From Collinsella tanakaei (GTDB taxonomy: Bacteria; Actinomycetota; Coriobacteriia; Coriobacteriales; Coriobacteriaceae): 64,000 nucleotides of DNA. The first letter of the stretch is position 1; each line of letters opens with the position of its first letter. Positions 1 to 64,000 of the stretch are shown one piece after another. Location of the stretch: positions 1 through 64,000 of the forward strand of contig NZ_JACJKB010000002.1 of NCBI RefSeq assembly GCF_016900375.1, in the 5' to 3' direction. The notes under the pieces were generated by a model, which saw only the letters and a program-made list of their open reading frames with translations, ran no database searches and was not told the origin of the DNA. The translations under genes and the position numbers were made by a program.

Positions 1-1
1 C

Positions 2-226
2 CGCCCCGACGAGCTCTTCCGGGGCTTCCTGCTCGAGCTCATGGAGGCCCGCTACGGCACGGCGTCCACCGTCTTCTGCACCCAGTTCCGCCAGAAGGAC
101 TGGCACGCCAGGCTGGGCGGCGGGGTGCACGCCGACGCCATCATGGACCGCATCGTCCACGGCGCCGCCTGGGTCGGCATGGGCGAGATGAACATGAGGA
201 GGAAGCTGGGGGCCGGATCGGAGTAG
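2..226 (+). CDS. istB: IS21-type transposition helper IstB, C-terminal fragment
   Basis: The reading frame is open from the first base of the window, so the gene begins upstream and only the last 74 residues are visible. The segment TVFCTQF, then DWHARLGGG, then ADAIMDRIVHGA, ending in EMNMRR, matches the C-terminal part of IstB, the AAA+ ATP-binding helper that works with the IstA transposase in IS21-family elements. The Walker motifs would lie in the missing part. The gene is followed at once by short repeats typical of an IS21 end. Whether the complete element is active cannot be told from here. Confidence 0.85.
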   Translation, partial: RPDELFRGFLLELMEARYGTASTVFCTQFRQKDWHARLGGGVHADAIMDRIVHGAAWVGMGEMNMRRKLGAGSE

Positions 227-234
227 GGCGCGCC

Positions 235-322
235 GACCGGTACCGATAGGAAACGCCGGCGGTATCGGCTCGCGATACCGCCGGTATCAAGTCGCGATAT
301 TGGGCGGTATCAAAAGGGGCAA
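235..322. repeat. Repeat-rich IS21-type element end
   Basis: Three copies of CGGTATC lie in direct orientation about 23 bp apart, each of the first two followed by a CTCGCGATA or GTCGCGATA segment, plus one inverted GATACCG. Multiple transposase-binding repeats at the end just past istB are normal for IS21-family elements. The exact outer boundary is unclear. A TGATACC end at about 306-312 or a TGCCCC end near 321 would both start with TG on the minus strand. Confidence 0.6.
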
Positions 323-1056
323 ATACTCACGTCACCGAGCCCGAGCACGTCGGCGTGCAGCACCGACACCATCTTGGCCGCCTGGCAGCGCTGCGCGGTA
401 TCCCGAGGGTTCACGTGCGCGACGCCACCGGAGTCAACGACACCCGACAGAATCTTGTTGTCGACCGCCCAGCTCATGGCGGAATACGCCCAGTCTGATA
501 CCTGCAAGGCGCCGTCGATCTGTTCGAGCGCTCGTCCATCGCTCGACACGTCCAGCTTTGCAATACGCTCAGCGTAGTTGGCCAGCATGACGGCCAGCTG
601 CTCGCGCGTGACCGGCTCGTCGGGCTTAAAGGTATTCGTGTCGCCAAAGCCGCTCACGACACCTGTCGAGCGCGCCCACGAGATAGCGTCGCCGTACCAC
701 AGGCCGTAATCGACATCGGCGAACGGCTCCGAGGAAGCCTGCGGGTTGCCGGCAATGTTGTGCAGCACTGCCGCGACTTGAGCGCGCGTCACGTTGTCCC
801 AAGGGCCAAAGTAGCCGTTGTCGTAACCATGGAACAGGTCATGGTCAACCGCGTAGTCGAGCGAGCCGCTGGTCACGTACCAGTCGTCGGGGTCGACGTC
901 GGGGAAACCACGGTAGGCGAGCAGCTCTATCGCGCCATCTTCCTGCGCGAACGCGCGTACTGGCGCGACACCGATGCCCACAAGAGCGAGCGACAAAGCG
1001 ATCGGCACTGCAAGCGCTGCCAGTGCTCTTTGCTTCCAACTAACGTGCGCGCCCAT
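310..1056 (-). CDS. Secreted SLH-domain protein, 3' end at the IS boundary
   Basis: The product has 248 residues when started at ATG 1056, which has an AAGGGGG ribosome site just upstream; longer upstream starts lack one. Residues 1-38 are a signal peptide (basic start, long Ala/Leu core, VRAFA cut region). Three surface-layer homology repeats follow: GFPDVDPDDWY..., FADVDYGLWY... and a more divergent VSDWAYSAMSWA... repeat, each with a TR(A/E)Q-type helix. SLH triplets bind pyruvylated secondary wall polymer, so the protein probably sits on the cell wall. No effector domain is present. The last four or five codons appear to run into the neighbouring IS end, so the C-terminus may be shortened by the insertion. 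Confidence 0.8.
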   Translation of the reverse strand: MGAHVSWKQRALAALAVPIALSLALVGIGVAPVRAFAQEDGAIELLAYRGFPDVDPDDWYVTSGSLDYAVDHDLFHGYDNGYFGPWDNVTRAQVAAVLHNIAGNPQASSEPFADVDYGLWYGDAISWARSTGVVSGFGDTNTFKPDEPVTREQLAVMLANYAERIAKLDVSSDGRALEQIDGALQVSDWAYSAMSWAVDNKILSGVVDSGGVAHVNPRDTAQRCQAAKMVSVLHADVLGLGDVSICPF

Positions 1057-1231
1057 ATGCGCCCCCTTCCACCCAGATTGTCCGCTTGAACTAACGGTAC
1101 AGACGGAATGGAAGCGCCGTACAGTAAAGTCTGGCAACGAGGTCACATTTATCGGCGAGCGCCGCATTCGAATTCGATCGCTGACACCGAACGAGCTTGC
1201 CCAGGCCCGACCAGTCCGATCCGACAATATA

Positions 1232-1304
1232 TATTCTCGACGCCGCATTTGACGTTTCCGCAGGATTCGGGGTTGGTGCGTCCTGAGAATATATATATAT
1301 TCTC
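1232..1304. promoter_or_regulatory. Paired AT-rich palindromes, operator-like
   Basis: A near-perfect palindrome at 1232-1249 (CGACAATATATATTCTCG) and a perfect one at 1285-1304 (GAGAAT, AT-run, ATTCTC) share the half-site GAGAAT. They stand out in GC-rich surroundings, about 180-250 bp upstream of the SLH gene start. Their role as protein-binding sites is inferred. Confidence 0.4.
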
Positions 1305-1365
1305 GGAACCGAATCGGGAGCGGACAACGCCCATGGCCAGGACCGCTCCCCCATGAAAACCTGGG

Positions 1366-1402
1366 GGCCGTCCCCAAACTTAAAACCCGGAACCTGTCCC
1401 CA
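1366..1402. repeat. Dispersed GGGGACAGG-type repeat, degenerate copy
   Basis: On the minus strand this reads GGGGACAGGTTCC, then TTTTAAGTTTGGGGAC. It is related to the GGGACAGGTCCCAAACTTTCAC repeats near 28.5, 30.6, 36.0 and 53.3 kb. The rest of 1057-1365 holds no gene that I can support. Confidence 0.5.
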
Positions 1403-1412
1403 TCTCTGCACG

Positions 1413-1450
1413 AAAAACGGGCTGCATGCCGTGAGGCATGCAGCCCGTTT
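1413..1450 (-). terminator. Rho-independent terminator
   Basis: A perfect 16-bp stem (AAACGGGCTGCATGCC with its complement) has a GTGA/TCAC tetraloop and runs into a T tract on the minus strand. It lies 27 bp past the stop of the small membrane protein gene and would end the leftward operon 7458-1477. Confidence 0.85.
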
Positions 1451-1476
1451 CCACTCGGCCGGGTATGGCCGGTCGG

Positions 1477-2004
1477 CTACGCGGCGAGCAACGCCGCGAG
1501 CTCGGTGCGGGAGGTGAAGGGGGTCGTCTGGCCGGTAGCGACGTTCACGACCTCACCCTCCCAGCGCTCGTTGGAACTCGCGCCGGCATTGCCATCGTCG
1601 GCCTTGTACACGTCCGTACGGACGATGTAGCGGAAGTCGACGCGCCGGCTCGGGTCGGATTGATCCGGAGCAGCCTCGGTGTGGAAGCTGTACTCCAGAC
1701 CCTCGAGCATGCGCGCGATGGCCGCGGGAGCCGCGGAGATGCCGGAAGCGAGGGGAGCGATTCCGTACTCGCTGTTGTACAGGCAGTTGGGGGCAACGTA
1801 CATCGTGCGGATCTGATAGCAGCGCTGCTTCTCGAAGCGCGCCACCAGAGCGGCACCGCCGATGACGACGGCCCACCAGGCGATGGAAACAACGAGGTCA
1901 GTCGGAGAGTCGACCTCGTTGAACCCCAGGAAGTACCACAGCCACAGCAGGAAGATCGACGCGATGGCTGCAACAGCCGTGATGATGATGTTGGACTTCT
2001 TCAT
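1477..2004 (-). CDS. Small membrane protein of unknown function
   Basis: This 175-residue protein has two membrane spans near its N-terminus (residues about 6-26 and 38-58) and a soluble C-terminal part of about 115 residues with alternating beta-like segments. I do not recognise the family. The start is fixed by AAGGAGAAC directly upstream of ATG 2004. The gene follows the large repeat-containing surface protein by 18 bp and precedes a strong terminator, so the two are probably cotranscribed. That context suggests a helper or accessory role in export or display of the large protein, but nothing in the sequence proves it. Confidence 0.7.
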   Translation of the reverse strand: MKKSNIIITAVAAIASIFLLWLWYFLGFNEVDSPTDLVVSIAWWAVVIGGAALVARFEKQRCYQIRTMYVAPNCLYNSEYGIAPLASGISAAPAAIARMLEGLEYSFHTEAAPDQSDPSRRVDFRYIVRTDVYKADDGNAGASSNERWEGEVVNVATGQTTPFTSRTELAALLAA

Positions 2005-2022
2005 CGTGTTCTCCTTCCTGCT

Positions 2023-5000
2023 CTAGGCGTTGCGGTTGTTGTTCAGGGCATCCTCAAAGTCCTTGAGGTCGTCCGTGAACTTCTTGCGGTGGATGACCGC
2101 GCCCACGAAGTAGATGGCGCTGGCAACCAGACCCACGACCATGACCCAGTGCACCCAGCAGCTGCGATGTTCTGCGTTGGTGAGCGGAGTCTCGTCGTCC
2201 TCGATGGTCTCGCCGCTAGCCAGCGGGGTGTCATCGTCGGCGATGGTCTCCTCCTCGACGGGAGCCGGGGTCTCGTCGGCATCCGGGGTATCACCGTCGC
2301 CCGTGGTGGTCGTTGTGATACCCGTGCCAGGCGTACCGGTGGTACCGGTCGGCGTGGTGCCGCCGGGGGTCGTACCGCCACCCGTGGCGCCGCCGCCCGT
2401 AGTGCCGCCACCGTCGCCCGGGGTCACCGGGGTCGGAGTCGGGGTGGGCGTGGGAGTCGGGGTGTCGGGAGTGTCCGGGGTATCCGGCGTGTCGGGGGTA
2501 TCCGGCGTGTCCGGAGTGTCGGGTTCGTCGGTGCTGGGGTTGTCAGGCTCGTCCGTAGGATCGTCCGGGTCGGTCGGCGGGTTACTGGGATCGTCATCCT
2601 CCTCGCCGCCGCCGGGGATTTCGGGATCCTTCTCGTCGTCATCGTCGTCGGTGTTCCCACCGCCGCCACCGCCGGGGTTGTTGAGCGTCCAAGTGCCCTC
2701 GAACACAACGTCGTTTGCCGGCATCTTGAAGGAGCCCTCGGCAACAATGGCATCATCCGTCGACCAGCCGCTGAAGGTGTAGCCCGGTGCCGTCGCGGCG
2801 GCGGCCACATCCACATCGGCGCCGTACTTGTAGGTCGTCTCGGTGGGCAGACCGCTTGCGCCCGCGGGGGCCTCGCCGTAGTCGTAGGTCACCTTGTAGG
2901 AGTTGCGCTCGTAGTAGACCTTGAGGACGAGCCCGCCGTCGCCGGTGATGGTGCCCTCGAGGACGTTGCCCCCGTTGTCGGAATCGAAGGTGAAGCCATC
3001 GTAGGACACGGAGGTGTCGGCATTGACGGTCTCGCCCGTGGTGCCCTCGGTCTCGGCGTCCGTGTAGGTGGCCTTCTCGGGGTAGGTCCCGTCGAGGTTC
3101 TGCAGGTAGCGCTCGACCGTGTACTTAGTATCCGTGTTGGCGGTCCAGGTTCCCGTGATCGTAACGGCCTTCGCCGGCATCTGGAAGGAGCCCTCGGAGA
3201 CGGAGGCGTCCTTCGTCGACCAGCCGCTGAAGGTGTAGCCGGGTGCCTTCGCGTCGGCGGCCACGGTCACGGTCTCGCCGTACTTGTGCGTGCCATCTGC
3301 GGGCAGCTCGCTTGCGCCCGCGGGGGCCTCGCCGTAGTCGTAGGTCACCTTGTAGGAGTTGCGCTCGTAGTAGACCTTGAGGACGACTTCGTTGTCAGCA
3401 GTGATGGTCTTCTCGAGAACATTGTTCGCGTTATCTCCATCGAAGGTGAATCCCTCGAAGGACACAGAGGTATCGGCTGTAGCGATCTTACCAGCTACGC
3501 CCTTTCTACCGTCCTTATGCGAAGCATCCACAGGATAGCTGCCGTCGAGGTTCTGGAGATAGTACTCGACCTCGTACCACGCCCACACCTCTTCGTAATA
3601 AGCGTAGTAATCCCTGTCCTCCACTATCTGCTCATCGGAGAATTGCGCCAGCTGCGCGCACTCCTCATCTGTGTACCAACCGCAAAGCGTATAGACAGTC
3701 CCGTTGGCTTCAATCGTTTTTGGAAGCGCCTCTTCCTCAGGCTTAATCTCTTCTGGCCTAGTAAGTTCATTTTCCAAAGAGCCGCTCTCAACTCGGACAG
3801 AATAGTCAGGCTGAATCTCAAAATCATCAGCCTCGGGCATCCTGACTCGCCAAGTAACGTTGCAATAGTCCGTATCGTTCAGGAAAATCTGCCCATCGTA
3901 ATGGAAGGTCGGTGTGCCGTTCGGGATAACAGGATTGTAATTGTTGTTGCCGGCATTGGCCCCATCTGCCGCAACCAGACGGAACCACTCTATCGTGTAA
4001 TAACCCTTCTTGTTTTCATTCTCCGAACCAGGCTCGGCATGTTTATAAGTTTCCCCGTCAACAGTAATGTCAGGATAGCCGTTCGGGAAGGTTACGCTAA
4101 CGTCCTCTCCACTGAGATTGACACTGTTTACCTCATAAAATCCCGGCTCCCTGAGGCCCTCTACCGATCCAACGCCCATGCCGTTCCAAATCTGATTGGG
4201 AGCGGCTCCGCTGTTAATATCAGCACCAGGAATTAGCGTATAGAAATAGACGGGGTAGACACCATCAATCGGCTCCCATGAACCGACGAACTTCACGTCA
4301 TCAGCAGGCATTTCAAAGGTGGTGTCTGAGACAGTAGTGTCTTCAGTCTTCCAACCGCTGAAGGTGTAGGCGGGGGCTGTCGCGGCGGCGGCCACGGTCA
4401 CGATCTCGCCGTACTTGTATGTACCGCTATCAGGCAACGCACTTGCGCCCGCGGGGGCCTCGCCGTAGTCGTAGGTCACCTTGTAGGAGTTGCGCTCGTA
4501 GTAGACCTCGAGGACAAGCTCGCCGTCGCCGGTGATGGTGCCCTCGAGGACGTTTTTCTCGTTATCCTTATCGAAGGTAAAGCCCTCGTAGGACACGGAG
4601 GTGTCGGCCTTGGCGGTCTCGCCCGTGGTGCCCTTGGTCTCGGCGTCCGTGTAGGCGGCCTTCTCGGGATAGGACCCGTCGAGGTTCTGCAGGTAGCGCT
4701 CGACCGTGTACTTGGTGTCCTTCTTGGCAGTCCACTTTCCCGTGATCTTGACGGTGTCCGCCGGCATCTGGAACGAGCCCTCGGAGACGGAGGCGTCCTC
4801 CGTCGACCAGCCGCTGAAGGTGTAGCCCTCGAGGATCGGATCGCCAGCCACGGTCACGGTCTCGCCGTATTTGCGCTCAGCCGTGGCCGGCACCGAGGGA
4901 GCGCCTTTGGGCACGTCCCCCTCGTAGCTGTAGCTCACTTCGTAGGAGTTGCGCTCGTAGAAAATATCAACAACGCTATCTCCTCCAGCTTTAATAATCA

Positions 5001-7458
5001 CTTGGTCAAAACTTCTAGCGGTAAAGCCGACTACATCCTTAGCACTGGCTTCGGTCTTACTTCCGATAAGACCCGGCATGATCTCACTTGGCTGAATGGC
5101 ATCGTTCTGTGCGAATTCATCGTTATCTACATTTTGGAACCAATGCCGAACCGTATAAGTCGAGCTCTTTTTGGTCAGCGTTACGGTAATTGTTGCCCCA
5201 CTTGGAATATTGTCCAAGCTCCAATACTTGCCATCCTCGACCCATGAAATGTCGAACTTGGCAGTTTGGCCATTAGCGGTCGTATCGCTTTCGTCATCCG
5301 ACTTAACTTCAACGCTGTAGCTGGCATAGCCCTCGAACTGTTTAACTGCCAATTTGATGTCGGCACAATTCAGGCTTTTGTAGGTATAGGAAACCTTAAT
5401 GTTGTTATTGCCGTCATCGGTCGCTTCGAAGTCCGCGGTATGCCCACCAAGGTTCGAAGCCTCCACATAATCTGAAGCCTTGACCTTCTGGTTATCCTTG
5501 TAAACCTCGATGGTAATCGGCTGAGCCGCTTCCTTCCACATGGCTGTGAAGACCACATCTTCCTCGGGCATGGTGAAAGAGCCATCCTCGTTGATTTCGA
5601 AACCGGAGGGCGTGGTCAACTCCCACCCGACAAAGGTGTGATCCGACCAGGTCGGAGTTGTGTCAGATCGCACCTGCTCGGTATATGCCGCAACATCGGT
5701 TACATTGTCCGGCATGTTCTGAGCGTTATTACCCGCCTCGCCAGACAGGTAATTGATGTCATGGAAATAGACTTCGACATCCGCCTTCTTCATCCAGATT
5801 GCGTATAGGTCAGTATCGTCCTTTAGAAGCTCCTGGCCAAATGCAACATAATAACCGGCGGTTACAAGTTCCTTGAACTTGTCCTTACCATTCAGGGTTC
5901 CATTTTGCGGAACGGTAGACCAACCAACTAGTTTTTGTTCACTGCCGCCTTGAACGATTTCGCCGCCAACGTTTTTCACATCTTCACTCGTTGCCGCATA
6001 GGCGGTTTTGTTTTGCGGATAATCATGGTTAAGTTTCGAGAGCACCTTGTCGTTAGCATTATTGTGCTCGTCATGATACATTACAGAATACGCATTTAGC
6101 GGTTCATACTTCGCGTAATAATTCATGGCGTCGGTCACGACATCCGGGAAATAGACCTGTTTGCCAGTCATTTCTCGATTATCATACCAACCGCTAAAAA
6201 CATACGTTATGCCGTTTACAGTTTTAGTTTCCGGATAAGTGCCGACAGGCTGTTTTACTTTGCCTTGACCATCTATGAGAATGATGGTCTGATACGCTTC
6301 CCTAACCGGCTCGAACCCACGGCCAGCAGCATCCCAAAGATGGAAATTTGCATTCACTTCAGAGGTTGTCGCATAGGACACAGTCATATCGACATGATAC
6401 GTAGGGGTATTTTTGTCATGAACATTGCCTTTTTCATCTACCCACCCATCGGGATAGGAGATCTTATACGGCGTATAGCTGATTTTTGAGTTCTTTTGGT
6501 CGAGCTTATAGAGGTTAGCAATCCGCTCTTCGACCTGGGCAGCATCAGGATAAGAGATCACTCGCCCGTCAACGTCGAGGGAGTTGTCACTGGGACTCAA
6601 CGACGGTGTGAGATCCAAGCCCGTGGGATTAATCGTTCCCTCGCCGACATACATCCAACTTTCATCTTCCGTATCGTCCTCGTCCATATCAGGGCGTACT
6701 ACGTAGAACTGGGCCTTTACCGACTCACCTTTACGCTCCGAACTCCCCGAATTGAGTACGGCGATTTCCGCAGAAATGGAGCTCTCGCCGCTCTTCGAAG
6801 ACGTCTTGTCAGGCTGCTTTTCGTCAACAACATTGCCGAAAAGCGCATCGTTAACTATCTCAAGCAAGCCCTTCCGCTGCTCAGCGGTCTCCACCTTAAC
6901 AGCCACGCCATCAACCAACTGATCAGCCTCAACGGTGTAAAAACCGTCCTCATCAGCCGTCAGCTCGGTCTCGGTCGCGTCCTCATCGGCGGCAACCAGC
7001 GCAACACGAGAAACCTCAAACCCCTCGTTCGCCTTGACGGTAAACGCGAAGTCAGCGTCGGAGGCGAGCTCCACGCCGTCAGTGTCCTTCTCGATCTTGT
7101 GCTCGGTGCCCTCGGCATCGGTGTAGGTCAGCACGGCGTCGGCGACCTTAAAGGCCACCTTGACCGCATCGGCCTTGTCCTCAGCCGCGGCAGCGACCTC
7201 AGTGCCCTCGTCCGAGGACTCCTCTTCAGTTGTCGCGAGCGTGCTTACCAGCGACTCATCCTCGGCAGGCTCCGCGAGCTGCTCCGCGGCCTCAGCCGAG
7301 GTCCCATCCAGCCCCGCTGCATAAGCAATAGCCGGAAGGTTGAGACTCGATACCGTAAACGCCGCAACGAGCGTTCCCACCATGGCACGGCGGAACCGCA
7401 GTCGCAGCGAAGAGCGGCGAGTCTCGTCAAGTTGACATGACGATTGCGTGCGCGTCAT
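2023..7458 (-). CDS. Giant cell-surface protein with InlB-type and MucBP-like repeats
   Basis: The product has 1811 residues from ATG 7458, chosen for its AGAAAGGG ribosome site; an ATG/GTG 14 codons upstream has none. Residues 1-50 are a signal peptide. The body holds at least four copies of a module with GYTFSGW near its end (InlB B-repeat, Listeria-Bacteroides type), alternating with three modules starting YTVERYLQNLDG, which resemble MucBP domains. A Gly-rich hinge, an Asp/Glu-rich patch, seven DTP repeats and a TP stretch then form a wall-spanning stalk. The C-terminus has two D(D/E)TPL motifs, a CWVHW, one membrane span and a basic tail, without LPXTG. Such proteins are host- or mucin-facing adhesins. 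The middle of the gene is visibly more AT-rich than its ends. Confidence 0.85.
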   Translation of the reverse strand: MTRTQSSCQLDETRRSSLRLRFRRAMVGTLVAAFTVSSLNLPAIAYAAGLDGTSAEAAEQLAEPAEDESLVSTLATTEEESSDEGTEVAAAAEDKADAVKVAFKVADAVLTYTDAEGTEHKIEKDTDGVELASDADFAFTVKANEGFEVSRVALVAADEDATETELTADEDGFYTVEADQLVDGVAVKVETAEQRKGLLEIVNDALFGNVVDEKQPDKTSSKSGESSISAEIAVLNSGSSERKGESVKAQFYVVRPDMDEDDTEDESWMYVGEGTINPTGLDLTPSLSPSDNSLDVDGRVISYPDAAQVEERIANLYKLDQKNSKISYTPYKISYPDGWVDEKGNVHDKNTPTYHVDMTVSYATTSEVNANFHLWDAAGRGFEPVREAYQTIILIDGQGKVKQPVGTYPETKTVNGITYVFSGWYDNREMTGKQVYFPDVVTDAMNYYAKYEPLNAYSVMYHDEHNNANDKVLSKLNHDYPQNKTAYAATSEDVKNVGGEIVQGGSEQKLVGWSTVPQNGTLNGKDKFKELVTAGYYVAFGQELLKDDTDLYAIWMKKADVEVYFHDINYLSGEAGNNAQNMPDNVTDVAAYTEQVRSDTTPTWSDHTFVGWELTTPSGFEINEDGSFTMPEEDVVFTAMWKEAAQPITIEVYKDNQKVKASDYVEASNLGGHTADFEATDDGNNNIKVSYTYKSLNCADIKLAVKQFEGYASYSVEVKSDDESDTTANGQTAKFDISWVEDGKYWSLDNIPSGATITVTLTKKSSTYTVRHWFQNVDNDEFAQNDAIQPSEIMPGLIGSKTEASAKDVVGFTARSFDQVIIKAGGDSVVDIFYERNSYEVSYSYEGDVPKGAPSVPATAERKYGETVTVAGDPILEGYTFSGWSTEDASVSEGSFQMPADTVKITGKWTAKKDTKYTVERYLQNLDGSYPEKAAYTDAETKGTTGETAKADTSVSYEGFTFDKDNEKNVLEGTITGDGELVLEVYYERNSYKVTYDYGEAPAGASALPDSGTYKYGEIVTVAAAATAPAYTFSGWKTEDTTVSDTTFEMPADDVKFVGSWEPIDGVYPVYFYTLIPGADINSGAAPNQIWNGMGVGSVEGLREPGFYEVNSVNLSGEDVSVTFPNGYPDITVDGETYKHAEPGSENENKKGYYTIEWFRLVAADGANAGNNNYNPVIPNGTPTFHYDGQIFLNDTDYCNVTWRVRMPEADDFEIQPDYSVRVESGSLENELTRPEEIKPEEEALPKTIEANGTVYTLCGWYTDEECAQLAQFSDEQIVEDRDYYAYYEEVWAWYEVEYYLQNLDGSYPVDASHKDGRKGVAGKIATADTSVSFEGFTFDGDNANNVLEKTITADNEVVLKVYYERNSYKVTYDYGEAPAGASELPADGTHKYGETVTVAADAKAPGYTFSGWSTKDASVSEGSFQMPAKAVTITGTWTANTDTKYTVERYLQNLDGTYPEKATYTDAETEGTTGETVNADTSVSYDGFTFDSDNGGNVLEGTITGDGGLVLKVYYERNSYKVTYDYGEAPAGASGLPTETTYKYGADVDVAAAATAPGYTFSGWSTDDAIVAEGSFKMPANDVVFEGTWTLNNPGGGGGGNTDDDDDEKDPEIPGGGEEDDDPSNPPTDPDDPTDEPDNPSTDEPDTPDTPDTPDTPDTPDTPDTPTPTPTPTPTPVTPGDGGGTTGGGATGGGTTPGGTTPTGTTGTPGTGITTTTTGDGDTPDADETPAPVEEETIADDDTPLASGETIEDDETPLTNAEHRSCWVHWVMVVGLVASAIYFVGAVIHRKKFTDDLKDFEDALNNNRNA
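2436..2525 (-). repeat. In-frame short tandem repeats coding TP and DTP stalk
   Basis: Six-base units coding Thr-Pro and about seven nine-base units coding Asp-Thr-Pro lie side by side near the 3' end of the giant surface protein gene. Unit lengths are multiples of three, so slippage would change stalk length without breaking the frame. Confidence 0.8.
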
Positions 7459-8112
7459 ACCCGACCCTTTCTCTAAAACCGACCAACGAGAAACAGTCAC
7501 CGTGATGCACCCAACCGTCGAGGCGGGTTTGTATGTCCGCCCCAGGCGGTGTGGCGCTGATGACTACGCGCAGGAATCCATCCGACCGAATTCCTACACG
7601 CCAGAAATTTGCGCATGTAACATTCTAGGCAAGGTTGAAGGTCTGCGCATTATCAAACCCCGAAAAAGCGTCCACGTAAACAACATTTTTCAGAAAATGT
7701 TCATGGTGCGGTAGCAAATAGACAAAGCGGACAGAACGGGCGTCCGTTTATGGGGTTTAAGCTGCTTAAGGTTCGTTTTGGGTTGATCACTGCGCACGAC
7801 CAGATGATCGCTTCGCGAGGGCGCAGACACCGCCTCCGGGCACTCGCACGGCGGCGCGGCGGTATTGGTTGAACCACCCGGGTGTTCGAACAAGCGTGCT
7901 CGGCAGACACCTTTAATCACTTATATATAAGAGCCCCAACCCGCACCCATCGCTCGCAACCGTCATAGGCAGCACGCCACCACGACGCCCCGCTCCCCTC
8001 GTACCCGCCATCCAACCGCCGCCCACTCCCCGCGCTGCTTGCGCGCCCCACCGGGTATGATGGGGCATAGCAAACCGCGTATCACATTTCCGCGTACCGG
8101 GTCGGAGGTCGC
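7459..8112. other. Divergent intergenic region with a hairpin
   Basis: This 654-bp stretch separates the leftward giant surface protein from the rightward pilus-like operon and must hold promoters for both. The one clear structure is an AT-rich palindrome at 7682-7701 (AACATTTT, 4-nt loop, AAAATGTT). No coding region or RNA gene is supported. Confidence 0.6.
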
Positions 8113-9123
8113 TTGCGCCGCATACGCCACAACGCACACCGCGCTTCTTGCGCTCAGCGCGCCTGCCGCGCGCCCCGGGCGGGCATCCGCGCCGCCGGGA
8201 CTTGTGTGCTCGCCCTGGCGCTGGCGCTCGCGGCGTGCCCGGTGCTTGCCGCCTGCGGAGGCGATTCCCCCTCGCCCTCGCCCGACGGCGCCGAGGAATC
8301 CACCTCGGGCCCGGCGTACTCCGAACCTGCGCAGATTGCCACCTCAGGCTTTGACGCTACGGCCGCCACCGGGCAAAACGACGCGCTGATCGACACCTCG
8401 CACGCCGCCCAGGGCTACGTGGCCGCCTCCGCCGTCAACGCGAACCGCCTGAAGCTGCAGGTAACCTGCGGCGACATGAGCTACAACTACGACCTCCCCG
8501 GCGACGGCACGCCCATCGTGTGCCCTCTCAACATGGGAAACGGCACGTACCTCGTGCGCGTGATGCAGAACACGAGCGGCTCCAACTACGTGGAGATCGC
8601 CGCGCAGCAGATCGACGTCGCGCTCGATTCGGAGTTCGAGCCCTACCTGCGGCCCAACGTGTTCTGCGCCTACACCGACGCCAGCTCCTGCGTGCAGCTG
8701 GCGCGCGAGCTTGCCGCCGACGCCCAGAACGAAGGTGATGTCGTACGCGCCGTGTATAGCTGGGTGCAGGCGAACATCTCCTACGACACCGACAAGGCCG
8801 CCGAGCTGGCCGACGCCACGGGCTACGTGCCCGACCCCGACGCCACGCTCTCGGCGGGCACGGGCATCTGCTTTGACTACGCCTCGCTTGCCGCAGCGAT
8901 GTTTCGCAGCCTCGGCATCCCCTGCCAGATCATCACGGGGTATGTATCGCCCAGCGGCATCTACCACGCCTGGAACATGGTGTATATCGACGGCGAATGG
9001 ATCAGCGTGCAGATCCGCGTGGACGCCAACACGTGGACGCGCGTCGACCTGACCTTTGCGGCGGCCGGGGCCTCGCCCACCGTGGGCGACGGCACCGATT
9101 ACACCGACCGCTATGTATACTGA
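8113..9123 (+). CDS. Lipoprotein with transglutaminase-like domain
   Basis: The product has 336 residues. The start is TTG 8113, with GGAGG at 8104-8108. After a hydrophobic stretch there are two overlapping lipobox candidates, ALAAC and VLAAC, at about residues 39-48, so it is probably a lipid-anchored envelope protein. The C-terminal half is a transglutaminase/protease-like core with Cys in GICFDYAS (about 253), His in YHAWN (about 285) and Asp in RVDLTF (about 311), the usual catalytic triad order. It is the first gene of a tightly spaced operon with type IV pilus parts, 22 bp ahead of pilC. It could crosslink or trim pilins or wall material; the substrate is unknown. Confidence 0.85.
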   Translation: MRRIRHNAHRASCAQRACRAPRAGIRAAGTCVLALALALAACPVLAACGGDSPSPSPDGAEESTSGPAYSEPAQIATSGFDATAATGQNDALIDTSHAAQGYVAASAVNANRLKLQVTCGDMSYNYDLPGDGTPIVCPLNMGNGTYLVRVMQNTSGSNYVEIAAQQIDVALDSEFEPYLRPNVFCAYTDASSCVQLARELAADAQNEGDVVRAVYSWVQANISYDTDKAAELADATGYVPDPDATLSAGTGICFDYASLAAAMFRSLGIPCQIITGYVSPSGIYHAWNMVYIDGEWISVQIRVDANTWTRVDLTFAAAGASPTVGDGTDYTDRYVY

Positions 9124-9145
9124 ACGAAAGCGATTGGGGTTTTGG

Positions 9146-10297
9146 ATGACTGACACCGCTACGAATCGCACGGAGACGCCGGGTCGGGGCGCCTCCACCG
9201 GCGGGGCCGCGGGCGCCGCGAGCGAGCAGGCGGGCACGCGCGTGCCTGCAGCGGCTCTGCTCGACGGCGCGGAGGTCGCCGCCTTTTGCGATGGCTGCGC
9301 CGTCATGCTCGCAGCCGGCATCCAGACCGACGAAGCCGTGTGCCTGATCACCGAGGGCATGGGCCCTACGCCGCTGCGTCGCGCGTGCGACGCAGCGTAT
9401 GCCGAGCTGTGCCGCGGGAAGTCGCTGGCCGACGCCCTGCGCGCCACGGGGGCGTTCCCCGCCTACGCGGTGACGCTGATCGGCATCGGCGAGCGCTCCG
9501 GCCGGCTCGAGGACGTGCTGCGCTCGCTTTCGGTGTACTACGACGAGGAGGCGCGCACCTTTGCGCGGCTGCGCTCCAGCGTGGCGTACCCCGCGGGCCT
9601 GCTGTGCGTGATGAGCGTGATCCTGGCGTTTACCGTGGTGGGCATCCTGCCTGTGTTTTTGAATGTATACGATGAGCTTGCCGGCGGCCTGACCGGCGGG
9701 TCGTTTACCGCCGTGGGCGTGGGCATTGTTGTCGGCTGGGTGGCGCTGGTGGTGACGCTTGCGGCCTGCGTGGTAGCGCTTGTGGCGGCGTTTGCCGTGC
9801 GCACGCCGGCCGGGCAGGAGCGGATCTTGGCCCTGCTCGAGCGGCTGCCCGCCACGCGCGACGCCATGTACCAGCTGGCTCTGAGCCGGTTTTGCTCGGC
9901 CGCCTCGGCGTATCTGGCGTCGGGCGCCGACTCCAACACCGCGGTGCACAAGGGCATGGCCGCCACGGCGCATCCCCTGCTGCACGACCGGCTGGTGGCC
10001 GCACATGCCGCGATGGTCGATCCCGCGCGCGGGCTGAGCCTGCCGCAGGCAATCGTTGAGTTCGAGGTGTTCGACCCCGTGTACGCGCGGATGCTTGCCA
10101 TCGGCTCGCGCACGGGCAGCATGGATGGCGTGCTCGAGCGCCTTTCGGCCACGTTCTTCGACGCCGCGGTGGAGCAGATCGACCGCGTGGTCGATGCGGT
10201 GGAGCCCGTGCTGGCCGCGCTGCTGACGGTGAGCGTGGGCGCCACGCTCGTGGCGGTCATGCTGCCGCTGGTGGGCATGTTGGGGGCTATCGGGTAG
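9146..10297 (+). CDS. pilC: Type IV pilus / type II secretion platform protein (PilC/GspF)
   Basis: The product is 383 residues from ATG 9146; an in-frame ATG at 9113 would overlap the previous stop and lacks a better ribosome site. Two GspF-type repeats are seen: a cytoplasmic helical domain with LLDGAEVAAFCDGCAVML..., IGIGERSG and LEDVLRSLS, then membrane spans, then a second copy with FCSAASAYLASG and IGSRTGSMDGVLERL. A last span sits at the C-terminus. GspF/PilC forms the inner-membrane platform that couples the motor ATPase to pilin assembly. About 30 extra low-complexity Gly/Ala residues precede the first domain. Confidence 0.92.
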   Translation: MTDTATNRTETPGRGASTGGAAGAASEQAGTRVPAAALLDGAEVAAFCDGCAVMLAAGIQTDEAVCLITEGMGPTPLRRACDAAYAELCRGKSLADALRATGAFPAYAVTLIGIGERSGRLEDVLRSLSVYYDEEARTFARLRSSVAYPAGLLCVMSVILAFTVVGILPVFLNVYDELAGGLTGGSFTAVGVGIVVGWVALVVTLAACVVALVAAFAVRTPAGQERILALLERLPATRDAMYQLALSRFCSAASAYLASGADSNTAVHKGMAATAHPLLHDRLVAAHAAMVDPARGLSLPQAIVEFEVFDPVYARMLAIGSRTGSMDGVLERLSATFFDAAVEQIDRVVDAVEPVLAALLTVSVGATLVAVMLPLVGMLGAIG

Positions 10298-10329
10298 GGC
10301 TTTGCTGGGTGCGGGGCGGGGGCTTGGGC

Positions 10330-10400
10330 CAGCCGGAGGCCGTTTGGGCCGGCCGGCGCGCGGGCTACCCGGCCGGACCGGCCGATCGACCCGGCCGAGA
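10330..10400. repeat. GGCCGG-rich hairpin region inside the pilus operon
   Basis: Several GGCCGG and CCGGCC blocks in the 160-bp gap between pilC and the next gene can fold into alternative stem-loops. This is the only sizeable gap in the operon. It may modulate the ratio of upstream to downstream products, which is inference. Confidence 0.4.
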
Positions 10401-10457
10401 TGTTAGTTTTCGACGCGACGGCGCACGGATGCCGGCGCGATATGAGGAGGTGAGACG

Positions 10458-10763
10458 ATGGAGCAGCGAAGCTGGCGGAAGCGCATAGGGCTTGGCCTGG
10501 GCGTGTTCGCGGCGCTCGTTTGCGCGCTTGCCCTGGCCGCGCCGACCGTGGGCCATATGATGCGCCAGCAGGCGGCGGAGTCGGTCCGCTCGGCCGTGCT
10601 CGACGCCGCGCTGCAGTGCTGCGCCATCGAGGGGTCGTATCCCCCGTCGCTCGCCTACCTTGAGGAGCATTACGGCCTGACCGTGAACCGCAGCGACTTT
10701 GCCATCACGTACGAATCATACGCCGCCAACGTCATGCCCAGCGTGAGGGTGGTGCCGCGATGA
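10458..10763 (+). CDS. Small pilin-like membrane protein
   Basis: A 101-residue protein with GAGGAGGTGAG upstream of its ATG. Residues 10-30 form a single membrane span after a short basic start, as in pilins, followed by an amphipathic helix (MMRQQAAESVRSAVLDAALQ) and a compact domain with EGSYPPSLAYLEEHYGL, a motif seen in small proteins of Gram-positive pilus or competence clusters. No prepilin peptidase site of the G|FTLIE type is present. It overlaps the next gene by 4 bp (ATGA), so translation is coupled. A structural or minor pilus role is inferred from context. Confidence 0.7.
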   Translation: MEQRSWRKRIGLGLGVFAALVCALALAAPTVGHMMRQQAAESVRSAVLDAALQCCAIEGSYPPSLAYLEEHYGLTVNRSDFAITYESYAANVMPSVRVVPR

Positions 10764-11440
10764 GCGCGTTTAGCTGGCAAAGGGAGCGCAGGCACGCGGA
10801 GCGCTCTGGACAATCCGGGCGCATGGCTGCGCTGGTCGAGGAGCGGCAGGCCGCTGCTGCGCGCGCAACGGGTACGGATTCCCAGCGCGCGGACGCCCTG
10901 CTCGACGCTCTGGGCGAGACGCGGCTCGCGTCGCTTCGAGCCGGGCGCGCGGAGGGCTCCGGCATCGCACGGCTAACCGACCGGGCGCGTCACCTGTTCA
11001 CCGTCGCGCTGTTCGGCCTGTTCGCCGTCGGCCTCATGCTCGCCATGGCGGCGGGCACCGGCCTGTTCCGCTCGCTGCGCGCCCTCGATGCGACGAGCGG
11101 CGAGGCGCGGCTTTCGACCGGGCTTATCGCCAACGCGGTGCACGCCACCGACGCTGCCAACTCCGTGCAGATCGGACGCGGGCCGGAAGGGGCGTCGCTC
11201 GTGCTTGCCGAGTATCTGGAAAGCGGTACGTACGAGACGCGGTTTTACCTGTATAACGGCCAGGTGGTGCAGGAGTATGCGCCCGCCGAGGCCGCGTACG
11301 GCCCCGCGGGCGCGACGCCCGTGGTGGATAGCAGCACGTTCGAGATCACGTTCGACGCCGAGCTCGGGCTGCTGAGCGTTGCGACCGACGCCGGCACCGT
11401 CGAGGTGGCGCTGCGCTGCGAACAGGGAGGTGTGCTATGA
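10760..11440 (+). CDS. Pilus-operon membrane protein, DUF4860-like
   Basis: The product has 226 residues. The N-terminal 80 residues are charged and Ala/Arg-rich and likely cytoplasmic, then one span (about 81-105) leads to an extracytoplasmic domain with LSTGLIANAVHATDAANSV and beta-rich segments. This layout resembles DUF4860-type proteins of actinobacterial and clostridial pilus clusters, a tentative match from memory. It starts inside the stop of the previous gene and overlaps the next by 4 bp, so it belongs to the same operon. The long cytoplasmic N-terminus could contact the motor, as PilN/GspL-type proteins do, but this is a guess. Confidence 0.65.
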   Translation: MSAFSWQRERRHAERSGQSGRMAALVEERQAAAARATGTDSQRADALLDALGETRLASLRAGRAEGSGIARLTDRARHLFTVALFGLFAVGLMLAMAAGTGLFRSLRALDATSGEARLSTGLIANAVHATDAANSVQIGRGPEGASLVLAEYLESGTYETRFYLYNGQVVQEYAPAEAAYGPAGATPVVDSSTFEITFDAELGLLSVATDAGTVEVALRCEQGGVL

Positions 11441-11871
11441 CCGGACGCTCCCCCATCTCGCGCGCCGCGGCGGGCCGCTTCTCCGGCGGCAAGGGCAGCG
11501 GGGTCGCGCTGCTTGTCGAGGCGCTCGTGATCCTGCTGTTCCTCGTGGCGTCTCTCGGGCTGCTGATGCAGGTGCTGTCGCGCGCGAGCGTGCAGGGCGA
11601 GCGCGCAGCCGAGCTGGCCCGCGCGGTGGAGCTGGCCTCGAACGTCGCCGAGCGCTTTGCCGCCGATCCGGCAGGCACCGCCGGGGTTACCTACGAGGAC
11701 GGGCTGTCCGCCACCTGCGAGGTTGCTTCTGATGCCGATGGACTAATGCGCGCGCATATCGTGGTGACCGCTGAGGACGACGGGGCCACGGTGTATACGC
11801 TCGACACCGCGCGATACGTGGGCGCGAGTGCTGCTGCGGCTGCGAATTCGGCCGAGGGCGGTGATGCCTGA
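11437..11871 (+). CDS. Minor pseudopilin-like protein (GspI/PilV type)
   Basis: This 144-residue protein has the pattern of a minor pseudopilin: a short basic leader with GSGVALLVEALVILLFLVASLG, in which a Glu sits early in the hydrophobic helix as in prepilin N-termini, then a long helix and a small C-terminal domain with beta-like segments. The Glu in LLVEALVIL corresponds in position to the conserved Glu5 of pilins. No clear prepilin peptidase gene lies in the window. It overlaps both neighbours by 1-4 bp. Confidence 0.7.
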   Translation: MTGRSPISRAAAGRFSGGKGSGVALLVEALVILLFLVASLGLLMQVLSRASVQGERAAELARAVELASNVAERFAADPAGTAGVTYEDGLSATCEVASDADGLMRAHIVVTAEDDGATVYTLDTARYVGASAAAAANSAEGGDA

Positions 11872-12443
11872 TGGCGCGCGCACGCGGTTCGGTCCGCATG
11901 GGACCGGTAAGCCTGTTTGCCCTGGTTATCGTCATCTGCCTGGCCGTGCTGGCCGTGCTCACGCTCGTGACCGCGCGGGCCAGCGAGCATCGCGCCGAGC
12001 GGCAGGCGGAGTCGGTGCAGGCGCTGTACTCCAACGAAAGCGCCGGTCAGGCGCTGCTTGCCTCGCTGGATACCTGGCTTGCCGACGAGCGCGACGCGGG
12101 AGCCACACAGGCGTATGCGCTCGGGGCACTTGAGGGCGCCCTTCCCGACCTTGCCGCACAGGCCGCCGCGGACGCGAGCTCCTCTGCTGAAGACGCTTCC
12201 CTGGCACCGGCGGTCGACGAAGTGTCCGTCGATGCCGACGACGCCGTTGTTGCCGTCCGATTCGTCACACCCTCGGGCCGAGCTCTCGACATCGAGCTTC
12301 GCATTGCCGACGACCTTTCGTTCGCGGTCGAGGCGTGGCGCGCAACGACCCTTTGGACCGAGGACACGAGCGACACCGTTTGGGCTGGCCCAGGAGAGTC
12401 CGCAGAGCAACCGAGCACGGGCGCCGCGCCCGAGCAGGAATAG
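11871..12443 (+). CDS. Pilus-operon single-span protein, possibly PilX-like
   Basis: A 190-residue protein beginning inside the stop codon of the previous gene (TGATG). One N-terminal span (about 12-34) is followed by a helical segment rich in Ala, Glu and Ser and a C-terminal acidic, low-complexity tail. The layout is that of a minor pilin or assembly protein. I recognise no specific family. Its place between the GspI-like gene and pilT, 9 bp before the latter, supports a role in the same machine. Confidence 0.6.
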   Translation: MARARGSVRMGPVSLFALVIVICLAVLAVLTLVTARASEHRAERQAESVQALYSNESAGQALLASLDTWLADERDAGATQAYALGALEGALPDLAAQAAADASSSAEDASLAPAVDEVSVDADDAVVAVRFVTPSGRALDIELRIADDLSFAVEAWRATTLWTEDTSDTVWAGPGESAEQPSTGAAPEQE

Positions 12444-12452
12444 GAGTAGACC

Positions 12453-13532
12453 ATGAACCTCACCGAGTTCCTTAGCAGCATGATCGAGGCGCGCGCCTCC
12501 GACATCTTCATCGTCGCGGGCCTGCCGCTCACCTACCGCGTCGACGGCCGCCAGGTGCGCTCGTCGGAGAGCGGACCGCTCATGCCTGCCGACACCGAGG
12601 CCGCGGTGCGCGCGATCTACGAGGTCGCCGGCAGGCCGTACGACCGCTTTGCCGCGAGCGCCAACCACGACGAGGATTTCTCGTTCGCGCTGTTCGGCAT
12701 CGGCCGCTTCCGCGTGAACGTGTTCAGGCAGCGCGGATCGGTCGGCGCCGTGATCCGCGTAATCCCCTTCGGCCTGCCCGACCCGGCTGACTACGACATC
12801 CCCGAGGAGGTGCTGCGCGTCGCGCGGTTCCAGAAGGGCCTCGTGCTGGTGACGGGTCCGGCCGGCGCCGGCAAGTCCACCACGCTCGCGTGCATGATCG
12901 ACCGGCTGAACCACGAGCGGTCGGGGCACATCATCACCATGGAGGATCCGATCGAGTACGTGCACCGGCACGGCAGCTGCATCGTGACGCAGCGCGAGAT
13001 CCCCACCGACGTGGCCACGTACGCCGAGGCGCTGCGCTCCGCGATGCGCGAGGCGCCCGACGTGATCCTGCTCGGCGAGATGCGCGACGCCGAGACCATC
13101 GGCACGGCGGTGACCGCGGCGGAGATGGCGCAGCTGATCTTCTCGACGCTGCATACGACCGGTGCCGCGGGCACCGTCGACCGCATCATCGACGCGTTCC
13201 AGCCCACGCAGCAGCGACAGATCCGCATGCAGCTCTCGCAGGTGCTGCAGGCTATCGTGAGCCAGCAGCTCGTGCCCACCGTCGATGGCGGCGTGGCGCC
13301 GGCGTTCGAGATCATGATCACCAACACGGCGATCCGCAACCTCATCCGCGAGGAGAAGACCCACCAGATCGACAGCGTTATCGCCGCGGGCGGGGCCGAC
13401 GGCATGCGCACCATGGACCAAAGCCTGTTCAACCTCGTGCGCGCGGGCCGCATCACGGCAGAGACGGCGCTGCAGTACGCCATCCACCAGGAGGCGCTGG
13501 GCCGCAGACTCGAAGTCGAGGGGCTTATCTAG
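12453..13532 (+). CDS. pilT: PilT-type pilus motor ATPase
   Basis: The product has 359 residues, the usual PilT length, with AGGAG before the ATG. Visible motifs are Walker A GPAGAGKST, the Asp box around TMEDPIEYVH, Walker B VILLGEMRD, the His box STLHTT, and NTAIRNLIREEK, which is the AIRNLIRE motif diagnostic of the retraction ATPase PilT rather than PilB or GspE. It would hydrolyse ATP on the cytoplasmic side of PilC. It is the last gene of the operon and the only pilus ATPase in the window, so it may work with a PilB encoded elsewhere or drive both extension and retraction. Confidence 0.95.
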   Translation: MNLTEFLSSMIEARASDIFIVAGLPLTYRVDGRQVRSSESGPLMPADTEAAVRAIYEVAGRPYDRFAASANHDEDFSFALFGIGRFRVNVFRQRGSVGAVIRVIPFGLPDPADYDIPEEVLRVARFQKGLVLVTGPAGAGKSTTLACMIDRLNHERSGHIITMEDPIEYVHRHGSCIVTQREIPTDVATYAEALRSAMREAPDVILLGEMRDAETIGTAVTAAEMAQLIFSTLHTTGAAGTVDRIIDAFQPTQQRQIRMQLSQVLQAIVSQQLVPTVDGGVAPAFEIMITNTAIRNLIREEKTHQIDSVIAAGGADGMRTMDQSLFNLVRAGRITAETALQYAIHQEALGRRLEVEGLI

Positions 13533-13555
13533 GGAGCGTGGCGCACTTACGACCG

Positions 13556-13604
13556 AACCCGGCCCGCCGGGGCGGCGTTCCGCCGCCCCGGCGGGCCGGG
13601 TTTT
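13556..13604 (+). terminator. Strong terminator of the pilus operon
   Basis: A perfect 21-bp GC-rich stem (13556-13576 with 13582-13602) with a GTTCC loop is followed by TTTT. It sits 23 bp past the pilT stop. Confidence 0.93.
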
Positions 13605-13647
13605 CGCGTTTGCGCCCCTCGAAACACCTCGCAACAGAGGGTCGGCA

Positions 13648-13816
13648 GAGTTATGAAGGCCGTTTTCAGCGAAACTCGCGCCGGGGGTCGAGTACAAGCC
13701 CGCAATTGACTTTGAACACATAACAAAACCGCAGGTCAGACGTTTGCCGATTTTAGGGAAATGCCGCTCTACTCAGAGCCCCGGACAAGATTCGCTGAAA
13801 ACGGCCTCCATAACTT
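13648..13816. repeat. MITE-like element bounded by 26-bp inverted repeats
   Basis: The ends AGTTATGAAGGCCGTTTTCA (plus GCGAA) and the reverse complement of the same sequence with GGA for GAA match at about 24 of 26 positions, with about 117 bp between them. There is no open frame inside. The size and structure are those of a non-autonomous mobile repeat or a palindromic intergenic element. Confidence 0.6.
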
Positions 13817-13905
13817 TCCGAACAGGCTCATTGCGGCGCCTTGACCTATCGGAAACCAGATTCGCGACGCCAACAGCTCGCTGCACTTACTTGTGCCTGC
13901 CTGCG

Positions 13906-15045
13906 TCACGCTTCTCTCTTTTTCTTCTTGGGAGCCAGCATCTTTCCGAGCTCGTTCCAATTGACAAACAGCTCACGCCGGAATGCTTCCTCCCGCTTCA
14001 AGAGGAATTCCGACTTCGGCACATAGGAGAAGCCCATCTTGTCTGCCAGAAGCCTCACGACCCGGTGGTACGCATCGATGTTCGCCAGCATATCGTAGGT
14101 GATGAGCATAATGCGGTAGCCATCGGTCTCGAGAGCCGAAACGCGCCGGATATCCCTGTCCGTCTTCCCCGATGCACCGTGCACCGAGCGCCCCTGGCAT
14201 TCCACGATTACGCCCGGGCAACCCTTCGGACCGGGAAACAGCAGGTCGGCGTAGCAGCGGTTCTGATGCAAAATACTCCGTGCCTGCATGCTCAAAGGAA
14301 TCTCCTCGTCGAGACCGATCAAAGCGAAACCCTCGCCTCCGGCTCGCCGCGGCGTGTCGAACGCCAGCGCGGCCTGGATCTCAAAGGGCGAACGCGCCCC
14401 CTCAAACGCGTGGTCGACAGCGCGGCGAAGCTTCTCGACGCCCCATTCGCCCTCATGCTTTGCCACAAAAGCATGGAGCTCTTCGAGTGTAAGCAGCGGC
14501 GACCGCTGCCATAAATCGGATAGGGTGCTTCCCTCAGAGGCCATTGGGTCGGGCGCGCCGTTTGAACTGACAAACAGCGGTTTCCATCCATCATCGGGCA
14601 ACTTTTTGCCTCGTACCAGTTTGCGCACCGCTTCCCGGTGCTCTTCCTCGAGATGAATGCTCGAGAAGGCGCCGCAGAACTCGCAAACCATCATCGTCAA
14701 GTGCAGCTCGCTCACTTTGGGAGCCATGGTAAGCAGCGTCATTGCCGGCGAGGTCACCTCGAGATAGGGGTCGATGGGCACGCGGTCGCCGGGCAAAAGC
14801 TCGCCCGTCCGCAGCCGATAACTGAATGCTTTCGTTTCATGGATAGATGTGCGATCGGTCGCCAACACGGACAGTGGCACCGTGAGGTAGCCGAGATGTG
14901 CCCCGCGCTTTGGTAGACAGCGGCGATCGGCTCGAACCGTGAGGTCGAGATCGTCTTGCAGCAGGTCGCGGACCACGGGTGGGATGCGATGCCATTGGAA
15001 TGCCGTTGCGCCGCAGAGGGTGACGCCGAAGTCAAACGTACTCAT
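13906..15045 (-). CDS. Nuclease-fold protein, DUF559/Vsr-like C-terminus
   Basis: The product is 379 residues from ATG 15045. No Shine-Dalgarno is seen, but a TATAC box lies about 10 bp upstream, so the mRNA may be leaderless. The C-terminal third has YADLLFP, then GVIVECQGRSVHG and DIRRVSALETDGYRIMLIT, which fits a PD-(D/E)XK-like layout of D...ExQ with a DUF559/Vsr-style helix after it. The N-terminal 250 residues contain a CEFC pair and are of no family I know. A role in DNA transactions or defence is possible but unproven; it stands alone between a MITE-like element and an unrelated gene. The C-terminal tail is very basic (KKKKR). Confidence 0.55.
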   Translation of the reverse strand: MSTFDFGVTLCGATAFQWHRIPPVVRDLLQDDLDLTVRADRRCLPKRGAHLGYLTVPLSVLATDRTSIHETKAFSYRLRTGELLPGDRVPIDPYLEVTSPAMTLLTMAPKVSELHLTMMVCEFCGAFSSIHLEEEHREAVRKLVRGKKLPDDGWKPLFVSSNGAPDPMASEGSTLSDLWQRSPLLTLEELHAFVAKHEGEWGVEKLRRAVDHAFEGARSPFEIQAALAFDTPRRAGGEGFALIGLDEEIPLSMQARSILHQNRCYADLLFPGPKGCPGVIVECQGRSVHGASGKTDRDIRRVSALETDGYRIMLITYDMLANIDAYHRVVRLLADKMGFSYVPKSEFLLKREEAFRRELFVNWNELGKMLAPKKKKREA

Positions 15046-15208
15046 GGGGCCAGCGTATACCGGCCCGAACGCGCCCGGGCGCACGGCGGAAAATGTTTCC
15101 CTCGCGATCTTACGGGCATCTCTTCCGCGACGGACCGCCCTGTTGGATTCGGGTGAGCAGCTGCGGGACGCGCCGCGCTATCCTGCGGTTTTGCCGGCGC
15201 CCTGCAGC

Positions 15209-16204
15209 TTACTGCTCGGCGTCAGGTGCCGGAGCCTCGTCGTTGGGCAGGAATTGTGAAGGATCCTTCTCGGATTTTCCGCCTGTGAATACCTCGCTGC
15301 CGTGCAGGGCGCTCTCGAGCTGCTGCTCGGCGCGCTCCTCGTTGATGTCGTCCTGCGTGAGCTCCGAGCTCTCGGCCAGCGACGACACCGAGTTCACCTG
15401 CTCCTGAATCTTGGCGGCTGTCTCGTCGTCCATGCCGACGATGCGCAGCTCCCAGTCGATGTTGCTCGTGCCGGCGGCGACCTCCTTGGTCCAGATGAAC
15501 GTGAGCATGGCGCGCTGCACGCCCTGGCCCTTGATGAAGCCGAAGAAGCTGTCGTGCACGAAGTTGCCGTTGTCGTCCACGCGCACGTACACGTTGTACA
15601 TGACGCGGTTGATCTTGTCGTTGAGCAGGGCGTTCGTGGCGAGCGCGGCCGCCTGGATCTGCGAGTTGGACAGCAGCTCGAGCTCGTTTTTGGACGTCGT
15701 GTCCACCACGGAGACCTCGACGACGCCCGTGTGCTCGTCGGCCTCCTCGACCGTGAACTCCTCGGGGAACTGCGTGAAGCCGTTGCCCCACTCCACGCCG
15801 CTCTCCATGGCGTGCGTGACCGTTTCGACCGTTGTGCGCTCGGACAGGTTCGCGGTGTTCAGGCGGCGGCTCACGCCGTAGACGATCTGCATGCCCAGCA
15901 CGAACACGAGCACGCCGATGATGCAGAGCATGGCGGTGCGGGTGATGGCCTCGCCCACCTTGGAGCCCGAGGGGTCGTCGGTCGAAAGCGGGTCGACCTT
16001 CGCCTGGCTCGCGCGACGGCGGCGCCGGTGATCGGACTCGAGCTTGCTGACGGCCTCGTCGCCGCCCTCCTCGCGCGCGCGATCGCGGGCTGCGCGACGG
16101 CGCGACGCGTCGCGAGCGCGCATGGGGTCAACGACGCCGGAGTCATCCAGCTCGGAAAAGAGCTCTGTCGCTTCATCAGCTGTAAGAGGCGGTCTCTTTG
16201 CCAT
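15209..16204 (-). CDS. Single-span membrane protein of unknown function
   Basis: The product has 331 residues, with GAGG seven bases before ATG 16204. The first 85 residues are highly charged (many Arg, Asp, Glu) and cytoplasmic. A span at about 91-112 (TAMLCIIGVLVFVLGMQIVYGV) is followed by an extracytoplasmic domain of about 170 residues with mixed alpha/beta character and a disordered acidic C-terminus. The outer part begins with a TTVETVTHAME helix and ends in a charged coiled stretch. I cannot assign a family. It has no close operon partner. Confidence 0.6.
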   Translation of the reverse strand: MAKRPPLTADEATELFSELDDSGVVDPMRARDASRRRAARDRAREEGGDEAVSKLESDHRRRRRASQAKVDPLSTDDPSGSKVGEAITRTAMLCIIGVLVFVLGMQIVYGVSRRLNTANLSERTTVETVTHAMESGVEWGNGFTQFPEEFTVEEADEHTGVVEVSVVDTTSKNELELLSNSQIQAAALATNALLNDKINRVMYNVYVRVDDNGNFVHDSFFGFIKGQGVQRAMLTFIWTKEVAAGTSNIDWELRIVGMDDETAAKIQEQVNSVSSLAESSELTQDDINEERAEQQLESALHGSEVFTGGKSEKDPSQFLPNDEAPAPDAEQ

Positions 16205-16344
16205 CGCGTACCCTCAACATGCAGCGGCGAGCCCGCGCCCGCCGCGTGGAAATCCTGAATCAATCCTAGCGGTTTATCGCGCCCGCAGCGCCCGCGTGGA
16301 AGTTCTCACATGGGAAACACCGAGGAGTTTCCTTCCCGACCCCG

Positions 16345-16420
16345 CCCTGGCCTCTCTGGGGACGTAGCAGGCGGAGGCCAAAAATGGCCTCCGCCTGCTA
16401 CGTCCCCAATTGCGCCAGGG
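16345..16420. repeat. Hairpin element of the CTACGTCCCCA family
   Basis: Perfect 24-bp arms (16357-16380 and 16385-16408) around a 4-nt AAAA loop are enclosed by a second 7-bp pair CCCTGGC/GCCAGGG. The arms carry TGGGGACGTAGC and its complement. The element lies between the ABC transporter stop and the membrane protein gene; the remaining gap 16421-16581 is GC-rich and shows no gene. Confidence 0.85.
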
Positions 16421-16581
16421 AGGGGCGGCGGCGGGGCAACCAGAGCCGGCGGCAACGAGCCAGGGGCGCGAGCGCGGGGCGCCGGGAGCAAAGGCCGAGC
16501 CAAGACCGCAAGCGGCAACGGAGAAACACGGCCCCGAACAAACCGGTCGCCCGAAAGCTACGCCCCCGCGCCAGCCAGCGC

Positions 16582-18375
16582 CTACTCCCCGGCGCGGACG
16601 CCCTCGAACTGCATGCGGTAGTAGCGCGCGTAGATGCCGCCGCGCGCGAGCAGCTCCTCGTGCGTGCCGCGCTCCACGACCCGGCCGCACTCCACCGTGG
16701 CGATCTCGTCGGCGTTTTTGATCGTGGACAGGCGGTGCGCGATGATGATTGTCGTACGGTCGCGAGCGAGCTCCTCGAGCGCCTGCTGCACGGCCTCCTC
16801 GCTCTCGTTGTCGAGCGCGCTCGTGGCCTCGTCCAGAATCAGGATCGCGGGGTTCTTCAGGAACACGCGCGCGATAGCCACGCGCTGCTTCTGACCGCCT
16901 GACAGGCGGCCGCCGCGCTCGCCCACGACGGTGTCGTAGCCACCGGGCAGCGAGCAGATGAACTCGTGGATGTTCGCGCGGCGCGCGGCGTCCTCGACCT
17001 CGGCGTCCGTCGCATCCGGGCGGCCGTAGGCGATGTTCTCGCGGATGGTGCCGTCGAACAGGTACACATCCTGCTGCACGAGGCCGATGGCGCGGCGCAG
17101 GCTCTCCTGCGTGACGTCGCGCACGTCCTGGCCGTCGATGACGATGGCGCCGGCGTCGATGTCGTAGAAGCGCGGCAGCAGCGAGCACGTGGTCGACTTG
17201 CCGCCGCCGGACGGGCCCACGAGCGCGATGGTCTCGCCGGGACGGATCGCCAGGTTGAGGTGGTCGATCACGGGGCGTCCCTCCGCGCGGCCGCCAAGCT
17301 CCACATCCTTATACGAGAAGCAGACGTCGCGATACTCGATGGCGCCCTCGCTCACCTGCAGCGGCTTGGCGTCGGGCGCGTCCTCGATGTCGGGGATCGT
17401 GGCCAGCACCTCGTCCATGCGCTTGAAGCCGGCGATGGCCTTCTGGAACGTCTCCGTGGAGTTCACAAGCGTGTCGATGGGGCTGGCGAACAGGCTGATG
17501 TACAGCGCGAACGTGGCGAGGTCGACAGCCGTCATGTTGCCCGCGGCGATCAGGTAGCCGCCGAGCACGACGATCGTGGTGTAGAGCACGCCGGTCATGA
17601 GGGCGCTCGTTGCCTGGTAGGCGCCCATGGCGTGGTACTGCTCGACCTTGGAGTCGAGGTAGGCGACGTTGGAGCGGCGGAACTTGGCGCGCTCGGTGGC
17701 CTCATTGGCGAACGACTTGACGACGCGGATGCCGGCAAGCGAGTCCTGGAGCTGCGAGTTCACGCCCGAGATCTTCTTGCGGTTGTCCGCGAACACCGCG
17801 CGCATGGTGAGGTTCTGGCGCACCATGATGGCAACGAAGATCGCGGTGATGACGGCCATGACGCCCGCGAGCACCGGCGCGATGGTGAACAGGATCACGA
17901 AGGCACCGATGATCTCGATGCCGCAGATGATGATCCATTCGGGCAGGTGATGGGCGCCCTCGCAGATGTCGAAGAGGTCGTTGACCACGCGGCTCATCAT
18001 GTCGCCGGAGTTCACGCGGTCGAAGTACGAGAAGCAGAAGCGCTCGTACTGGTCGAACAGGTCCTCGCGCATCTTGGACTCCATGCGCGCGCCCATGATG
18101 TGGCCCTGGGCCGACACGAAGTACTTGCAGCCGGTGCGCACGGCGTACATGACCACGAGGCCGATGGCGATGAGCCCGAGCGAGCCCATGATGGCCTGCG
18201 AGCCCTCGAGGAACAGGCCACCGGTGAGGTTGCGAAGGATGATGGGGAACGCGAGGTCGATGCCCGCGAGCACGAGCGCGCAGGCGGTGTCGGCGATGAA
18301 CAGGTGCTTCTGCGGTCCGTAATACGCCACGAAGCGGCGGAACATGCTGTTGTGCTTGGGTTTTGCTTGAGTCAC
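16582..18375 (-). CDS. ABC exporter, fused membrane and ATPase domains
   Basis: The product has 597 residues from GTG 18375, which has AAGGAAA upstream; upstream in-frame starts would translate the neighbouring palindrome. Residues about 15-310 are a six-span ABC type 1 exporter membrane domain. The ATPase domain has Walker A GPSGGGKST, the signature LSGGQKQR, Walker B ILILDEATSALD and H-loop IAHRLST. It would work as a homo- or heterodimer to export lipid, peptide or drug substrates. No partner half-exporter gene is adjacent, so a homodimer is more likely. The substrate cannot be read from sequence. Confidence 0.9.
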   Translation of the reverse strand: MTQAKPKHNSMFRRFVAYYGPQKHLFIADTACALVLAGIDLAFPIILRNLTGGLFLEGSQAIMGSLGLIAIGLVVMYAVRTGCKYFVSAQGHIMGARMESKMREDLFDQYERFCFSYFDRVNSGDMMSRVVNDLFDICEGAHHLPEWIIICGIEIIGAFVILFTIAPVLAGVMAVITAIFVAIMVRQNLTMRAVFADNRKKISGVNSQLQDSLAGIRVVKSFANEATERAKFRRSNVAYLDSKVEQYHAMGAYQATSALMTGVLYTTIVVLGGYLIAAGNMTAVDLATFALYISLFASPIDTLVNSTETFQKAIAGFKRMDEVLATIPDIEDAPDAKPLQVSEGAIEYRDVCFSYKDVELGGRAEGRPVIDHLNLAIRPGETIALVGPSGGGKSTTCSLLPRFYDIDAGAIVIDGQDVRDVTQESLRRAIGLVQQDVYLFDGTIRENIAYGRPDATDAEVEDAARRANIHEFICSLPGGYDTVVGERGGRLSGGQKQRVAIARVFLKNPAILILDEATSALDNESEEAVQQALEELARDRTTIIIAHRLSTIKNADEIATVECGRVVERGTHEELLARGGIYARYYRMQFEGVRAGE

Positions 18376-18407
18376 GGTAGGTTTTCCTTGCTCGGTACCG
18401 GTGTTTG

Positions 18408-18513
18408 CCCGCCCCCGGCCGCCCCTGGCGCCATTGGGGACGTAGCCGGCGGAGGCCAAAATTGGCCTCCGCCGGCTACGTCCCCAATGGCGCCAGGGGC
18501 GGCCGGGGGCGGG
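18408..18513. repeat. Perfect 52-bp-arm inverted repeat, CTACGTCCCCA family
   Basis: Arms 18408-18459 and 18462-18513 are exact reverse complements with only two bases between. The core TTGGGGACGTAGCC is shared with the element at 16345-16420 and those near 28.5, 43.3 and 51.6 kb. It ends 10 bp before the Nudix gene stop and starts 33 bp upstream of the ABC exporter start. Confidence 0.9.
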
Positions 18514-18523
18514 ACGGGCGGGG

Positions 18524-19201
18524 CTAGAGACGGTGGGCGATGGCGTCGCAGGCCAGGGCGCCGACGACGGTCTTGGCGTCCTGGATCTTGCCGTCGAGGA
18601 CGGCGTCGATGAGCTCAGAGAGCGGCACGAGGTCGACGTTCAGGAACTCGTCCTCGTCGGGGCAGGCTTGATCGAACTCGAGCTGCGTGGCCATGTAGAT
18701 GTGGATGAGCTCGTCGGAGAAGCCGCAAGAGCTGGCGATGGTCGTGAGGTAGCGCAGGCGATGGGCGATGAAGCCCGTCTCCTCGTGCAGCTCGCGGCGG
18801 GCGCACTCCTCCGGGTCCTCGCCCGGATCGAGCTTGCCGGCAGGGATCTCGACCGTCACGCGGTCGAGCGCGGTACGGTACTGGCGCACGAGCGCGATCT
18901 TGCCGGTCTCGGTCAGCGCGACGATGGCCGCCGCACCGCAGTGGCGCACGATGTCGCGGCGCGAGGTGTGACCGTTCGGCAGCTCGACCTGCAGCGTATC
19001 GATGTCGAAGATCTTGCCGTGCCACGCGCGGTCCTCCGAAAGGATGCGCTCGTGCAGGCCGGGGTCGCGCTCGTCGTCATCGCCGAGCACCAGCGCGGGG
19101 ATGTACTCCTCCGCCTGCTCAGCCTGCTCGATCTCCTCGGTCTCGACCGCCGGGTCCTGCTGCTGCGTCTCGTCGGCGCGCTCAAGGTCCTTCTCGTCCA
19201 T
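18524..19201 (-). CDS. Nudix hydrolase, ADP-ribose pyrophosphatase type
   Basis: The product has 225 residues from ATG 19201, with GGGAGGG about 10 bp upstream. A Nudix box is clear: GKLDPGEDPEECARRELHEE followed by TGF, fitting GX5EX7REUXEEXGU. The flanking IPAGKLDPGE and the SSCGFSDE segment resemble ADP-ribose pyrophosphatases (NudF/YqkG type), which split ADP-ribose to AMP and ribose 5-phosphate. The first 50 residues are an acidic, Glu/Gln-rich extension not seen in typical members of about 185-200 residues. Confidence 0.88.
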   Translation of the reverse strand: MDEKDLERADETQQQDPAVETEEIEQAEQAEEYIPALVLGDDDERDPGLHERILSEDRAWHGKIFDIDTLQVELPNGHTSRRDIVRHCGAAAIVALTETGKIALVRQYRTALDRVTVEIPAGKLDPGEDPEECARRELHEETGFIAHRLRYLTTIASSCGFSDELIHIYMATQLEFDQACPDEDEFLNVDLVPLSELIDAVLDGKIQDAKTVVGALACDAIAHRL

Positions 19202-19336
19202 GGTTGCCTGCCCTCCCACGCGGCGCGGGGCCGCGGTTTCATCCTTGTTTGCGACGCTAATTGTAGCGCCCGCGGCAGCCGATTTCTGCTGCTCACACGC
19301 TTTGCATGGATGAAGACGACAAGTTTGTACCTGGCC

Positions 19337-22300
19337 CTATCTTGTCGCGCGGAGGGCGATCGCGCCGGCGGCGGCTAGGGCGATGCCGGTCGCGGCGAGG
19401 GCCGCGGCGACTGCGAGGGCGTCTCCCGTTTGGGGGATGCGGTCGGCGGCCGCTGATCCCTGCTGGGAGCTTCCGCTTGGCGCTTGCGGCTGGTTGGGGA
19501 CGGACGGGACGTTGGGGGTGCCCGGGTTGATTGGGTTGTCCGGGCTATCCGGATCGCTCGGCTCCCCGCCTTCGCCCGGCTTGTCCGGGCCATCCGGATT
19601 GCCGGGGTCTTCCGGCCCACCGGGTTCGCCGGGCTCCTCCCCGCCGCCGGGCTCGTCGGGAGCATCCGCCGCGGCATTCGCGAACGGCACGGCCGCCGGA
19701 CCGGGGTCACTCGTACGATCCGAGGTCACCGTCGTCGTGACCGAGTATCCCGCGCCATCGCTCACCGTCGTGTCCACGGCAAGCACGCCGTCGCCGGCGT
19801 CGCGCACGGAAATCTGCACGTCAAAGACCGTGTTGTCGTACACCACGCCGTCGTAGCGCCAGCGAGCGCCGGCATCCGTATCGACCAGCTCCGCACCCGC
19901 AAGCGGCGCGCCGCCGAACGTGCCGTCAACCGTGGGCTGCACCTCGAACACCCGGTAGCAGAACACCCGGCCGATATCCTCCTGCGTGAAGACCGGCGAG
20001 GCGCCCTCGGGCAGCAGACTCACCGCGGCGGACGACCCCTCGGGCGAGGCTGGCGTCTCAGCGGTAAAGCCGCCCACGGCATCGACACCCAACCGCGCAG
20101 CAGCCTGCGCCGCCGTGACCCCGCCCTCGACATCCGAGCCATCGACCGGCAGGATCCGGAATTGGAACGCCCCAGCCTCGATGGCGCCTCCGTCGAGGGT
20201 CTTCACCGCCTGAAGACCCGCCTGCGCAGCGAAGTCGACATCGCCCGTCGTGTACACGTTGGTGAACGCCGCGCGCTGCGCCTCGACGCGATCGGCATCG
20301 GTCGTGGCGGCGCTGTTGTCGTACGCGATGCCCGCGTCACCCGTTGCGACGTCGCCGACCACCAGGTTGCCCGCCCCGTCGTCGCGCACGGTGATCGTCA
20401 CGAGGCTCGCGTGGCCGTCGTACGTCATGCCGTTGTCCTGCGGACCCTCCAGCTCCGTCACGCGGTACACGTAGGTCCCCGGTGCAGTGAAGGCAAGCGC
20501 ATCGAAGGCGCCGTACGTGACCTGCCCCGCCTCAGGAACACCGAGCACCAGCGGCCCCGCCTGCGGCGCGTCCACGCCGTCCGGCGCGCTTACGGGCTCG
20601 AGCTCGAACGTGTAGGCCTCGCCCTCCCGCCACGCGCGGCCGAGCAGCGTTTTCTGCACCTGCACCTGGGTGCCGCTCTCGCCCGCAACGGCGGTATAGG
20701 TGTTGGTGAACTCGGCGCGCGTGTCGCTGGCGCCGATCGTGCCGCTCGCCGTACGGTCGGCAACGCTTCCGGCCGCCACGCCGTCGACCTCGATATCCGT
20801 GAGCGCGAAGCCCGCGCCGTCCGGGGTCGTCTCCGCCGCGCGCCAAGCGCTGCCCGATACGACACCGGGCACGGTGATCGCCTCGCCGCCGCGCAGGGCG
20901 ATCGGCACCAGCGCGCCATCCTCGCCCACCAGCTGGGCCGCGCCCGTGGCGTCGAACGAAAGCTGCACCGTGCGACCGCCGTCGGGCCCTGTCAGCTCCG
21001 CCTCCACCGTCTTGCCGGCGAGCGCCGGAACCTCGAGTGAAAACTCGAAGGCGCGGTCGGCAGGGGTCGACATGACACTGGACCCCGTCCTAACTGTCAC
21101 GTTTTTGGCGATGGTGAGACTTTGGACGCGCTTGTCGGCCACGCGGACCACCACGGTTCCGGAGTAGATGCCCGCGAGGTCGGTCGTGCCCAGGTCCTTC
21201 TTCAGCGACGGGTCGGCACCGTTCGGCGCGTCGAGCCATTGGTTGATAACGAGCTTCGACCAACCCGTATCGGTTTCGAGCGCGCTCACGCCGCCCGGCT
21301 GAGCCGGCGCGTAGTCGAACACCGCGCCGGGCAGCGGATCGTCAGGGTCGCTGTACTCCAGGTACATGGCGCCCGAGCGATGCCCCGCGTCGGCCGCATC
21401 CCACTGCGGCGTGCTCCACGATGTCGCCGCGCCCTCATACGAGGGCGCGGTCACGAGCGCCGCCTTGATGTCGTGCAGGGTCGTGTCGACGTCGTCGTCC
21501 ACCGTGAACTGCTGCATGCTGCCCACGACGCGCCCCACGCCGCGCGCCACCGTGACGCCATCGCCCGCGGTGCCCGCGTCGGCATAGACGCCCGTGCTGT
21601 CGATCACGACCGCGACCGCCGCGGGATTCACGGCAAAACCTTCCGGCGCAGCGGTTTCCACCAGGTAATACGAGCCCTCCTCCAAGGGGCAGCGCAGGCC
21701 GCGCGAGTACGCCGTGGCGCCCGAGAGCGTATAGGAACCGCCGGTTCCGCTCACCAGCGTGAGTTCGCCCGTGGCCCCCGTGGCCACGGGCGTCGCACCC
21801 GCCACGGGATGCAGCGAGCCATCCGCACCTGCCTCCATGTCGGCCGCGCGGAACAGCGAGAACTCGGCGCCCGCCACGGGCTGACCGGCCTCGTCGGCCT
21901 TCTGGACGATCATGCGGTTCTCGATGTTCGTCACGTACAGGCGCGTGGCGAACTGCCGCTCCATGTCGGAGGCGGTCTCGCTGCGCACCTGCACGCTGTT
22001 CGCGGCGGTCGCCTCGCCCAGACGGTCGGCCGAGGTGTAGAAGAACGCCACCGCATACTGCGGCGTTCCGGGCAGACCCGGGTTGTTCCGCATCACCCAC
22101 AAGTAGGTCTTGATGTCGCCCGGCATGTTTTCGACCTCCGCCTCGTAGAGCCCGTTGGCGTTCAGCGAGAACAGCTCGACATCGCCGCGCGCCGCCGCTT
22201 CGGCAGCGCCTTCCAAGCCCGAGGCGTCCAGCACCGACCAGCCCGAAAGCGCATCGCCCACGACGGGATGCCACGAGCCGTCGGCCTCGCGGTGCATGAC

Positions 22301-23932
22301 GACGGCGAACATGAGGCCGCCGGACAGCTCGCCCGCGTCGTCGGTCAGCCGCGTGCCGTCGGCGGCGTACACGCCGTGCTCCGTGGTGGTCGCGGCCATC
22401 TTGGGCTGCGCGTAGGCACCCGTGGTCCACGGATCGGCAGACAGCAGCATGGCGTTCGATGTGATCTGCGCATCGAAATACAGAGGGATGTCGGCGTCGT
22501 TGCGATAGCCCTCCGGCGTGGAGGTCTCACGCAGCACCCAAAAGCCGCTTTGGCGGCCAAGCTCCTCGAGCGACGCGGGAAATCCGTTGGCGTCGAGGAT
22601 GCGCATCATGCCGTTCGCATCGGTCGTACCGGTATAGCTCGGCGAGGCGTCCGGCGCTACCGTGTAGCTCGCATCGGTGGCAAACAGGGCGAACCCGGCG
22701 CCGGCGATGGGCTCGCTTTCCTGGTCGACCTTGATCACATCGGACTCGGGGACCGACACGAGGTTGTAGCGCAGGCGCATGTTGGAAGCACCGTTTCCGC
22801 GCTCGAGGTAGTAGAAGTTGAGCGTATGGTACGTGTCGTCGGCGAAGGTGTCGTCACGCCAGCGCGACGCGTCGCCCTCGCGCCCCGCCGCCGCGAACTG
22901 CTGGCGAATCGTCGTGTTCGCGTACGTCGGCTCGCCGTCGTTCCATGTGCCGTCGTTGTTCTGGTCCTCGAACACGAGGACCTGACCGGTGGCGAAGTTG
23001 ACCGTCACGGCGCAGGCGTTGTGGATGCCGCCGAGGTCGCCCACGAGCACACCGTCGATGAAGATCCAGACGTCGTCATCGCCCGAGAAACCATAGGTCA
23101 CCTGCTGTCCGCGGTTCGTGCCACCGTCTTGCTGCACGAACCGAGAGGTCATGGTGAGACCGAACCAGTGATTGAGCACCGAGCTCGTGGCATATACGTT
23201 GTTTTGGACGAGTGCGTCGCCGCTCGGACGCAGCACGGTCGAGGCGGCGTTGAAGGGGAAGAACTGCCCGTTGTTGTTCGAGGCGATGGCCGAGGTGTGC
23301 TTGACGCCCCAGGTATCGTACACATCGAAGGCATTGGTCGCGGCGTTATAGGAGACAAAGCTCTGCGTGGCATCATAGACATAGTACCCGGTGCCGTCGG
23401 CGCGCAGGAGGTTGGCCACGTCCATGTGCGCAACCTTACCCTGCTGGCCGCCCGACGCCTGGTCGCTGCGGTCGAACAGATAAGCCAGCGATTGGCCTTC
23501 GCCGCTTGCGAGCTGCGGGAATCCGTCGGCGCCCATCACAGGGCGCACGATACCGAACTGCGGGCGCGCGCTGCGCGTCCAGCGGTTGACGGCGGTCTCG
23601 TTCGGCGCGGTGGACAGGAACCGCAGGTCGTGGCCGGCATTGATGCCGATGTCGCGGTAGTCGGCGGGCGTTGGGCCCGTATCGATCGTCGACTGGTCGA
23701 CGAGCCAGTAGTCGTACAGGTTGATAGTCGTTCCGTTGGGAGAGACCGTCTGATCGAGATGATCGGGGAATTCCGGGGCGGAGCCGGCGCCCGTTGTCAG
23801 GCCGAGCGCCAGCGCAGGTGCCATTGCAACGCACAGGAGAACCGTAGCAACAAGACCCATCATGCCAACAAGAATATGGCGCGCGACAGCGGGGAGCGTT
23901 CCCGCATCCGCGCGCACGTGCGTCTGGCCCAT
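19337..23932 (-). CDS. Large sortase-anchored adhesin with fibro-slime and pilin-like domains
   Basis: The product has 1531 residues from ATG 23932 (GAGG eight bases upstream). A signal peptide is followed by a fibro-slime type domain with FSGDDDVWIFIDG near residue 285 and DLGGIH after it. SpaA/Cna-B-like domains start near 404 (EPIAGAGFALF) and 674 (QPVAGAEFSLF). Then come three FctA-like isopeptide-linker domains, at about 937, 1090 and 1237, with Lys in VQKTLLG and Asn in FTNTYT or FTNVYT placed for self-made isopeptide bonds. A Pro/Gly/Glu linker leads to RIPQTGD, a membrane span and RATR, a class of LPXTG sorting signal. No sortase gene is in the window. A dispersed 27-nt repeat is inserted in frame at 21073-21099. 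Confidence 0.9.
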   Translation of the reverse strand: MGQTHVRADAGTLPAVARHILVGMMGLVATVLLCVAMAPALALGLTTGAGSAPEFPDHLDQTVSPNGTTINLYDYWLVDQSTIDTGPTPADYRDIGINAGHDLRFLSTAPNETAVNRWTRSARPQFGIVRPVMGADGFPQLASGEGQSLAYLFDRSDQASGGQQGKVAHMDVANLLRADGTGYYVYDATQSFVSYNAATNAFDVYDTWGVKHTSAIASNNNGQFFPFNAASTVLRPSGDALVQNNVYATSSVLNHWFGLTMTSRFVQQDGGTNRGQQVTYGFSGDDDVWIFIDGVLVGDLGGIHNACAVTVNFATGQVLVFEDQNNDGTWNDGEPTYANTTIRQQFAAAGREGDASRWRDDTFADDTYHTLNFYYLERGNGASNMRLRYNLVSVPESDVIKVDQESEPIAGAGFALFATDASYTVAPDASPSYTGTTDANGMMRILDANGFPASLEELGRQSGFWVLRETSTPEGYRNDADIPLYFDAQITSNAMLLSADPWTTGAYAQPKMAATTTEHGVYAADGTRLTDDAGELSGGLMFAVVMHREADGSWHPVVGDALSGWSVLDASGLEGAAEAAARGDVELFSLNANGLYEAEVENMPGDIKTYLWVMRNNPGLPGTPQYAVAFFYTSADRLGEATAANSVQVRSETASDMERQFATRLYVTNIENRMIVQKADEAGQPVAGAEFSLFRAADMEAGADGSLHPVAGATPVATGATGELTLVSGTGGSYTLSGATAYSRGLRCPLEEGSYYLVETAAPEGFAVNPAAVAVVIDSTGVYADAGTAGDGVTVARGVGRVVGSMQQFTVDDDVDTTLHDIKAALVTAPSYEGAATSWSTPQWDAADAGHRSGAMYLEYSDPDDPLPGAVFDYAPAQPGGVSALETDTGWSKLVINQWLDAPNGADPSLKKDLGTTDLAGIYSGTVVVRVADKRVQSLTIAKNVTVRTGSSVMSTPADRAFEFSLEVPALAGKTVEAELTGPDGGRTVQLSFDATGAAQLVGEDGALVPIALRGGEAITVPGVVSGSAWRAAETTPDGAGFALTDIEVDGVAAGSVADRTASGTIGASDTRAEFTNTYTAVAGESGTQVQVQKTLLGRAWREGEAYTFELEPVSAPDGVDAPQAGPLVLGVPEAGQVTYGAFDALAFTAPGTYVYRVTELEGPQDNGMTYDGHASLVTITVRDDGAGNLVVGDVATGDAGIAYDNSAATTDADRVEAQRAAFTNVYTTGDVDFAAQAGLQAVKTLDGGAIEAGAFQFRILPVDGSDVEGGVTAAQAAARLGVDAVGGFTAETPASPEGSSAAVSLLPEGASPVFTQEDIGRVFCYRVFEVQPTVDGTFGGAPLAGAELVDTDAGARWRYDGVVYDNTVFDVQISVRDAGDGVLAVDTTVSDGAGYSVTTTVTSDRTSDPGPAAVPFANAAADAPDEPGGGEEPGEPGGPEDPGNPDGPDKPGEGGEPSDPDSPDNPINPGTPNVPSVPNQPQAPSGSSQQGSAAADRIPQTGDALAVAAALAATGIALAAAGAIALRATR
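21073..21099 (-). repeat. 27-nt TGACAG...TGTCA hairpin copy inside a coding region
   Basis: On the minus strand this reads TGACAGTTAGGACGGGG then TCCAGTGTCA. It matches the intergenic copies at 36671, 36807 and 51289 at nearly all positions. It is nine codons long and in frame in the adhesin gene, giving part of VRTGSSVMS between two otherwise continuous FctA-like strands. Confidence 0.85.
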
Positions 23933-24145
23933 GCCCACCGCCTCGGAGCGGCCGACCCTCACCGCGCCGGCCGAAATCGGGCAGGCACCCGGATGGCGCC
24001 CGCGTCAGACGTGCTTGTTCCCGCCTGCGTGCGTACCTATCGCCGCCCGAACGCGATTTCAGCGCTCGATAATGATTCTTAAGCGGTTCGCAAGGGTTCG
24101 CGGCAAAGCAAGCAGAGGCTTCCGGAGGGGCTCCTGGCAAAAGAT

Positions 24146-24279
24146 GTAACCTGAGCATTTTATAGACACCCTGTCTTAGCTTCCGAGAGCGGGTATAGCT
24201 GCTTAAATTGCCCTACTGGGGCGATCAACAGAGCCAAACCGCTCTAAACAGGGGGTTCGATAAATGCTCAAGTTACATT
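24146..24279. repeat. MITE-like element with about 31-bp imperfect inverted ends
   Basis: The left end has ATGTAACCTGAGCATTTTAT and, on the opposite strand, the right end has ATGTAACTTGAGCATTTAT, both running into CCCTGT. There is no open frame between them. It lies in the 880-bp gap between the adhesin and purD. Confidence 0.55.
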
Positions 24280-24740
24280 TTCAGCCAGCCGTACTCGCAA
24301 GGGCGCCCGGCGGGGAACATCGTCGCCTCTAGCGTTCTCCGTTGGGCGCCATCTCGAAGCGAAAACCGCCGCCCAATCCCTTCGGGACGCCAACGGCTTT
24401 GGCCACCCGCGAGAGAACCGGCCATCCTGGAAGCCTGGGAACTGAAACGAGGCGCCGAATCGAAAGCGCAAGGGCGCGCAGCGGGATCCGGCCGGCCGCC
24501 TCTGGCTGAAATCCCCACTTTTGTACCGCCTGCTCAGCGCCAAGGGAGCCCAATCCCGCCAACAGCTCTAGCGTTTTGGCAGTATTGAGCGGATTGTCCG
24601 TTTACCTTGACCACGAAGGCCCTTCTCGCCTGCTCCCGCGGGTACAAAAGTCGCACTTTCATCCGCGACCACCCTCCGGCACACTGGAATGCAGGCGATT
24701 CGCAGCTTCCAGCCAGCCGCCCCGTCCCGTGCGCCCCGCC
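24280..24740. other. Non-coding gap between adhesin and purD
   Basis: No supported gene. The only structure seen is a distant inverted pair ACTTTTGTACC (about 24519) and GGTACAAAAGT (about 24650), about 130 bp apart, which may be the ends of a further degenerate MITE-like repeat. Confidence 0.4.
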
Positions 24741-24742
24741 AA

Positions 24743-24782
24743 AACGGGATGCGGGCCCGCATGTAGCGGACCCGCATCCCGG
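24743..24782 (-). terminator. Terminator after purD
   Basis: A 16-bp stem with one mismatch (24745-24760 with 24766-24781) is followed on the minus strand by TTTT. It lies about 30 bp past the purD stop and would end the purA-degV-purD transcript. Confidence 0.8.
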
Positions 24783-24813
24783 ACAGCTATGAAGTAAGCG
24801 TAATGAACAGTTG

Positions 24814-26112
24814 TTAGTCCCACGCGGAGCGGCCGCGCAGCGCGCGCAGGCCGATGTCGTGGCGGAGGGTCTTGCCCTCGAAGTCGATCTTCTCGCAGGC
24901 CTCGTACGCCAGGTCGCGCGCAGCCTCAAACGTGGGCGCGAGCGCGGTCACGTTGAGCACGCGGCCGCCGTTGGTGAGCACGTTGCCCTCGTCGTCCATA
25001 CGGGTGCCCGCATGGTAGACGGTCACGTTCTCCATGGCCTCGGCGTTCTCGATGCCGGCGATGACCTTGCCCTTCTCGTACGAACCGGGATAGCCAGCGC
25101 TCGTCAGGACGACGGAAACGGCGTACTCGGGGCGCCAAGAAAGCTCGACGTCGGCCAGGCGCTGCTCGGCGCAAGCGAGCATGACCTCGACGAGGTCGTT
25201 CTCTAGGCGCGGCAGGATGACCTGCGTCTCGGGGTCGCCGAAGCGCGCATTGAACTCGAGCACCTTCGGGCCGGCAGGCGTGAGCATGAAGCCACCGTAC
25301 AGGCAGCCGCGGTAATCGATGCCCTCAGCAGCGAGCTCGGCAACGACGTCGTCCATAATCCGCTCCATGGCGGCGTGCTCCTCGTCGGTCACGATGGGCA
25401 CGGGGCTATACACGCCCATGCCGCCCGTATTGGGGCCGAGGTCGCCCTCGAGCGCGCGCTTGTGGTCCTGCGAGGTGTCCATCGGGCGCACGGTCTTGCC
25501 GTCGGTGAACGCCAGCAGCGAGCACTCGGGACCGGTGAGCATCTCCTCGATGACGACCGTGGAGCCGGCCTCGCCGAAGACGCCGGCGAAGCACTCGTGC
25601 ACGGCCTCCTCGGCCTGTGCGAGCTCGGTTGCCACGACGACGCCCTTGCCGGCCGCCAGGCCGTCGGCCTTGACCACCAGCGGAGCGCCCTGCTCGCGCA
25701 CGTAGGCAAGCGCACTCTCCTCGTCGGTGAAGGAGCCGTAGGCCGCGGTGGGAACACCGGCGCGCTCCATGACCTGCTTGGAGAACAGCTTGGAGCCCTC
25801 CATCTGGGCGCCCTCGGCACCCGGACCGAAGCACGGGATGCCCGCCTCGCGCACCGCGTCGGCAACGCCCGCGACCAGCGGAGCCTCGGGGCCGATCACC
25901 ACAAGACCGCAGCCCGTCTCGCGGGCGAAGTCCGCGACAGCGGCCGGATCGTTCTCGTCGAGCGAGACGTTCTCGCCGACCTCGAGAGTGCCGCCGTTGC
26001 CGGGAGCGATGTAGAGCTTGCCGCAGCGCGCCGACTCGGCGAGCTTCTTGGCCAGCGCATGCTCGCGGCCGCCGCTGCCCAGCAGCAGGATATCGATGGT
26101 TTCTGCGTTCAT
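24814..26112 (-). CDS. purD: Phosphoribosylamine-glycine ligase (GAR synthetase)
   Basis: The product has 432 residues, the usual length, from ATG 26112 with AAGGAGG upstream. It makes glycinamide ribonucleotide from phosphoribosylamine, glycine and ATP, the second step of purine synthesis. Visible features are the N-terminal [15 protein letters not shown], an ATP-grasp core with [16 protein letters not shown], and the [10 protein letters not shown] and [13 protein letters not shown] motifs of PurD. It is the last gene of purA-degV-purD, starting 10 bp past the degV stop. Confidence 0.97.
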
Positions 26113-26122
26113 GGGGTCCTCC

Positions 26123-27034
26123 TTAGATGGCCGCCTCAAGGAACATAGGGGTCTCGTCGAGCAGCGGGCTATGCAGGGCGGTGGGGTAGCTCAGCAACCC
26201 AACCGCGCCCTCGCCCACGTGCGTGGCGATGCACGGGCCGATAGTGGCGATGCCTCCGCAGACGCCTTCGAGCTCGTTGGTCTCCAACGGCTTCTCGAGC
26301 ATCCTGATCGCCTTGGCGGAACGCGTGTGAAGCTTGTAGTACGTGAGCGAACCCAGCTCCTGGGAGCGGCGGGTGAGCTGGCGCACCATGTAGGCGATGC
26401 CGTTGCGCAGGCCCTTTGCCTTGTGGGCGACCTCGATGCAGCCGCGCTCGCCGACCTCGATGACCACCTTCACGTTGAGGATGGAGGTGGCCAGGTGCTG
26501 CGCGCGCGTGGCGCGGCCGCCCTTGACCAGGTTGCCCAGGTTGTCGGGAATAAAGTGGATCTTCACGCTATCGCGGATGGCGAGCACGCGCTCGATGGCC
26601 TCGTCCATGGTGCCGCCGGCCTCGGCGACCGCGGCGGCCTCGAGCACCATGGCACCCAGGCCGACCGTGGCGGAGTAGCTGTCGATGACCTCGACGCGCA
26701 CGCCCGACGGCATCTGCTTGGCCAGAAAGCGCGGCGTCTCGATGGTCGACGAAAGCTCGCGCGCGATATGGATGGACAGGATCTCGGTGTAGCCCTCGTC
26801 CACGAGCTGGCGGTAGGTCTCCACGAAGTCGGCCGGAGCCGGTTGGGAGGTCTGCGGCAGCTCCCTGACCTGCTGCATGAGGTCGAGGTACTCGTCGATC
26901 TGGATATCCACGCCGTCGCGGTAGTCGCGGCCGTTGGCCACGATGTGAAGCGGCACGACGCGGATGCCGAAGCGATCGATCGCTGCGCGGTTGATATCCG
27001 ACGCGCTATCGGTGACGATGGCGAACTTGCGCAT
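26123..27034 (-). CDS. DegV-family fatty-acid-binding protein
   Basis: The product has 303 residues, typical for DegV. The start FAIVTDSASD and TSQPAPADF are family hallmarks of the lipid-binding pocket. DegV (FakB-like) proteins bind a fatty acid in a two-domain fold and, in FakB, present it to a fatty-acid kinase. No kinase FakA is nearby. The gene begins 3 bp after the purA stop, and its ribosome site GGAAG lies in the end of purA, so it is translationally linked to the purine genes. Why a DegV protein sits between purA and purD is not obvious. Confidence 0.9.
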   Translation of the reverse strand: MRKFAIVTDSASDINRAAIDRFGIRVVPLHIVANGRDYRDGVDIQIDEYLDLMQQVRELPQTSQPAPADFVETYRQLVDEGYTEILSIHIARELSSTIETPRFLAKQMPSGVRVEVIDSYSATVGLGAMVLEAAAVAEAGGTMDEAIERVLAIRDSVKIHFIPDNLGNLVKGGRATRAQHLATSILNVKVVIEVGERGCIEVAHKAKGLRNGIAYMVRQLTRRSQELGSLTYYKLHTRSAKAIRMLEKPLETNELEGVCGGIATIGPCIATHVGEGAVGLLSYPTALHSPLLDETPMFLEAAI

Positions 27035-27037
27035 GGG

Positions 27038-28324
27038 CTACTTCCAATACCTGTTGATGGTCTGCTCGCGGTCGGGACCGACGGACACGAAGGTCACGCG
27101 GACGTGCGCGAGCTTCTCGATGTAGGCGACGTAGTCCTGCGCGGCCTGGGGAAGCTCGTCGAAGCTGCGGCATGCGGAGATGTCGCACTTCCAGCCGGGC
27201 AGCTCCTCGTAGACGGGCTTGGCGGCGGCGAACACGCTCTCGTGCTCGGGCACGGTGGTGTAGCGCACGCCGTCGCACTCGTAGGCGACGCAGACCTTGA
27301 TGGTGTCGAAGGCCGAGAGCACGTCGAGCTTGGTGAGCGCGATGTCGGTCAGGCCGTTCACGCGGGCGGCGTAGTTGGCGATCACGCCGTCGAACCAGCC
27401 GCAGCGGCGGCGGCGACCGGTGGTGACGCCGTACTCGTAGCCGTCCTCCGTGAGGGTGTGGCCCTCGGGCGTCTCGTACGCGAGCTCGGTGGGCATGGGG
27501 CCCTCGCCCACGCGGGTGATGTAGGCCTTCATGATGCCGAGCACGCGGTCGATGTTCTTCATGCCCACGCCGGAGCCCGTAACGGAGCCGCCGGCGGTGC
27601 AGTTGGACGAGGTCACATACGGATACGTGCCATGGTCGATGTCGAGCAGGGTCGCCTGGGCGCCCTCGAACAGGATGGACTTGCCGTCCTCGACCATCTC
27701 GTTGAGCAAAAGACCGCTCTCGCAGATGTAGGGACGCAGGCGCTCGGCCATGGGCAGGTAGTCGGCGCAGATCTGGTCGACCGTGTAGGTGGGCATGCCG
27801 AAGATCTTTTCGAGCTGCGGATTCACGCGGTCGAGCGCGCGTCCGAGCTTCTCGCGGAAGACGGATTCGTCGAGCATGTCCTGCATGCGCAGACCGATGC
27901 GAGCCATCTTGTCTTGGTAGCACGGGCCGATGCCGCGCTTGGTGGTGCCGATGTTGTGGTCGCCCAGCAGCTGCTCGTAGGCGCCGTCGAGGTCCATGTG
28001 GTACGGCATGATGATGTGCGCGTTGCCCGAGACCTTCAGGTTGGCGGTCGAGATGCCGTCGTGCTCGAACATGTCGATTTCCTCGAGCAGCACCTTGGGG
28101 TTCACCACGCAGCCATTGCCGATCACCGACACGCAGTCGGGATACATGATGCCCGAGGGCACCTGGTGCAGGCCGTACTTGCGGTCGCCCACGACGATGG
28201 TATGGCCGGCGTTATTGCCGCCCTGATAACGGACGACGCAGTCGAAATCCCCGGCGATCAGGTCGCAGATCTTGCCCTTACCCTCATCGCCCCACTGGGT
28301 TCCGACCAACACTGTCGACGGCAT
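27038..28324 (-). CDS. purA: Adenylosuccinate synthetase
   Basis: The product has 428 residues. It joins IMP and aspartate with GTP to give adenylosuccinate, the first step of AMP synthesis. Motifs are GTQWGDEGKGK near the start (P-loop), GGNNAGHT, KRGIGPCYQDK, and the GRRRRCGWFDGV segment. The start has AAGGAG inside a perfect CCTTACGTAAGG palindrome, which could fold over the ribosome site. A TATAAT -10 box lies 50-55 bp upstream. Confidence 0.97.
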   Translation of the reverse strand: MPSTVLVGTQWGDEGKGKICDLIAGDFDCVVRYQGGNNAGHTIVVGDRKYGLHQVPSGIMYPDCVSVIGNGCVVNPKVLLEEIDMFEHDGISTANLKVSGNAHIIMPYHMDLDGAYEQLLGDHNIGTTKRGIGPCYQDKMARIGLRMQDMLDESVFREKLGRALDRVNPQLEKIFGMPTYTVDQICADYLPMAERLRPYICESGLLLNEMVEDGKSILFEGAQATLLDIDHGTYPYVTSSNCTAGGSVTGSGVGMKNIDRVLGIMKAYITRVGEGPMPTELAYETPEGHTLTEDGYEYGVTTGRRRRCGWFDGVIANYAARVNGLTDIALTKLDVLSAFDTIKVCVAYECDGVRYTTVPEHESVFAAAKPVYEELPGWKCDISACRSFDELPQAAQDYVAYIEKLAHVRVTFVSVGPDREQTINRYWK

Positions 28325-28331
28325 GTTATCT

Positions 28332-28379
28332 CCTTACGTAAGGCACGTAGCCAAATGACGGTCAAACATCAATATTATA
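28332..28379 (-). promoter_or_regulatory. purA promoter and palindromic ribosome site
   Basis: A perfect -10 box TATAAT reads leftward at 28374-28379. A 12-bp palindrome CCTTACGTAAGG at 28332-28343 includes the A/G-rich part of the purA ribosome site. No convincing -35 box is seen. Confidence 0.55.
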
Positions 28380-28402
28380 CGGCCAAGTAGAGTTCGCCGG
28401 GT

Positions 28403-28443
28403 GTCCACTTTCAGGACGGAGATGTTTTCGGACATCCGCGCGG
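28403..28443. repeat. 41-nt dispersed repeat, copy 1
   Basis: It starts GTCCACTTTCAGGACGGAG and ends TCGGACATCCGCGCGG. The same 41 bases occur without a mismatch, on the opposite strand, at 51371-51411. Its right end runs into the giant palindrome. Confidence 0.9.
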
Positions 28444-28617
28444 CCCGCTGGCCTCTCTGGGGACGTAGCCGGAAGGCGCCAGGGCGTGAAATCGGGACAG
28501 GGGTTATTTCACATGGCGTGCGGCGTAATCGCCGCCCCATGTGAAATAACCCCTGTCCCGATTTCACGCCCTGGCGCCTTCCGGCTACGTCCCCAGAGAG
28601 GCCAGCGGGCCGCGCGG
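28436..28617. repeat. Giant near-perfect palindrome with 81-bp arms
   Basis: Arms 28436-28516 and 28537-28617 are exact reverse complements. The 20-nt centre itself has a 6-bp stem with a TAAT loop. From outside in, the arms carry GGGGACGTAGCC (CTACGTCCCC family), a CGCCAGGGCGTG segment and a GGGACAGGGGTTATTTCACA segment. It fills the space between the dnaB stop (28622) and the purA leader. Confidence 0.93.
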
Positions 28618-28621
28618 GCTT

Positions 28622-30019
28622 TTATTCCTCTGCGTGCTCGTTGAGCTCGTAGAACTTCGTCGATGCAGGCAGGAAGACGAGGTCGACGTCGCCGATGGGG
28701 CCCGAACGGTTCTTGGCCACGATGACGCGCGTGATGCCCTCGGGCGGGCGGTCGTCGCGGCCGGCCTCCTGCTCGGAGCTCGAGCGGTCCAGGAACATGA
28801 CGATGTCGGCGTCCTGCTCGATGGAGCCCGATTCGCGCAGGTCGGAGAGCTGCGGGCGCTTGCCGGTGCGCGACTCGACCGCACGCGAGAGCTGCGATAG
28901 CGAGATGACCGGCACGGCGAGCTCCTTGGCCATGATCTTGAGGGCACGACTCATCTCGGAAACCTCGACGGCGCGGTTCTCGGCGCGTCGTCCCGCCGGC
29001 GGGCTCACCAGCTGCAGGTAGTCGAGGATGATGACGGCCTTCTCCTTGTTATGGAGCATGCGGCGCGCCTTGGCGCGGATCTCGGTCACCGTGGTGCCGG
29101 GCGTGTCGTCGATCAGGATGTCGAGACGCGACAGGTCCTGGGTGGCCTCGTTGATGTTGGCCCACTCCTGCGGCGAGATGCGGCCGGTGCGGAAGTTGGA
29201 CATGTTGATCTGGGCATGCGCGCAGATGAAGCGCTGGGCGATTTCCTTGCCCGACATCTCGAGCGAGAAGAACGCGACCGTGTAGCCCTCCGACGCCGCG
29301 TTCAACGCCAGGTTCAGCGCGAACGACGTCTTACCCACGGCCGGGCGGGCGCCGATGATGACGAGCTGGCCCTCGCGCAGGCCCATAAGCATGCGGTCGA
29401 GACTCGGGTAGCCGGTGGGCGCGCCGTGGACCTCGCCGCCAGCCGCGCAGACCTCCTCGGCCTCGTTGTAGGCCTCAATCATGAACTCGGTGAGCGACTT
29501 GTAGGAGCTGCGCACCTCGCGCGCGGTCACGGAGAGCAGCATCGACTCGGCGCGCTCGATGACCTCCTTGGTGTCGGAGGGCGCGTCGTAGGCAAGGGCG
29601 TTGATCTGGTTCGTGGCGCCGATGATCTCGCGCAGCATGGCGTCGCGCCGCACGATGCCGGCGTGGTGCTGCCAGTTGACCAAGCTGAGCGTGCGGCCCA
29701 TGAGGTCAAGGATGTAGGCCTCGCCGCCCACGGCCTCGAGCTTGCTCTGTGAATTGAGGTAGTCGATGAGCGAGATGGAGTCGATCGGCAGGTTGCGGTC
29801 GTACATCTCGTGCATCGCGATGAATAGCGTCTTGTGCGCCGGGCGATAGAAGTCGTCGGGAAGCAGCTCGACGAGCGCCTCCTCCACGACCTCGGCGGAA
29901 AGCAGCATCGCCGCAAGGACGTTGGCCTCGGCCTCGACGTTGTTGGGCAGGCCCATGCGCGCGCCGCGGTCGGTCACGCCCGTGGGGGACCAAGAGTAAT
30001 CCTGTGAGGATGATGGCAT
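28622..30019 (-). CDS. dnaB: Replicative DNA helicase
   Basis: The product has 465 residues from ATG 30019 with AAGGAG upstream. It is the hexameric helicase that unwinds DNA ahead of the replisome. The N-terminal domain starts at GLPNNVEAEANVLAAMLLS. The RecA-like domain has Walker A GARPAVGKTSF at about residue 225, Walker B-type VIILDYLQLV, and the arginine-rich VISLSQLSRAVE and DLRESGSIEQDAD segments. No intein is present. It is downstream of the rpsF-ssb-rpsR-rplI genes, as in many bacteria, but separated from them by a terminator and a 758-bp gap. Confidence 0.97.
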   Translation of the reverse strand: MPSSSQDYSWSPTGVTDRGARMGLPNNVEAEANVLAAMLLSAEVVEEALVELLPDDFYRPAHKTLFIAMHEMYDRNLPIDSISLIDYLNSQSKLEAVGGEAYILDLMGRTLSLVNWQHHAGIVRRDAMLREIIGATNQINALAYDAPSDTKEVIERAESMLLSVTAREVRSSYKSLTEFMIEAYNEAEEVCAAGGEVHGAPTGYPSLDRMLMGLREGQLVIIGARPAVGKTSFALNLALNAASEGYTVAFFSLEMSGKEIAQRFICAHAQINMSNFRTGRISPQEWANINEATQDLSRLDILIDDTPGTTVTEIRAKARRMLHNKEKAVIILDYLQLVSPPAGRRAENRAVEVSEMSRALKIMAKELAVPVISLSQLSRAVESRTGKRPQLSDLRESGSIEQDADIVMFLDRSSSEQEAGRDDRPPEGITRVIVAKNRSGPIGDVDLVFLPASTKFYELNEHAEE

Positions 30020-30147
30020 GTGCGCTCCTTCGTGCCCGTCCGGCCGGCGCGGCGCCGGCGGCGTCGAGTCCGGTCCCGCAGCCGCTGCGGCTCGGGCCTA
30101 CCATGGTAAAGCAAAAACGCTTGTCAAGCTGGAGGCTTCTTGCAACG

Positions 30148-30493
30148 TACCTGCGTAAACGGCGGTATCAACATGGGGGTGTGGAAACCACGCCCCTCGC
30201 ATCCCGGCAAAACAGCGACTTTCCACGTTTTCCACAATCTGAAAGATTTTTCGAGGCGAGTTTTCCACAACAAAGCGCGTACCTGCGAATATACAGGCTA
30301 TACACCTGTTTTACGGGCTTTTTATTAAAGCTTTACTTGAATGTTTTATGAAACCGCAGGTAAATGGCAGTACTTTATACATTCCGCAGGAAGGGGGTTT
30401 GCAGGCGTATGCAGTCGAATAGGAGTTCGTATTCATCGATGTAATGCAAAGCATCGTCTAGCGATAACCCATACGCCGCGTACCTGTGGATTT
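30148..30493. other. Cluster of DnaA-box-like and TACCTGCG repeats
   Basis: The 758-bp gap between rplI and dnaB has TTTTCCACA at 30228-30236 and 30261-30269, TTTCCACA reversed at 30180-30187, and AAATCCACA reversed at 30485-30493. TACCTGCG occurs at 30148 and 30280, reversed at 30355, and as TACCTGTG at 30481. An AT-rich stretch at about 30310-30385 lies among them. The mix resembles an origin or a DnaA-controlled promoter region. Function is inferred. Confidence 0.45.
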
Positions 30494-30544
30494 CTCAACT
30501 GGTTTGCCCCAAGAAAACCACCTTGGGGAAAACCATGCGATTCC

Positions 30545-30667
30545 GGCAGGCGGGGGATGCAATTTCGGGGACAGGTCCCAAACTTTCACGGCGGCGGGAC
30601 TTTGCGTCAAAGTCCCGCCGCCGTGAAAGTTTGGGACCTGTCCCCGAAATTGCATCCCCCGCCTGCC
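30545..30667. repeat. Perfect 59-bp-arm inverted repeat, GGGACAGGTCCC family
   Basis: Arms 30545-30603 and 30609-30667 are exact reverse complements around a GCGTC loop. The arms hold GGGGACAGGTCCCAAACTTT followed by CACGGCGGCGGGACTTT. It sits between rplI and dnaB, downstream of the rplI terminator. Confidence 0.93.
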
Positions 30668-30720
30668 AGCCGCCCCCGGAACCGCATCATCTGAAATTGC
30701 ACCTCATCCTGAGCTCAAAC

Positions 30721-30753
30721 AAAAAGCCCGGATGCCGAGGGGCATCCGGGCTT
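30721..30753 (-). terminator. Terminator after rplI
   Basis: A perfect 13-bp stem AAGCCCGGATGCC with a 4-nt loop is followed by TTT on the minus strand, 25 bp past the rplI stop. Confidence 0.88.
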
Positions 30754-30777
30754 GCAATCAGGTGTGATCGCGAGGGG

Positions 30778-31299
30778 CTACTCGGCGGCAGCCTCGGTCT
30801 CGGTGGCCTCGGTGGCCTCCTCGACAACCTCGGTCTCCTCGACCGCGGACTCCTCGGTCACGCCGACCAGGACGTTCACGGTGGCGCGAATGTCGCGGTA
30901 CAGCGAGATGGCCACGGCGTGCGTGCCGGCAACCTTGATGGGCTTGCCGAGCTCGACGCGCTTACGGTCGACCTCGAGGTCGAGCTGGGCCTTGATGGCG
31001 TCAGCGATCATGGCAGCGGTAACGGAACCGAAGAGGATGCCCTCGTCGCCGACCTTGGCGTCGACAGTGACGGACTTGCCCTCCAGGGCCTCCTTCAGGC
31101 TGTTGGCATCGGCGATGCGGACAGCCTCGCGCTTAGCGATGTTGTTGCGACGCTCCTCGAGCTGCCTCAGGTTGCCCTTGGTAGCCGCAACGGCGAGCTT
31201 CTTAGGGAAGAGATAGTTCTCGGCGTAGCCCTGAGCGACATCGATGACGTCGCCCTCGCCGCCCTTGCCCCTGATCTCACCAAGAAGAATGACTTTCAT
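30778..31299 (-). CDS. rplI: 50S ribosomal protein L9
   Basis: The product has 173 residues, with AAGGAG before the ATG. L9 binds 23S rRNA near the L1 stalk base. The N-terminal MKVILLGEIRGKGGEGDVIDVAQGY and NYLFPKKLA are diagnostic. Compared with the usual 148-150 residues, there is an extra acidic C-terminal tail rich in Glu, Thr and Ala. Last gene of the rpsF-ssb-rpsR-DUF2232-rplI group. Confidence 0.96.
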   Translation of the reverse strand: MKVILLGEIRGKGGEGDVIDVAQGYAENYLFPKKLAVAATKGNLRQLEERRNNIAKREAVRIADANSLKEALEGKSVTVDAKVGDEGILFGSVTAAMIADAIKAQLDLEVDRKRVELGKPIKVAGTHAVAISLYRDIRATVNVLVGVTEESAVEETEVVEEATEATETEAAAE

Positions 31300-31341
31300 G
31301 AGATCTCCTTGCGAATAGCACCGCGGGATGCGATGCAGTGG

Positions 31342-32325
31342 TTACTGTTGAGCCTGTGCGTGTGAGCCGTCGCGCGGAAGGCGACGGAAGTTGGCCCACA
31401 CGTCGATCAGGCCGACGATGCTCATAAGGAAGAACATCGCCTCGGACCAGAAGAGTAGAAAGATGCAGACGGTCCTGGTAAAGCATCCGATTCGTTTGCG
31501 GGCCATCAGCGCGCTGACCACGCCGAATCCCTGGCACGCAAAGATGAAGCGGACGCTCATGAGCACCGTGAAGCTCACGGTACGCAGGACCTCGGCCTCC
31601 GGAAAGCCGGTGAAGGAGGCTCCCAGGCATACCACCGAAATCGCCAGCACCCCGACGCTCCACATGGGAGCATCGAAGCGCGCGATCGACGGGGCCTGCG
31701 GCGTGCGGCCGCACCGCGCGCCGGAAAGGAACGACCCGATACCGGCCAAAAGACCATCCATCATGGCGCTCAGGACATACATGAGCGGCCAGATGGCCTC
31801 GACCAGGGGCTCGAGCTGAGTTGTTACCAGCTCAGCCGAAACGCCCGTTCCCACCGAGTCGCGCACCCCTTGCATGAGGTACGCCACGGCCGTCTCGTGC
31901 ACCGATGTGCCGGATGCCGCCGCGATGAACGCGTCGACACCGTAGCCCACCAGCCCCGCCACCACGATGGCAATGGAAACGTTCGTGACCGTTGCCGTGC
32001 GCCACATGCAGGCGGAAATGCCCCAGCAGCACACGACGATCGGTGCGAGCAGAAACCCCAGTCCGGGACCGACCAGGAAGGAGACCGCCAGCAGCGCCAG
32101 GCCCTCGATAAGGGCGATGGCGAGGCCGCGGCTGCCCCGCGCCTCGGCAAGCTCGCGCATGCCGTACGCGGTGAGCATGATCCCGGCGAACGGAAGAAAC
32201 AACGACACCAGCAGGCCCAAGGCGAGCATGATTGCCCCGCGCGGCGCACGGGGCGCGCTCACGCGCCCGTTAGAGCCAAAGGGCACGATCGCCCTTTGCT
32301 GAGGGTCCGGACTTCCGTCCTGCAT
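31342..32325 (-). CDS. DUF2232 (YybS-like) membrane protein
   Basis: The product has 327 residues with about seven or eight membrane spans. Its place between rpsR and rplI and its even distribution of spans match the DUF2232/YybS family, a poorly studied integral membrane family often found in this ribosomal gene group. ATG 32325 has GGAG directly against it, which is too close; GTG 32286 has AAAGGG at good spacing and may be the true start. Function is unknown. Confidence 0.75.
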   Translation of the reverse strand: MQDGSPDPQQRAIVPFGSNGRVSAPRAPRGAIMLALGLLVSLFLPFAGIMLTAYGMRELAEARGSRGLAIALIEGLALLAVSFLVGPGLGFLLAPIVVCCWGISACMWRTATVTNVSIAIVVAGLVGYGVDAFIAAASGTSVHETAVAYLMQGVRDSVGTGVSAELVTTQLEPLVEAIWPLMYVLSAMMDGLLAGIGSFLSGARCGRTPQAPSIARFDAPMWSVGVLAISVVCLGASFTGFPEAEVLRTVSFTVLMSVRFIFACQGFGVVSALMARKRIGCFTRTVCIFLLFWSEAMFFLMSIVGLIDVWANFRRLPRDGSHAQAQQ

Positions 32326-32347
32326 CTCCTAGATCCTCGTCCCTCGC

Positions 32348-32614
32348 CTAGCCGCGGTTGCGCTCGCCGCGGGAAGACACCACGGGAACGGCGTAGGGCA
32401 GGAGAGCCATCTCACGAGCGCGCTTGATGGCGTTCGCGATGTCGTGCTGGTGCTGCGTGCAAGCGCCAGTGACGCGACGGGGCTTGATCTTGCCGCGGTC
32501 GGTCATGTACTTACGGAGAAGCTGAGTATCCTTGTAATCGATGTACTCGGTGTTCTCCTTGCAGAACTGGCAGTACTTACGACGCGGCTGACGTGCTGAA
32601 TAATCATTAGCCAT
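32348..32614 (-). CDS. rpsR: 30S ribosomal protein S18
   Basis: The product has 88 residues. The core [20 protein letters not shown], followed by [13 protein letters not shown], is diagnostic of S18, which pairs with S6 on the platform of the small subunit. The N-terminus has a CQFC pair typical of the zinc-type (C+) version, with a third Cys in TGAC. Located between ssb and the DUF2232 gene, as expected. Confidence 0.96.
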
Positions 32615-32689
32615 GTCAAAATACCTTTCGTTTGGCGCCGCGCTGCGCAGCGCCGCTCACTGAAATTACCGGGACCCCGTTCAAGCGAA

Positions 32690-33166
32690 CTAAAACGGAA
32701 TGTCCTCATCGTAGACGTCGACCGCCGGCGGGGCCTGCACGGGTGCAGGCGCGGGAGCCGGCTGCTGGTGCGCGGGCGCGGACGCGGCGTAACCGCCACC
32801 ATAGGAGCTACCGGCATCCTGGCCGTAGCCGCCCTGGTTGCCGCGGCTCATGAACTCGATTTCATCGACGATGACCTCGAGCTTGCTACGACGCTGACCG
32901 TCGCGCTCCCACGAGCTGTAGCGCAGCTTGCCCTCGATCGCGACCTTCGACCCCTTCTGGAGGTAGCGGCTCACGGCCTCGGCGCGCGTGCCGAACATCG
33001 TGCAGTCGACGAAGTTCGGATAATCCTCCCACTCGCCGGTCTGCGGATTGCGGCGACGGTCGTTGACCGCCACGCCAAAGCTCAGAACCTGAGTGCCGCT
33101 CGCGGTTGCGCGCAGCTCGGGATCGCGGGTGAGATTGCCGGAGATGTTGACTCGATTGATGCTCAT
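32690..33166 (-). CDS. ssb: Single-stranded DNA-binding protein
   Basis: The product has 158 residues: an OB-fold in the first 110 (SINRVNISGNLTRDPELRAT, FVDCTMFG), a Gly/Ala/Pro/Gln-rich flexible linker, and the acidic tip EDIPF that recruits partner enzymes. It coats single-stranded DNA in replication and repair. Gene order rpsF-ssb-rpsR is the usual bacterial arrangement. Confidence 0.97.
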   Translation of the reverse strand: MSINRVNISGNLTRDPELRATASGTQVLSFGVAVNDRRRNPQTGEWEDYPNFVDCTMFGTRAEAVSRYLQKGSKVAIEGKLRYSSWERDGQRRSKLEVIVDEIEFMSRGNQGGYGQDAGSSYGGGYAASAPAHQQPAPAPAPVQAPPAVDVYDEDIPF

Positions 33167-33229
33167 GTCTGACTCACTACCTCTCGTTCGGCCGCCTCCG
33201 CTTGGTGGCGGCCAGCTTCCAAAAAACGC

Positions 33230-33523
33230 TTACTCCATGTCGTCGCGACGAACGATCATGTGACGAACCACGGCATCGGTGATGCGCAGCACGCGGTCGA
33301 GCTCGGCGATCTGGGCAGGGTCTGCATGGAAGTTGATGAGGGTGTAGTCACCTTCGGTGAGCTTGTTGATCTCGTAGGCGAGCTTGCGCTTGCCCCACTC
33401 GTCAACGTTGTCGACCTTACCGTTACCGGCGGCGATCGTGGTATCGATACGCTTCATCACGGCGAGACGGGTCTCGGGATCGAGAGCAGGGTCGACGAAG
33501 AACAGCAGTTCATAGGCCTTCAT
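33230..33523 (-). CDS. rpsF: 30S ribosomal protein S6
   Basis: The product has 97 residues, with GAGGAGGTGACC upstream of the ATG. Features are KAYELLFFVDPALD, VDEWGKRKLAYEINK and ITDAVVRHMIVRRDD. S6 pairs with S18. It is the first gene of the leftward group, so the promoter should lie in 33524-33700, though I could not pick a clear pair of boxes. Confidence 0.96.
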   Translation of the reverse strand: MKAYELLFFVDPALDPETRLAVMKRIDTTIAAGNGKVDNVDEWGKRKLAYEINKLTEGDYTLINFHADPAQIAELDRVLRITDAVVRHMIVRRDDME

Positions 33524-33865
33524 GTGGTCACCTCCTCTGGGCTAAAAGGCTCCAGGTCGTGAAGGTGCGCCCGGAGCAGGAAAGGACCGGATTACTTTAG
33601 ACCAAAGACCCGCGTCTCTCAAGTTCCTGCTGGTACGACCTCATGACCTCCACACAACTTGTACCGCGTGCCGAGCGGCACCAGCATGCCATGGCGCTCC
33701 GACAGGAATCTGGCGGGTTGTGGCCCGAACCCGACAGCCACTCGGGGGCCGCCGTGCCCGTATCCGACAAGGCGGGTAATGAGGCGGGCCGCCGCCTTCC
33801 CGTGGGATGGGAGGGCGGCGGCCCGCGCGGGTTTGATGCGCTGCGCTCGCGATGGCTGCGGCGCG
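33524..33865. other. Intergenic region with a GC-rich hairpin
   Basis: This 342-bp gap holds the rpsF promoter side and a hairpin at about 33781-33828 with arms GCGGGCCGCCGCC and complement. The hairpin follows the DUF4013 gene stop by 38 bp and could act as its terminator, though no T run follows on the minus strand. Confidence 0.5.
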
Positions 33866-35239
33866 CTATTCGTGACGCTGGATGGGAGAATCCTGGTCGT
33901 TGGGTTCGGAGGCGACGACCGGCTGGTCGGCAGGAGGCTCGGCGTCGGCCGGCTCGGGGGATGCGCTGGTAGACGCATCCGTCGAGCCGATGGGTCCGAG
34001 CTGGATGGGTGCCGCTGCGGCCTGTGCTTCCTGGGAGGGCTCGGGCTGCTGTGCCGTGTTCGCCGACAGCTGCGTCGTGGGCGCGCTGTCAGGCTGCGGC
34101 TGGACAGGCGCGGCTTCCGGGGCGGGTGCGGCGGGCGCCTGCCGCTGCGGCTGGGGCGGCGTTACCGGCTGCTGGGCGGGCACGTTACGGTACGAGAAAT
34201 CCTGCGGCGCGGTCTGCGGCACGAAATCTCCCTGATTGGGAGCCGCCTGAGACGGCTGCTGCGGCTCAGGCTGGCTCGGAGCGGACTGCTCGGCACCTGC
34301 CGGCTGCTCGACATCCCTCGGAGGCTGCGGCATGCCCGTGGCGTTGCCACTGTGCCATCCGGTGACCCCGCGCGGAACGCCGTCAGGAAGCGGCGCCGAC
34401 GAAACGCCCCAACGCGAGACCTCGAAGCGGCAGAACCACTGCCCCATGGCGTTGATGGAGACGAGCTGCATGGCGGTCGTGATCACGCTGCCGGCAAAGA
34501 TGACGCACACGACCAGCACGACGACCAGCACGACGATACCCGGCCCGACGCCCTGGATCGCGCTGCCGATGTACTCCTCGCCCGTCATGCCGACACCGAG
34601 GGCGAAGCTCATGATGCCACCGACCGCGAACAGGCCGCCGACAAGCGAGACGCAGAGCGCGTAAGCCGTGCTCACCAGGCCGCCGATGACCGTCACGGCG
34701 TACGCGTGCAGAAAACCGCCCGGGTCGCGGCCGACCATCTGGAACAGGCGGTCGACGCGCCAGCCGGCGGAAAAGCTGTCGTAGATCGTGGCGCGCAGCA
34801 TCCCCGCCGTGGTGAAGGTGCCCATGAGCAGGTTGATCACCAGCACCGCGAGCGCGAGGATGAGCGGGCCGTCGGAGGCGAGGTCGAAAAACGTGGTGGC
34901 AAACGAGGCGATGCCCAAGGGGAACGCCGCGATGGGATACCAGCCGCCGAAAAGCAGCAGGTCGATGATGCCCAGCACGATGCCCATCGTCACCATGATC
35001 AGAAATGCGATGCCGCCTGTGGAGAGCACCTTGCCGTATGCCACGCCGCGCTGCTTGGGCGCCGCGTCGACACCCCACGCCGTGAGGCGCGCCCACTCCA
35101 GGCCGTATCCGAGAATCGCGATCTGACCCAGGATGGGAATCCAGCCGACGAGCGTGAGAACGAGGATCGGCTTGATCCAGCCCTTGTCGCGCGTGAGCAT
35201 TTTCCACGAGGTGTTGAACCCCAGCTGCTGTGAATACAT
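33866..35239 (-). CDS. DUF4013 membrane protein with long Pro/Gln-rich tail
   Basis: The product has 457 residues from ATG 35239, which has GAGGAGG upstream. The first 260 residues contain about six membrane spans with MLTRDKGWIKPILVLTLVGW and PILGQIAILGY, the typical start of DUF4013 proteins, which have no known biochemical role. Residues about 285-457 are Pro, Gln and Ala rich and probably disordered and cytoplasmic. Its start is 13 bp past the stop of the upstream gene, so they form an operon. Confidence 0.8.
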   Translation of the reverse strand: MYSQQLGFNTSWKMLTRDKGWIKPILVLTLVGWIPILGQIAILGYGLEWARLTAWGVDAAPKQRGVAYGKVLSTGGIAFLIMVTMGIVLGIIDLLLFGGWYPIAAFPLGIASFATTFFDLASDGPLILALAVLVINLLMGTFTTAGMLRATIYDSFSAGWRVDRLFQMVGRDPGGFLHAYAVTVIGGLVSTAYALCVSLVGGLFAVGGIMSFALGVGMTGEEYIGSAIQGVGPGIVVLVVVLVVCVIFAGSVITTAMQLVSINAMGQWFCRFEVSRWGVSSAPLPDGVPRGVTGWHSGNATGMPQPPRDVEQPAGAEQSAPSQPEPQQPSQAAPNQGDFVPQTAPQDFSYRNVPAQQPVTPPQPQRQAPAAPAPEAAPVQPQPDSAPTTQLSANTAQQPEPSQEAQAAAAPIQLGPIGSTDASTSASPEPADAEPPADQPVVASEPNDQDSPIQRHE

Positions 35240-35252
35240 ATGCGCCTCCTCG

Positions 35253-35798
35253 CTACCGGGCTTCGTCCGCCGGGGCGCAGTCCGGGTTGTCCGCATCGGC
35301 GCCGGCGTCCTGCTCCTGCACCGCCGCACGCTCCTGCTCGAGCGCGGCGAGGCCCGACACGATGGGCTTCGTGCCCCGCGGGTACAGCTGCCGCGCCGTG
35401 CCGACCGAGACATAGGCGGCGTCGAACTGGAAGCTGTCCTCCCCCGCCGTGTAAAGCTGCGCCAGCAGGTAGGCGGTGGCGTCTCCGCGCTTGGCGGCCT
35501 CACAGATGAGGGCGTCGCGGCGGCCTTCGTCGGTATCCACGAAGCCGTCGTAAACGAAGGCGTACGCCGGAGGAATCTCGCGCGCCATCAGTGTGCGGAC
35601 CGACTCGTAGATCTCGTCGGTGGAGGTTCCCGGATGGTCGGCGATATCGTATCCGTCCGACGTGCAGATGATGGTGAACGGCACCAGTGACCCGTCTTCG
35701 CGCAGGCAGGTCTGCGCCTCGCGAAACGCGTGGTCGATGGCGATGCGGAGCGGCTCAGTGAGCATGAGCTCCGCAGTAGGCGAATCGGCTTGCGCCAT
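35253..35798 (-). CDS. Hypothetical soluble protein in operon with DUF4013 gene
   Basis: A 181-residue soluble protein; AAGGAGGG precedes its ATG. It looks alpha/beta, with FTIICTSDGYDIADHPG, IPPAYAFVYDGFVDTDEGRRDAL and FDAAYVSVGTARQLYPR segments. I do not recognise the family. It has no signal peptide or membrane span. A member of the 27-nt hairpin family lies 14 bp upstream of its start. Confidence 0.6.
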   Translation of the reverse strand: MAQADSPTAELMLTEPLRIAIDHAFREAQTCLREDGSLVPFTIICTSDGYDIADHPGTSTDEIYESVRTLMAREIPPAYAFVYDGFVDTDEGRRDALICEAAKRGDATAYLLAQLYTAGEDSFQFDAAYVSVGTARQLYPRGTKPIVSGLAALEQERAAVQEQDAGADADNPDCAPADEAR

Positions 35799-35811
35799 AA
35801 CGCCCTCCTTA

Positions 35812-35838
35812 TGACAGATAGGACAGGTTCAACTGTCA
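35812..35838. repeat. 27-nt TGACAG...TGTCA hairpin copy
   Basis: It reads TGACAGATAGGACAGG then TTCAACTGTCA. It has the same length and the same outer arms as the other copies, but a diverged centre. It sits in the leader of the hypothetical gene 35253-35798. Confidence 0.7.
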
Positions 35839-35911
35839 TAAAGTGTATCCATGTGCGCCGGCGAGGGCGCACATGGATTCTCACTATTAAGCGACCCTTA
35901 AGCCGCCGCGC

Positions 35912-36068
35912 GACGTGAAAGATCGGGGCAGGTCCCAAACTTTCACGCACGAGCCGCTTGGGTGCGGATCGGCTTGCCGATAACGGGTAGCACGGATTGT
36001 CCCTCGGAAGGTGTCCGGGGCTTCCTAACCGTGTGAAAGTTTGGGACCTGTCCCCCTGTTTTCACGCA
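35912..36068. repeat. Inverted pair of GGGACAGGTCCCAAACTTTCAC repeats
   Basis: The left arm at 35912-35949 and the right arm at 36031-36068 are imperfect reverse complements of about 38 bp, both containing GACAGGTCCC or GGCAGGTCCC with AAACTTTCAC. About 80 bp lie between them. It precedes the tRNA genes. Confidence 0.8.
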
Positions 36069-36150
36069 CAAGACTCCCATATTTTGGAAAGAGTTGAGAT
36101 TCCCCCTTGCGCTGCCCGGCGATTACGGTAGAATTGCCTATGCATTTAAC

Positions 36151-36241
36151 GGAGAGTTGTCCGAGTGGCCGAAGGAGCACGATTGGAAATCGTGTAGGCG
36201 CCAAAAGCGTCTCCAGGGTTCAAATCCCTGACTCTCCGCCA
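36151..36241 (+). tRNA. tRNA-Ser (anticodon GGA)
   Basis: The acceptor stem GGAGAGT pairs with ACTCTCC. The anticodon loop is ATTGGAAAT with GGA, reading UCC and UCU. A long variable arm (TAGGCGCCAAAAGCGTCT) and the T loop GGTTCAAATCC mark it as tRNA-Ser. CCA is encoded at 36239-36241. Confidence 0.96.
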
Positions 36242-36291
36242 GCATCCTCTCATGGCGCGCCCCTTGTGACGCGCCATGTTTCACTCCATGC

Positions 36292-36384
36292 GGAGGAGTG
36301 GCAGAGTGGTTGAATGCGGCGGTCTCGAAAACCGTTTATCCGGTGTTCCCGGGTACGAGGGTTCGAATCCCTCCTCCTCCGCCA
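36292..36384 (+). tRNA. tRNA-Ser (anticodon CGA)
   Basis: The acceptor stem GGAGGAG pairs with CTCCTCC. The anticodon CGA, in GTCTCGAAAAC, reads UCG. The variable arm is long, the T loop is GGTTCGAATCC, and CCA is encoded. It lies 50 bp past the first tRNA-Ser, and its 3' end is duplicated 198 bp downstream. Confidence 0.96.
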
Positions 36385-36613
36385 GTATTTCCTTTTCTGC
36401 AATTGAATAGCTTGCTTGAGCGGGCATCTTTCTGCCGTGAGCAGGAGGGATTCGAACCCGTAGGGCCTCATGCTGCGCAAAGCGCGTAAGCGTCTTTGCC
36501 AGCATGAGTCGCAAGGAAGCCGCAGACCTCCGCAGCGGGCGGGCGCCGCGAAGCGGCGGCCGACATCCCTCCTCCTCCGCCAGTATTTCCTTTTCTGCAA
36601 TTGAATAGCTTGC
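36367..36613. repeat. Duplicated tRNA-Ser 3' end flanking a 150-bp insert
   Basis: The 49 bases at 36367-36415 (last 18 bases of the tRNA with CCA plus CAGTATTTCCTTTTCTGC and on) recur exactly at 36565-36613, with weaker similarity for another 30 bp. Between them is a reversed T-arm-like remnant (GGGATTCGAACCC at about 36448). This looks like an att-type scar or an old tandem duplication. Confidence 0.75.
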
Positions 36614-36670
36614 CTGTAAGGGCGCCTCTCTGCGTCGTGCAGGAGCTCGCCGCCGATGGCAGCAAAAGCA

Positions 36671-36833
36671 TGACAGCGGGCCCCGTCCTAGCTGTCATGG
36701 AAATCGAACCTATGGGTTTGTACCGTTTGAGGGCGTCGATACGGTACAAATCCGTAGGCTCGATTGTCGGTGCAATTGGCGACGAGTTGCTCGGAAGACA
36801 GGACCGTGACAGCGGGCCCCGTCCTAACTGTCA
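36671..36833. repeat. Composite repeat: two 27-nt hairpins around a larger hairpin
   Basis: Copies of the TGACAGCGGGCCCCGTCCTA family lie at 36671-36697 and 36807-36833 in the same orientation. Between them is a 23-bp imperfect inverted repeat (36703-36725 with 36742-36764, including TTTGTACCG and CGGTACAAA). The whole sits upstream of lemA. Confidence 0.85.
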
Positions 36834-36900
36834 TGGATTTGCGGGGTGCTGCGGGTATACTTGTGCAAACGAGAAGGGCCCGTCCCGGAATGGAGCTCAT

Positions 36901-37452
36901 ATGATCCCGACCATCATCGGCATCGTTGTCGTCATCCTGCTCATCTGCGCGATCGCAGGCATCTACAACAACATGGTCACGCTGCGCAATCGCATCGATA
37001 ACGCGTGGCAGAACATCGACACGCAGCTGCAGCGCCGCAACGACCTGATCCCCAACCTGGTCGAGACGGTGAAGGGCTACGCGTCGCACGAGAAGGAGGC
37101 GCTCGCGGCCGTCACCAACGCGCGCAACGCCGCCGTATCCGCCGCCTCCCCCGAGGACAAGATGGCCGCCGACACCATGCTGACCGGCGCCTTGCGCCAG
37201 CTGTTCGCCGTGGCTGAGGCGTATCCCGACCTGAAGGCCAATGCCAACTTCATGCAGCTGCAGACCTCGCTCGAGGACACCGAGAACAAGGTCTCCTACG
37301 CGCGCCAGAGCTACAACGACTGCGTGCTCAACTACAACAACGCCATCCAGACCTTCCCGGGCGCCATCTTTGCGGGAATCTTCCAGTTCAAGGAGCGCAC
37401 CGGCTTCGAGGCCGAGGAGGCCGCGCGCACGGTTCCCACCGTCAAGTTCTAA
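36901..37452 (+). CDS. lemA: LemA family protein
   Basis: The product has 183 residues from ATG 36901 with GGAATGGAG upstream; earlier in-frame starts would translate the repeats. It has one N-terminal span (IPTIIGIVVVILLICAIAGI) and then a long helical domain with LRNRIDNAWQNIDTQLQRR and DLIPNLVETVKGYASHE, diagnostic of LemA. It ends with FQFKERTGFEAEE. LemA proteins are membrane-anchored helical bundles of unclear function, and their genes often sit beside TPM-domain or protease genes. No such partner is present here. Confidence 0.93.
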   Translation: MIPTIIGIVVVILLICAIAGIYNNMVTLRNRIDNAWQNIDTQLQRRNDLIPNLVETVKGYASHEKEALAAVTNARNAAVSAASPEDKMAADTMLTGALRQLFAVAEAYPDLKANANFMQLQTSLEDTENKVSYARQSYNDCVLNYNNAIQTFPGAIFAGIFQFKERTGFEAEEAARTVPTVKF

Positions 37453-37497
37453 CGCGCATCGGCCGCATACCGCATACCACATACCGTCGCCCTCAAC

Positions 37498-37531
37498 CGA
37501 AACGTCCAGATAGCACTATCTGGACGTTTCG
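37498..37531 (+). terminator. Hairpin after lemA, probable terminator
   Basis: A perfect 15-bp stem CGAAACGTCCAGATA with a 4-nt GCAC loop lies 45 bp past the lemA stop. The T run is within the stem end rather than after it, so termination strength is uncertain. Confidence 0.6.
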
Positions 37532-37645
37532 TGGCATATTGGAGGCGTATTCTGTCTTGTTAGTACCATCAGGACAGGAGCTGCACGCCGAGGGCGTGCC
37601 CTCATCCCGATATGAACGCGACACGAACGGACATCTTTCTACTCC

Positions 37646-39832
37646 ATGGATTCAAAACGCACCGAAACCGTACCCACCGATGATTCCACCGAGGACAACC
37701 TGCTGATCGACGAAGCGACCTCCCCAGCGGAGGAGGCGGATGTGGGGTCCGTAGCCTCCGACGAGCAGGACCCCACGCCCGAGCCCTCGCCGGAACCCGC
37801 CCGCGTGCCGCGCCGGCGCTCCCGCTACATCCCCGCGCTCGACGGCATCCGCACGCTTGCCGTGGCAGCCGTGGTCATCTACCACCTCGGCGCCACGTGG
37901 ATGCCCGGCGGCCTGCAGGGCGTCACCGTGTTCTTCGTGCTCTCCGGCTACCTGATCACGCGGCTGCTGCTCGTCGAGTACACGGGCACGGGCACGATCG
38001 ACCTCAAGGACTTCTGGCTGCGCCGCATCCGGCGCCTACTGCCCGCCATCGCCACCGTGATGGTCGTCACTGCGACGCTCTGCGCAGCGTTCAACCACGT
38101 GATGCTCACCAAGATGCGCCCGGACATCGTGCCGTCGCTGCTGTTCTTCAACAACTGGTGGCAGATCCTGCGCAACGTGTCGTACTTCGACGCGCTGGGC
38201 GACCCGTCGCCGCTCACGCATTTCTGGTCGCTCGCCATCGAGGAGCAGTTCTACCTCGTGTGGCCGATCGTGCTGCTCATAGCCTTCGGACGCGGGGCGC
38301 GCAGGAAGACCGTTCGCCGCGCGACGCTGGTGCTGGCCGTGGTGTCGGCCCTTGCCATGGCGCTGCTCTACAACCCCACCGTCGACCCGAGCCGCGTGTA
38401 TTACGGCACCGACACCCGCGTGTTCTCGCTGCTGCTCGGCGCTTGGCTGGCGTTCATCCCTGAGCGCGCGATGCGCCCCGGCCTGCTCGTCCAGCGCATC
38501 CGCCGTCGCCATGCGCACCGCAGCGCGCAGCGCGCCAAGCCGGCTGCGACGCAGACGGCGCCGACCGTGGGCCGCGTCATGTCGGGCGCGCTGCTGTCCG
38601 ATGTGCTCGGCGTCATCGGCCTTGCGGGCCTCGTCGTCATCATGCTGACGACCAACGGCTACACCGCCTTCCAGTACCACGGCGGCACGCTGCTGTGCAC
38701 CGTCCTCGCGCTGATGCTCATCGCCGCCTGCGTGCAGCGCGACACCCTGCTCGCGAGCCTGTTCTCGTGGAAGCCGCTCGTGTGGCTCGGCAAGCGCTCC
38801 TATGGCATCTACCTGTGGCACTACCCGCTGCTGCTCCTTATGAACCCCGTGAGCGACATCAGCGTCAAGCCCTGGTGGTCGCCCATCGTGCAGGTGGCCA
38901 TCGTGATCGCCGCGGCGGAGCTCTCGTACCGCTTCGTGGAGGAACCCTGCCGCCACGGCATCATCGGCCGCACCATCGCGCAGCTGCGCCGCCACGAGCT
39001 GACGCTTGGCGCCGCCCTGCGCGCCCATGCGCTAACCCTAATCGTGGGCGTCGCGCTGATCGGCAGCGCAGCCTACGGCATCGTCACGGTGCCCGACACC
39101 GCAGCGATCTCGGAGGAGGGCGCCGCCCTGCTCGAAAACGGCGCCTCCGCGGGCACCCCGGCCCCCGATGCGGCCGCTCCCGCGGATGAGGACGCCAGCG
39201 GCTCGGACTTCCCCGCCGGCTCATACGACATCGTCATGATCGGCGACTCCGTGTCTGTCCGCACCGTGCCGGCCTTCCAGGAGCAGTTCCCGCACGGCTA
39301 CATCGACGCGCTGAAGAACCGCCAGTTCGGCGCCGGCATCGAGATCTACCAGGACCTCGTGTCGAAAAACCTTGCCGGCGGCATCCTCGTGTTCGCGCTG
39401 GGCACCAACGGCCCCATGACCGACGAGCAGATCGACACCCTGATGGGCATCGCGGGGGACAAGCGCCGCGTGGTCTTCATGAACACGCGCAGCCCGCGCG
39501 ATTGGGTGGGCCCCACAAACGACACGCTCGCGCGCGCCGCCGAGCGCTACGACAACGTGCGCGTCGTGGACTGGTTCGGGTTCAGCGAGGGCAAAAACGA
39601 GCTGTTCGAGGGCGACGGCACGCACCTGAACGACGAGGGCGCCAAGACCTACATCGGACTTGTGTACGACGCCGTGCGCGACGTGCTGCCGGTGCACCTC
39701 AGCGACGAGAAGACCCAGCAGCAGCTCGACGAGCAGGTCGACGCCATCGGGCAGGCCATCGCGGAACCGCTCAAGCAGTTCGTCGACACCGCACTCGACG
39801 ATTGGGTCTTCAGCGCCGACGACGAGAAGTAG
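37646..39832 (+). CDS. OatA-like membrane O-acyltransferase with SGNH domain
   Basis: The product has 728 residues. An acidic disordered N-terminus of about 55 residues precedes an acyltransferase-3 domain of about ten spans (YIPALDGIRTLAVAAVVIYHL with the family His, LSGYLITRLL, FWLRRIRRLLPA). The outer C-terminal domain has the SGNH blocks GDSVS, GTNG and DGTHLN, giving a Ser-His-Asp triad. This architecture is that of peptidoglycan O-acetyltransferase OatA and relatives, which acetylate MurNAc or wall glycans and give lysozyme resistance. No clear ribosome site precedes ATG 37646. It stands alone. Confidence 0.9.
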   Translation: MDSKRTETVPTDDSTEDNLLIDEATSPAEEADVGSVASDEQDPTPEPSPEPARVPRRRSRYIPALDGIRTLAVAAVVIYHLGATWMPGGLQGVTVFFVLSGYLITRLLLVEYTGTGTIDLKDFWLRRIRRLLPAIATVMVVTATLCAAFNHVMLTKMRPDIVPSLLFFNNWWQILRNVSYFDALGDPSPLTHFWSLAIEEQFYLVWPIVLLIAFGRGARRKTVRRATLVLAVVSALAMALLYNPTVDPSRVYYGTDTRVFSLLLGAWLAFIPERAMRPGLLVQRIRRRHAHRSAQRAKPAATQTAPTVGRVMSGALLSDVLGVIGLAGLVVIMLTTNGYTAFQYHGGTLLCTVLALMLIAACVQRDTLLASLFSWKPLVWLGKRSYGIYLWHYPLLLLMNPVSDISVKPWWSPIVQVAIVIAAAELSYRFVEEPCRHGIIGRTIAQLRRHELTLGAALRAHALTLIVGVALIGSAAYGIVTVPDTAAISEEGAALLENGASAGTPAPDAAAPADEDASGSDFPAGSYDIVMIGDSVSVRTVPAFQEQFPHGYIDALKNRQFGAGIEIYQDLVSKNLAGGILVFALGTNGPMTDEQIDTLMGIAGDKRRVVFMNTRSPRDWVGPTNDTLARAAERYDNVRVVDWFGFSEGKNELFEGDGTHLNDEGAKTYIGLVYDAVRDVLPVHLSDEKTQQQLDEQVDAIGQAIAEPLKQFVDTALDDWVFSADDEK

Positions 39833-39853
39833 CGCCGACGTTCCCTACGAAGG

Positions 39854-39892
39854 AAAAAAACCGCCCCATCTGGCACATGCCGGATGGGGCGG
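39854..39892 (-). terminator. Terminator between converging genes
   Basis: A stem CCGCCCCATC with its complement, plus an inner GGCA/TGCC pair, is followed on the minus strand by seven T residues. It lies 24 bp past the NRMT-type transporter stop and also follows the OatA-like gene on the plus strand. Confidence 0.92.
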
Positions 39893-39915
39893 ATCTCGTT
39901 AGGTATCTCTTTGCG

Positions 39916-41157
39916 TCAGTACCCGAGCGCCTGAAGCACGAACATGACCACCGTAAGCACGGTGATGATGACGATCGTGGCCCAGGTGAGCACGTTCCAC
40001 AGGCGACCGTTGCGGTAGACGCCCATGATGTGCTTGTCCTGCGCGATGAAGAGCAAAAAGACGAGAAGCACGGGCAGCAGCACGCCGTTGATGACCTGTG
40101 CGCTCATCATGATCTGGAACAGGTCGACGCCGGGCATGATCACGAGCAGCGCCGAGGCCACGATAATCGCCGTGATGATGCCGCGGTAGACCGGCGCCTC
40201 CTCCCAGCTGCGGTCGGCGCCGCGCTCCCAGCCGAAGGCCTCGCAGATGGCGCTCGACGTCACGCCGGGCAGCACGCAGGCGGCCAAGAAGCTCGCCGCC
40301 ACGAGGCCGGAGGCGAACAGGATCGTCGAGAACTCGCCGGCGATGGGCTCGAGCGCCAGCGCCGCGTCGGCAGCGTCGGACACCTGGATGCCCGCGGGAT
40401 AGAGCACCGCGCCGGTCGTGACCACGATGAACCACGCGACGGCGCAGGCGATGACCGAGCCGCTCGCGGTGTCGATGCGCTGCAGGACGATGCCGCTTTC
40501 GTCCACGTTCTTGTCGACCACGTTGTTCTGCGCCAGAAAGACCATCCACGGCGCGATGGTGGTGCCGATCGTCGCCACGAGCAGGCTCACGTACTCGGGC
40601 TCGGCCACGATGTGCGGCGACACCGTGGAGGCCGCTACCTGCCCCCAGTCGGGGCCGGCCAGAAACGCCGCGACCACGTAGGTCACGAACACGCAGCTGA
40701 CCATGAGCAGGATCTTCTCGATGCGGCGGAAGCTCCCCGACATGGTGAGCATCCAGATGAGCAGGGCCACCAGCGGCACCGATACCGTCTTGGGCACGCC
40801 GAACAGCGCAAGGCCGCTCGCGATGCCCGCGAACTCCGAGATGGTGACCGCCGTGTTGGCGATGAGCAGCGCACCCATGGCGAGCGCGCTCTTGCGCACG
40901 CCGAAGCGCTCGCGAATCAGCGAGGCGAAGCCCTTGCCCGTCACGCAGCCGCAGCGCGCGGCCGTCTCCTGCACCACGATGAGCAGCACCGCCATGAGCG
41001 GCAGCATCCACAGCGTGCCGTAGCCGTAGCTCGCGCCGGCGCTCGAATACGTGGCGATGCCGCCCGCGTCGTTGCCCGACAGCGCGGCGAGCAGGCCGGG
41101 GCCCATGGCGCCAAGCACCATCCCCGCCGTCAGTTTTTCATGCGTTCCTCGTGCCAT
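39916..41157 (-). CDS. NRAMP-related transporter, magnesium (NRMT) type
   Basis: The product has 413 residues with about eleven spans and the NRAMP fold. In canonical NRAMPs, span 1 has DPGN and span 6 has MPH. Here they read DAGG (in LSGNDAGGIATY) and APW (in GTTIAPWMVFLA), so the Asn is replaced by Gly and the metal-selecting Met by Ala. This pattern is known from NRAMP-related magnesium transporters, including one characterised in Eggerthella lenta, which accept the hydrated Mg2+ ion. It starts 18 bp past the stop of the MgtE-N/CBS gene, so the two are cotranscribed, which supports magnesium as substrate. Confidence 0.85.
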   Translation of the reverse strand: MARGTHEKLTAGMVLGAMGPGLLAALSGNDAGGIATYSSAGASYGYGTLWMLPLMAVLLIVVQETAARCGCVTGKGFASLIRERFGVRKSALAMGALLIANTAVTISEFAGIASGLALFGVPKTVSVPLVALLIWMLTMSGSFRRIEKILLMVSCVFVTYVVAAFLAGPDWGQVAASTVSPHIVAEPEYVSLLVATIGTTIAPWMVFLAQNNVVDKNVDESGIVLQRIDTASGSVIACAVAWFIVVTTGAVLYPAGIQVSDAADAALALEPIAGEFSTILFASGLVAASFLAACVLPGVTSSAICEAFGWERGADRSWEEAPVYRGIITAIIVASALLVIMPGVDLFQIMMSAQVINGVLLPVLLVFLLFIAQDKHIMGVYRNGRLWNVLTWATIVIITVLTVVMFVLQALGY

Positions 41158-41175
41158 GATGCAGCCCCGCGAACC

Positions 41176-43062
41176 CTACGCCGCCATCCAGACGACGACC
41201 AGCGCCGATGCGACCGAATACACCACGCAGGAGGCGAACACGGCCGACACGCTCATCGCGATACCCGAGGTGTTGAGGTCGTGCTCATCGCGCCAGAACA
41301 GCAGCTTGAGGTAGATGACGGACAGGGCGCAGCAGGCGAAGGTGACCGCCGCGGCGCAGCCGAAGCAGCCCGAGAGCAGCTGCGCGTGGAGCGCCGACGT
41401 CGCGTTGGCGGCGCTGACGCCCTCGGTGAGTACCGGAATGCCGTCCGGGTACGCGGCGCCCAAAACGAGCTGGCCGCACAGGTAGATGACGACCGCCATG
41501 ATCGCGCCGACGAACACGGTCTGGAGGAAGAACGCCAGGTACGGCTTGTCCTCGTCGTCGGACTCGTCGTACTCGAGGTAGTAGTTGCGCACGAACGACA
41601 CCACGCGGCTCGATGCGAGCAGCACGACGGGCATCACGCACATCGGGTAGATGAACAGGTCGGCGAAGCCGCCCATCATCTCGAGCGCCGCCGCGACGAT
41701 GCCCGAGGCGATGGCCCAGATGAGCAGCCAGTATTGGCGGCGCGCGAACCACGAGAACACGTGCATCGACTCGCCCGAGCCGCCCTCGGAGCTGCCGACG
41801 CCGGCGATCTGGAGGTCCTCCTGGTGCTCCTCGTTCATGACCTCCATGGCGTCGTCGACCGTGACGATGCCCAGGATGTGGCGGTTCTCGTCGCACACGG
41901 GCATGGCGGCGAGGTTGTACTTGGACATCTCCTCGGCCACGTCCTCCTGGTCCTCGTCGGGCGAGACCCAGACGACGTCGCGGTACGCAAGGCTGTTCAG
42001 ACGCGCATCGCGGTCGGCCACGATGAGCGCGCGCAGCGACAGCACGCCGGTAAGGCAGCCGGCGGGATCGGTCGTGTAGACGTAGTAGACGCTTTCGAAG
42101 TCCTCGTCGAGCTTCTTCAGGCCCTCGATGGCGTCGTTGACCGTAGCGGTTGCGGGCAGCGCCACGAACTCCGAGGTCATGATGCGGCCGGCGGTGTTCT
42201 CCTCGTAGCCCAGCAGCGTACGGATGGCGCGCTCCTCCTTGACGCCCATGAGGCGCAGGAGCTTCTCGGCTTTCTCGTAATCGAGCTCCTCGATGAGCGC
42301 GGCGGCGTCATCGGGGTCCATGAGGGCGAGCATCGAGGACGCGTCGCGGTCGGACAGGCCCTCGAGCATCTCGGCCACGAGTTCGTCGTCATCGAACTCG
42401 CTGATGGCCTCGGCCGCCTGCGCCGTGTCGAGCTGCGCGAACACCTGGCCGCGCAGGCGCGGGTCGAGCTGCTCGATGATGTCGGCGATGTCGGCCGGGT
42501 GCAGCTCGCCGAGCGTCTTGTGCGACACGGACAGCTTGATGTTCTGGGTCGAGCGCTCGAGCAGGTCCATGTACGACCAGGCGATGATCTCCTCGGGCAT
42601 CGGCTTGCCGATGGCGCGGGCCGCGCCGACCACCACGCGCTCGAGCGCAGGATGCAGCGAGCGCAGAAGGCCGCGCATGCCGACCTCGGCGCCCAGCAGA
42701 CGCAGCTGGTTTTCGCCCGAGGTTGAAAGCTTGATGTCATTCACGCGCACGACCTTCATGCCCTGCGTGTCGACGATCTGCTTGTTCATGATGTCGCGCG
42801 CGAGCAGGACCTCGTCGGGCTGCAGGTACGAGAAGCGGATGTCGGTTGCCGGCACCTTGAGGTACACGCCGGTGTCGTCGATGTGGTCGACGTACTTGCG
42901 CCACGAGATCATGAAAGGCGTCTTGCCCGGGCCCTGGAAGGCCAACGACGTCACATGGGGAAAGACCTCGCCCGTGGCGATGCCCATGTCGTTGACGATG
43001 CCGATGCTCTCGCCCGTCGAGTCGACAACGGGAAGCTTCAGCATCTCGGAAAGGTAATTCAT
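41176..43062 (-). CDS. MgtE-N/CBS magnesium-sensing membrane protein
   Basis: The product has 628 residues, with GAAGGAG before the ATG. In order it has a PRC-barrel-like segment (1-110), an MgtE_N helical superhelix (about 170-290; GELHPADIADIIEQL, MDPDDAAALIEEL), and two CBS motifs (about 300-425; ALPATATVNDAIEGL, VVWVSPDEDQEDVAEEM). A C-terminal membrane region of about five spans follows. MgtE_N and CBS domains sense cytosolic Mg2+. The membrane part does not show the usual MgtE pore motif PLL...GNAGSQ, so it may be a degenerate or different channel, or a regulator of the adjacent NRMT transporter. Confidence 0.8.
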   Translation of the reverse strand: MNYLSEMLKLPVVDSTGESIGIVNDMGIATGEVFPHVTSLAFQGPGKTPFMISWRKYVDHIDDTGVYLKVPATDIRFSYLQPDEVLLARDIMNKQIVDTQGMKVVRVNDIKLSTSGENQLRLLGAEVGMRGLLRSLHPALERVVVGAARAIGKPMPEEIIAWSYMDLLERSTQNIKLSVSHKTLGELHPADIADIIEQLDPRLRGQVFAQLDTAQAAEAISEFDDDELVAEMLEGLSDRDASSMLALMDPDDAAALIEELDYEKAEKLLRLMGVKEERAIRTLLGYEENTAGRIMTSEFVALPATATVNDAIEGLKKLDEDFESVYYVYTTDPAGCLTGVLSLRALIVADRDARLNSLAYRDVVWVSPDEDQEDVAEEMSKYNLAAMPVCDENRHILGIVTVDDAMEVMNEEHQEDLQIAGVGSSEGGSGESMHVFSWFARRQYWLLIWAIASGIVAAALEMMGGFADLFIYPMCVMPVVLLASSRVVSFVRNYYLEYDESDDEDKPYLAFFLQTVFVGAIMAVVIYLCGQLVLGAAYPDGIPVLTEGVSAANATSALHAQLLSGCFGCAAAVTFACCALSVIYLKLLFWRDEHDLNTSGIAMSVSAVFASCVVYSVASALVVVWMAA

Positions 43063-43197
43063 GGTGCTCCTTCAGAGAATGAGAGGCTTGTGGCAGCGCG
43101 AAACCCCGGCGCGCGCCATATTGAAGGGCACCCGCAGGGGTTAGCTACTGTGTGGTCGGGGTTTAGGTTTCACCTGTGTCCTTTTCTCAAGTCGATG

Positions 43198-43228
43198 CAA
43201 AAGAAGAGCCCGATCGGAATCGAGCTCT
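43198..43228 (-). terminator. Terminator after the deacetylase gene
   Basis: A 9-bp stem with one G-T pair (43205-43213 with 43220-43228) is followed on the minus strand by TCTTTT. It separates the deacetylase transcript from the mgtE-like leader. Confidence 0.75.
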
Positions 43229-43284
43229 CCTATTCTATAGCATTTTCGGCAGCGATACGCCCGACACCCGCCCTCTCCGGGTCG

Positions 43285-43339
43285 GCCTCCGCGCCTGGCC
43301 TCCTGCGGCTACGTCCCCAGAGAGGCCAGGCGCGGAGGC
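43285..43339. repeat. CTACGTCCCCA-family hairpin
   Basis: Perfect 18-bp arms (GCCTCCGCGCCTGGCCTC and complement) enclose a loop with GCGGCTACGTCCCCAGA. Here only one side of the inner core is kept. It lies between the two leftward operons. Confidence 0.85.
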
Positions 43340-43425
43340 AGCCGGGGTCGCCCAAGGGGGCCGGAGGCAGAGGGACCGGGCGCCCAAGGGGCCGGAAAGA
43401 GGCCGGGCGGGACTGCGTTGCGTCT

Positions 43426-45270
43426 CTACACCTCGGGCAGGACGGCGTCTTCGGGCATCTTCACGGTGCCGTTGACGACATCCTCGGGGAAGCGGCCGTC
43501 GAGCTCCATGAGCTCGGACACGGTCACGAGCTCGTAGCCATCGGCCTGCAGGCCCTCGATGATGCCGGGGAGCGCCTCGACGTCCTGCGAGCGGTTGCCG
43601 CCGCCGTCGTGCATGAGGGCGATCGCGCCGTTATAGGCGTTAGAGAGGACCTCGCTCGTGATGGCGCCGGAGCCGGGAAGCTTCCAGTCGAGCGTGTCGA
43701 TGTTCCACAGCACGTTGCAGCTGATAAGGTCGCCGGAGCGGGCCCACTCGGTCGCCGTGAACGCGCCGTAGGGGGCACGGATCATCTGGGGACGCTCGCC
43801 CGTGGCGTCCTCGAGGGCGTCGAACGCGGTCGAGATCTCGGAGCGCAGCGTGTCGCGGTCGCACTCGGGCAGGTTCTGGTGCGCGTTGGTGTGGCTCGCG
43901 AGCTCGCAGCCGGCGTCGAGCACGGACTGACTCTTGGAATTAACCTGCGTGCCGAGGTTGAAGAACGTCGCCTTGACCCCGTAGCGCTGGAGGATATCGA
44001 GGATGTCCTGGGTGTAGGAGCTCGGACCGTCATCGAAGGTGAGCGCGATGTACTTCTTGCTGCCCTTCGGCTTGCAGTTGAGGTAGGACACCACCATGTC
44101 AACCGGGGCCTCGACGACCTCCTTGTCGACCGTCTCGCCGGACTTCTCGCCCGTCAGAACGGTCTTCTTGCCCTTCTTGCCCCACTGCGAGACGAACTGG
44201 ATGGCGCCGGTGCCCTCCGTCTGGATACCGGGCATGAGGTCGACCGTCTCCTCGGTGGCGGGCTCGGTGACGTCGGCGCCGTTCGCCACGGTGAGGTCGA
44301 TGGCATCGACGGCCTTCGTGGTCTCGAACTGATCGGCCGTGAGCGGAGCGCCGTCGCTCGTGACGGCGCAGCGGTCTCCGCCCTGCTCGTCGAGGACGTT
44401 GCCGCCCACCGACAGCATGCGGCCCGGCTTCACGCCGAAGTAATCGTTGGCGACGAGCAGCTCCTGCACGTTCGACGAGATGGGCGTGGCGTAGGCGCGG
44501 CCGTTGACCATGACGTCGACGTTGCGCCAGAAGAACTGGTAGCCGATGGCGAGCGACGCGCCGCCCACGACCACCACGGCCGCGACCAGGGCGATCAGGA
44601 TGCTGCGCGGGCTGAAACTGCGCGCGGAGGTCCGGCGGCGTGCGGGAGCCGCGGGCCTGACCGCCGTGCGCGTGCGAGCGGTGCCGGCGGCGTGAGGGGC
44701 GCCAGCCGTACGGGCGGATGCGGATGCCTGGGCGCGCGACCCGGCCGGGGCCGCCGTCGAGGTACGGCGCGTCTGCTGAGTAGCGCCGGTGTGCGTGCGC
44801 GGGGTCGACGCGGTGGCAGAGGCCCCCGTCGTGCGCGTGCGGGTAGCACGCTGCTGCGCCGTGCCCGCATGGCCCTGGGGACGGGAGAACGACTGCGTGA
44901 CATGGGCGGACCCGCCGTGGGAGGCGGGCGCCTTGCGCATCTTCGGGTGCTCGATCGGCTTGAAGGACTGCGTGCTGTAGGCGGGGATCTTGATGCGCCC
45001 GGTCTGCTGCGCGCTGCGCGGCGTCGCCTTCTGCGACGTGCTCGTCGCAACGCGACCCGTCTGGCCGGCAGGACGAGCCGTGCCCTGCTTGCGCTGTGCG
45101 GACTGAGCCGCGTTTTGAGCCGCTTTCTGGGAAGCCGCTTTCTTCACGGGCTTCTGCACCGGCTTCTGCGCGACCTTGCGCGCCGGCTGCTGGGCCGGCT
45201 TCTGCGCCGTCTTTTTCACAGGCTCCTGGGCGCTCGCGGGGCGCTGGGTGCCATGGCTATTGGTATCCAT
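43426..45270 (-). CDS. Membrane-anchored polysaccharide deacetylase (NodB type)
   Basis: The product has 614 residues. The first 205 residues are a Lys/Ala/Gln/Thr-rich basic tail, probably cytoplasmic, then one span (ILIALVAAVVVVGGASLAIG), a beta-rich stalk with ELLVANDYFGVKPG, and a NodB domain. Catalytic motifs are intact: TFDDGP, SHTNAHQN (H...H), RAPYG, DTLDW and LMHDGG. It would remove N-acetyl groups from peptidoglycan or another wall glycan in a metal-dependent way. A diverged paralogue lies just upstream in the same direction. Confidence 0.9.
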   Translation of the reverse strand: MDTNSHGTQRPASAQEPVKKTAQKPAQQPARKVAQKPVQKPVKKAASQKAAQNAAQSAQRKQGTARPAGQTGRVATSTSQKATPRSAQQTGRIKIPAYSTQSFKPIEHPKMRKAPASHGGSAHVTQSFSRPQGHAGTAQQRATRTRTTGASATASTPRTHTGATQQTRRTSTAAPAGSRAQASASARTAGAPHAAGTARTRTAVRPAAPARRRTSARSFSPRSILIALVAAVVVVGGASLAIGYQFFWRNVDVMVNGRAYATPISSNVQELLVANDYFGVKPGRMLSVGGNVLDEQGGDRCAVTSDGAPLTADQFETTKAVDAIDLTVANGADVTEPATEETVDLMPGIQTEGTGAIQFVSQWGKKGKKTVLTGEKSGETVDKEVVEAPVDMVVSYLNCKPKGSKKYIALTFDDGPSSYTQDILDILQRYGVKATFFNLGTQVNSKSQSVLDAGCELASHTNAHQNLPECDRDTLRSEISTAFDALEDATGERPQMIRAPYGAFTATEWARSGDLISCNVLWNIDTLDWKLPGSGAITSEVLSNAYNGAIALMHDGGGNRSQDVEALPGIIEGLQADGYELVTVSELMELDGRFPEDVVNGTVKMPEDAVLPEV

Positions 45271-45371
45271 CGAACCGTCCGGTTATTCGCAATCGTGTGC
45301 ACATCGCCAAGACGCCGGCGGGGCTACCGCCGCGCTTGGCCGCCTCTAGATTCTAGCGGTCTTACCGGCCA

Positions 45372-46760
45372 TTATTCCTCGATCTGCTCCTCCTCAGGGG
45401 CCAGTTGAGGCAAAACGGCGTTATCCGGCTTCGAAACCTTGGAGACGTCGAGTTTCTCCGCAAGCTCTTCATCGGTATCGACAAGTTGTGACAGCGTCAC
45501 GATCTCGTATCCGTCCTGCTTGAGGCCCTCGATGATGCGGGGCAGCGCCTCGACGGTCTGCGATCCGCACTCCTCGCTGTCGGTCAGCAGGATGATGTTG
45601 CCGTTGCTCACGGAGCCCACCACGTTCTCCACGACGGCGTCGGCGCCGGGCAGCAGGTAGTCGCCCGAGTCGAGGTTCCAGGTGACCACCGCGCTCACGA
45701 GGTCCATCGCCTGCGCCCAATCGGCATCGGAGAACAGGCCGTAGGGCGGGCGCAGCAGGCTGCACGATTCGCCCGTCGCCTGCGAGATGACCTCGAAGCC
45801 CTGGGTGAGCTGCTGGCGCAGCTCGTCACCCGAAAGCTCGCTTAAATCCGTATCGCTATAGGAGTTCGACCCGACCTCGCAGCCCGCCTGCACGATCTGG
45901 CGCGCCGTGGCCTGGTTGGCCTCCACGTGATCACCCTGCAGGAAGAACGTGGCGGACACGCCCTCCTCTTCCAGAATCTGCAGAATCTCGCCGGTGTAGC
46001 TGCTCGGCGCCTCGTCGAAGGTCAGCGCGACGTACTTGCCCTCGGCCGGCGCCACCGACGTCATGCGCACGACGCAGTTTTGCGCCTCCTGCACCACGCC
46101 ACGGTCTGCCGTCTTGCCCGAAACGCGGCCGGTCCACACCTCGGAGCGGCCCATCACGCCCCAGGTCTCCACGTAGCCGATGGCGCCGGTGCCCTTGACC
46201 TCGAGGGTGGGCTGGATATCGGTCGCCACGATCTCGTGCTCCTCGTATTGGTCGCGGCCACCGGAAATCTCGACCTGCTCGCCACCGACGAGCTCGGTGG
46301 TCTCGAGGGCATTCGCCTCGATCTGCTGGCCATCGACCACGACTGAGTACTGCTCGCCGCCGCGCTTCTCGAGCACGCTGTCGTCCACCGCGAGCAGGTC
46401 GCCCGCGCGGTAATCGAGCTCCTGGTCGTTGATGAGCTGCTGGACGCTCGAGTGGATGCGCACCGAGACGTCGGAGCCGTTGAGCGACACCGTGACGCCG
46501 CGGTTGATGTACCACACGACGCTCGCCACGAACAGCAGGGCCGCGCAGGCCACGGCGATGATCGCATAGGGCCGGCGCTTGTTGTTGCGACGCGCGCGCT
46601 GGGCCATGCCGCGACGGCCGAACCCCTGCGAGTGATGCAGGTACTGGGCGCCGGGCTTGCGCTGCACACGGCGGTTCACAGACGGCAGATGGGTGGCGTC
46701 ACCGCGCCTGATATGGGGCTTCTTGGGCTTTTTGGAATAGGAGGTGGTGTAGTTGGGCAA
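45372..46760 (-). CDS. Deacetylase paralogue with lost catalytic residues
   Basis: The product has 462 residues from TTG 46760, with GAGGGAG five bases upstream; no ATG start in frame has a ribosome site. The layout matches the downstream paralogue: basic tail, span, stalk, NodB fold. But key motifs are changed. TFDDGP is TFDEAP, the metal-binding SHTNAH is SNSYSD with both His lost, and LMHDGG is LLTDSE. RPPYG is kept. It is therefore probably a non-enzymatic glycan-binding or regulatory partner of the active enzyme. The frame is fully open, so it is not a decayed pseudogene. Confidence 0.88.
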   Translation of the reverse strand: MPNYTTSYSKKPKKPHIRRGDATHLPSVNRRVQRKPGAQYLHHSQGFGRRGMAQRARRNNKRRPYAIIAVACAALLFVASVVWYINRGVTVSLNGSDVSVRIHSSVQQLINDQELDYRAGDLLAVDDSVLEKRGGEQYSVVVDGQQIEANALETTELVGGEQVEISGGRDQYEEHEIVATDIQPTLEVKGTGAIGYVETWGVMGRSEVWTGRVSGKTADRGVVQEAQNCVVRMTSVAPAEGKYVALTFDEAPSSYTGEILQILEEEGVSATFFLQGDHVEANQATARQIVQAGCEVGSNSYSDTDLSELSGDELRQQLTQGFEVISQATGESCSLLRPPYGLFSDADWAQAMDLVSAVVTWNLDSGDYLLPGADAVVENVVGSVSNGNIILLTDSEECGSQTVEALPRIIEGLKQDGYEIVTLSQLVDTDEELAEKLDVSKVSKPDNAVLPQLAPEEEQIEE

Positions 46761-46810
46761 TGGTTCTCCCTCATCCGCATTGTTGAGGAAAACTGTACCA
46801 TAAGGCGAAA

Positions 46811-46866
46811 AACGAAGGGGCGCCTGCATGCGAGCGGCACTGAATCGCCGACATGCAGGCGCCCCC
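46811..46866 (-). terminator. Terminator after the PRC-barrel gene
   Basis: A 15-bp stem AGGGGCGCCTGCATG with its complement encloses a 21-nt loop and is followed on the minus strand by a T-rich TTCGTTTTTC. It lies about 50 bp past the stop of the PRC-barrel gene. Confidence 0.8.
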
Positions 46867-46916
46867 TGAACGTTTGCGCCAAACCGGTTGCGCACCCCTT
46901 GTTGCGGGCCGATGCG

Positions 46917-47672
46917 CTACCGGCTCTTCTTCTTGGATGAGCCCGCCGCCTTGCGGTACTCGCTGGCAAATGCCGAGAACATGCCGCGCGTCTTGCCCAG
47001 CTGCTTGCCCAGAGCGCGGCTGCCCTTGTCGAGCGCCTTGGAGCCGTGCTCGTCGATCTTGGCGGCACCCTTCTTGACCTTGTCGCCGATCACGACGCTC
47101 GCCTCGGCCGCCTTGGCCGCGGCGCCGCCGGTCAACTCGAGGTTCAGCGTGTCGTCCGACACGATCATGGCGCCGTTGCGGTAGCCCTTGAGGTAGCTCA
47201 CCGGCATCTCGATATTGCCTACCAGAAGCGACGAGGCACCGCCGCCATCGAGCACGAAGCGCTTGACCTCGCCCGTCTTGCTGTTGAACATGGCGTCGGA
47301 ACAGTAGCCCAGGTTCTTGCCGGACTCCGTGACGACATCCATGCCCGTCCAGATAAGGCAGGTGTCGAGGTCCACACCGAGGCGCTTGGCGGCTCCGGCG
47401 TCAAGGTTCTCCTTGCCGTCGCGCACGCAGAGCACGCCCTCGTACACATCGAGGGCGTCGAGCGCCACGAAGCGGTCGGACTGCTTGATCATGCCCGCCA
47501 CGTCGGGGAGCTTCACCATAAACCCCACGACCTTCTTGCCCGTGGGGTCGAATACGGCGAAATGCACCTTGCCCAGCCTGCGGGGCTCGCGCGGCGTGCC
47601 GTCCTTGTTGGTTGCCTTGCGGTCTGAGGGCGCACGGTAGATCCGCACGCCCTGGATATCGCCTACGAGCAT
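46917..47672 (-). CDS. PRC-barrel domain protein
   Basis: The product has 251 residues. Two PRC-barrel-like halves are seen: GKVHFAVFDPTGKKVVGFMV near residue 35 and YCSDAMFNSKTGEVKRFVLD near 125. A basic Lys/Ala-rich tail follows. PRC barrels bind other proteins or RNA and occur in photosynthetic H subunits and RimM. The start codon directly follows the TAA of the YtxH-like gene (TAAATG), so the two are coupled. The actual role is unknown. A PRC-like segment also opens the MgtE-N protein nearby. Confidence 0.75.
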   Translation of the reverse strand: MLVGDIQGVRIYRAPSDRKATNKDGTPREPRRLGKVHFAVFDPTGKKVVGFMVKLPDVAGMIKQSDRFVALDALDVYEGVLCVRDGKENLDAGAAKRLGVDLDTCLIWTGMDVVTESGKNLGYCSDAMFNSKTGEVKRFVLDGGGASSLLVGNIEMPVSYLKGYRNGAMIVSDDTLNLELTGGAAAKAAEASVVIGDKVKKGAAKIDEHGSKALDKGSRALGKQLGKTRGMFSAFASEYRKAAGSSKKKSR

Positions 47673-48062
47673 TTACGCCTCGGCGGCCTCGGCGCCGTCG
47701 ACGGGAACGTCGGAGACCACGGACTCGACGACCACATCGGCCGCCGGGGTCACGTTGCCGCCGGCGATGGCGTCGTTGAGCTGCTCGCGAAGCTGATCCA
47801 TGCGCTCGCGGGCAAGATCGACCTTGGCGCGGAGCTCATCGGTCTTGGCGTCGACCATGGGGCCGAAGTCGCTCGCGGCGGACTTGGCCTGGTCCACGCC
47901 CTGCTCGTACATATCGCGCGCGTTATCCCACGCGTCGTTGGCCATATCGGCGGCCATGGCGCGCGTCTCGGCACCGGAGCGGGGAGCCACCAGGATGCCG
48001 ATGATGGTACCGGCTGCGGCGCCGATCACGGCGCCCGCGACAAAACTGAAACCTTTACCCAT
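47673..48062 (-). CDS. YtxH-like membrane-anchored protein
   Basis: The product has 129 residues, with GGAGGAG before the ATG. The start GKGFSFVAGAVIGAAAGTIIGILVAPRSG is a Gly/Ala-rich span ending in APRSG, the YtxH (gas-vesicle GvpP-like) hallmark. A helical coiled-coil segment of about 60 residues with ELRAKVDLARERMDQLREQL follows. Members are often stress-linked in Bacillota. It heads the pair with the PRC-barrel gene. Confidence 0.85.
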   Translation of the reverse strand: MGKGFSFVAGAVIGAAAGTIIGILVAPRSGAETRAMAADMANDAWDNARDMYEQGVDQAKSAASDFGPMVDAKTDELRAKVDLARERMDQLREQLNDAIAGGNVTPAADVVVESVVSDVPVDGAEAAEA

Positions 48063-48137
48063 GTTGCTCCTCCCATAAGAGTGAACGTTGTCGATGGAGT
48101 CTACATTATACCCACGCCCACTCCGGGCGCAGCGGTC

Positions 48138-48914
48138 TTACCGCCCGTCGGTATCGTTGGAGCTCGCGGCGGTGCCGCCGAACACCGAGCCGAAGACGTC
48201 GGCGATGCGCTTGGCAGGCGCGTGACCTGCCATCTTGGCGCGCTTGCGGGCGGCGTCGGGGTCCGCGGCGCGTCCGCGCTGGGGCTCCGGCTGAGGGGCG
48301 GGCTGCGGCTCGGGCGCGGGCGCAGGCTCGAAGACGGGCTCGGGCGCAGGCTCGGGAGCCGGCGCGGCGGGCTCATCCGCTGCGGGCTCGTCGGTGTCGG
48401 CCTCGGCGTCGGCAGCCTCGGGCTCATCGTCCTCCTCGCCGCGCAGGTTGAGCGCGAGCTTGCGCAGCGCTGCCACCGTGCCGGGGAAGTCCGGCGCGGG
48501 CGCCTGAGCGTGCAGGAAGGCCCACTCCATCATGAAGGCAGCCGAGGACAGGGCGCCCACGGTCAGGGCGTCGTCGGGGCAGGAAAGCTCCACGTCGAAC
48601 AGGCGCTCGTCACCGGGCACCTGGCGGGTGCGTCCGCAGGACACCTTGCCCGCGAGGCCCGTCTCGTTCATGATCTCGACGCTCAGGTGCTCGAGCAGGT
48701 GCGGAAGCTCCGTATCGCCCATGCACTCCTGGAACTCGCGACCCGTATCGCCGAGGCACAGGTGCTTGGCGATGGCCGGCGCGAGGTAGTACACGCGAGC
48801 CGTGGCCTCGATATCCTCAGAGGTCCTCAGGGGCATGCCCGGGTTCACCAACACGCGTGCGCAGAGTTTCTCCGCTCCCACGGTGATCTTCAGGATGTTG
48901 AACAGGTCTGCCAT
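48138..48914 (-). CDS. Stand-alone cyanophycin-synthetase-N-like domain protein
   Basis: The product has 258 residues. Residues about 60-165 show ELPHLLEHLSVEIMNETG and VSCGRTR, then YAL-like strands and SAAFMMEWAF. This resembles the small N-terminal domain of cyanophycin synthetase-like proteins, which has a HLxEHxxLEL...GRTR pattern. The Mur ligase and ATP-grasp parts of those enzymes are absent. From about residue 168 the protein is an Ala/Pro/Glu/Asp-rich linker and a basic end. The match is from motif memory and moderate. It lies between the YtxH and CorC-type genes with gaps of 75 and 48 bp. Confidence 0.6.
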   Translation of the reverse strand: MADLFNILKITVGAEKLCARVLVNPGMPLRTSEDIEATARVYYLAPAIAKHLCLGDTGREFQECMGDTELPHLLEHLSVEIMNETGLAGKVSCGRTRQVPGDERLFDVELSCPDDALTVGALSSAAFMMEWAFLHAQAPAPDFPGTVAALRKLALNLRGEEDDEPEAADAEADTDEPAADEPAAPAPEPAPEPVFEPAPAPEPQPAPQPEPQRGRAADPDAARKRAKMAGHAPAKRIADVFGSVFGGTAASSNDTDGR

Positions 48915-48962
48915 GGTCTTTCCGCCTTCTCGATACCTGCATGCGCGGGCGGTCGTGCCGCG

Positions 48963-50300
48963 CTATGCCCTCTCGTCCTCGTCGCCGTCCTTCGCGGGCG
49001 CGGCCTTCTCCTCCGGATCGGGACCGGTCACGCGCACCAGGGAGATGCGCTGACCACGCATGGACTGCACCTTGAACTTGTACCCGTCCTGCTCGAACAC
49101 CTCACCGATGGCGGGCACGGAATCGCACAGGTCCAAGATCCAGCCGGCGAGGGTCTCGTAGTCGTCGCTCTCCTCGATGGGCCAGCCGAGCTCGATAGCA
49201 TCATCGCACGAAAAGCGTCCGTCCACCAACCATTCGCGGCGCGAAAGGCGGGTGAGGTACTTGTTATCGGGGTCGAACTCGTCCTCGATCTCGCCCACGA
49301 ACTCCTCGACGATGTCCTCGATGGTGATGATACCCGCGGTTCCACCGTACTCGTCAACCACCACAACCATCTGCTCATGGGCGGTCTGCATCTCGGAGAG
49401 CAACGGCAGGATGTCCTTGGTGTCGGGCACGAAGGTGGCATCGCGCAGGAAGTCGCCGACCGGCGCGGTGCCGTTGCCGCTGAGCGCGGGCTTGATGAGA
49501 TCCTTGATGTGCGCGATGCCCACGATGCAATCCTGGTCCTCGCGGTAGATCGGCATGCGGGAGAAGCCGGTCTCGCGCATGGTGGAGAGGACCGACATGA
49601 TGTCGTCGCCCTCCTCGCACATCGTCACGTCGACGCGCGGGACCATGACCTCGCGGGCCACGGCATCGCCCAGGTCGAAGACCTCGTGGATGATGCGCTT
49701 CTCCTCGTCGAGCAGGGTGTCCTGCTCGCTGATCATGTACTTGATCTCCTCCTCGGAGACGTTCTGACGGTCGTCGGCACTCTTGATGCCGAGCAGCTTG
49801 GAGAGGCCGTTGGCCGAGGCCTGCGTAAGCCACACGAGCGGCTTGGCGAACTTGCGGAACGCGCTGATGGGGCCGGCGACCGACTTGGCCATGCCCTCGG
49901 CGTCGGACAGGCCGATGCGCTTGGGCACGAGCTCGCCGATGACGATGGACAGGTAGGACACGATGAGCGTGATGACGATCGGCGCGGCGATGGGCGCGAT
50001 GGCCGTCAGCGGCTCCAGGCCGAACGACGAGAGCCACGTGGCCAGCGGGTCGGACAGCGTGTTGGACGAGACGGTTGCCGAGAAGAAGCCCACGAGCGTG
50101 ATGGCAACCTGGATGGTGGCCAAGAAGTCCGTGGAATCGGTCGAGAGCTCGAGCGCCTTGGCGGCACGCTTATCGCCCTCCTCGGCGTCGTGCTCGAGGC
50201 TTGCGCGCTTCGCGGTTGTGAGGGCCATCTCCGACATGGAGAAGTAGCCGTTCAGGATCGTGAGGAGCAGCGTGGCGATGATGGAAATTGCTATGCCCAT
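48963..50300 (-). CDS. CNNM/CorC (HlyC)-type membrane protein with CBS pair
   Basis: The product has 445 residues. The N-terminal domain has four spans of the DUF21/CNNM type (LNGYFSMSEMALTTAKR, IVIGELVPKRIGL). Two CBS motifs follow (about 215-335; VPRVDVTMCEEGDDI, VDEYGGTAGIITIEDIVEE) and a C-terminal CorC/HlyC domain (DGRFSCDDAIELGW, QDGYKFKV). Such proteins act in Mg2+ or Co2+ export or related ion handling. They are often called hemolysin-like by old annotation. Confidence 0.92.
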   Translation of the reverse strand: MGIAISIIATLLLTILNGYFSMSEMALTTAKRASLEHDAEEGDKRAAKALELSTDSTDFLATIQVAITLVGFFSATVSSNTLSDPLATWLSSFGLEPLTAIAPIAAPIVITLIVSYLSIVIGELVPKRIGLSDAEGMAKSVAGPISAFRKFAKPLVWLTQASANGLSKLLGIKSADDRQNVSEEEIKYMISEQDTLLDEEKRIIHEVFDLGDAVAREVMVPRVDVTMCEEGDDIMSVLSTMRETGFSRMPIYREDQDCIVGIAHIKDLIKPALSGNGTAPVGDFLRDATFVPDTKDILPLLSEMQTAHEQMVVVVDEYGGTAGIITIEDIVEEFVGEIEDEFDPDNKYLTRLSRREWLVDGRFSCDDAIELGWPIEESDDYETLAGWILDLCDSVPAIGEVFEQDGYKFKVQSMRGQRISLVRVTGPDPEEKAAPAKDGDEDERA

Positions 50301-50382
50301 AGGGTTTGTATCGAACCTCCGTAGGTAGACTGCAGGGCGCAGATGCGAACAGGTTTGCAGGCGCGCGGGTGCGCGCGGGTCA

Positions 50383-51210
50383 TCAGATCACGAAGAGGAT
50401 CACCACCATGAAGATGAAGATGCTGCCGGCGAGCACCCACAGGTGCCAGACGCTGTGCATGTAGCGAATGCTCTTCATGAGGTAGAAGGCCGTGCCGATG
50501 GTGTAGCACAGGCCGCCGACCACCAGCAGCGCGAGCGCCAGCGGGTCGAGGGCCGCCACGAGCTGCGGCAGGCGGAACACCACGAGCCAGCCCATGATGA
50601 GGTAGATGAGGATCGAGACCCAGCGGGGCTGACGCTGACGGCCGATGATCTCGAACGAGATGCCGGCGAAGCACAGGGCCCAGATGATCACGAACATGAC
50701 GATGCCGCCGTACGGCTCGAGCGTGACAAGCAGAAACGGCGTGTAGGAACCCGCGATGAGCAGGTAGATGCAGCTGTGGTCGATGGTGCGGAAGATGCGC
50801 TTGGCGGCCGGCACCTGGATGGCGTGGTAGAGCGTCGAGGCCAGGTACTCCAGGATGATGGAGACGCCGAACACGATGGCCGATGCCATGTGCGCGGGAT
50901 CGGCGCCTCCGAAGGCCGCCTTCACGATGAGCAGCACGAGGCCGGCGATGCCCAGCAGCACGCCGATGCCGTGCGTGATGGCGTTGGCGATTTCCTCGCC
51001 CACTGTGTAGAGCGGGGGCTCCTTGGAGCTGCCGGATTCATGCTGTTCGCGCGGGAATTTGGGACAGGAGAGACGGCGCTTGCGGCACGTCGCGCAGGGG
51101 TCGGCGGGTTCGGCCGACGGGGAGGAATCTTCACACTCGGGCACCGGCGCGGCGTTCGCAGCCGGCACCGTGGTACTTCGCGATGTGGAACTGTCGCCTG
51201 ATGCGGACAT
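50383..51210 (-). CDS. Hemolysin III / PAQR-family membrane protein
   Basis: The product is 275 residues from ATG 51210; GGAGG is 13 bases upstream, so the start is not certain. After a disordered N-terminus with a CATCRKRRLSC cysteine patch comes a seven-span domain with EEIANAITHGIGVLLGIAGL, STLYHAI, FRTIDHSCIYLLIAGSYTPF and SVWHLWVLAGS. These include the conserved Ser, Asp and His zinc residues of the PAQR/HlyIII family. Function in bacteria is poorly known; some members affect membrane lipid homeostasis. The Cys patch at the N-terminus is unusual. Confidence 0.88.
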   Translation of the reverse strand: MSASGDSSTSRSTTVPAANAAPVPECEDSSPSAEPADPCATCRKRRLSCPKFPREQHESGSSKEPPLYTVGEEIANAITHGIGVLLGIAGLVLLIVKAAFGGADPAHMASAIVFGVSIILEYLASTLYHAIQVPAAKRIFRTIDHSCIYLLIAGSYTPFLLVTLEPYGGIVMFVIIWALCFAGISFEIIGRQRQPRWVSILIYLIMGWLVVFRLPQLVAALDPLALALLVVGGLCYTIGTAFYLMKSIRYMHSVWHLWVLAGSIFIFMVVILFVI

Positions 51211-51288
51211 GTCGGTGAGCAATCCTCCAAATATAGATCGCTCAAAACTATAGCAAATATCTTTGACACCACACAAGCGCCAAAAGCC

Positions 51289-51315
51289 TGACAGGTAGGA
51301 CGGGGCCCAGTGTCA
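51289..51315. repeat. 27-nt TGACAG...TGTCA hairpin copy
   Basis: It reads TGACAGGTAGGACGGGG then CCCAGTGTCA. It is in the same orientation as the copy found within the adhesin gene when that gene is read on its coding strand. Confidence 0.88.
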
Positions 51316-51370
51316 TGGCTTTTTGGGCCCTGGGCAAGAGGCGGGGCGGGGCGGCCTGCGCGGGGCGGCT

Positions 51371-51411
51371 CCGCGCGGATGTCCGAAAACATCTCCGTCC
51401 TGAAAGTGGAC
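51371..51411. repeat. 41-nt dispersed repeat, copy 2
   Basis: An exact reverse complement of 28403-28443, starting CCGCGCGGATGTCCGAAAAC. Unlike copy 1 it is not joined to a giant palindrome. Confidence 0.9.
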
Positions 51412-51431
51412 ATGGGCGTTGCGGGGGAGGC

Positions 51432-51545
51432 TGTGCGCTTTCGGAACGTTGGGTGCGGTTGGCTGTGCGCTTGCGGAACGTCGGGGGCCGCGTTGTGTTC
51501 CCAAAGCGCACAGTCAGCCCTCGGGGGATGTTCCGAAGGCGCACA
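51432..51545. repeat. Four TGTGCGCTTTCGGAAC motifs, two each way
   Basis: Direct copies are at 51432-51447 and 51464-51479 and inverted copies at 51497-51512 and 51530-51545, with one or two changes among them. The set forms a dyad centred near 51488. Confidence 0.8.
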
Positions 51546-51661
51546 TGAAGGCGCGGCGCGGCGAAGGCGCAGGCGGTTGGCACCTTCTGGCTACGTCCCC
51601 AAAGGTGCCAAGAAAGAGGGCGGCGAGGCATCCGATTGCCTTGCCGCCCTCGCCCTGTCGG

Positions 51662-52855
51662 CTACTTCATGGTGATGAGCTCGTAGTGGCTCGTACCCAG
51701 GCCGATCTTCTCGGCGTGCTCGATCATTGAGCGCCAGTTGGTATCGGGGTGGGTCATGTTGAAGTGGTCGTGCTCGCAGCGCTCGGGCACGCCGCCCTCG
51801 GCCTCGAGCTTGGCCTTCATGTCGGTGAGCTCGGTGTTGGGGAAGGCTGGCGCGGCAAGGGCCATGTCGATGGCGGCCTGGTCGATAGCGACCGGGTCGA
51901 AGCTCGCGAACATGCCGAGGTCAGGCACGATGGGCGTGTCGTTCTCGGCGTGGCAGTCGCAGTTGGGCGAGATGTCGATAGCCAGTGAGATGTGGAAGTT
52001 CGGGCGATCCTGCACCACAGCCTGCGTGTACTCGGCGATCTTGTAGTTGAGGACGTCGACCGCAGCATCGTAATCGGGCTCGATGGCGTCCTGGTTGCAC
52101 GCACCGATGCAGCGGCCGCAACCCACGCAGCGGTCGTGGTCGATGTGCGCCACGGGCACGGTCACGGTCTTGCCGCTCTTGAGCTCACGCTCGCGCGTCT
52201 CGTCGAAGCTGATGGCGCCGTGCGCGCAGATGCGCTCGCAGGCGTGGCAGCCGATGCACTCCTCGGTGTGCACGGAGGGCTTGCCCGCGGCGTGCTGCTC
52301 CATCTTGCCGGCGCGGCTGCCGCCGCCCATGCCGAGGTTCTTCATGGCGCCGCCGAAACCAGCCTGCTCATGGCCCTTGAAGTGCGTGAGCGAGATGACG
52401 ATGTCGGCGTCCATGAGGGCGTGGCCGATCTTGGCCTCCTTCACGTACTCGCCGTTCTTCACCGGCACGAGGGTCTCGTCGGTACCCTTGAGGCCGTCGG
52501 CGATGATCACGTGGCAACCGGTGGCGTAGGGCGTGAAGCCGTTCTGGTAGGCGCAGTCGATGTGCTCGAGCGCGTTTTTGCGGCTGCCCACGTACAGCGT
52601 GTTGCAGTCGGTGAGGAACGGCTTGCCGCCGAGCTCCTTGACCACGTCGGCCACGGCGCGCGCGTAGTTGGGACGCAGGAAGCTGAGGTTGCCCAGCTCG
52701 CCGAAGTGGATCTTGATGGCGACGAACTTGTTCTCGAAGTCGATCTGGTCGATGCCGGCGGTGCGGATCAGGCGCTTGAGCTTGTCAACTTGGCTCTCGC
52801 GGCCGTGGCTGCGCAGATCGCAGAAGTACACCTTGGCGGGCTGGGTGTTTGCCAT
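51662..52855 (-). CDS. DUF362 protein with two 4Fe-4S clusters
   Basis: The product is 397 residues from ATG 52855 with AAGGGGAGG upstream. The DUF362 fold is marked by KIHFGELGNLSFLRP, SLTHFKGHEQAGFGGAMKN and FASFDPVAIDQAAID. A ferredoxin insert in the middle has CIGCHACERIC and CVGCGRCIGAC, enough for two 4Fe-4S clusters. Such proteins are common in anaerobes and act as redox or iron-sulfur proteins, though few have a known reaction. It is a single gene. Confidence 0.92.
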   Translation of the reverse strand: MANTQPAKVYFCDLRSHGRESQVDKLKRLIRTAGIDQIDFENKFVAIKIHFGELGNLSFLRPNYARAVADVVKELGGKPFLTDCNTLYVGSRKNALEHIDCAYQNGFTPYATGCHVIIADGLKGTDETLVPVKNGEYVKEAKIGHALMDADIVISLTHFKGHEQAGFGGAMKNLGMGGGSRAGKMEQHAAGKPSVHTEECIGCHACERICAHGAISFDETRERELKSGKTVTVPVAHIDHDRCVGCGRCIGACNQDAIEPDYDAAVDVLNYKIAEYTQAVVQDRPNFHISLAIDISPNCDCHAENDTPIVPDLGMFASFDPVAIDQAAIDMALAAPAFPNTELTDMKAKLEAEGGVPERCEHDHFNMTHPDTNWRSMIEHAEKIGLGTSHYELITMK

Positions 52856-53006
52856 AACGTATCCTCCCCTTGGAACATGCTGACAACACGTCGATGTGAC
52901 ATAGGAAAAGTATTCCACAGAAGGCGCTCGGGGAACATCATCGGATGACGTGTCACGGCTTTTGAACATCGATACAGGCACGGGGACGGGTCCTAGGCCT
53001 GCAGGT

Positions 53007-53198
53007 GGACAATTTCCCCAGATATGTACTGCTCAGTCGGCGTTCCGCCCGCGACAGGCCACGATGGGACGCGAGAACGCAATATAAGATGCTGTAATCT
53101 GGTGAGGTCCGCGGGCACGGACAGCCGCCCCGCCGCCCTGAGGCCCCATTTCCCCCTCCGCGCCGGCACGAAAAGATGCATATCTGGTCAGATTGTCC
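53007..53198. repeat. MITE-like element with 20-bp inverted ends
   Basis: The ends GGACAATTTCCCCAGATATG and, reversed, GGACAATCTGACCAGATATG match at 17 of 20 positions, with about 150 GC-rich bp between. It lies in the 444-bp gap between the DUF362 and YfcC genes. The rest of the gap holds the partial 27-nt hairpin near 53215 and a terminator. Confidence 0.55.
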
Positions 53199-53234
53199 AG
53201 ATCTCCCGCCGCATGCCCCGTCCTAACTGCCATG

Positions 53235-53264
53235 AAAAAGGCCCCGTGCAACGCGCGGGGCCTT
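53235..53264 (-). terminator. Terminator after the YfcC-type gene
   Basis: A 9-bp stem AAGGCCCCG with its complement is followed on the minus strand by TTTTT. A single GTGAAAGTTTGGGACCTGTCCCC repeat copy (53267-53289) lies between this and the stop codon. Confidence 0.8.
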
Positions 53265-53299
53265 GGGTGAAAGTTTGGGACCTGTCCCCGAACTTGCAG

Positions 53300-54739
53300 T
53301 TAGAGGGGAAGCATACCGGAGATTGCGGTGTTGATCAGGCCGAGCACCACGATCACGACCATGAACTTCCAGGAGGTCTTCCACCACTGCGGGAACGTGA
53401 TCTTGCACACGCCGAGACCCGCAACCGTCATGCCGGCAACCGGCGAGATGGTGTTGAAGGTCTGGTTCGCAACGGACAGGGCGGTGACGGCAGCCTCGGG
53501 GTTGACGCCGACGAGGTCGGTCAGCGGGCCGATAACCGGGATGGTCAGGGCCGCCAGGCCGGAGGACGAGGGCACGAGGAAGCTCAGCAGGCCCTCGACG
53601 AAGTACAGGATCGTCGTGAACACCGCGGTCGGGACGCCGGCGAGCATGGTCGCGAGGGCGTTGAGGATGGTGTCGATGATCATGCCGTTCTCGGCCACGA
53701 CCAGGATGCCGCGGGCGATACCGATGATGACGGCGGCGTACACGAAGTCGGCCATGCCGGCGACGAACTCCTCGGCCATCTCCTTCTCGGACAGGCCGCC
53801 GACGACGCCGGAGAGCAGGCCCATGCCCAGGAAGACGGCGCTGATCTCGTTCATGTACCAACCCTGGGTCACGAGGCCCCACACGATGAGCGCCATGCCG
53901 AGCGCGAAGACGATCAGCACGAACTTCTGGCGCTTGGTGAAGGGCATGTCGACCTCGTTCATGTCGACGACGTCGAACTCCTTGCGCTTGGCGATGTCGT
54001 CCTTATAGGTGACGGAGCGCTCGGGGTTCTTCTTGACGCGCATGGCGTACATCATGACGAACGCGATGCCAACCACGACGTAGATGACGTAGAAGATGCC
54101 GCGCAGCCACAGCTGGGGGTTACCGCTGATCTGGATGAGGCCCTGGGAGATCAGCACGTTGAAGGGGTTGACCGTCGAGCCGATGTAGCCCATCTGCGGA
54201 CCCAGGAAGCAGATCATGAAGGCCGTCATGGAGTCGTATCCGAGGCCCATGATGATCGGCAGGAAGATCGCGTAGAACGGCAGCGCTTCCTCGGACATGC
54301 CGAATGTGGTGCCGCCGATGCTGAACAGGATCATGATGACCGGTATCAGCAGGAAGTCTTTGCCGCCGAGTTTCTTGATGACGCGACTGACGCCCGCGTT
54401 GATGGCGTTCGTCTTGGTGATGAGGGCGAACGAACCGCCGATGAGCAGCACGAAGGCGACGACGTCAGCGGCGCCCTGGATGCCCTGCGTGGGGGCCTGA
54501 AGGATCTCGAACACGCCCTGGCGAAGGTCGATGCCGTCCTCAGTGATCTTCGGGACCTCCTGGTAGGTGCCCGCGACGGCGACCTCGCGCTCGCCAGCGG
54601 CCGTCTCGACCATCTGACGCTCGAACTGGCCGCTCGGAACGACCCACGTGAGCACAGCGAACACGACGATCAGCAAGAACGCGATCGTGTACACGTGTGG
54701 CAGCTCGAACTTCTTTTTCTTCTTGGTTGCTTCGGCCAT
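53300..54739 (-). CDS. YfcC-family transporter
   Basis: The product has 479 residues, with GAAGGGAG before the ATG. It has about eleven or twelve spans with a hallmark N-terminus (TWVVPSGQFER), the GGTTFGMSEEALPFYAIF segment, QMGYIGSTVNPFNV and FLVPSSSGLAALT loops. YfcC proteins belong to the C4-dicarboxylate/arginine-type ion transporter superfamily. They carry carboxylates, amino acids or peptide-like substrates. As the only transporter near the fructosamine gene cluster, it is the best candidate for uptake of the glycated substrate, in place of the usual APC-type FrlA. That link is inference. Confidence 0.85.
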   Translation of the reverse strand: MAEATKKKKKFELPHVYTIAFLLIVVFAVLTWVVPSGQFERQMVETAAGEREVAVAGTYQEVPKITEDGIDLRQGVFEILQAPTQGIQGAADVVAFVLLIGGSFALITKTNAINAGVSRVIKKLGGKDFLLIPVIMILFSIGGTTFGMSEEALPFYAIFLPIIMGLGYDSMTAFMICFLGPQMGYIGSTVNPFNVLISQGLIQISGNPQLWLRGIFYVIYVVVGIAFVMMYAMRVKKNPERSVTYKDDIAKRKEFDVVDMNEVDMPFTKRQKFVLIVFALGMALIVWGLVTQGWYMNEISAVFLGMGLLSGVVGGLSEKEMAEEFVAGMADFVYAAVIIGIARGILVVAENGMIIDTILNALATMLAGVPTAVFTTILYFVEGLLSFLVPSSSGLAALTIPVIGPLTDLVGVNPEAAVTALSVANQTFNTISPVAGMTVAGLGVCKITFPQWWKTSWKFMVVIVVLGLINTAISGMLPL

Positions 54740-54795
54740 ATCAGCTCCCTTCCTTCGGCCTGTTGGTCGAATCTACTAGATACGTCATATGTCCT

Positions 54796-54813
54796 TATAA
54801 CGTTCTATAACGT
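54796..54813. promoter_or_regulatory. Repeated TATAACGT operator-like sites
   Basis: TATAACGT occurs at 54796 and 54806, exactly 10 bp apart, in an AT-rich patch about 60 bp upstream of the YfcC start. The spacing of one helical turn suggests a protein-binding site overlapping the promoter. Confidence 0.45.
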
Positions 54814-54937
54814 ATTTGATAATGACAAGATTCCTGCTAGGTGGGGTAAGAACACCGTTAACGGGTGTTATTTTTCGGTGAACGTAGTGTGAAGACGCCT
54901 GCGCTCGCGCCGATGCGGCGCTGCTTCGCTAGGAGGT

Positions 54938-55429
54938 TCAATCCGAGCTGGGGCGCGGGGCGCGCTCATGCTGAAGCGGGGTCTCCACACGCGCATCGAG
55001 CTTCTCGGCGAGCTCATCGCGAGCCAGCTCCTGCGCGTACACCCGGCCCTGACCATAGCGCCACACCCAATCGGGTATCCGCGAGGCGCCCTTCCCCGCC
55101 GCATCGATGCCGCGCACGGCAAGGCGGGCAGCAAGCAGCAAGAGAAGCCGCGCGAGGAACACCGTCGCCACGACGGCGCCCACGATGCCCGGCATGCTCA
55201 GCAGGCCGCTGCGCGCAGGCAGAAACCACAGCAGCTGCATGACGAGGCAGAACAGCACGCCGGTCTTGCTTCCGCGCAGCGCGCGGGCGATGCAGGCATC
55301 GCAGACCGGGACCTCGCGACGTTCGCCGTCGATGTACAGCTCGACACAGCGCTGCGCCGTCTGCCCGTCGAGCGCACAGACGGCAGGATCCACCGCAAGC
55401 CCCGCCGCAACCTCCGCTCTGTTCCCCAT
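54938..55429 (-). CDS. Small membrane protein with cysteine patch, unknown
   Basis: The product has 163 residues from ATG 55429, preceded by GGAAGGTGAG. The first 45 residues contain CALDGQTAQRCVELYIDGERREV and VCDACIARAL, a small Cys-containing module. Two membrane spans (about 57-80 and 81-105) and a polar helical C-terminus follow. I do not recognise the family. It lies divergently from the GntR gene, with about 120 bp between. Confidence 0.55.
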   Translation of the reverse strand: MGNRAEVAAGLAVDPAVCALDGQTAQRCVELYIDGERREVPVCDACIARALRGSKTGVLFCLVMQLLWFLPARSGLLSMPGIVGAVVATVFLARLLLLLAARLAVRGIDAAGKGASRIPDWVWRYGQGRVYAQELARDELAEKLDARVETPLQHERAPRPSSD

Positions 55430-55483
55430 ACCTCTCACCTTCCATGTCTATGCATCAGACGGCCTATCTACAGCCATTCCTGT

Positions 55484-55521
55484 TATGATGGCGATGTAAT
55501 ATGCATCGCCGCGCGATGCAT
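55484..55521 (+). promoter_or_regulatory. gntR promoter with palindromic operator
   Basis: A -10-like TATGAT at 55484-55489 is followed by a perfect 9-bp-arm palindrome at 55501-55521 (ATGCATCGC, 3-nt centre, GCGATGCAT). Its position just past the start site fits autorepression by the GntR protein encoded next. Confidence 0.55.
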
Positions 55522-55552
55522 CCCTGTCGGCGAACCTGAAAGCAGCACTTCG

Positions 55553-56275
55553 ATGCCAGAACTCAAAGACGCTCGGATCCCCCTGTACCAGCAGCTCATG
55601 GAAGAGCTCAAGGCCGGCATATCGTCGGGGCGCTACGGCGCCGGACAGAAGATTCCCTCCGAAGCCGAGCTCTCCGAGATCTACGGCGTGAGCCGCATCA
55701 CCGTTCGCCGCGCGGTCGAGGAACTGTGCCGCGAGAACTACCTCTCCAAGTACCAGGGCAAGGGCACCTTCGTCAACGAGAGCAAGGTCGCGCGCAAGAT
55801 CAAGCAGACCGGCACCATGTCGTTCACGGACGCCTGCCGCGAGAACGGCATGGAGGCCGACGCCCATGTGGTCAGCCTGAAGCGCTCGGATGCCCGCGTC
55901 GACGAGCAGCGCTTCTTCGGCCTCGCCGAGGGCGAGCAGGTCTTCCATCTGAAGCGCGTGCGCACCGCCAACGGCACGCCCATCATGCTAGAGAACACCT
56001 TCTTCCCCTGCAGCTTCGGCGATATCGATGCCGAGGCCTTCGAGCACGCCTCGCTCTTCGATGTCATCGAGAACGCGACGGGGCACCGCATCACCGAAAG
56101 CCCCACCACGACGCTCGAGATCGTCAAGACCACAAGCGAACAGGCCAACCAGCTCGACATCGTGACCGGCGAGCCGCTGTTCTACATGCACGTGTACTTC
56201 ACCGACGCACAGGGCACGCCCTTGGTCATCGGCCGTCAGTACATCGTGGGCAGCCGCTTCATCTTCAGCATCTAG
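55553..56275 (+). CDS. GntR-family regulator with UTRA domain (HutC type)
   Basis: The product is 240 residues from ATG 55553. The first 75 residues are a winged helix-turn-helix: IPLYQQLMEELKAGISSG, KIPSEAELSEIYGVSRITVRRA, and KGTFV at the wing. The rest is a UTRA effector domain with IMLENTFFP and LFYMHVYFTDAQGTPLV. HutC-type GntR proteins usually respond to phosphosugars or small metabolites. Placed beside the fructosamine cluster and the YfcC gene, it probably controls them with a phosphorylated Amadori intermediate as effector, as FrlR does. Confidence 0.9.
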   Translation: MPELKDARIPLYQQLMEELKAGISSGRYGAGQKIPSEAELSEIYGVSRITVRRAVEELCRENYLSKYQGKGTFVNESKVARKIKQTGTMSFTDACRENGMEADAHVVSLKRSDARVDEQRFFGLAEGEQVFHLKRVRTANGTPIMLENTFFPCSFGDIDAEAFEHASLFDVIENATGHRITESPTTTLEIVKTTSEQANQLDIVTGEPLFYMHVYFTDAQGTPLVIGRQYIVGSRFIFSI

Positions 56276-56437
56276 CGAACCTTTCACGAAGCCCGCCAGG
56301 CAATCCAGGGCCGCCTGCGCAAAAGCGCAAACGCAGGCGGCCGATATCTCGAGCACCCCGCCGTTTTGGCACGGACGAGTGGCGGGGCGACATCGACGGA
56401 AAACCTGGCGGGCTTGCACGCAGCGAGTCCGGAACCG

Positions 56438-56866
56438 CTACTCCCCCATCACCTCGACGAACACGCGGCGCAGCTGGGGGCCGTCGAATTCCGCCAGGAA
56501 GATGTCCTGCGCACCGCCGCACACGATCTTGCCGTCCACCACGGGAAACGCGCAGTGGTTGCCCGCGAGCAGGCTCTTCAGGTGACCCTGCGAGTTGTTG
56601 CTCGTCGCCCCGTAGGTGGGCAGGAAGTGCGCGTGGACGTAGGGCTCATCGAGCGGCACGAGGCGCTCGAGCAGCTCCTCCATATCGGTCTCGACGCACG
56701 AGAGGCTCTCGTTGACCAGGATGCCCGTCGTCGTGTGCGCTGTCACGACCAGCACGATGCCGTTGCTGATCCCGCTGTTCTCCACGGCGGCGTGAACCTG
56801 ATCGGTGATATTGAACAGTTCGGACACCTTCGTGCTCAGGTGCTCGATAGTCGTCACGTTAACCAT
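56438..56866 (-). CDS. YjbQ/UPF0047 family protein
   Basis: The product is 142 residues from ATG 56866 with AAGGAGGG upstream. Hallmarks are VVTAHTTTGILVNES, YVHAHFLPTYGATSNNSQGHLKSLL with the family His residues, and GAQDIFLAEFDGPQLRRVFVEVMGE at the end. YjbQ proteins form trimers with a conserved metal- or phosphate-like site; thiamine phosphate synthase activity has been reported in vitro. It is the last gene of the leftward cluster, 2 bp past the amidohydrolase stop. Its role here is unknown; it may act on a phosphorylated intermediate. Confidence 0.88.
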   Translation of the reverse strand: MVNVTTIEHLSTKVSELFNITDQVHAAVENSGISNGIVLVVTAHTTTGILVNESLSCVETDMEELLERLVPLDEPYVHAHFLPTYGATSNNSQGHLKSLLAGNHCAFPVVDGKIVCGGAQDIFLAEFDGPQLRRVFVEVMGE

Positions 56867-56868
56867 GA

Positions 56869-57723
56869 TCAGCCCTCCTTGATGCCCAAAAACCTCAGGG
56901 CGTTTTCCCCGTAGAGGTTCTTGCGCGCGAAATCGCGCATCGGAACCGTATCGAGGGCACGCTTGATCTTGAACGTGCGGAAACGCGGGGTGTTGGAACC
57001 GAACATCACCTGCTCCGGGAAGCACCGCTCAAACCAGCGCGGCCCCATGTCGGTGCAGAAGAGCTCCTGCATCTGCTCTTCGGGGGTATCCACGTATAGC
57101 AGCGCCGTGTCGGTATAGACGTTCGGGTACTTGAGCATGAGCGCGCACATCTCGCGCACCCACGGCCAGGCGAAATGCGAAAGGCAGATGCGCAGCGAGG
57201 GATGTGCCGCCGCGACCGGCTCGAACGCAAGGGGGCTACCCGCCGCAAGCTTGGCGCCGGGCTCCCAGGACAGGCCCGCGTCGAAGATGATCGGCCTGTC
57301 GTAGCGCTCGCACAGGCGGTACAGGGGCTCGGCGATCTCGCTCGCGGGGTCGAAGCCCTGCTTGCCCGGATGCAGCGCGAGACCGCGCAGACCGAGCTCG
57401 CCGAAGGCGCGCTCGAGCTCCTGCTCGGCGTCCTCACGATGGGGGTCGACGCTTGCGAAGCCGAAGAACCGCTCGGGATGCAGCGCGCACACCTGGGCGA
57501 TCTGGTCGTTCGTGATGATGCAGCCGCCCTCCGTGGTGGTGAGGTCGAGCGGCAGCAGGGCTGCGGCATCGACGCCGCAGATGTCCCACTCGGCGAAGAT
57601 CTCGTCGAAGCTCATGGGGCCCTGCTTCCAGACGCCGAAATGGTCCTCGCGGAACTCGAGCTCCTCGCCTTCCTCGGCGATCGCATCGTAGAAAATCGGA
57701 TGGACATGCATATCGATAAGCAT
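56869..57723 (-). CDS. Amidohydrolase-2 family protein with altered metal site
   Basis: The product is 284 residues from ATG 57723, with CAGGAGGG upstream. It shows the TIM-barrel amidohydrolase pattern: MHVHP (HxH) at the start, GLRGLALHPGKQGF, IIFDAGLSWEPG, RICLSHFAWPW with His, and MFGSNTPRF near the end. In canonical members the last motif is FGSD or FGTD, with Asp as metal ligand or base; here Asn replaces it. Expected reactions would be hydrolysis or decarboxylation. It sits between the kinase gene and yjbQ. Confidence 0.82.
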   Translation of the reverse strand: MLIDMHVHPIFYDAIAEEGEELEFREDHFGVWKQGPMSFDEIFAEWDICGVDAAALLPLDLTTTEGGCIITNDQIAQVCALHPERFFGFASVDPHREDAEQELERAFGELGLRGLALHPGKQGFDPASEIAEPLYRLCERYDRPIIFDAGLSWEPGAKLAAGSPLAFEPVAAAHPSLRICLSHFAWPWVREMCALMLKYPNVYTDTALLYVDTPEEQMQELFCTDMGPRWFERCFPEQVMFGSNTPRFRTFKIKRALDTVPMRDFARKNLYGENALRFLGIKEG

Positions 57724-57812
57724 GGAGAGGATCCCTCCTGTAGCTGATGGGCGAAGCGGGGCGCATGGGGCACCACGCGCCCCGCCTACGAGGGCCACGC
57801 GGGCCCTCCTGC

Positions 57813-58640
57813 CTAGTAGGGTTCGAACTTGGAGATGACCTGCGAGGAGAGCGCAGCGCCGCGCGCCATGCACGCGTCGATGTCCTCGCCCGCGAGCAGG
57901 CCGTAGGTGAAGCCGGCAATGTAGGAGTCGCCTGCGCCCACGGTGTTCACCACCTCGGTCGGCACGATGCCGCACTCATGCAGGGTCTCGCCGTCGTAGC
58001 AGATGGAACCGAGCTCGCCCATCGTGGCGCACACGAGCTTGGGGCCGTAGCCGTGGACTTCCTTGACCCACTGCTCGATATGCTCATCGCGCTTGCCGTC
58101 ATAGGACATGAACACGTAGTCGACATAGGGGAAGATGTCGCGGCAGTGGTACTCGGGGTCCTCGCTGAACACGGAGAAGTCCATGACGACCTCGACGCCG
58201 CGCTCCTTCCATGCGGGAAGGCGATCGAGCACCTCGCCGAACAGGTCGGTGTGGAGCATGTCGTGGCCGGCAACGAACTCGAACTCCTCGTCGGTGATCT
58301 GGTAGTCGGCCATGACGCCCTCGATCTCCTCGAGGTGCACGCGGTCGGTGCCGTTCTTGAGGTCCATCATCATCTTGCAGGTGTCACCCGGCTCGGTGCG
58401 CAGATGCGTGATGTCGATGCCCTCGGCGGAGAGCGCCTCCTTCATCTTCGCGCCGTAGTCGTCGGTTCCCACGACGGAAACCGCGCTCACCGGCACGCCC
58501 ATGCGGGCGAGGTGGACACCCCAGTCGATGCCGTTACCCGTCGGGTAGAACACCCCGAGCTTCTCGTAGACGTCAGCGCAGCAGAAGCCGACTGCGCACA
58601 GGTGCTTCGAGCGGGCCAGCTCATCGTTCGCGGTGGCCAT
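57813..58640 (-). CDS. PfkB-family sugar kinase, FrlD-like copy 2
   Basis: The product has 275 residues. It is a ribokinase/PfkB fold with VGFCCADVYEKLGVFYPTGN near the start and NTVGAGDSYIAGF as the C-terminal signature with the catalytic Asp. It lies directly after a clearer FrlD-like kinase and overlaps it by one base. In FrlD-type enzymes fructoselysine is phosphorylated at carbon 6. The different N-terminal substrate loop (GNGIDWGVHLARMG instead of GGNAVNFAVFAKKLG) suggests a different substrate stereochemistry. Confidence 0.85.
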   Translation of the reverse strand: MATANDELARSKHLCAVGFCCADVYEKLGVFYPTGNGIDWGVHLARMGVPVSAVSVVGTDDYGAKMKEALSAEGIDITHLRTEPGDTCKMMMDLKNGTDRVHLEEIEGVMADYQITDEEFEFVAGHDMLHTDLFGEVLDRLPAWKERGVEVVMDFSVFSEDPEYHCRDIFPYVDYVFMSYDGKRDEHIEQWVKEVHGYGPKLVCATMGELGSICYDGETLHECGIVPTEVVNTVGAGDSYIAGFTYGLLAGEDIDACMARGAALSSQVISKFEPY

Positions 58641-59503
58641 CAGTACTCCTTCCCGTGACCCCAGCTGCCATCGACCTTGCAGGTGTCGGCAGCGAACCCG
58701 GCGGCGAAATCAAGGCAGGTGCGGATGACGTCGGGGCCCGACTCGCCAGCCTTCTTGCTTGCCAGATAGGTGACGAGAAAGGCCGTGAGCAGCGAGTCGC
58801 CCGCCGCCATGGCATCCTTGAGCTCGTCGTCGGCAACCGGCTTGATGCCCTGCTCGTAGTAGGTCGTGCCGTCGTAGGCAATCGAGCCCTTGCTGCCGCG
58901 CGAGGCGCACACGATCTCGGGGCCGAGGTCGTGCACCCAGGCGAGCTTGGCGCGGATCTCGTCCTCGGGGGCATCGCCGCAGGACATGAAGGCGTAGGTC
59001 ACGACCGGGGCGATCTGCTCGAAGTACTCGTCGGTCGAGTCGTCGGAGAAGTCGAAGCTGATGGGCACGCCGAGCTCCTTGATCTTGGGCAGCTCGCGCT
59101 CGGTGAAGCAGTAGTTGCCGCTGTGCACCAAATCGAAGCCGCGGATGTACTCGGCGGCGAAGCGATCGATCACGCAGCGCATGTCGCCGCGGATGCCGCC
59201 CTCGTTGGAGCCGAGGAAGATGCGGTCGCCGGTCTCGTCGACCGTCACGCGGGCGGCACCGTTGGTACCGATGACCTGCTGGCAGTGCGTGAGCTCGACG
59301 CCCTCCTCCTGCAGCGAGGTGATGACGTGCTCGGCCTCGGCATCGGAGCCGAAGATGCCCATGTAGGCGCTGCGGTCGACGCCCAGCTTCTTGGCGAACA
59401 CGGCGAAGTTCACAGCGTTGCCGCCGGGATACATGATGTGCAGGTGCTCGTACTTATCGACGACGTTGTCGCCGAAGCCCAAAACGCTGATGGGATAGGA
59501 CAT
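58640..59503 (-). CDS. frlD: PfkB-family fructosamine 6-kinase, FrlD-like
   Basis: The product is 287 residues from ATG 59503, with GGAGG upstream. The start SVLGFGDNVVDKYEHLHIMY, then PGGNAVNFAVFAKKLG, closely follows fructoselysine 6-kinase FrlD, as does IFLGSNEGGI. The C-terminal signature is DAMAAGDSLLTAF, an AAGD variant of the usual GAGD that keeps the catalytic Asp. It would use ATP to phosphorylate a fructosamine before deglycation by the SIS protein encoded next to it. The adjacent second kinase gene makes a tandem pair. Confidence 0.85.
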   Translation of the reverse strand: MSYPISVLGFGDNVVDKYEHLHIMYPGGNAVNFAVFAKKLGVDRSAYMGIFGSDAEAEHVITSLQEEGVELTHCQQVIGTNGAARVTVDETGDRIFLGSNEGGIRGDMRCVIDRFAAEYIRGFDLVHSGNYCFTERELPKIKELGVPISFDFSDDSTDEYFEQIAPVVTYAFMSCGDAPEDEIRAKLAWVHDLGPEIVCASRGSKGSIAYDGTTYYEQGIKPVADDELKDAMAAGDSLLTAFLVTYLASKKAGESGPDVIRTCLDFAAGFAADTCKVDGSWGHGKEY

Positions 59504-59690
59504 GGTTCCTCCAAAAGGGTAGGCTGCGCCCGCGCGGTCGTGCCGGCGCAGCGAGGGGACTCCGCACTTGCACGGAGCCGGGTGGATAGCCACCGGGGCG
59601 CGGCGGGAAGGCGGCTGAGAGGGAGTGGGATGCTCGCCGCCCGGAGAGGGATGGACCCGCCGCGCACCCGAGGCTGCGGGGTTTTATGCG

Positions 59691-60656
59691 TTAGTAGGTC
59701 TCGATGCCCATGTAGCGGCGCATATCGGGATCGTGGTCGAACACCTTGCCGCGGGCGGCGCGAAGCTCGACGTTCATCGCGTAGAAGAGCGCCGGCTCAA
59801 GGTAGCTGCGCACCGAGGCGTCGACGGCGTCCATGCCGTAGTCCTTAGCGTCGAGCACCATGAGGGTGTCGGTGTGAGTCTTGAGGAACGCGAGGGCGCG
59901 CTCGTCGATCGCGCGCGTGGAGCCGGCGGAGAGCTGCAGGAAGTAGAACACGCCGTTCTCGGTGCACTCGAAGGGACCGTGGAAGTACTCGGCCGAGTTG
60001 ATGTAGGAGCAGTTCTGCCACTGCATCTCCATCAGGCTGCAGATGGCGAAGCCGTAGGTCTGGCAGAAGTTGGGGCCCGAACCCAGGATGTAGAGGAAGT
60101 CGTGGTTCTGGCACAGCTCAGCGAAGCGCGCGCCCAGCTCGGCGTTGACCTTCTGCTTGCCGGCCTCGATGATACCGTCCATCTTGGCGATGCCGTCGAC
60201 GAGCGCGTCATAGGCCTCGAAGCCCTCCTGGGCGCGGATGACCTCGGCGGCGATCATCGGGCAGATGCCCAGCGGCACCTCGGCGGTGGGAACGCCGTCT
60301 CCCCAGGGGTACACCCAGACGATGAAGTCGTCCTGATCGATCTTGGAGCCCTTGGAGTCGGTGAGGGCGATCACCGCGGCGCCGCGCTCATGGGCGAGCG
60401 TGGCGGCCTCGACGGCCTCGCGGGTGTTGCCGGAGTGGCTGCAGACGACGACCAGGCTGTGCTCGCCCAGGCGCGCCGGCACGTCGCAGGTGAACTCGGC
60501 CGCGGTGTGCCAGCCGGACGCGATCTTGCTCTCGCGCAGGACCATGTAGTGCGCGGGATACAGGTCGATCAGGCTGCCGCCGCATGCGACCCAGAAGATG
60601 TCGTCGATGTGGCCATGCTCGGCGATGACCTTCTCGATAACCTCGTGTGCGTTCAT
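59691..60656 (-). CDS. frlB: SIS-domain fructosamine-6-phosphate deglycase, FrlB-like
   Basis: The product has 321 residues. Two SIS domains are seen: WVACGGSLIDLYPAHYMV with SHSGNTREAV and IALTDSKGS, then YILGSGPNFCQTYGFAICSLMEM with SAEYFHGPFE. The layout matches FrlB, which splits fructoselysine 6-phosphate to glucose 6-phosphate and lysine, and related deglycases. The Glu in the EYFHGPFE segment is at the expected catalytic place. It is flanked by epimerase and kinase genes, which supports the assignment strongly. Confidence 0.9.
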   Translation of the reverse strand: MNAHEVIEKVIAEHGHIDDIFWVACGGSLIDLYPAHYMVLRESKIASGWHTAAEFTCDVPARLGEHSLVVVCSHSGNTREAVEAATLAHERGAAVIALTDSKGSKIDQDDFIVWVYPWGDGVPTAEVPLGICPMIAAEVIRAQEGFEAYDALVDGIAKMDGIIEAGKQKVNAELGARFAELCQNHDFLYILGSGPNFCQTYGFAICSLMEMQWQNCSYINSAEYFHGPFECTENGVFYFLQLSAGSTRAIDERALAFLKTHTDTLMVLDAKDYGMDAVDASVRSYLEPALFYAMNVELRAARGKVFDHDPDMRRYMGIETY

Positions 60657-60718
60657 GATGTTTGCTCCTTTCTCTCCCCGTGCGGGGCTTGGTTCCGTGT
60701 TGCTGCCTGCACGACCGG

Positions 60719-61561
60719 TTAGTCGTCCATATAGCGCTCAAAGTTGCGCATGTTGCGCAGGTCGGCCTTCATGGGGTCATCGAAGTAGCGGCCGTCGGTG
60801 ATCTCCTGGCCGAGGTAGCCCTCGTAGCCGTACTTGTTCAGGACCTCGATGAACTTACCCAGATGGTGGTTGCCGTCGCCCCAGATGAGGTGGCCGTAGG
60901 GGTTGCCGTCGATGAAGTGCATGTGGGCGATCTTGCCATCGTAGGCGGCAAACCACTCCTCGAGGGTCTCGCCCGCCACGCCCATGGCGCAGGTGTCGAC
61001 CATCGGCTTCAGGTTCTCGCGGCCGACCTCGGCGATCATGCGCTGGTTGGAGGGCAGGTCGATCACGAGCTGGCTCTCCTCCGGGCGCACGGACTCCATG
61101 ACGAGCTCGACGCCCCGCTCGGCGGCGAAGTCGGCCAGATGGGTGAGCATCTCGACGCTGCGCTTCCACGCCTCGTCGGCATCCTCGTTCCAGTAGCCCC
61201 AGCCGGAGTTGACCTCCATGCGCGGGCACTCGAGCTCGGCGGCCAGACGGATGCCGTTCTCGAAGTAGCCCTGGGAGCGCAGGCGATGGTCCTCCTCCTT
61301 GGCGGCGAACTGGTAGGGATACGTGCAGTTCTCCGGCGTGACGCAGGCAACGGTGAGGTTGCGGCGGCGGATCTTCTCGGCGATCTCGCGCGCATCGTAG
61401 TAATGCATGTGGTCGATCCACACGTGCGGCGCGGAGCACCACAGCTCGATCGTGGTGAACCCGCAGCGCTGCTGCGCGTCGAGGAAGTAGTCGAGGGAGT
61501 AGTTGACGTAGTGGATATTCATGCCGGCAACTTGAGACCGACGGATCTTCGGTGTGGTCAT
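60719..61561 (-). CDS. frlC: Sugar 3-epimerase, FrlC-like copy 1
   Basis: The product has 280 residues with the TIM-barrel of the AP endonuclease 2/xylose isomerase-like family. Segments include GMNIHYVNYSLDYFLDAQQR, VMESVRPEES with metal Glu, PMVDTCAMGVAGET, HMHFIDGNPYGHLIWGDG with His and Asp, and LGQEITDGRYFDDP with Glu. FrlC converts psicoselysine to fructoselysine. A second copy of the same length lies 5 bp upstream; the two are clearly paralogous, with shared VAGET, HLIWGDG and GQEITDGRYF blocks. Confidence 0.85.
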   Translation of the reverse strand: MTTPKIRRSQVAGMNIHYVNYSLDYFLDAQQRCGFTTIELWCSAPHVWIDHMHYYDAREIAEKIRRRNLTVACVTPENCTYPYQFAAKEEDHRLRSQGYFENGIRLAAELECPRMEVNSGWGYWNEDADEAWKRSVEMLTHLADFAAERGVELVMESVRPEESQLVIDLPSNQRMIAEVGRENLKPMVDTCAMGVAGETLEEWFAAYDGKIAHMHFIDGNPYGHLIWGDGNHHLGKFIEVLNKYGYEGYLGQEITDGRYFDDPMKADLRNMRNFERYMDD

Positions 61562-61566
61562 CGCGC

Positions 61567-62409
61567 TTACTCCTCATCCACGAAAAACGGCTCGAACGCT
61601 GCGACGTTGCGGACATCCGCCTCCGCCGGCTTGTCGAAATAGCGGCCGTCGGTGATCTCCTGGCCCAGCAGCCCCTCGTACCCGAACTCGTTGAGCACAT
61701 CGAGGTAGGCCTCGAGCGGGAACAGGCCGTCGCCCCAGATCAGATGCGCGTAAGGACGGCCGTCGATGAAGTGCATGTGAACGATGTCGGAGCCGAGCGC
61801 CTCGAACCACTGGCGCGGCGTCTCGCCCGCCACGCCCATGGCGACGGTGTCGAGGCCCGCCTTCACATGGTCGTTGTTCACGTCGGCGAGGATGCGGACG
61901 AGCTCGGGCAGCGTGATGCACAGGCGGCTCTCCTCGGGGCGCACCGTCTCGATGGCGAGCGTCACACCGTAATCGCGAGCATAGTCGCCAAGCATCGACA
62001 GGCTGCGCACGGCGCGGTCGTAGGTGCGACCGTACTCCTCATCGAAGGGGGCGCCGATGCAGTTGGAGAGCACCTTGGTGGCGCCCATCTTCGAGGCTGC
62101 CTCGATGCCGCGCTTGAAGTACTCCATGCTGCGATCGTGAGCGCCGCCCTCCGGCGCGCACATCGTGTACTGATAGACCGCACACTCGGGGGTGAAGCAG
62201 CCGATGGTCATGCCGCGCGCCTCGACCTCGGCGCGGATCTTCGCCGGATCCTGGTAGCTGACGTCGTCGATGAGGTAGTGCGGGGCCTGGCCCAGCAGCT
62301 CGATGGTCTTGTAGCCGGCTGCAGCCTGGGAGTCGAGCATGTAATCGAGCGGATAGTAGATGTAGTGGATGCCGATGGCGGCAAGTTGCTCTCGCCTGAT
62401 GTGAGCCAT
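61567..62409 (-). CDS. Sugar 3-epimerase, FrlC-like copy 2
   Basis: The product has 280 residues and is a paralogue of the neighbouring epimerase. Metal-binding segments are kept (AIETVRPEES, AGLDTVAMGVAGET, HMHFIDGRPYAHLIWGDG, LGQEITDGRYF). The N-terminal substrate side differs, with ELLGQAPHYLIDDVSYQDP in place of ELWCSAPHVWIDHMHYYDA, and AVYQYTMCAPEGGAHD in place of CTYPYQFAAKEEDHRL. Both copies appear active. The duplication suggests two substrates or two epimeric positions. Confidence 0.85.
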   Translation of the reverse strand: MAHIRREQLAAIGIHYIYYPLDYMLDSQAAAGYKTIELLGQAPHYLIDDVSYQDPAKIRAEVEARGMTIGCFTPECAVYQYTMCAPEGGAHDRSMEYFKRGIEAASKMGATKVLSNCIGAPFDEEYGRTYDRAVRSLSMLGDYARDYGVTLAIETVRPEESRLCITLPELVRILADVNNDHVKAGLDTVAMGVAGETPRQWFEALGSDIVHMHFIDGRPYAHLIWGDGLFPLEAYLDVLNEFGYEGLLGQEITDGRYFDKPAEADVRNVAAFEPFFVDEE

Positions 62410-62427
62410 GGATCGGTCTCCTTTCGA

Positions 62428-63972
62428 CTAGTCGAGCTGCTCGTACACGATGCGACCGTCGGAGATGGTGAGGGCCACCCCCATGTCGCGCGCATCCTTG
62501 GGGTCGGTGGCGAAGATATCGCCCGCAAGCACCGCGATATCGGCGAGCTTGCCCGCCTCGAGCGTGCCGAGGTCGTCCTCGCGGCAGCAGTTGTAGGCGC
62601 CGCCCGCCGTCCAGGCGGTGAGCATCTCGGCGCAGGTGAGCATGTTCTCGCGGTTGATGTACTCGCCGTCGTCGAAGTAACCGCCCACGCCGCTGTAGAC
62701 CGATTCGCCCAGGCTCGGAAGCAGCAGCGGCAGGTCGGTACCGCAGCTCACGGTGATGCCGGCATCCTCCATGTGGCGGCGGTTCCAGTAGTAGCGCATG
62801 CGCTCGAGGCCGAGCTGGCGGTCGACCATGTCGACGATGTCCTGCTTGGCGTCGAGCGACTGGATCTGCGGGTAGATCTCGCAGATGCCGCCGATGGCGC
62901 CGAAGCGATCGAGGTCTGCGGGGTTCGAGAACTCGAGGTCGGTGATGGCATGGCGGTTGACCAGCTTGCCGTTCTCGTCCTTCTGCAGGGTGTCGTAGAG
63001 GGCGACCGTGTGGCGCACGGCGCCATCTCCCTGGCAGTGCAGCGAATAGCGGAAGCCCTCGGCGTCGACCGCGCGCGTCTCGGCCTCGATGAGGTCCCAT
63101 TCGACCGGAACGGCGCAAGTCGTGGTCGGGTCGGACTTGTAGGGCTCGATGAGCTCACCGAGCGTGCTGCTGATGCCGCGGTCCGTCATGCGGTTGTAGC
63201 CTGAGAAGCGCACGAAATCGCCCTGGAAGCGCTCGCGGGCGGCGCGGCCGTATTCGAGGTCCGCGCCACGGCCGACCGGCTGGCTCATCATGGAGACGCG
63301 CACGGTGAGCTCGCCTGCGTCCTCCATGGCGGCCATGGTGTCGGCGAAGCCGTAGTAGTCGTCGAAGCACATCTCCTTGATGGAGGTGACGCCGCGGCTG
63401 TTGAGCAGAGCCATGTAGTCGTGGTAGCGCTTGCGCGTATCGGGGTGGTTCAGGCAATACGGCATGAGCTTCCAGATCATCTCGGCGTAGCAGGCGTCCG
63501 GCGTGAAGCCGTAGGCCTCGTGGGCGGCCGCGTTCATGAGGCAGCTGCCGCCGTCAGCCGTGAAGGCGACGCAGGGGACTTGGGGCGCCACGGCGTCGAA
63601 GGCCTGCTGGGCCTCAGGGGTCGTCAGGTCGGCGGGAAGGTTGTGCCCGATGAGCGGGTCGCCGGCGGCAACCTCCTGCTGCGCGAGCAGATCGGCTGCG
63701 TCCTGAACGGTCGTGGCGGCCGACAGGTCCGCGCCGAAGGAGCGGATCATCCAGCCCGTAAAGAACGTGTGCACGTCGACGAGGCCGGGCATGACGGTGC
63801 GGGAGCCGAGGTCGATGACGCGCTCGGCGTTGGCGGTGTAGGCCGCCGCCTCCGATGCCGGTCCGACCGCGACGATCTGGTTGCCGCGAATGGCAACAAA
63901 GCCCTCATGCGGCTCGGACTCCGTCGAGGTGAAGACGCTCTTCGACAGCAATACCAGCGAACACGTTTCCAT
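62428..63972 (-). CDS. Amidohydrolase-3 (YtcJ-like) with altered HxH motif
   Basis: The product is 514 residues from ATG 63972, which has GGAG five bases upstream. It has the composite fold of amidohydrolase-3 enzymes: a beta sandwich at the start (VAIRGNQIVAVG), VMPGLVDVHTFFTGW, SLHCQGDGAVRHT, VSCGTDLPLLLPS and GTLEAGKLADIAVL at the end. In most members the second motif is D(A/S)HxH; here the second His is Phe. The later His and Asp are kept. It may hydrolyse an amide or ester bond of the glycated substrate. It is the first gene of the cluster seen, and the cluster could extend beyond the window. Confidence 0.82.
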   Translation of the reverse strand: METCSLVLLSKSVFTSTESEPHEGFVAIRGNQIVAVGPASEAAAYTANAERVIDLGSRTVMPGLVDVHTFFTGWMIRSFGADLSAATTVQDAADLLAQQEVAAGDPLIGHNLPADLTTPEAQQAFDAVAPQVPCVAFTADGGSCLMNAAAHEAYGFTPDACYAEMIWKLMPYCLNHPDTRKRYHDYMALLNSRGVTSIKEMCFDDYYGFADTMAAMEDAGELTVRVSMMSQPVGRGADLEYGRAARERFQGDFVRFSGYNRMTDRGISSTLGELIEPYKSDPTTTCAVPVEWDLIEAETRAVDAEGFRYSLHCQGDGAVRHTVALYDTLQKDENGKLVNRHAITDLEFSNPADLDRFGAIGGICEIYPQIQSLDAKQDIVDMVDRQLGLERMRYYWNRRHMEDAGITVSCGTDLPLLLPSLGESVYSGVGGYFDDGEYINRENMLTCAEMLTAWTAGGAYNCCREDDLGTLEAGKLADIAVLAGDIFATDPKDARDMGVALTISDGRIVYEQLD

Positions 63973-64000
63973 ATGCACTCCGTTCTCTTTGCCGACAATC

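Follow-up and report, generated by a model that had tools for sequence, protein, structure and literature searches.

INTRODUCTION

The closest described relatives of the locus reported here are the REPINs and their RAYTs (Bertels and Rainey 2011, PMC3116915). The locus shares with them inverted REP doublets that act as hairpins, an extragenic location, and a high copy number. A tie between REP family and RAYT gene, each such gene having flanking REPs of its own, is also shared, as are frequent compensatory changes on the two sides. The 2011 paper described such changes in REPIN spacers and connected them with the capacity to form hairpins. TIRYT/TIRtron repeats (Di Nocera et al. 2013, PMC3733652) involve IS200-like tyrosine transposases lying between inverted repeats with the motif GGGGWSAS, some of which have multiplied as dimers in the genome. 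BIMEs (bacterial interspersed mosaic elements; PMC2817692) are, like the present elements, composites of REPs in alternating orientation. Two processes bear on the fate of such palindromes: template switching is already known to homogenize the arms of inverted repeats (PMC8604942, PMC8794818), and SbcCD breaks a palindrome in the Escherichia coli chromosome (Eykelenboom et al. 2008, as cited in PMC7999016).

Here, we analyze a palindrome between dnaB and purA in a 64,000-nt stretch of Collinsella tanakaei DNA, referred to below as the window. We consider it roughly 78% probable that this palindrome is a composite of non-autonomous REPINs moved by RAYT-type single-strand transposases, in which an element of one family (A) entered the dnaB-purA spacer and carries an element of a second family (B) in its loop.

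RESULTS

The dnaB-purA spacer contains a layered 182-bp palindrome

A first-pass annotation of the window had described a giant palindrome at 28436-28617, and we found it exactly there, with arms at 28436-28516 and 28537-28617. An inverted-repeat search of the window showed that the arms are 81 nt each, 100% complementary, and separated by 20 nt. The site is the spacer between dnaB and purA (Table 1). The strength of the fold is far above chance: the DNA fold of the palindrome is -137 kcal/mol, where shuffled sequences average -45.6 kcal/mol (z = -26), and the RNA fold of the dnaB strand is -217.8 against -98.3 for shuffled sequence (z = -22.6). The 20-nt center can almost pair with itself (GCGGCG-TAAT-CGCCGC), which makes the hairpin a little longer than had been annotated. 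An Rfam search returned only two tRNAs and no known RNA family at the palindrome.

Two repeat families had been seen nested in each other at this site. The nesting was borne out, while the number of families is three: E is outermost, A follows, and B is innermost. The window copy has no E on the dnaB side; thus, nesting within an E doublet is unproven for this copy. By comparison with the palindromic spacers seen in E doublets that lack A, the 13-nt GC-rich spacer is probably the spacer of an E doublet. Because the conserved TATAAT upstream of purA lies outside the element, purA probably has its own promoter and would be independent of read-through from dnaB.

Table 1. Layers of the palindrome and neighboring features, in window coordinates
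Feature	Position	Strand	Remark
purA, downstream gene	27038..28324	-	Found in 45/45 genus genomes
TATAAT, conserved, probable purA promoter	28374..28379	-	Outside the element; TATAAT-like motif upstream of purA in readable orthologous spacers
E-REP (TGTCCACTTTCAGGACGGAGATGTTTTCGGACA), outermost layer, purA side only	28402..28434	+	Intact E-E' doublets at other loci
GC-rich spacer, left half, 13 nt	28436..28448	+	Perfectly palindromic; sequence site-specific
A-REP left (TGGCCTCTCTGGGGACGTAGCCGGAAGGCGCCA)	28449..28481	+	
A-B junction GGGC	28482..28485	+	CCGC in other copies
B-REP left (GTGAAATCGGGACAGGGGTTATTTCAC)	28486..28512	+	
20-nt center, spacer of the B doublet	28517..28536	.	Imperfect hairpin tip
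B-REP right, inverted copy	28541..28567	-	
A-REP right, inverted copy	28572..28604	-	
GC-rich palindromic spacer, right half	28605..28617	-	Ends 4 nt from the dnaB stop codon
dnaB, upstream gene	28622..30019	-	Orthologues found in sister species

The layers belong to dispersed repeat families

The palindrome has 133 matches in its own genome, both strands counted. Side-by-side comparison of the copies showed that A-REPs form inverted pairs whose loops are 4 nt or longer. The loop of the A pair holds a B-REP pair in six assembled copies and a C-REP pair in three (L038, L039, and L040), and an E-REP often lies outside A on one or both sides. The A-B composite is present in at least six fully assembled copies, and a seventh is split over two contig ends. 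We counted 135 A-REPs in the own genome, 5 in the sister species G008, and 0 in the 43 other genus genomes. E-REP has 66 copies in the own genome and none at up to 3 mismatches in the 44 other genus genomes; G008 has a degenerate E next to locus L061. B-REP has 13 copies in the own genome, 12 of which are the six pairs inside A loops, and C-REP has 92 there and 4 in G008. Since the counts are high in the own genome and low or nil in relatives, the families are mostly young expansions of this species.

The extragenic location of the dispersed copies was judged by a crude check only, and many copies lie next to unrelated genes. Doublets of B type and of E also stand alone (C4:71449, C8:48368-48449 with an intact E-E', and C2:96670). 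Thus, each layer is a family in its own right. The junction of the A-B composite is nearly constant from copy to copy, which points to spread of the composite as a unit, probably after B entered A. A scan of a whole genome collection, from which near-own records may be left out, gave no match to the A-B junction.

Could the palindrome have arisen where it stands, by a local inverted duplication through template switching and without any transposition? Template switching can make perfect stems in one event (PMC8794818), and the arms here are perfect. However, the same A-B layers are found at six or more unrelated loci, and A-REPs are present at a RAYT gene. We regard duplication in place as highly improbable.

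The window contains further repeats. A second perfect palindrome at 18408-18513 has 52-nt arms and a 2-nt loop and is based on an A-REP doublet, and a third at 30545-30667, upstream of dnaB, has 60-nt arms and a 3-nt loop and is based on C-REP. Short repeats of the TGACAGCGGGCCCCGTCCTAACTGTCA type at 36671-36701, 36807-36837, and 21073-21103 look like a further REP family. Repeats of 147 to 300 nt at 2689-4878, with two spacings of 456 nt, are probably repeated domains of a large protein.

RAYT genes are flanked by REPs, among them those of the A and C families

The own genome has four IS200-like Y1 transposase (Y1_Tnp/RAYT) genes. All four match the REP-associated tyrosine transposase model, only one of them above the curated cutoff; all four are above the Pfam Y1_Tnp cutoff and keep NHVH (the HVH motif), as expected of Y1/HUH transposases with a catalytic Tyr, and an invariant Tyr. 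The A-family RAYT scores 51 bits, which is below the NCBIfam RAYT cutoff of 80 and above that of Pfam, and a comparison with solved structures gave no match for it.

A-REPs flank the RAYT gene at C1:180328-181173 (L052; hit at C1:180469), and a full A doublet begins directly after its stop codon. C-REPs flank the RAYT gene at C1:228348. The RAYT at C24:87278 is flanked by B-like repeats (GTGAAAT...TTTTTTCAC) that are related, though not identical, to B, and the B-type doublet at C4:71449 is intermediate. The RAYT at C7:14094 is flanked by a fourth repeat, GACAAGATGG..ATCTTGTC. No E-REP was seen within the 400-nt flanks of the four genes. With no RAYT partner found for it in the genome, E was classed as a REP-like repeat and not as a RAYT-linked REPIN. 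By most tested features, the A layer is a RAYT-associated REPIN. The B layer is probably one as well, its link to a RAYT being indirect.

The A-family RAYT lies between an rsfS-like gene and dinB in the own genome (G000) and in the sister species G008 and G059 (L052:2326-3177, with L054, L257, and L258). Across the three species, identities are 54 to 57% for this RAYT, 85 to 86% for dinB, and 68 to 80% for the rsfS-like gene. The REP beside the RAYT differs in each species, around a common core CTC..TGGGGACG. A fast-diverging transposase with a different REP in each species fits rapid co-evolution of RAYT and repeat.

Orthologous sites in sister species lack the element

In G008, the dnaB-purA spacer contains a different palindrome, and the spacers of G018, G016, and G059 contain no such element; in G018 and G016, dnaB is followed by short hairpins and then T-runs. 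Ten other A elements have orthologous spacers (in G059, G008, G018, G016, or G023) without the element, and several of these spacers carry other, species-specific palindromes. These empty sites support insertion of a mobile element into shared intergenic sites, and this pattern of presence and absence between species supports recent mobility. The first-pass annotation had proposed recent formation, which agrees with the element being missing from the orthologous spacer and with the species-specific expansion. It had also raised conservation in relatives, and at this site the element is not conserved in the sister species. Perfect or nested palindromes belonging to sister species themselves occupy orthologous spacers at L198, L207, L209, L210, and L213.

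The same comparison bears on whether the palindrome is kept as a selected RNA device of dnaB, namely, a terminator, a protector of the mRNA 3' end, or an RNase III site. It lies 4 nt past the dnaB stop codon, its RNA is predicted to form a very stable hairpin, and REPs are often located 3' of genes (PMC3733652). However, a search for intrinsic terminators (a G+C-rich stem followed by a U-tract) found none on the minus strand, which is that of dnaB. The palindrome is not kept at the site in sister species, G018 and G016 having the short hairpins with T-runs instead, and many copies elsewhere are beside unrelated genes. We judge such a device to be improbable. The data do not support selection for dnaB function, and the palindrome need not have a selected role. 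The dnaB mRNA may be affected incidentally, and RNA of the palindrome stem could in principle be an RNase III substrate.

The two arms change in concert

Perfect arms were found in 34 of 38 A pairs, though the copies differ from one another. Relative to the consensus, the 38 pairs showed 85 mirrored and 9 one-sided differences, counts of mirrored differences being inflated by relatedness among copies. When right arms were permuted among copies, mismatches between arms averaged 139, versus 9 observed; for the 24 distinct pairs only, the same permutation gave 118 versus 9. Nine of 26 mirrored states occur in a single copy only. Six composites differ from each other at several positions, yet each has identical 68-nt arms.

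The orthologous REPIN at L047 (G000) and L061 (G008) has perfect arms in both species. Between the species, two adjacent bases are changed, in mirror image on the two arms, and the loop measures 42 nt in G000 and 4 nt in G008. This difference suggests change in place; replacement by another copy is possible. L061 was also considered as an orthologue of the RAYT locus L052 and was rejected, its true orthologue being L047. An older orthologous A dimer carries one-sided changes. Thus, arm copying is not universal. Because compensatory changes in REPINs had been reported earlier, we view the concerted arms as a known property seen clearly here and not as a new one.

Selection on the hairpin, for RAYT recognition or at the RNA level, could keep the arms identical with no copying between them, and the link between compensatory spacer changes and hairpin-forming capacity (PMC3116915) points in that direction. 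This explanation competes with the copying step only and leaves the REPIN identity of the element untouched. However, nearly all differences are fully mirrored and few one-sided intermediates are seen, the site-specific GC-rich spacers are perfect too, and the adjacent two-base change is mirrored in both arms of the orthologous pair. Selection on the hairpin alone therefore seems to us a rather unlikely account.

The genus appears to lack SbcCD

No SbcD above the cutoff was found in the 26 genus genomes searched (0/26), and G000 had no match whatever; 13 of 14 control genomes had a match. For SbcC, genus genomes gave short SMC-like matches only, and a clear SbcC was present in 7 of 16 genomes from other genera of the same order. 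By these searches, the genus appears to be without SbcCD. The persistence of the palindrome had been taken to suggest selection. That is not needed, given the apparent lack of SbcCD, the enzyme by which palindromes of this length are normally destroyed, and the existence of many other mobile copies.

In a small comparison, the palindrome densities of G000, G059, G008, and G028 were consistent with a link to SbcCD. G026, with no clear SbcC, had no palindrome with arms of at least 25 nt in 98 kb, and G030, in which SbcC is present, had one palindrome with a 34-nt arm. The rule that genomes without SbcC have long palindromes failed in this comparison. In view of these exceptions, we treat the absence of SbcCD as permissive only and its link to palindromes as an unproven correlation; it may let long palindromes survive.

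The palindrome is not readily explained by misassembly

The draft genome consists of 87 contigs, and contig ends (C76 end and C55 start) interrupt at least one related element, so one arm could be real and the other a product of mis-joining. However, both flanks of the palindrome are the conserved neighbors dnaB and purA. In several other composites, the two flanks are unique sequences that differ from each other, and most were matched to orthologous places in sister species. The empty orthologous sites of these species also speak against a fold-back. In addition, the center is asymmetric, and copies differ from each other by mirrored variants. An assembly fold-back has almost no credence under these observations: as far as sequence allows, it is excluded and very unlikely.

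At the C76 and C55 ends, both arms share unusual variants (GGGGACGCAGCC), and the two ends would belong to one larger palindrome that the assembler could not cross. Other contigs of the own draft genome and of a sister one start or end inside such palindromes (L034 end, L035 start, L214 1-48, and L216 15973-16068). Contig ends of this kind indicate that long REPIN palindromes are probably underassembled.

DISCUSSION

We propose that a REPIN of the A family, the family whose REPs border one of the RAYT genes, inserted into the dnaB-purA spacer. It probably landed within or next to an older E repeat, and it carries a B-family REPIN in its loop. Each layer would sit at the tip of the preceding hairpin, and the layers would thereby sum to one long perfect palindrome. 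B would have entered A first, and the composite was probably dispersed as a unit by RAYT transposition. Template switching, or the making of new copies from a single folded strand, is the most likely way in which a change in one arm would then reach the other. The absence of SbcCD in the genus probably permits the survival of long palindromes.

A broader version of this model is possible, and we offer it tentatively, as less likely than the REPIN reading itself. RAYTs may insert REPINs preferentially at existing hairpin tips, giving a Russian-doll growth, and genus-wide loss of SbcCD may have allowed great length and arm identity by repeated arm-to-arm copying.

As a system, the genus combines RAYTs and several REP families with nested insertions that can be put in order, and SbcCD appears to be missing from it. 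The nesting dates the insertions relative to one another. The RAYT next to dinB in three species makes RAYT-REP co-evolution and REPIN movement directly testable, and the genus also lends itself to a natural test of SbcCD as a limit on the length of palindromes.

In comparison with the REPINs of PMC3116915, two or three families are here stacked inside one another, arms reach 81 nt and probably more than 110 nt in one copy, and the REPs have no terminal GTAG tag. A has GTAG in its interior (GGGGACGTAGCC), and the B, C, and E sequences have none; therefore, we did not file the element under GTAG REPs. The likeness to the TIRYT repeats of PMC3733652 lies in GGGGACAG, which is contained in C-REP and in some B copies (L030). 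The A-REP has GGGGACGT, which does not fit GGGGWSAS, and the B of the window has CGGGACAG. Multi-family nesting is not described in the consulted parts of that paper. Its nearest precedent there is that of REP dimers inside outer palindromes (Anabaena variabilis GTAG-15 and Halothiobacillus neapolitanus CGTC-1), where the outer palindromes are not found without REPs. In contrast, the E and A layers here also occur alone and are thus both independent dispersed families. In a limited search of open papers, we met no account of several REPIN families placed one inside another. BIMEs are side-by-side mosaics, whereas the nesting here is concentric. The locus is therefore of a known kind, that of RAYT-associated REPINs, and what is new is the nesting of several families.

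Follow-up and report, generated by a model that had tools for sequence, protein, structure and literature searches.

The window, a stretch of 64,000 nucleotides from Collinsella tanakaei, carries on its minus strand a two-gene operon whose both open reading frames were confirmed. The first gene (41176..43062) encodes a 628-residue protein, hereafter the partner, in which sequence, domain search and structural model define PRC barrels, an MgtE N domain, two CBS domains and five transmembrane (TM) helices of a pseudo-MgtE. The second gene, on the same strand (39916..41157), encodes a 413-residue transporter of the Nramp-related Mg2+ transporter (NRMT) type. The spacer from the partner stop codon to the NRMT start codon spans 18 nt (41158..41175), the median gap in the 91 linked loci fetched from relatives being 24 nt. 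A sequence-only reading had proposed that an NRMT is paired here with an MgtE_N/CBS protein, and the domain matches described below bear this out.

Two polysaccharide deacetylase genes in tandem (43426-45270 and 45372-46895, minus strand) lie directly upstream of the pair, and similar genes flank the partner in a genome where the NRMT is missing (G170, locus L044). A separate PRC-barrel protein is encoded near the sensor module (46917-47672, minus strand). The same strand also carries, some 6 kb further upstream than the partner-NRMT pair, the gene of a CNNM/CorC-type membrane protein with a CBS pair (48963-50300; PF01595, PF03471); members of this family have been linked to Mg2+ transport. 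Searches of the whole genome to which the window belongs returned two CorA genes and one further NRAMP gene, no match to the MgtE pore profile PF01769, and no MgtA above the family cut-off.

The transporter and the partner's Mg2+ sensor

The transporter matches PF01566 (E 4e-85). Among solved structures, the closest is EleNRMT (PDB 7qia; 500 bits, E 4.8e-149 over residues 13-412), the next-best PDB chain scoring 105 bits, and within the PF01566 fold family its sequence places it closest to EleNRMT rather than to MntH. The ion-site motif of helix 1 reads D30-A-G-G33 (DxxG; 41059..41070, minus strand) and that of helix 6 reads T199-T-I-A202 (TxxA; 40552..40563, minus strand), followed by Pro and Trp. 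Both stretches align column for column with EleNRMT, including the replacement of the first histidine of the proton pathway in helix 6b by the tryptophan of APW204. DxxG and TxxA are the published signature that defines Mg2+-transporting NRMTs, and TxxA/T together with the His-to-Trp change has been described for helix 6 (PMC8806188). The DAGG and APW motifs, which the sequence-only reading had pointed out in place of DPGN and MPH, are therefore present but not odd: given the published signature and the EleNRMT alignment, we rejected the idea of aberrant transporter motifs. By its sequence, the protein is typical of the NRMT clade and is predicted to transport Mg2+.

EleNRMT has been purified alone, is unstable in detergent in that state, and transports in liposomes (PMC8806188); the NrmT of C. 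acetobutylicum rescues growth without its partner (PMC4072509). Since these two transporters work alone, NRMT transport probably does not depend on the partner. At five other loci (L104, L105, L108, L110, L111), NRMT relatives of 526-564 residues stand beside divergent soluble partners and have about 100 extra C-terminal residues, which are hydrophobic in L108.

The partner begins with a beta region (residues 1-161; 42580..43062, minus strand) in which two stretches match the PRC-barrel profile PF05239 (4e-8), a match missed in the sequence-only reading; the model is mostly beta there, with pLDDT mostly above 90. The MgtE N domain follows (residues 181-284; 42211..42522, minus strand; PF03448, 2.2e-24), and then a CBS pair with a plug helix (residues 291-419; 41806..42192, minus strand; PF00571, 3.2e-20). 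Superposed on 8gpv, the N domain and CBS pair gave a VIA Z of 26.5 over 242 residues. D251 and D404 correspond to D91 (site Mg4) and D247 of Thermus thermophilus MgtE, the pair that bridges the N and CBS domains, and both are conserved in every sequence aligned to that protein. On the plug helix, E412 corresponds to E255; E415 and D416, the equivalents of E258 and D259, are present in all membrane forms paired with an NRMT (61/61) and missing from most soluble ones. The equivalents of D95, D226 and D250 vary among partners and are A, N and E, respectively, in the window partner (P0002); this protein has therefore not kept every MgtE Mg2+ site, with Ala at D95 and Asn at D226.

Conservation is uneven along the partner. 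Between families, identity to the window protein is 53-72% in the cytosolic part and 12-29% in the membrane part, and the PRC barrels are the most conserved part of the module when it is linked to a transporter. Relative to the N and CBS domains, PRC conservation was lower in five f9 genomes and in G170, and not clearly so in G225, the low P value being inflated by relatedness. With PurA as yardstick, conservation of the partner was low in G225 and mildly low in G170; branch ratios on a fixed tree gave no clean split between partners with and without NRMT. Faster evolution of the partner after loss of the NRMT is thus only suggestive as a sign of contact, and the decay of the PRC region in two of three NRMT-less lineages, a weak test, hints that this region may be the docking part.

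The membrane part of the partner

The C-terminal part of the partner (residues 436-628; 41179..41757, minus strand) is a stretch of about 190 hydrophobic residues in which a profile search found no PF01769 match at E<1. In an alignment with true MgtE, its five helices come in the identical order. The GGNxGxQ motif of TM2 and the TM5 aspartate (D432 in T. thermophilus), present in 4/4 true MgtE proteins aligned, are absent from the window partner and from every membrane-type relative. The D432 site is needed for conduction by MgtE, and its mutation abolishes conduction (PMC5882242). The earlier statement that the partner has no recognisable MgtE pore motif was therefore correct.

Profile comparison with hhalign linked the Coriobacteriia membrane part to true MgtE over all five helices in order (95.4%, E 1.7e-8), as well as to the corresponding region of partners from other Actinomycetota (98.4%, E 4.5e-15), a region that in turn matched MgtE (99.5%, E 2.9e-23). 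PF01769 scores form a gradient, from 61 bits in L083 through 38 and 32 bits in L087 and L088 to none in the window partner; the NRMT-paired L093, L096 and L060 score 20.6 to 26.2 bits, below the cut-off. An AlphaFold model of the membrane part alone (pLDDT 95.2, pTM 0.88) had as its best Foldseek matches the MgtE TM structures 4u9n and 4u9l (probability 1.00, E 0.037), and aligned to the MgtE TM structure over 160 residues with 11% identity (VIA Z 12.3, rmsd 4.1). The full-length model (pLDDT 87.7) matched MgtE over 415 residues (Z 25.8, rmsd 4.8). Profiles and models thus identify this region as an MgtE pore domain that has degenerated while keeping fold and helix order; it is not an unknown kind of membrane part, and a new membrane fold was rejected on the same comparisons.

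In the membrane domains of 56 Coriobacteriia partners, the only residues that never or hardly ever change are two invariant Trp and one nearly invariant Pro, all in the first two helices; none of the charged or polar residues is among them. Fast drift of the membrane part against a slowly evolving cytosolic part fits an anchor rather than a pore. By homology, the C-terminus of the partner would lie outside the cell and the N-terminus of the NRMT inside.

Distribution, riboswitches and change of transporter

To define how often the two genes travel together, we used the 91 fetched linked loci and a multi-phylum set of 80 loci obtained from a scan of GTDB genomes over many phyla. The partner lies directly upstream of the NRMT on the same strand in 153/153 linked loci (91/91 fetched and 62/62 of the multi-phylum set). 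Those 62 are the multi-phylum loci, out of 80, with an NRMT directly downstream on the same strand, and 5 of the remaining 18 end at a contig edge. Counting strong matches in a class-wide search, 236 Coriobacteriia genomes have both genes, nine the partner only, three the NRMT only and 48 neither. The pair therefore recurs well outside the window, and partner and NRMT are associated far beyond chance. Within Coriobacteriia, many of whose members live in the gut, the membrane form is widespread, and soluble forms occur in many phyla. Among other Actinomycetota with an unlinked partner, an NRMT is found elsewhere in the genome in 17/18.

At eleven such actinobacterial loci (L087-L092, L094, L095, L113, L115, L121), a membrane-type partner sits away from the NRMT in an unrelated but conserved cluster with an FHA protein, a MerR-type regulator, a carboxypeptidase-like gene and hpt, names that were assigned by eye. 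One of the nine partner-only Coriobacteriia genomes, G225 (L043), has an intact partner and no NRMT match, no MgtA above the cut-off and no PF01769 match.

M-box riboswitches (RF00380) were detected upstream of the operon at seven Coriobacteriia loci with the membrane form, from several families (L060, L050, L053, L057, L063, L064, L065), and at four loci of other groups with the soluble form (L098, L148, L201, L204), with scores of 113-151 bits, or 161-163 bits for a tandem pair. This pair, in a Pelosinus metagenome-assembled genome (L201), occupies 3778-3955 and 4096-4267 upstream of the partner-NRMT operon. The window itself has no M-box, a permissive search of 43000-43500 giving only low-scoring, chance-like matches, and none was found in three Coriobacteriales loci (L034, L038, L041). 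M-box control is a trait of some NRMTs and no requirement for NRMT membership.

The module was also found with another transporter. In two Actinomycetota genomes, PRC-MgtE_N-CBS forms the N-terminal part of a 1317-residue protein and is followed there by an MgtA-type Mg2+ ATPase (L085, 2778-6731; L086, 3090-7043), which scores 1099 and 1077 bits against TIGR01524 (cut-off 611). In L124 and L125, a soluble module of 412 residues lies about 24 nt behind mgtA, in genomes with no NRMT match. The NRMT-less genomes that have a partner, G225 apart, contain an MgtA above the cut-off. Since the module is linked to MgtA in two lineages, and genomes that have it without an NRMT, G225 excepted, have MgtA, it follows Mg2+ importers and not the NRMT alone. 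A PRC-barrel gene adjoins the module-MgtA operon in the f10 genome of L124 (676-1425), and sequence similarity identifies a look-alike in L125 (2070-2888).

In a partner tree built by a quick method and rooted on MgtE, the MgtA-fused and MgtA-linked modules branch at two distinct points within the membrane-type clade, and the soluble forms of the Eggerthellaceae type at a third. The topology suggests an ancestral membrane domain that disappeared at least three times in the course of this clade's history, in addition to the pan-phylum soluble clade, a reading that depends on the root.

Proposed role and known systems

We propose, with a probability of roughly 0.6, that the partner is an MgtE-derived, Mg2+-sensing regulatory subunit that restrains the NRMT by contact when cell Mg2+ is high, and that can be exchanged between importers. 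The partner would descend from an MgtE channel. Of that channel it would have kept the cytosolic sensor, an N domain and a CBS pair whose binding of intracellular Mg2+ makes MgtE close. Having lost the selectivity motif and the essential aspartate of the pore, its membrane part would serve as an anchor or interaction platform. At high cytosolic Mg2+, the ion would bridge the N and CBS domains at the D251-D404 site, the sensor would change shape as in MgtE, and contact between sensor and NRMT, perhaps through the PRC region, would slow or stop Mg2+ entry; at low Mg2+, this restraint would be released. Regulation would thus take the form of inhibition. The proposal draws on observed features (the domain architecture, the missing pore residues, the N-CBS Mg2+ sites still in place, the fixed gene order, the co-occurrence of unlinked genes, the M-boxes of relatives and the exchange to MgtA), from which contact, the inhibitory sign and docking through the PRC region are inferred. 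The sensor would be exchangeable, being soluble in many phyla and having moved to MgtA in two lineages, as a neighbour in the operon in one and fused to its N-terminus in the other. Since it is fused to MgtA in nature, an action on the transporter itself is predicted. The broader version of this proposal, in which PRC-MgtE_N-CBS is an exchangeable Mg2+ feedback subunit for unrelated importers (NRMT and MgtA) and, in Actinomycetota, a pore-dead MgtE turned membrane regulator, we rate at even odds. If true, a channel that gave up its pore and kept its gate would be a clear case of a pseudo-channel that regulates, acting as a brake on a different transporter.

Several observations weigh against a regulatory subunit: growth rescue in B. 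subtilis was unchanged by a soluble partner (see below), nine Coriobacteriia genomes have the partner only, one actinobacterial clade has it unlinked, the window lacks an M-box, and Mg2+ sites are altered in P0002. We therefore considered three other explanations. The partner could be a Mg2+ sensor acting away from the transporter, for example by buffering or chaperoning Mg2+ in the cytosol or by signalling through nucleotides bound at its CBS pair, with the pairing reflecting nothing but shared Mg2+-dependent expression. A metal-chaperoning role is among those put forward by Shin et al. (PMC4072509), M-box control would explain the co-expression, and the CBS pairs of MgtE are described as binding ATP (PMC5529423). 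Fusion to MgtA and a fixed adjacent order with two unrelated Mg2+ importers point instead to action on the transporter itself, and we consider the off-transporter explanation unlikely. Slightly less probable still is a role of the partner in the assembly, folding or membrane insertion of the NRMT, with its PRC and TM parts forming a scaffold and no function that depends on Mg2+. The detergent instability of EleNRMT purified alone and the PRC barrels being the best-conserved part of paired proteins agree with such a role, but a pure scaffold would not need the invariant D251 and D404 Mg2+ sites, and NRMTs work without a partner in heterologous hosts. Finally, it is improbable that the partner still conducts Mg2+, as a divergent MgtE with a changed pore motif that is co-transcribed as a second Mg2+ route. 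In favour of a channel, most Coriobacteriia retain the membrane domain with its MgtE fold, basal lineages share a replacement motif (LRxAED, or AQD then S) where GGN would stand, the plug-helix sites E415 and D416 persist and nine genomes keep the partner without an NRMT. Transport by the partner on its own is made less likely by the loss of the pore residues throughout the membrane-type partners, by the lack of any invariant charged or polar residue in the 56 membrane domains, and by the outright loss of the membrane domain at least three times while the link to NRMT or MgtA stayed.

A regulatory subunit of the NRMT therefore remains the best-supported reading, as the sequence-only reading had anticipated; its claim of a new two-part system does not hold, since such a system was proposed in 2014 for the soluble form (PMC4072509). 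Shin et al. noted that most NrmT genes have an MgtE-N-like gene as neighbour, suggested feedback regulation or metal chaperoning for its product, and found this product not to be required for transport in their assays (PMC4072509). In B. subtilis, co-expression of the soluble partner with the NrmT of A. capsulatum left rescue unchanged, in a setting where the transporter seemed to carry Mn2+ (PMC4072509). The window pair shares with the published NrmT/NRMT systems (PMC4072509, PMC8806188) the transporter clade, the ion-site signature and the adjacent gene, with an M-box in relatives. The pairing itself is thus already known, and our case is a variant of a known, uncharacterised pair.

The published NrmT partner consists of the cytoplasmic part only (PMC4072509), whereas the window partner also has PRC barrels and, as its membrane domain, a degenerate MgtE pore domain of five helices. 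With MgtE of T. thermophilus (PDB 2zy9, 4u9l), the partner has in common the N domain, the CBS pair, the plug helix, the order and fold of the five TM helices and the D91/D247 equivalents; it differs by the extra PRC region, the loss of GGNxGxQ and of the pore Asp432, the absence of a PF01769 match and its operon with an NRMT. Searches of the open-access literature yielded no publication that describes the membrane form or the fusion with MgtA, and the NrmT/NRMT papers found there do not contain the exchange to MgtA. Besides the fixed gene order in all linked loci, the repeated change to a soluble form and the M-boxes before membrane-type operons, two things are new here. One is the degenerate MgtE membrane form of the NRMT partner. 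The other is the natural exchange of the sensor from NRMT to the MgtA/MgtB P-type Mg2+ ATPase (TIGR01524), which is unrelated to NRMT and has the same sensor module, linked or fused, in two lineages.
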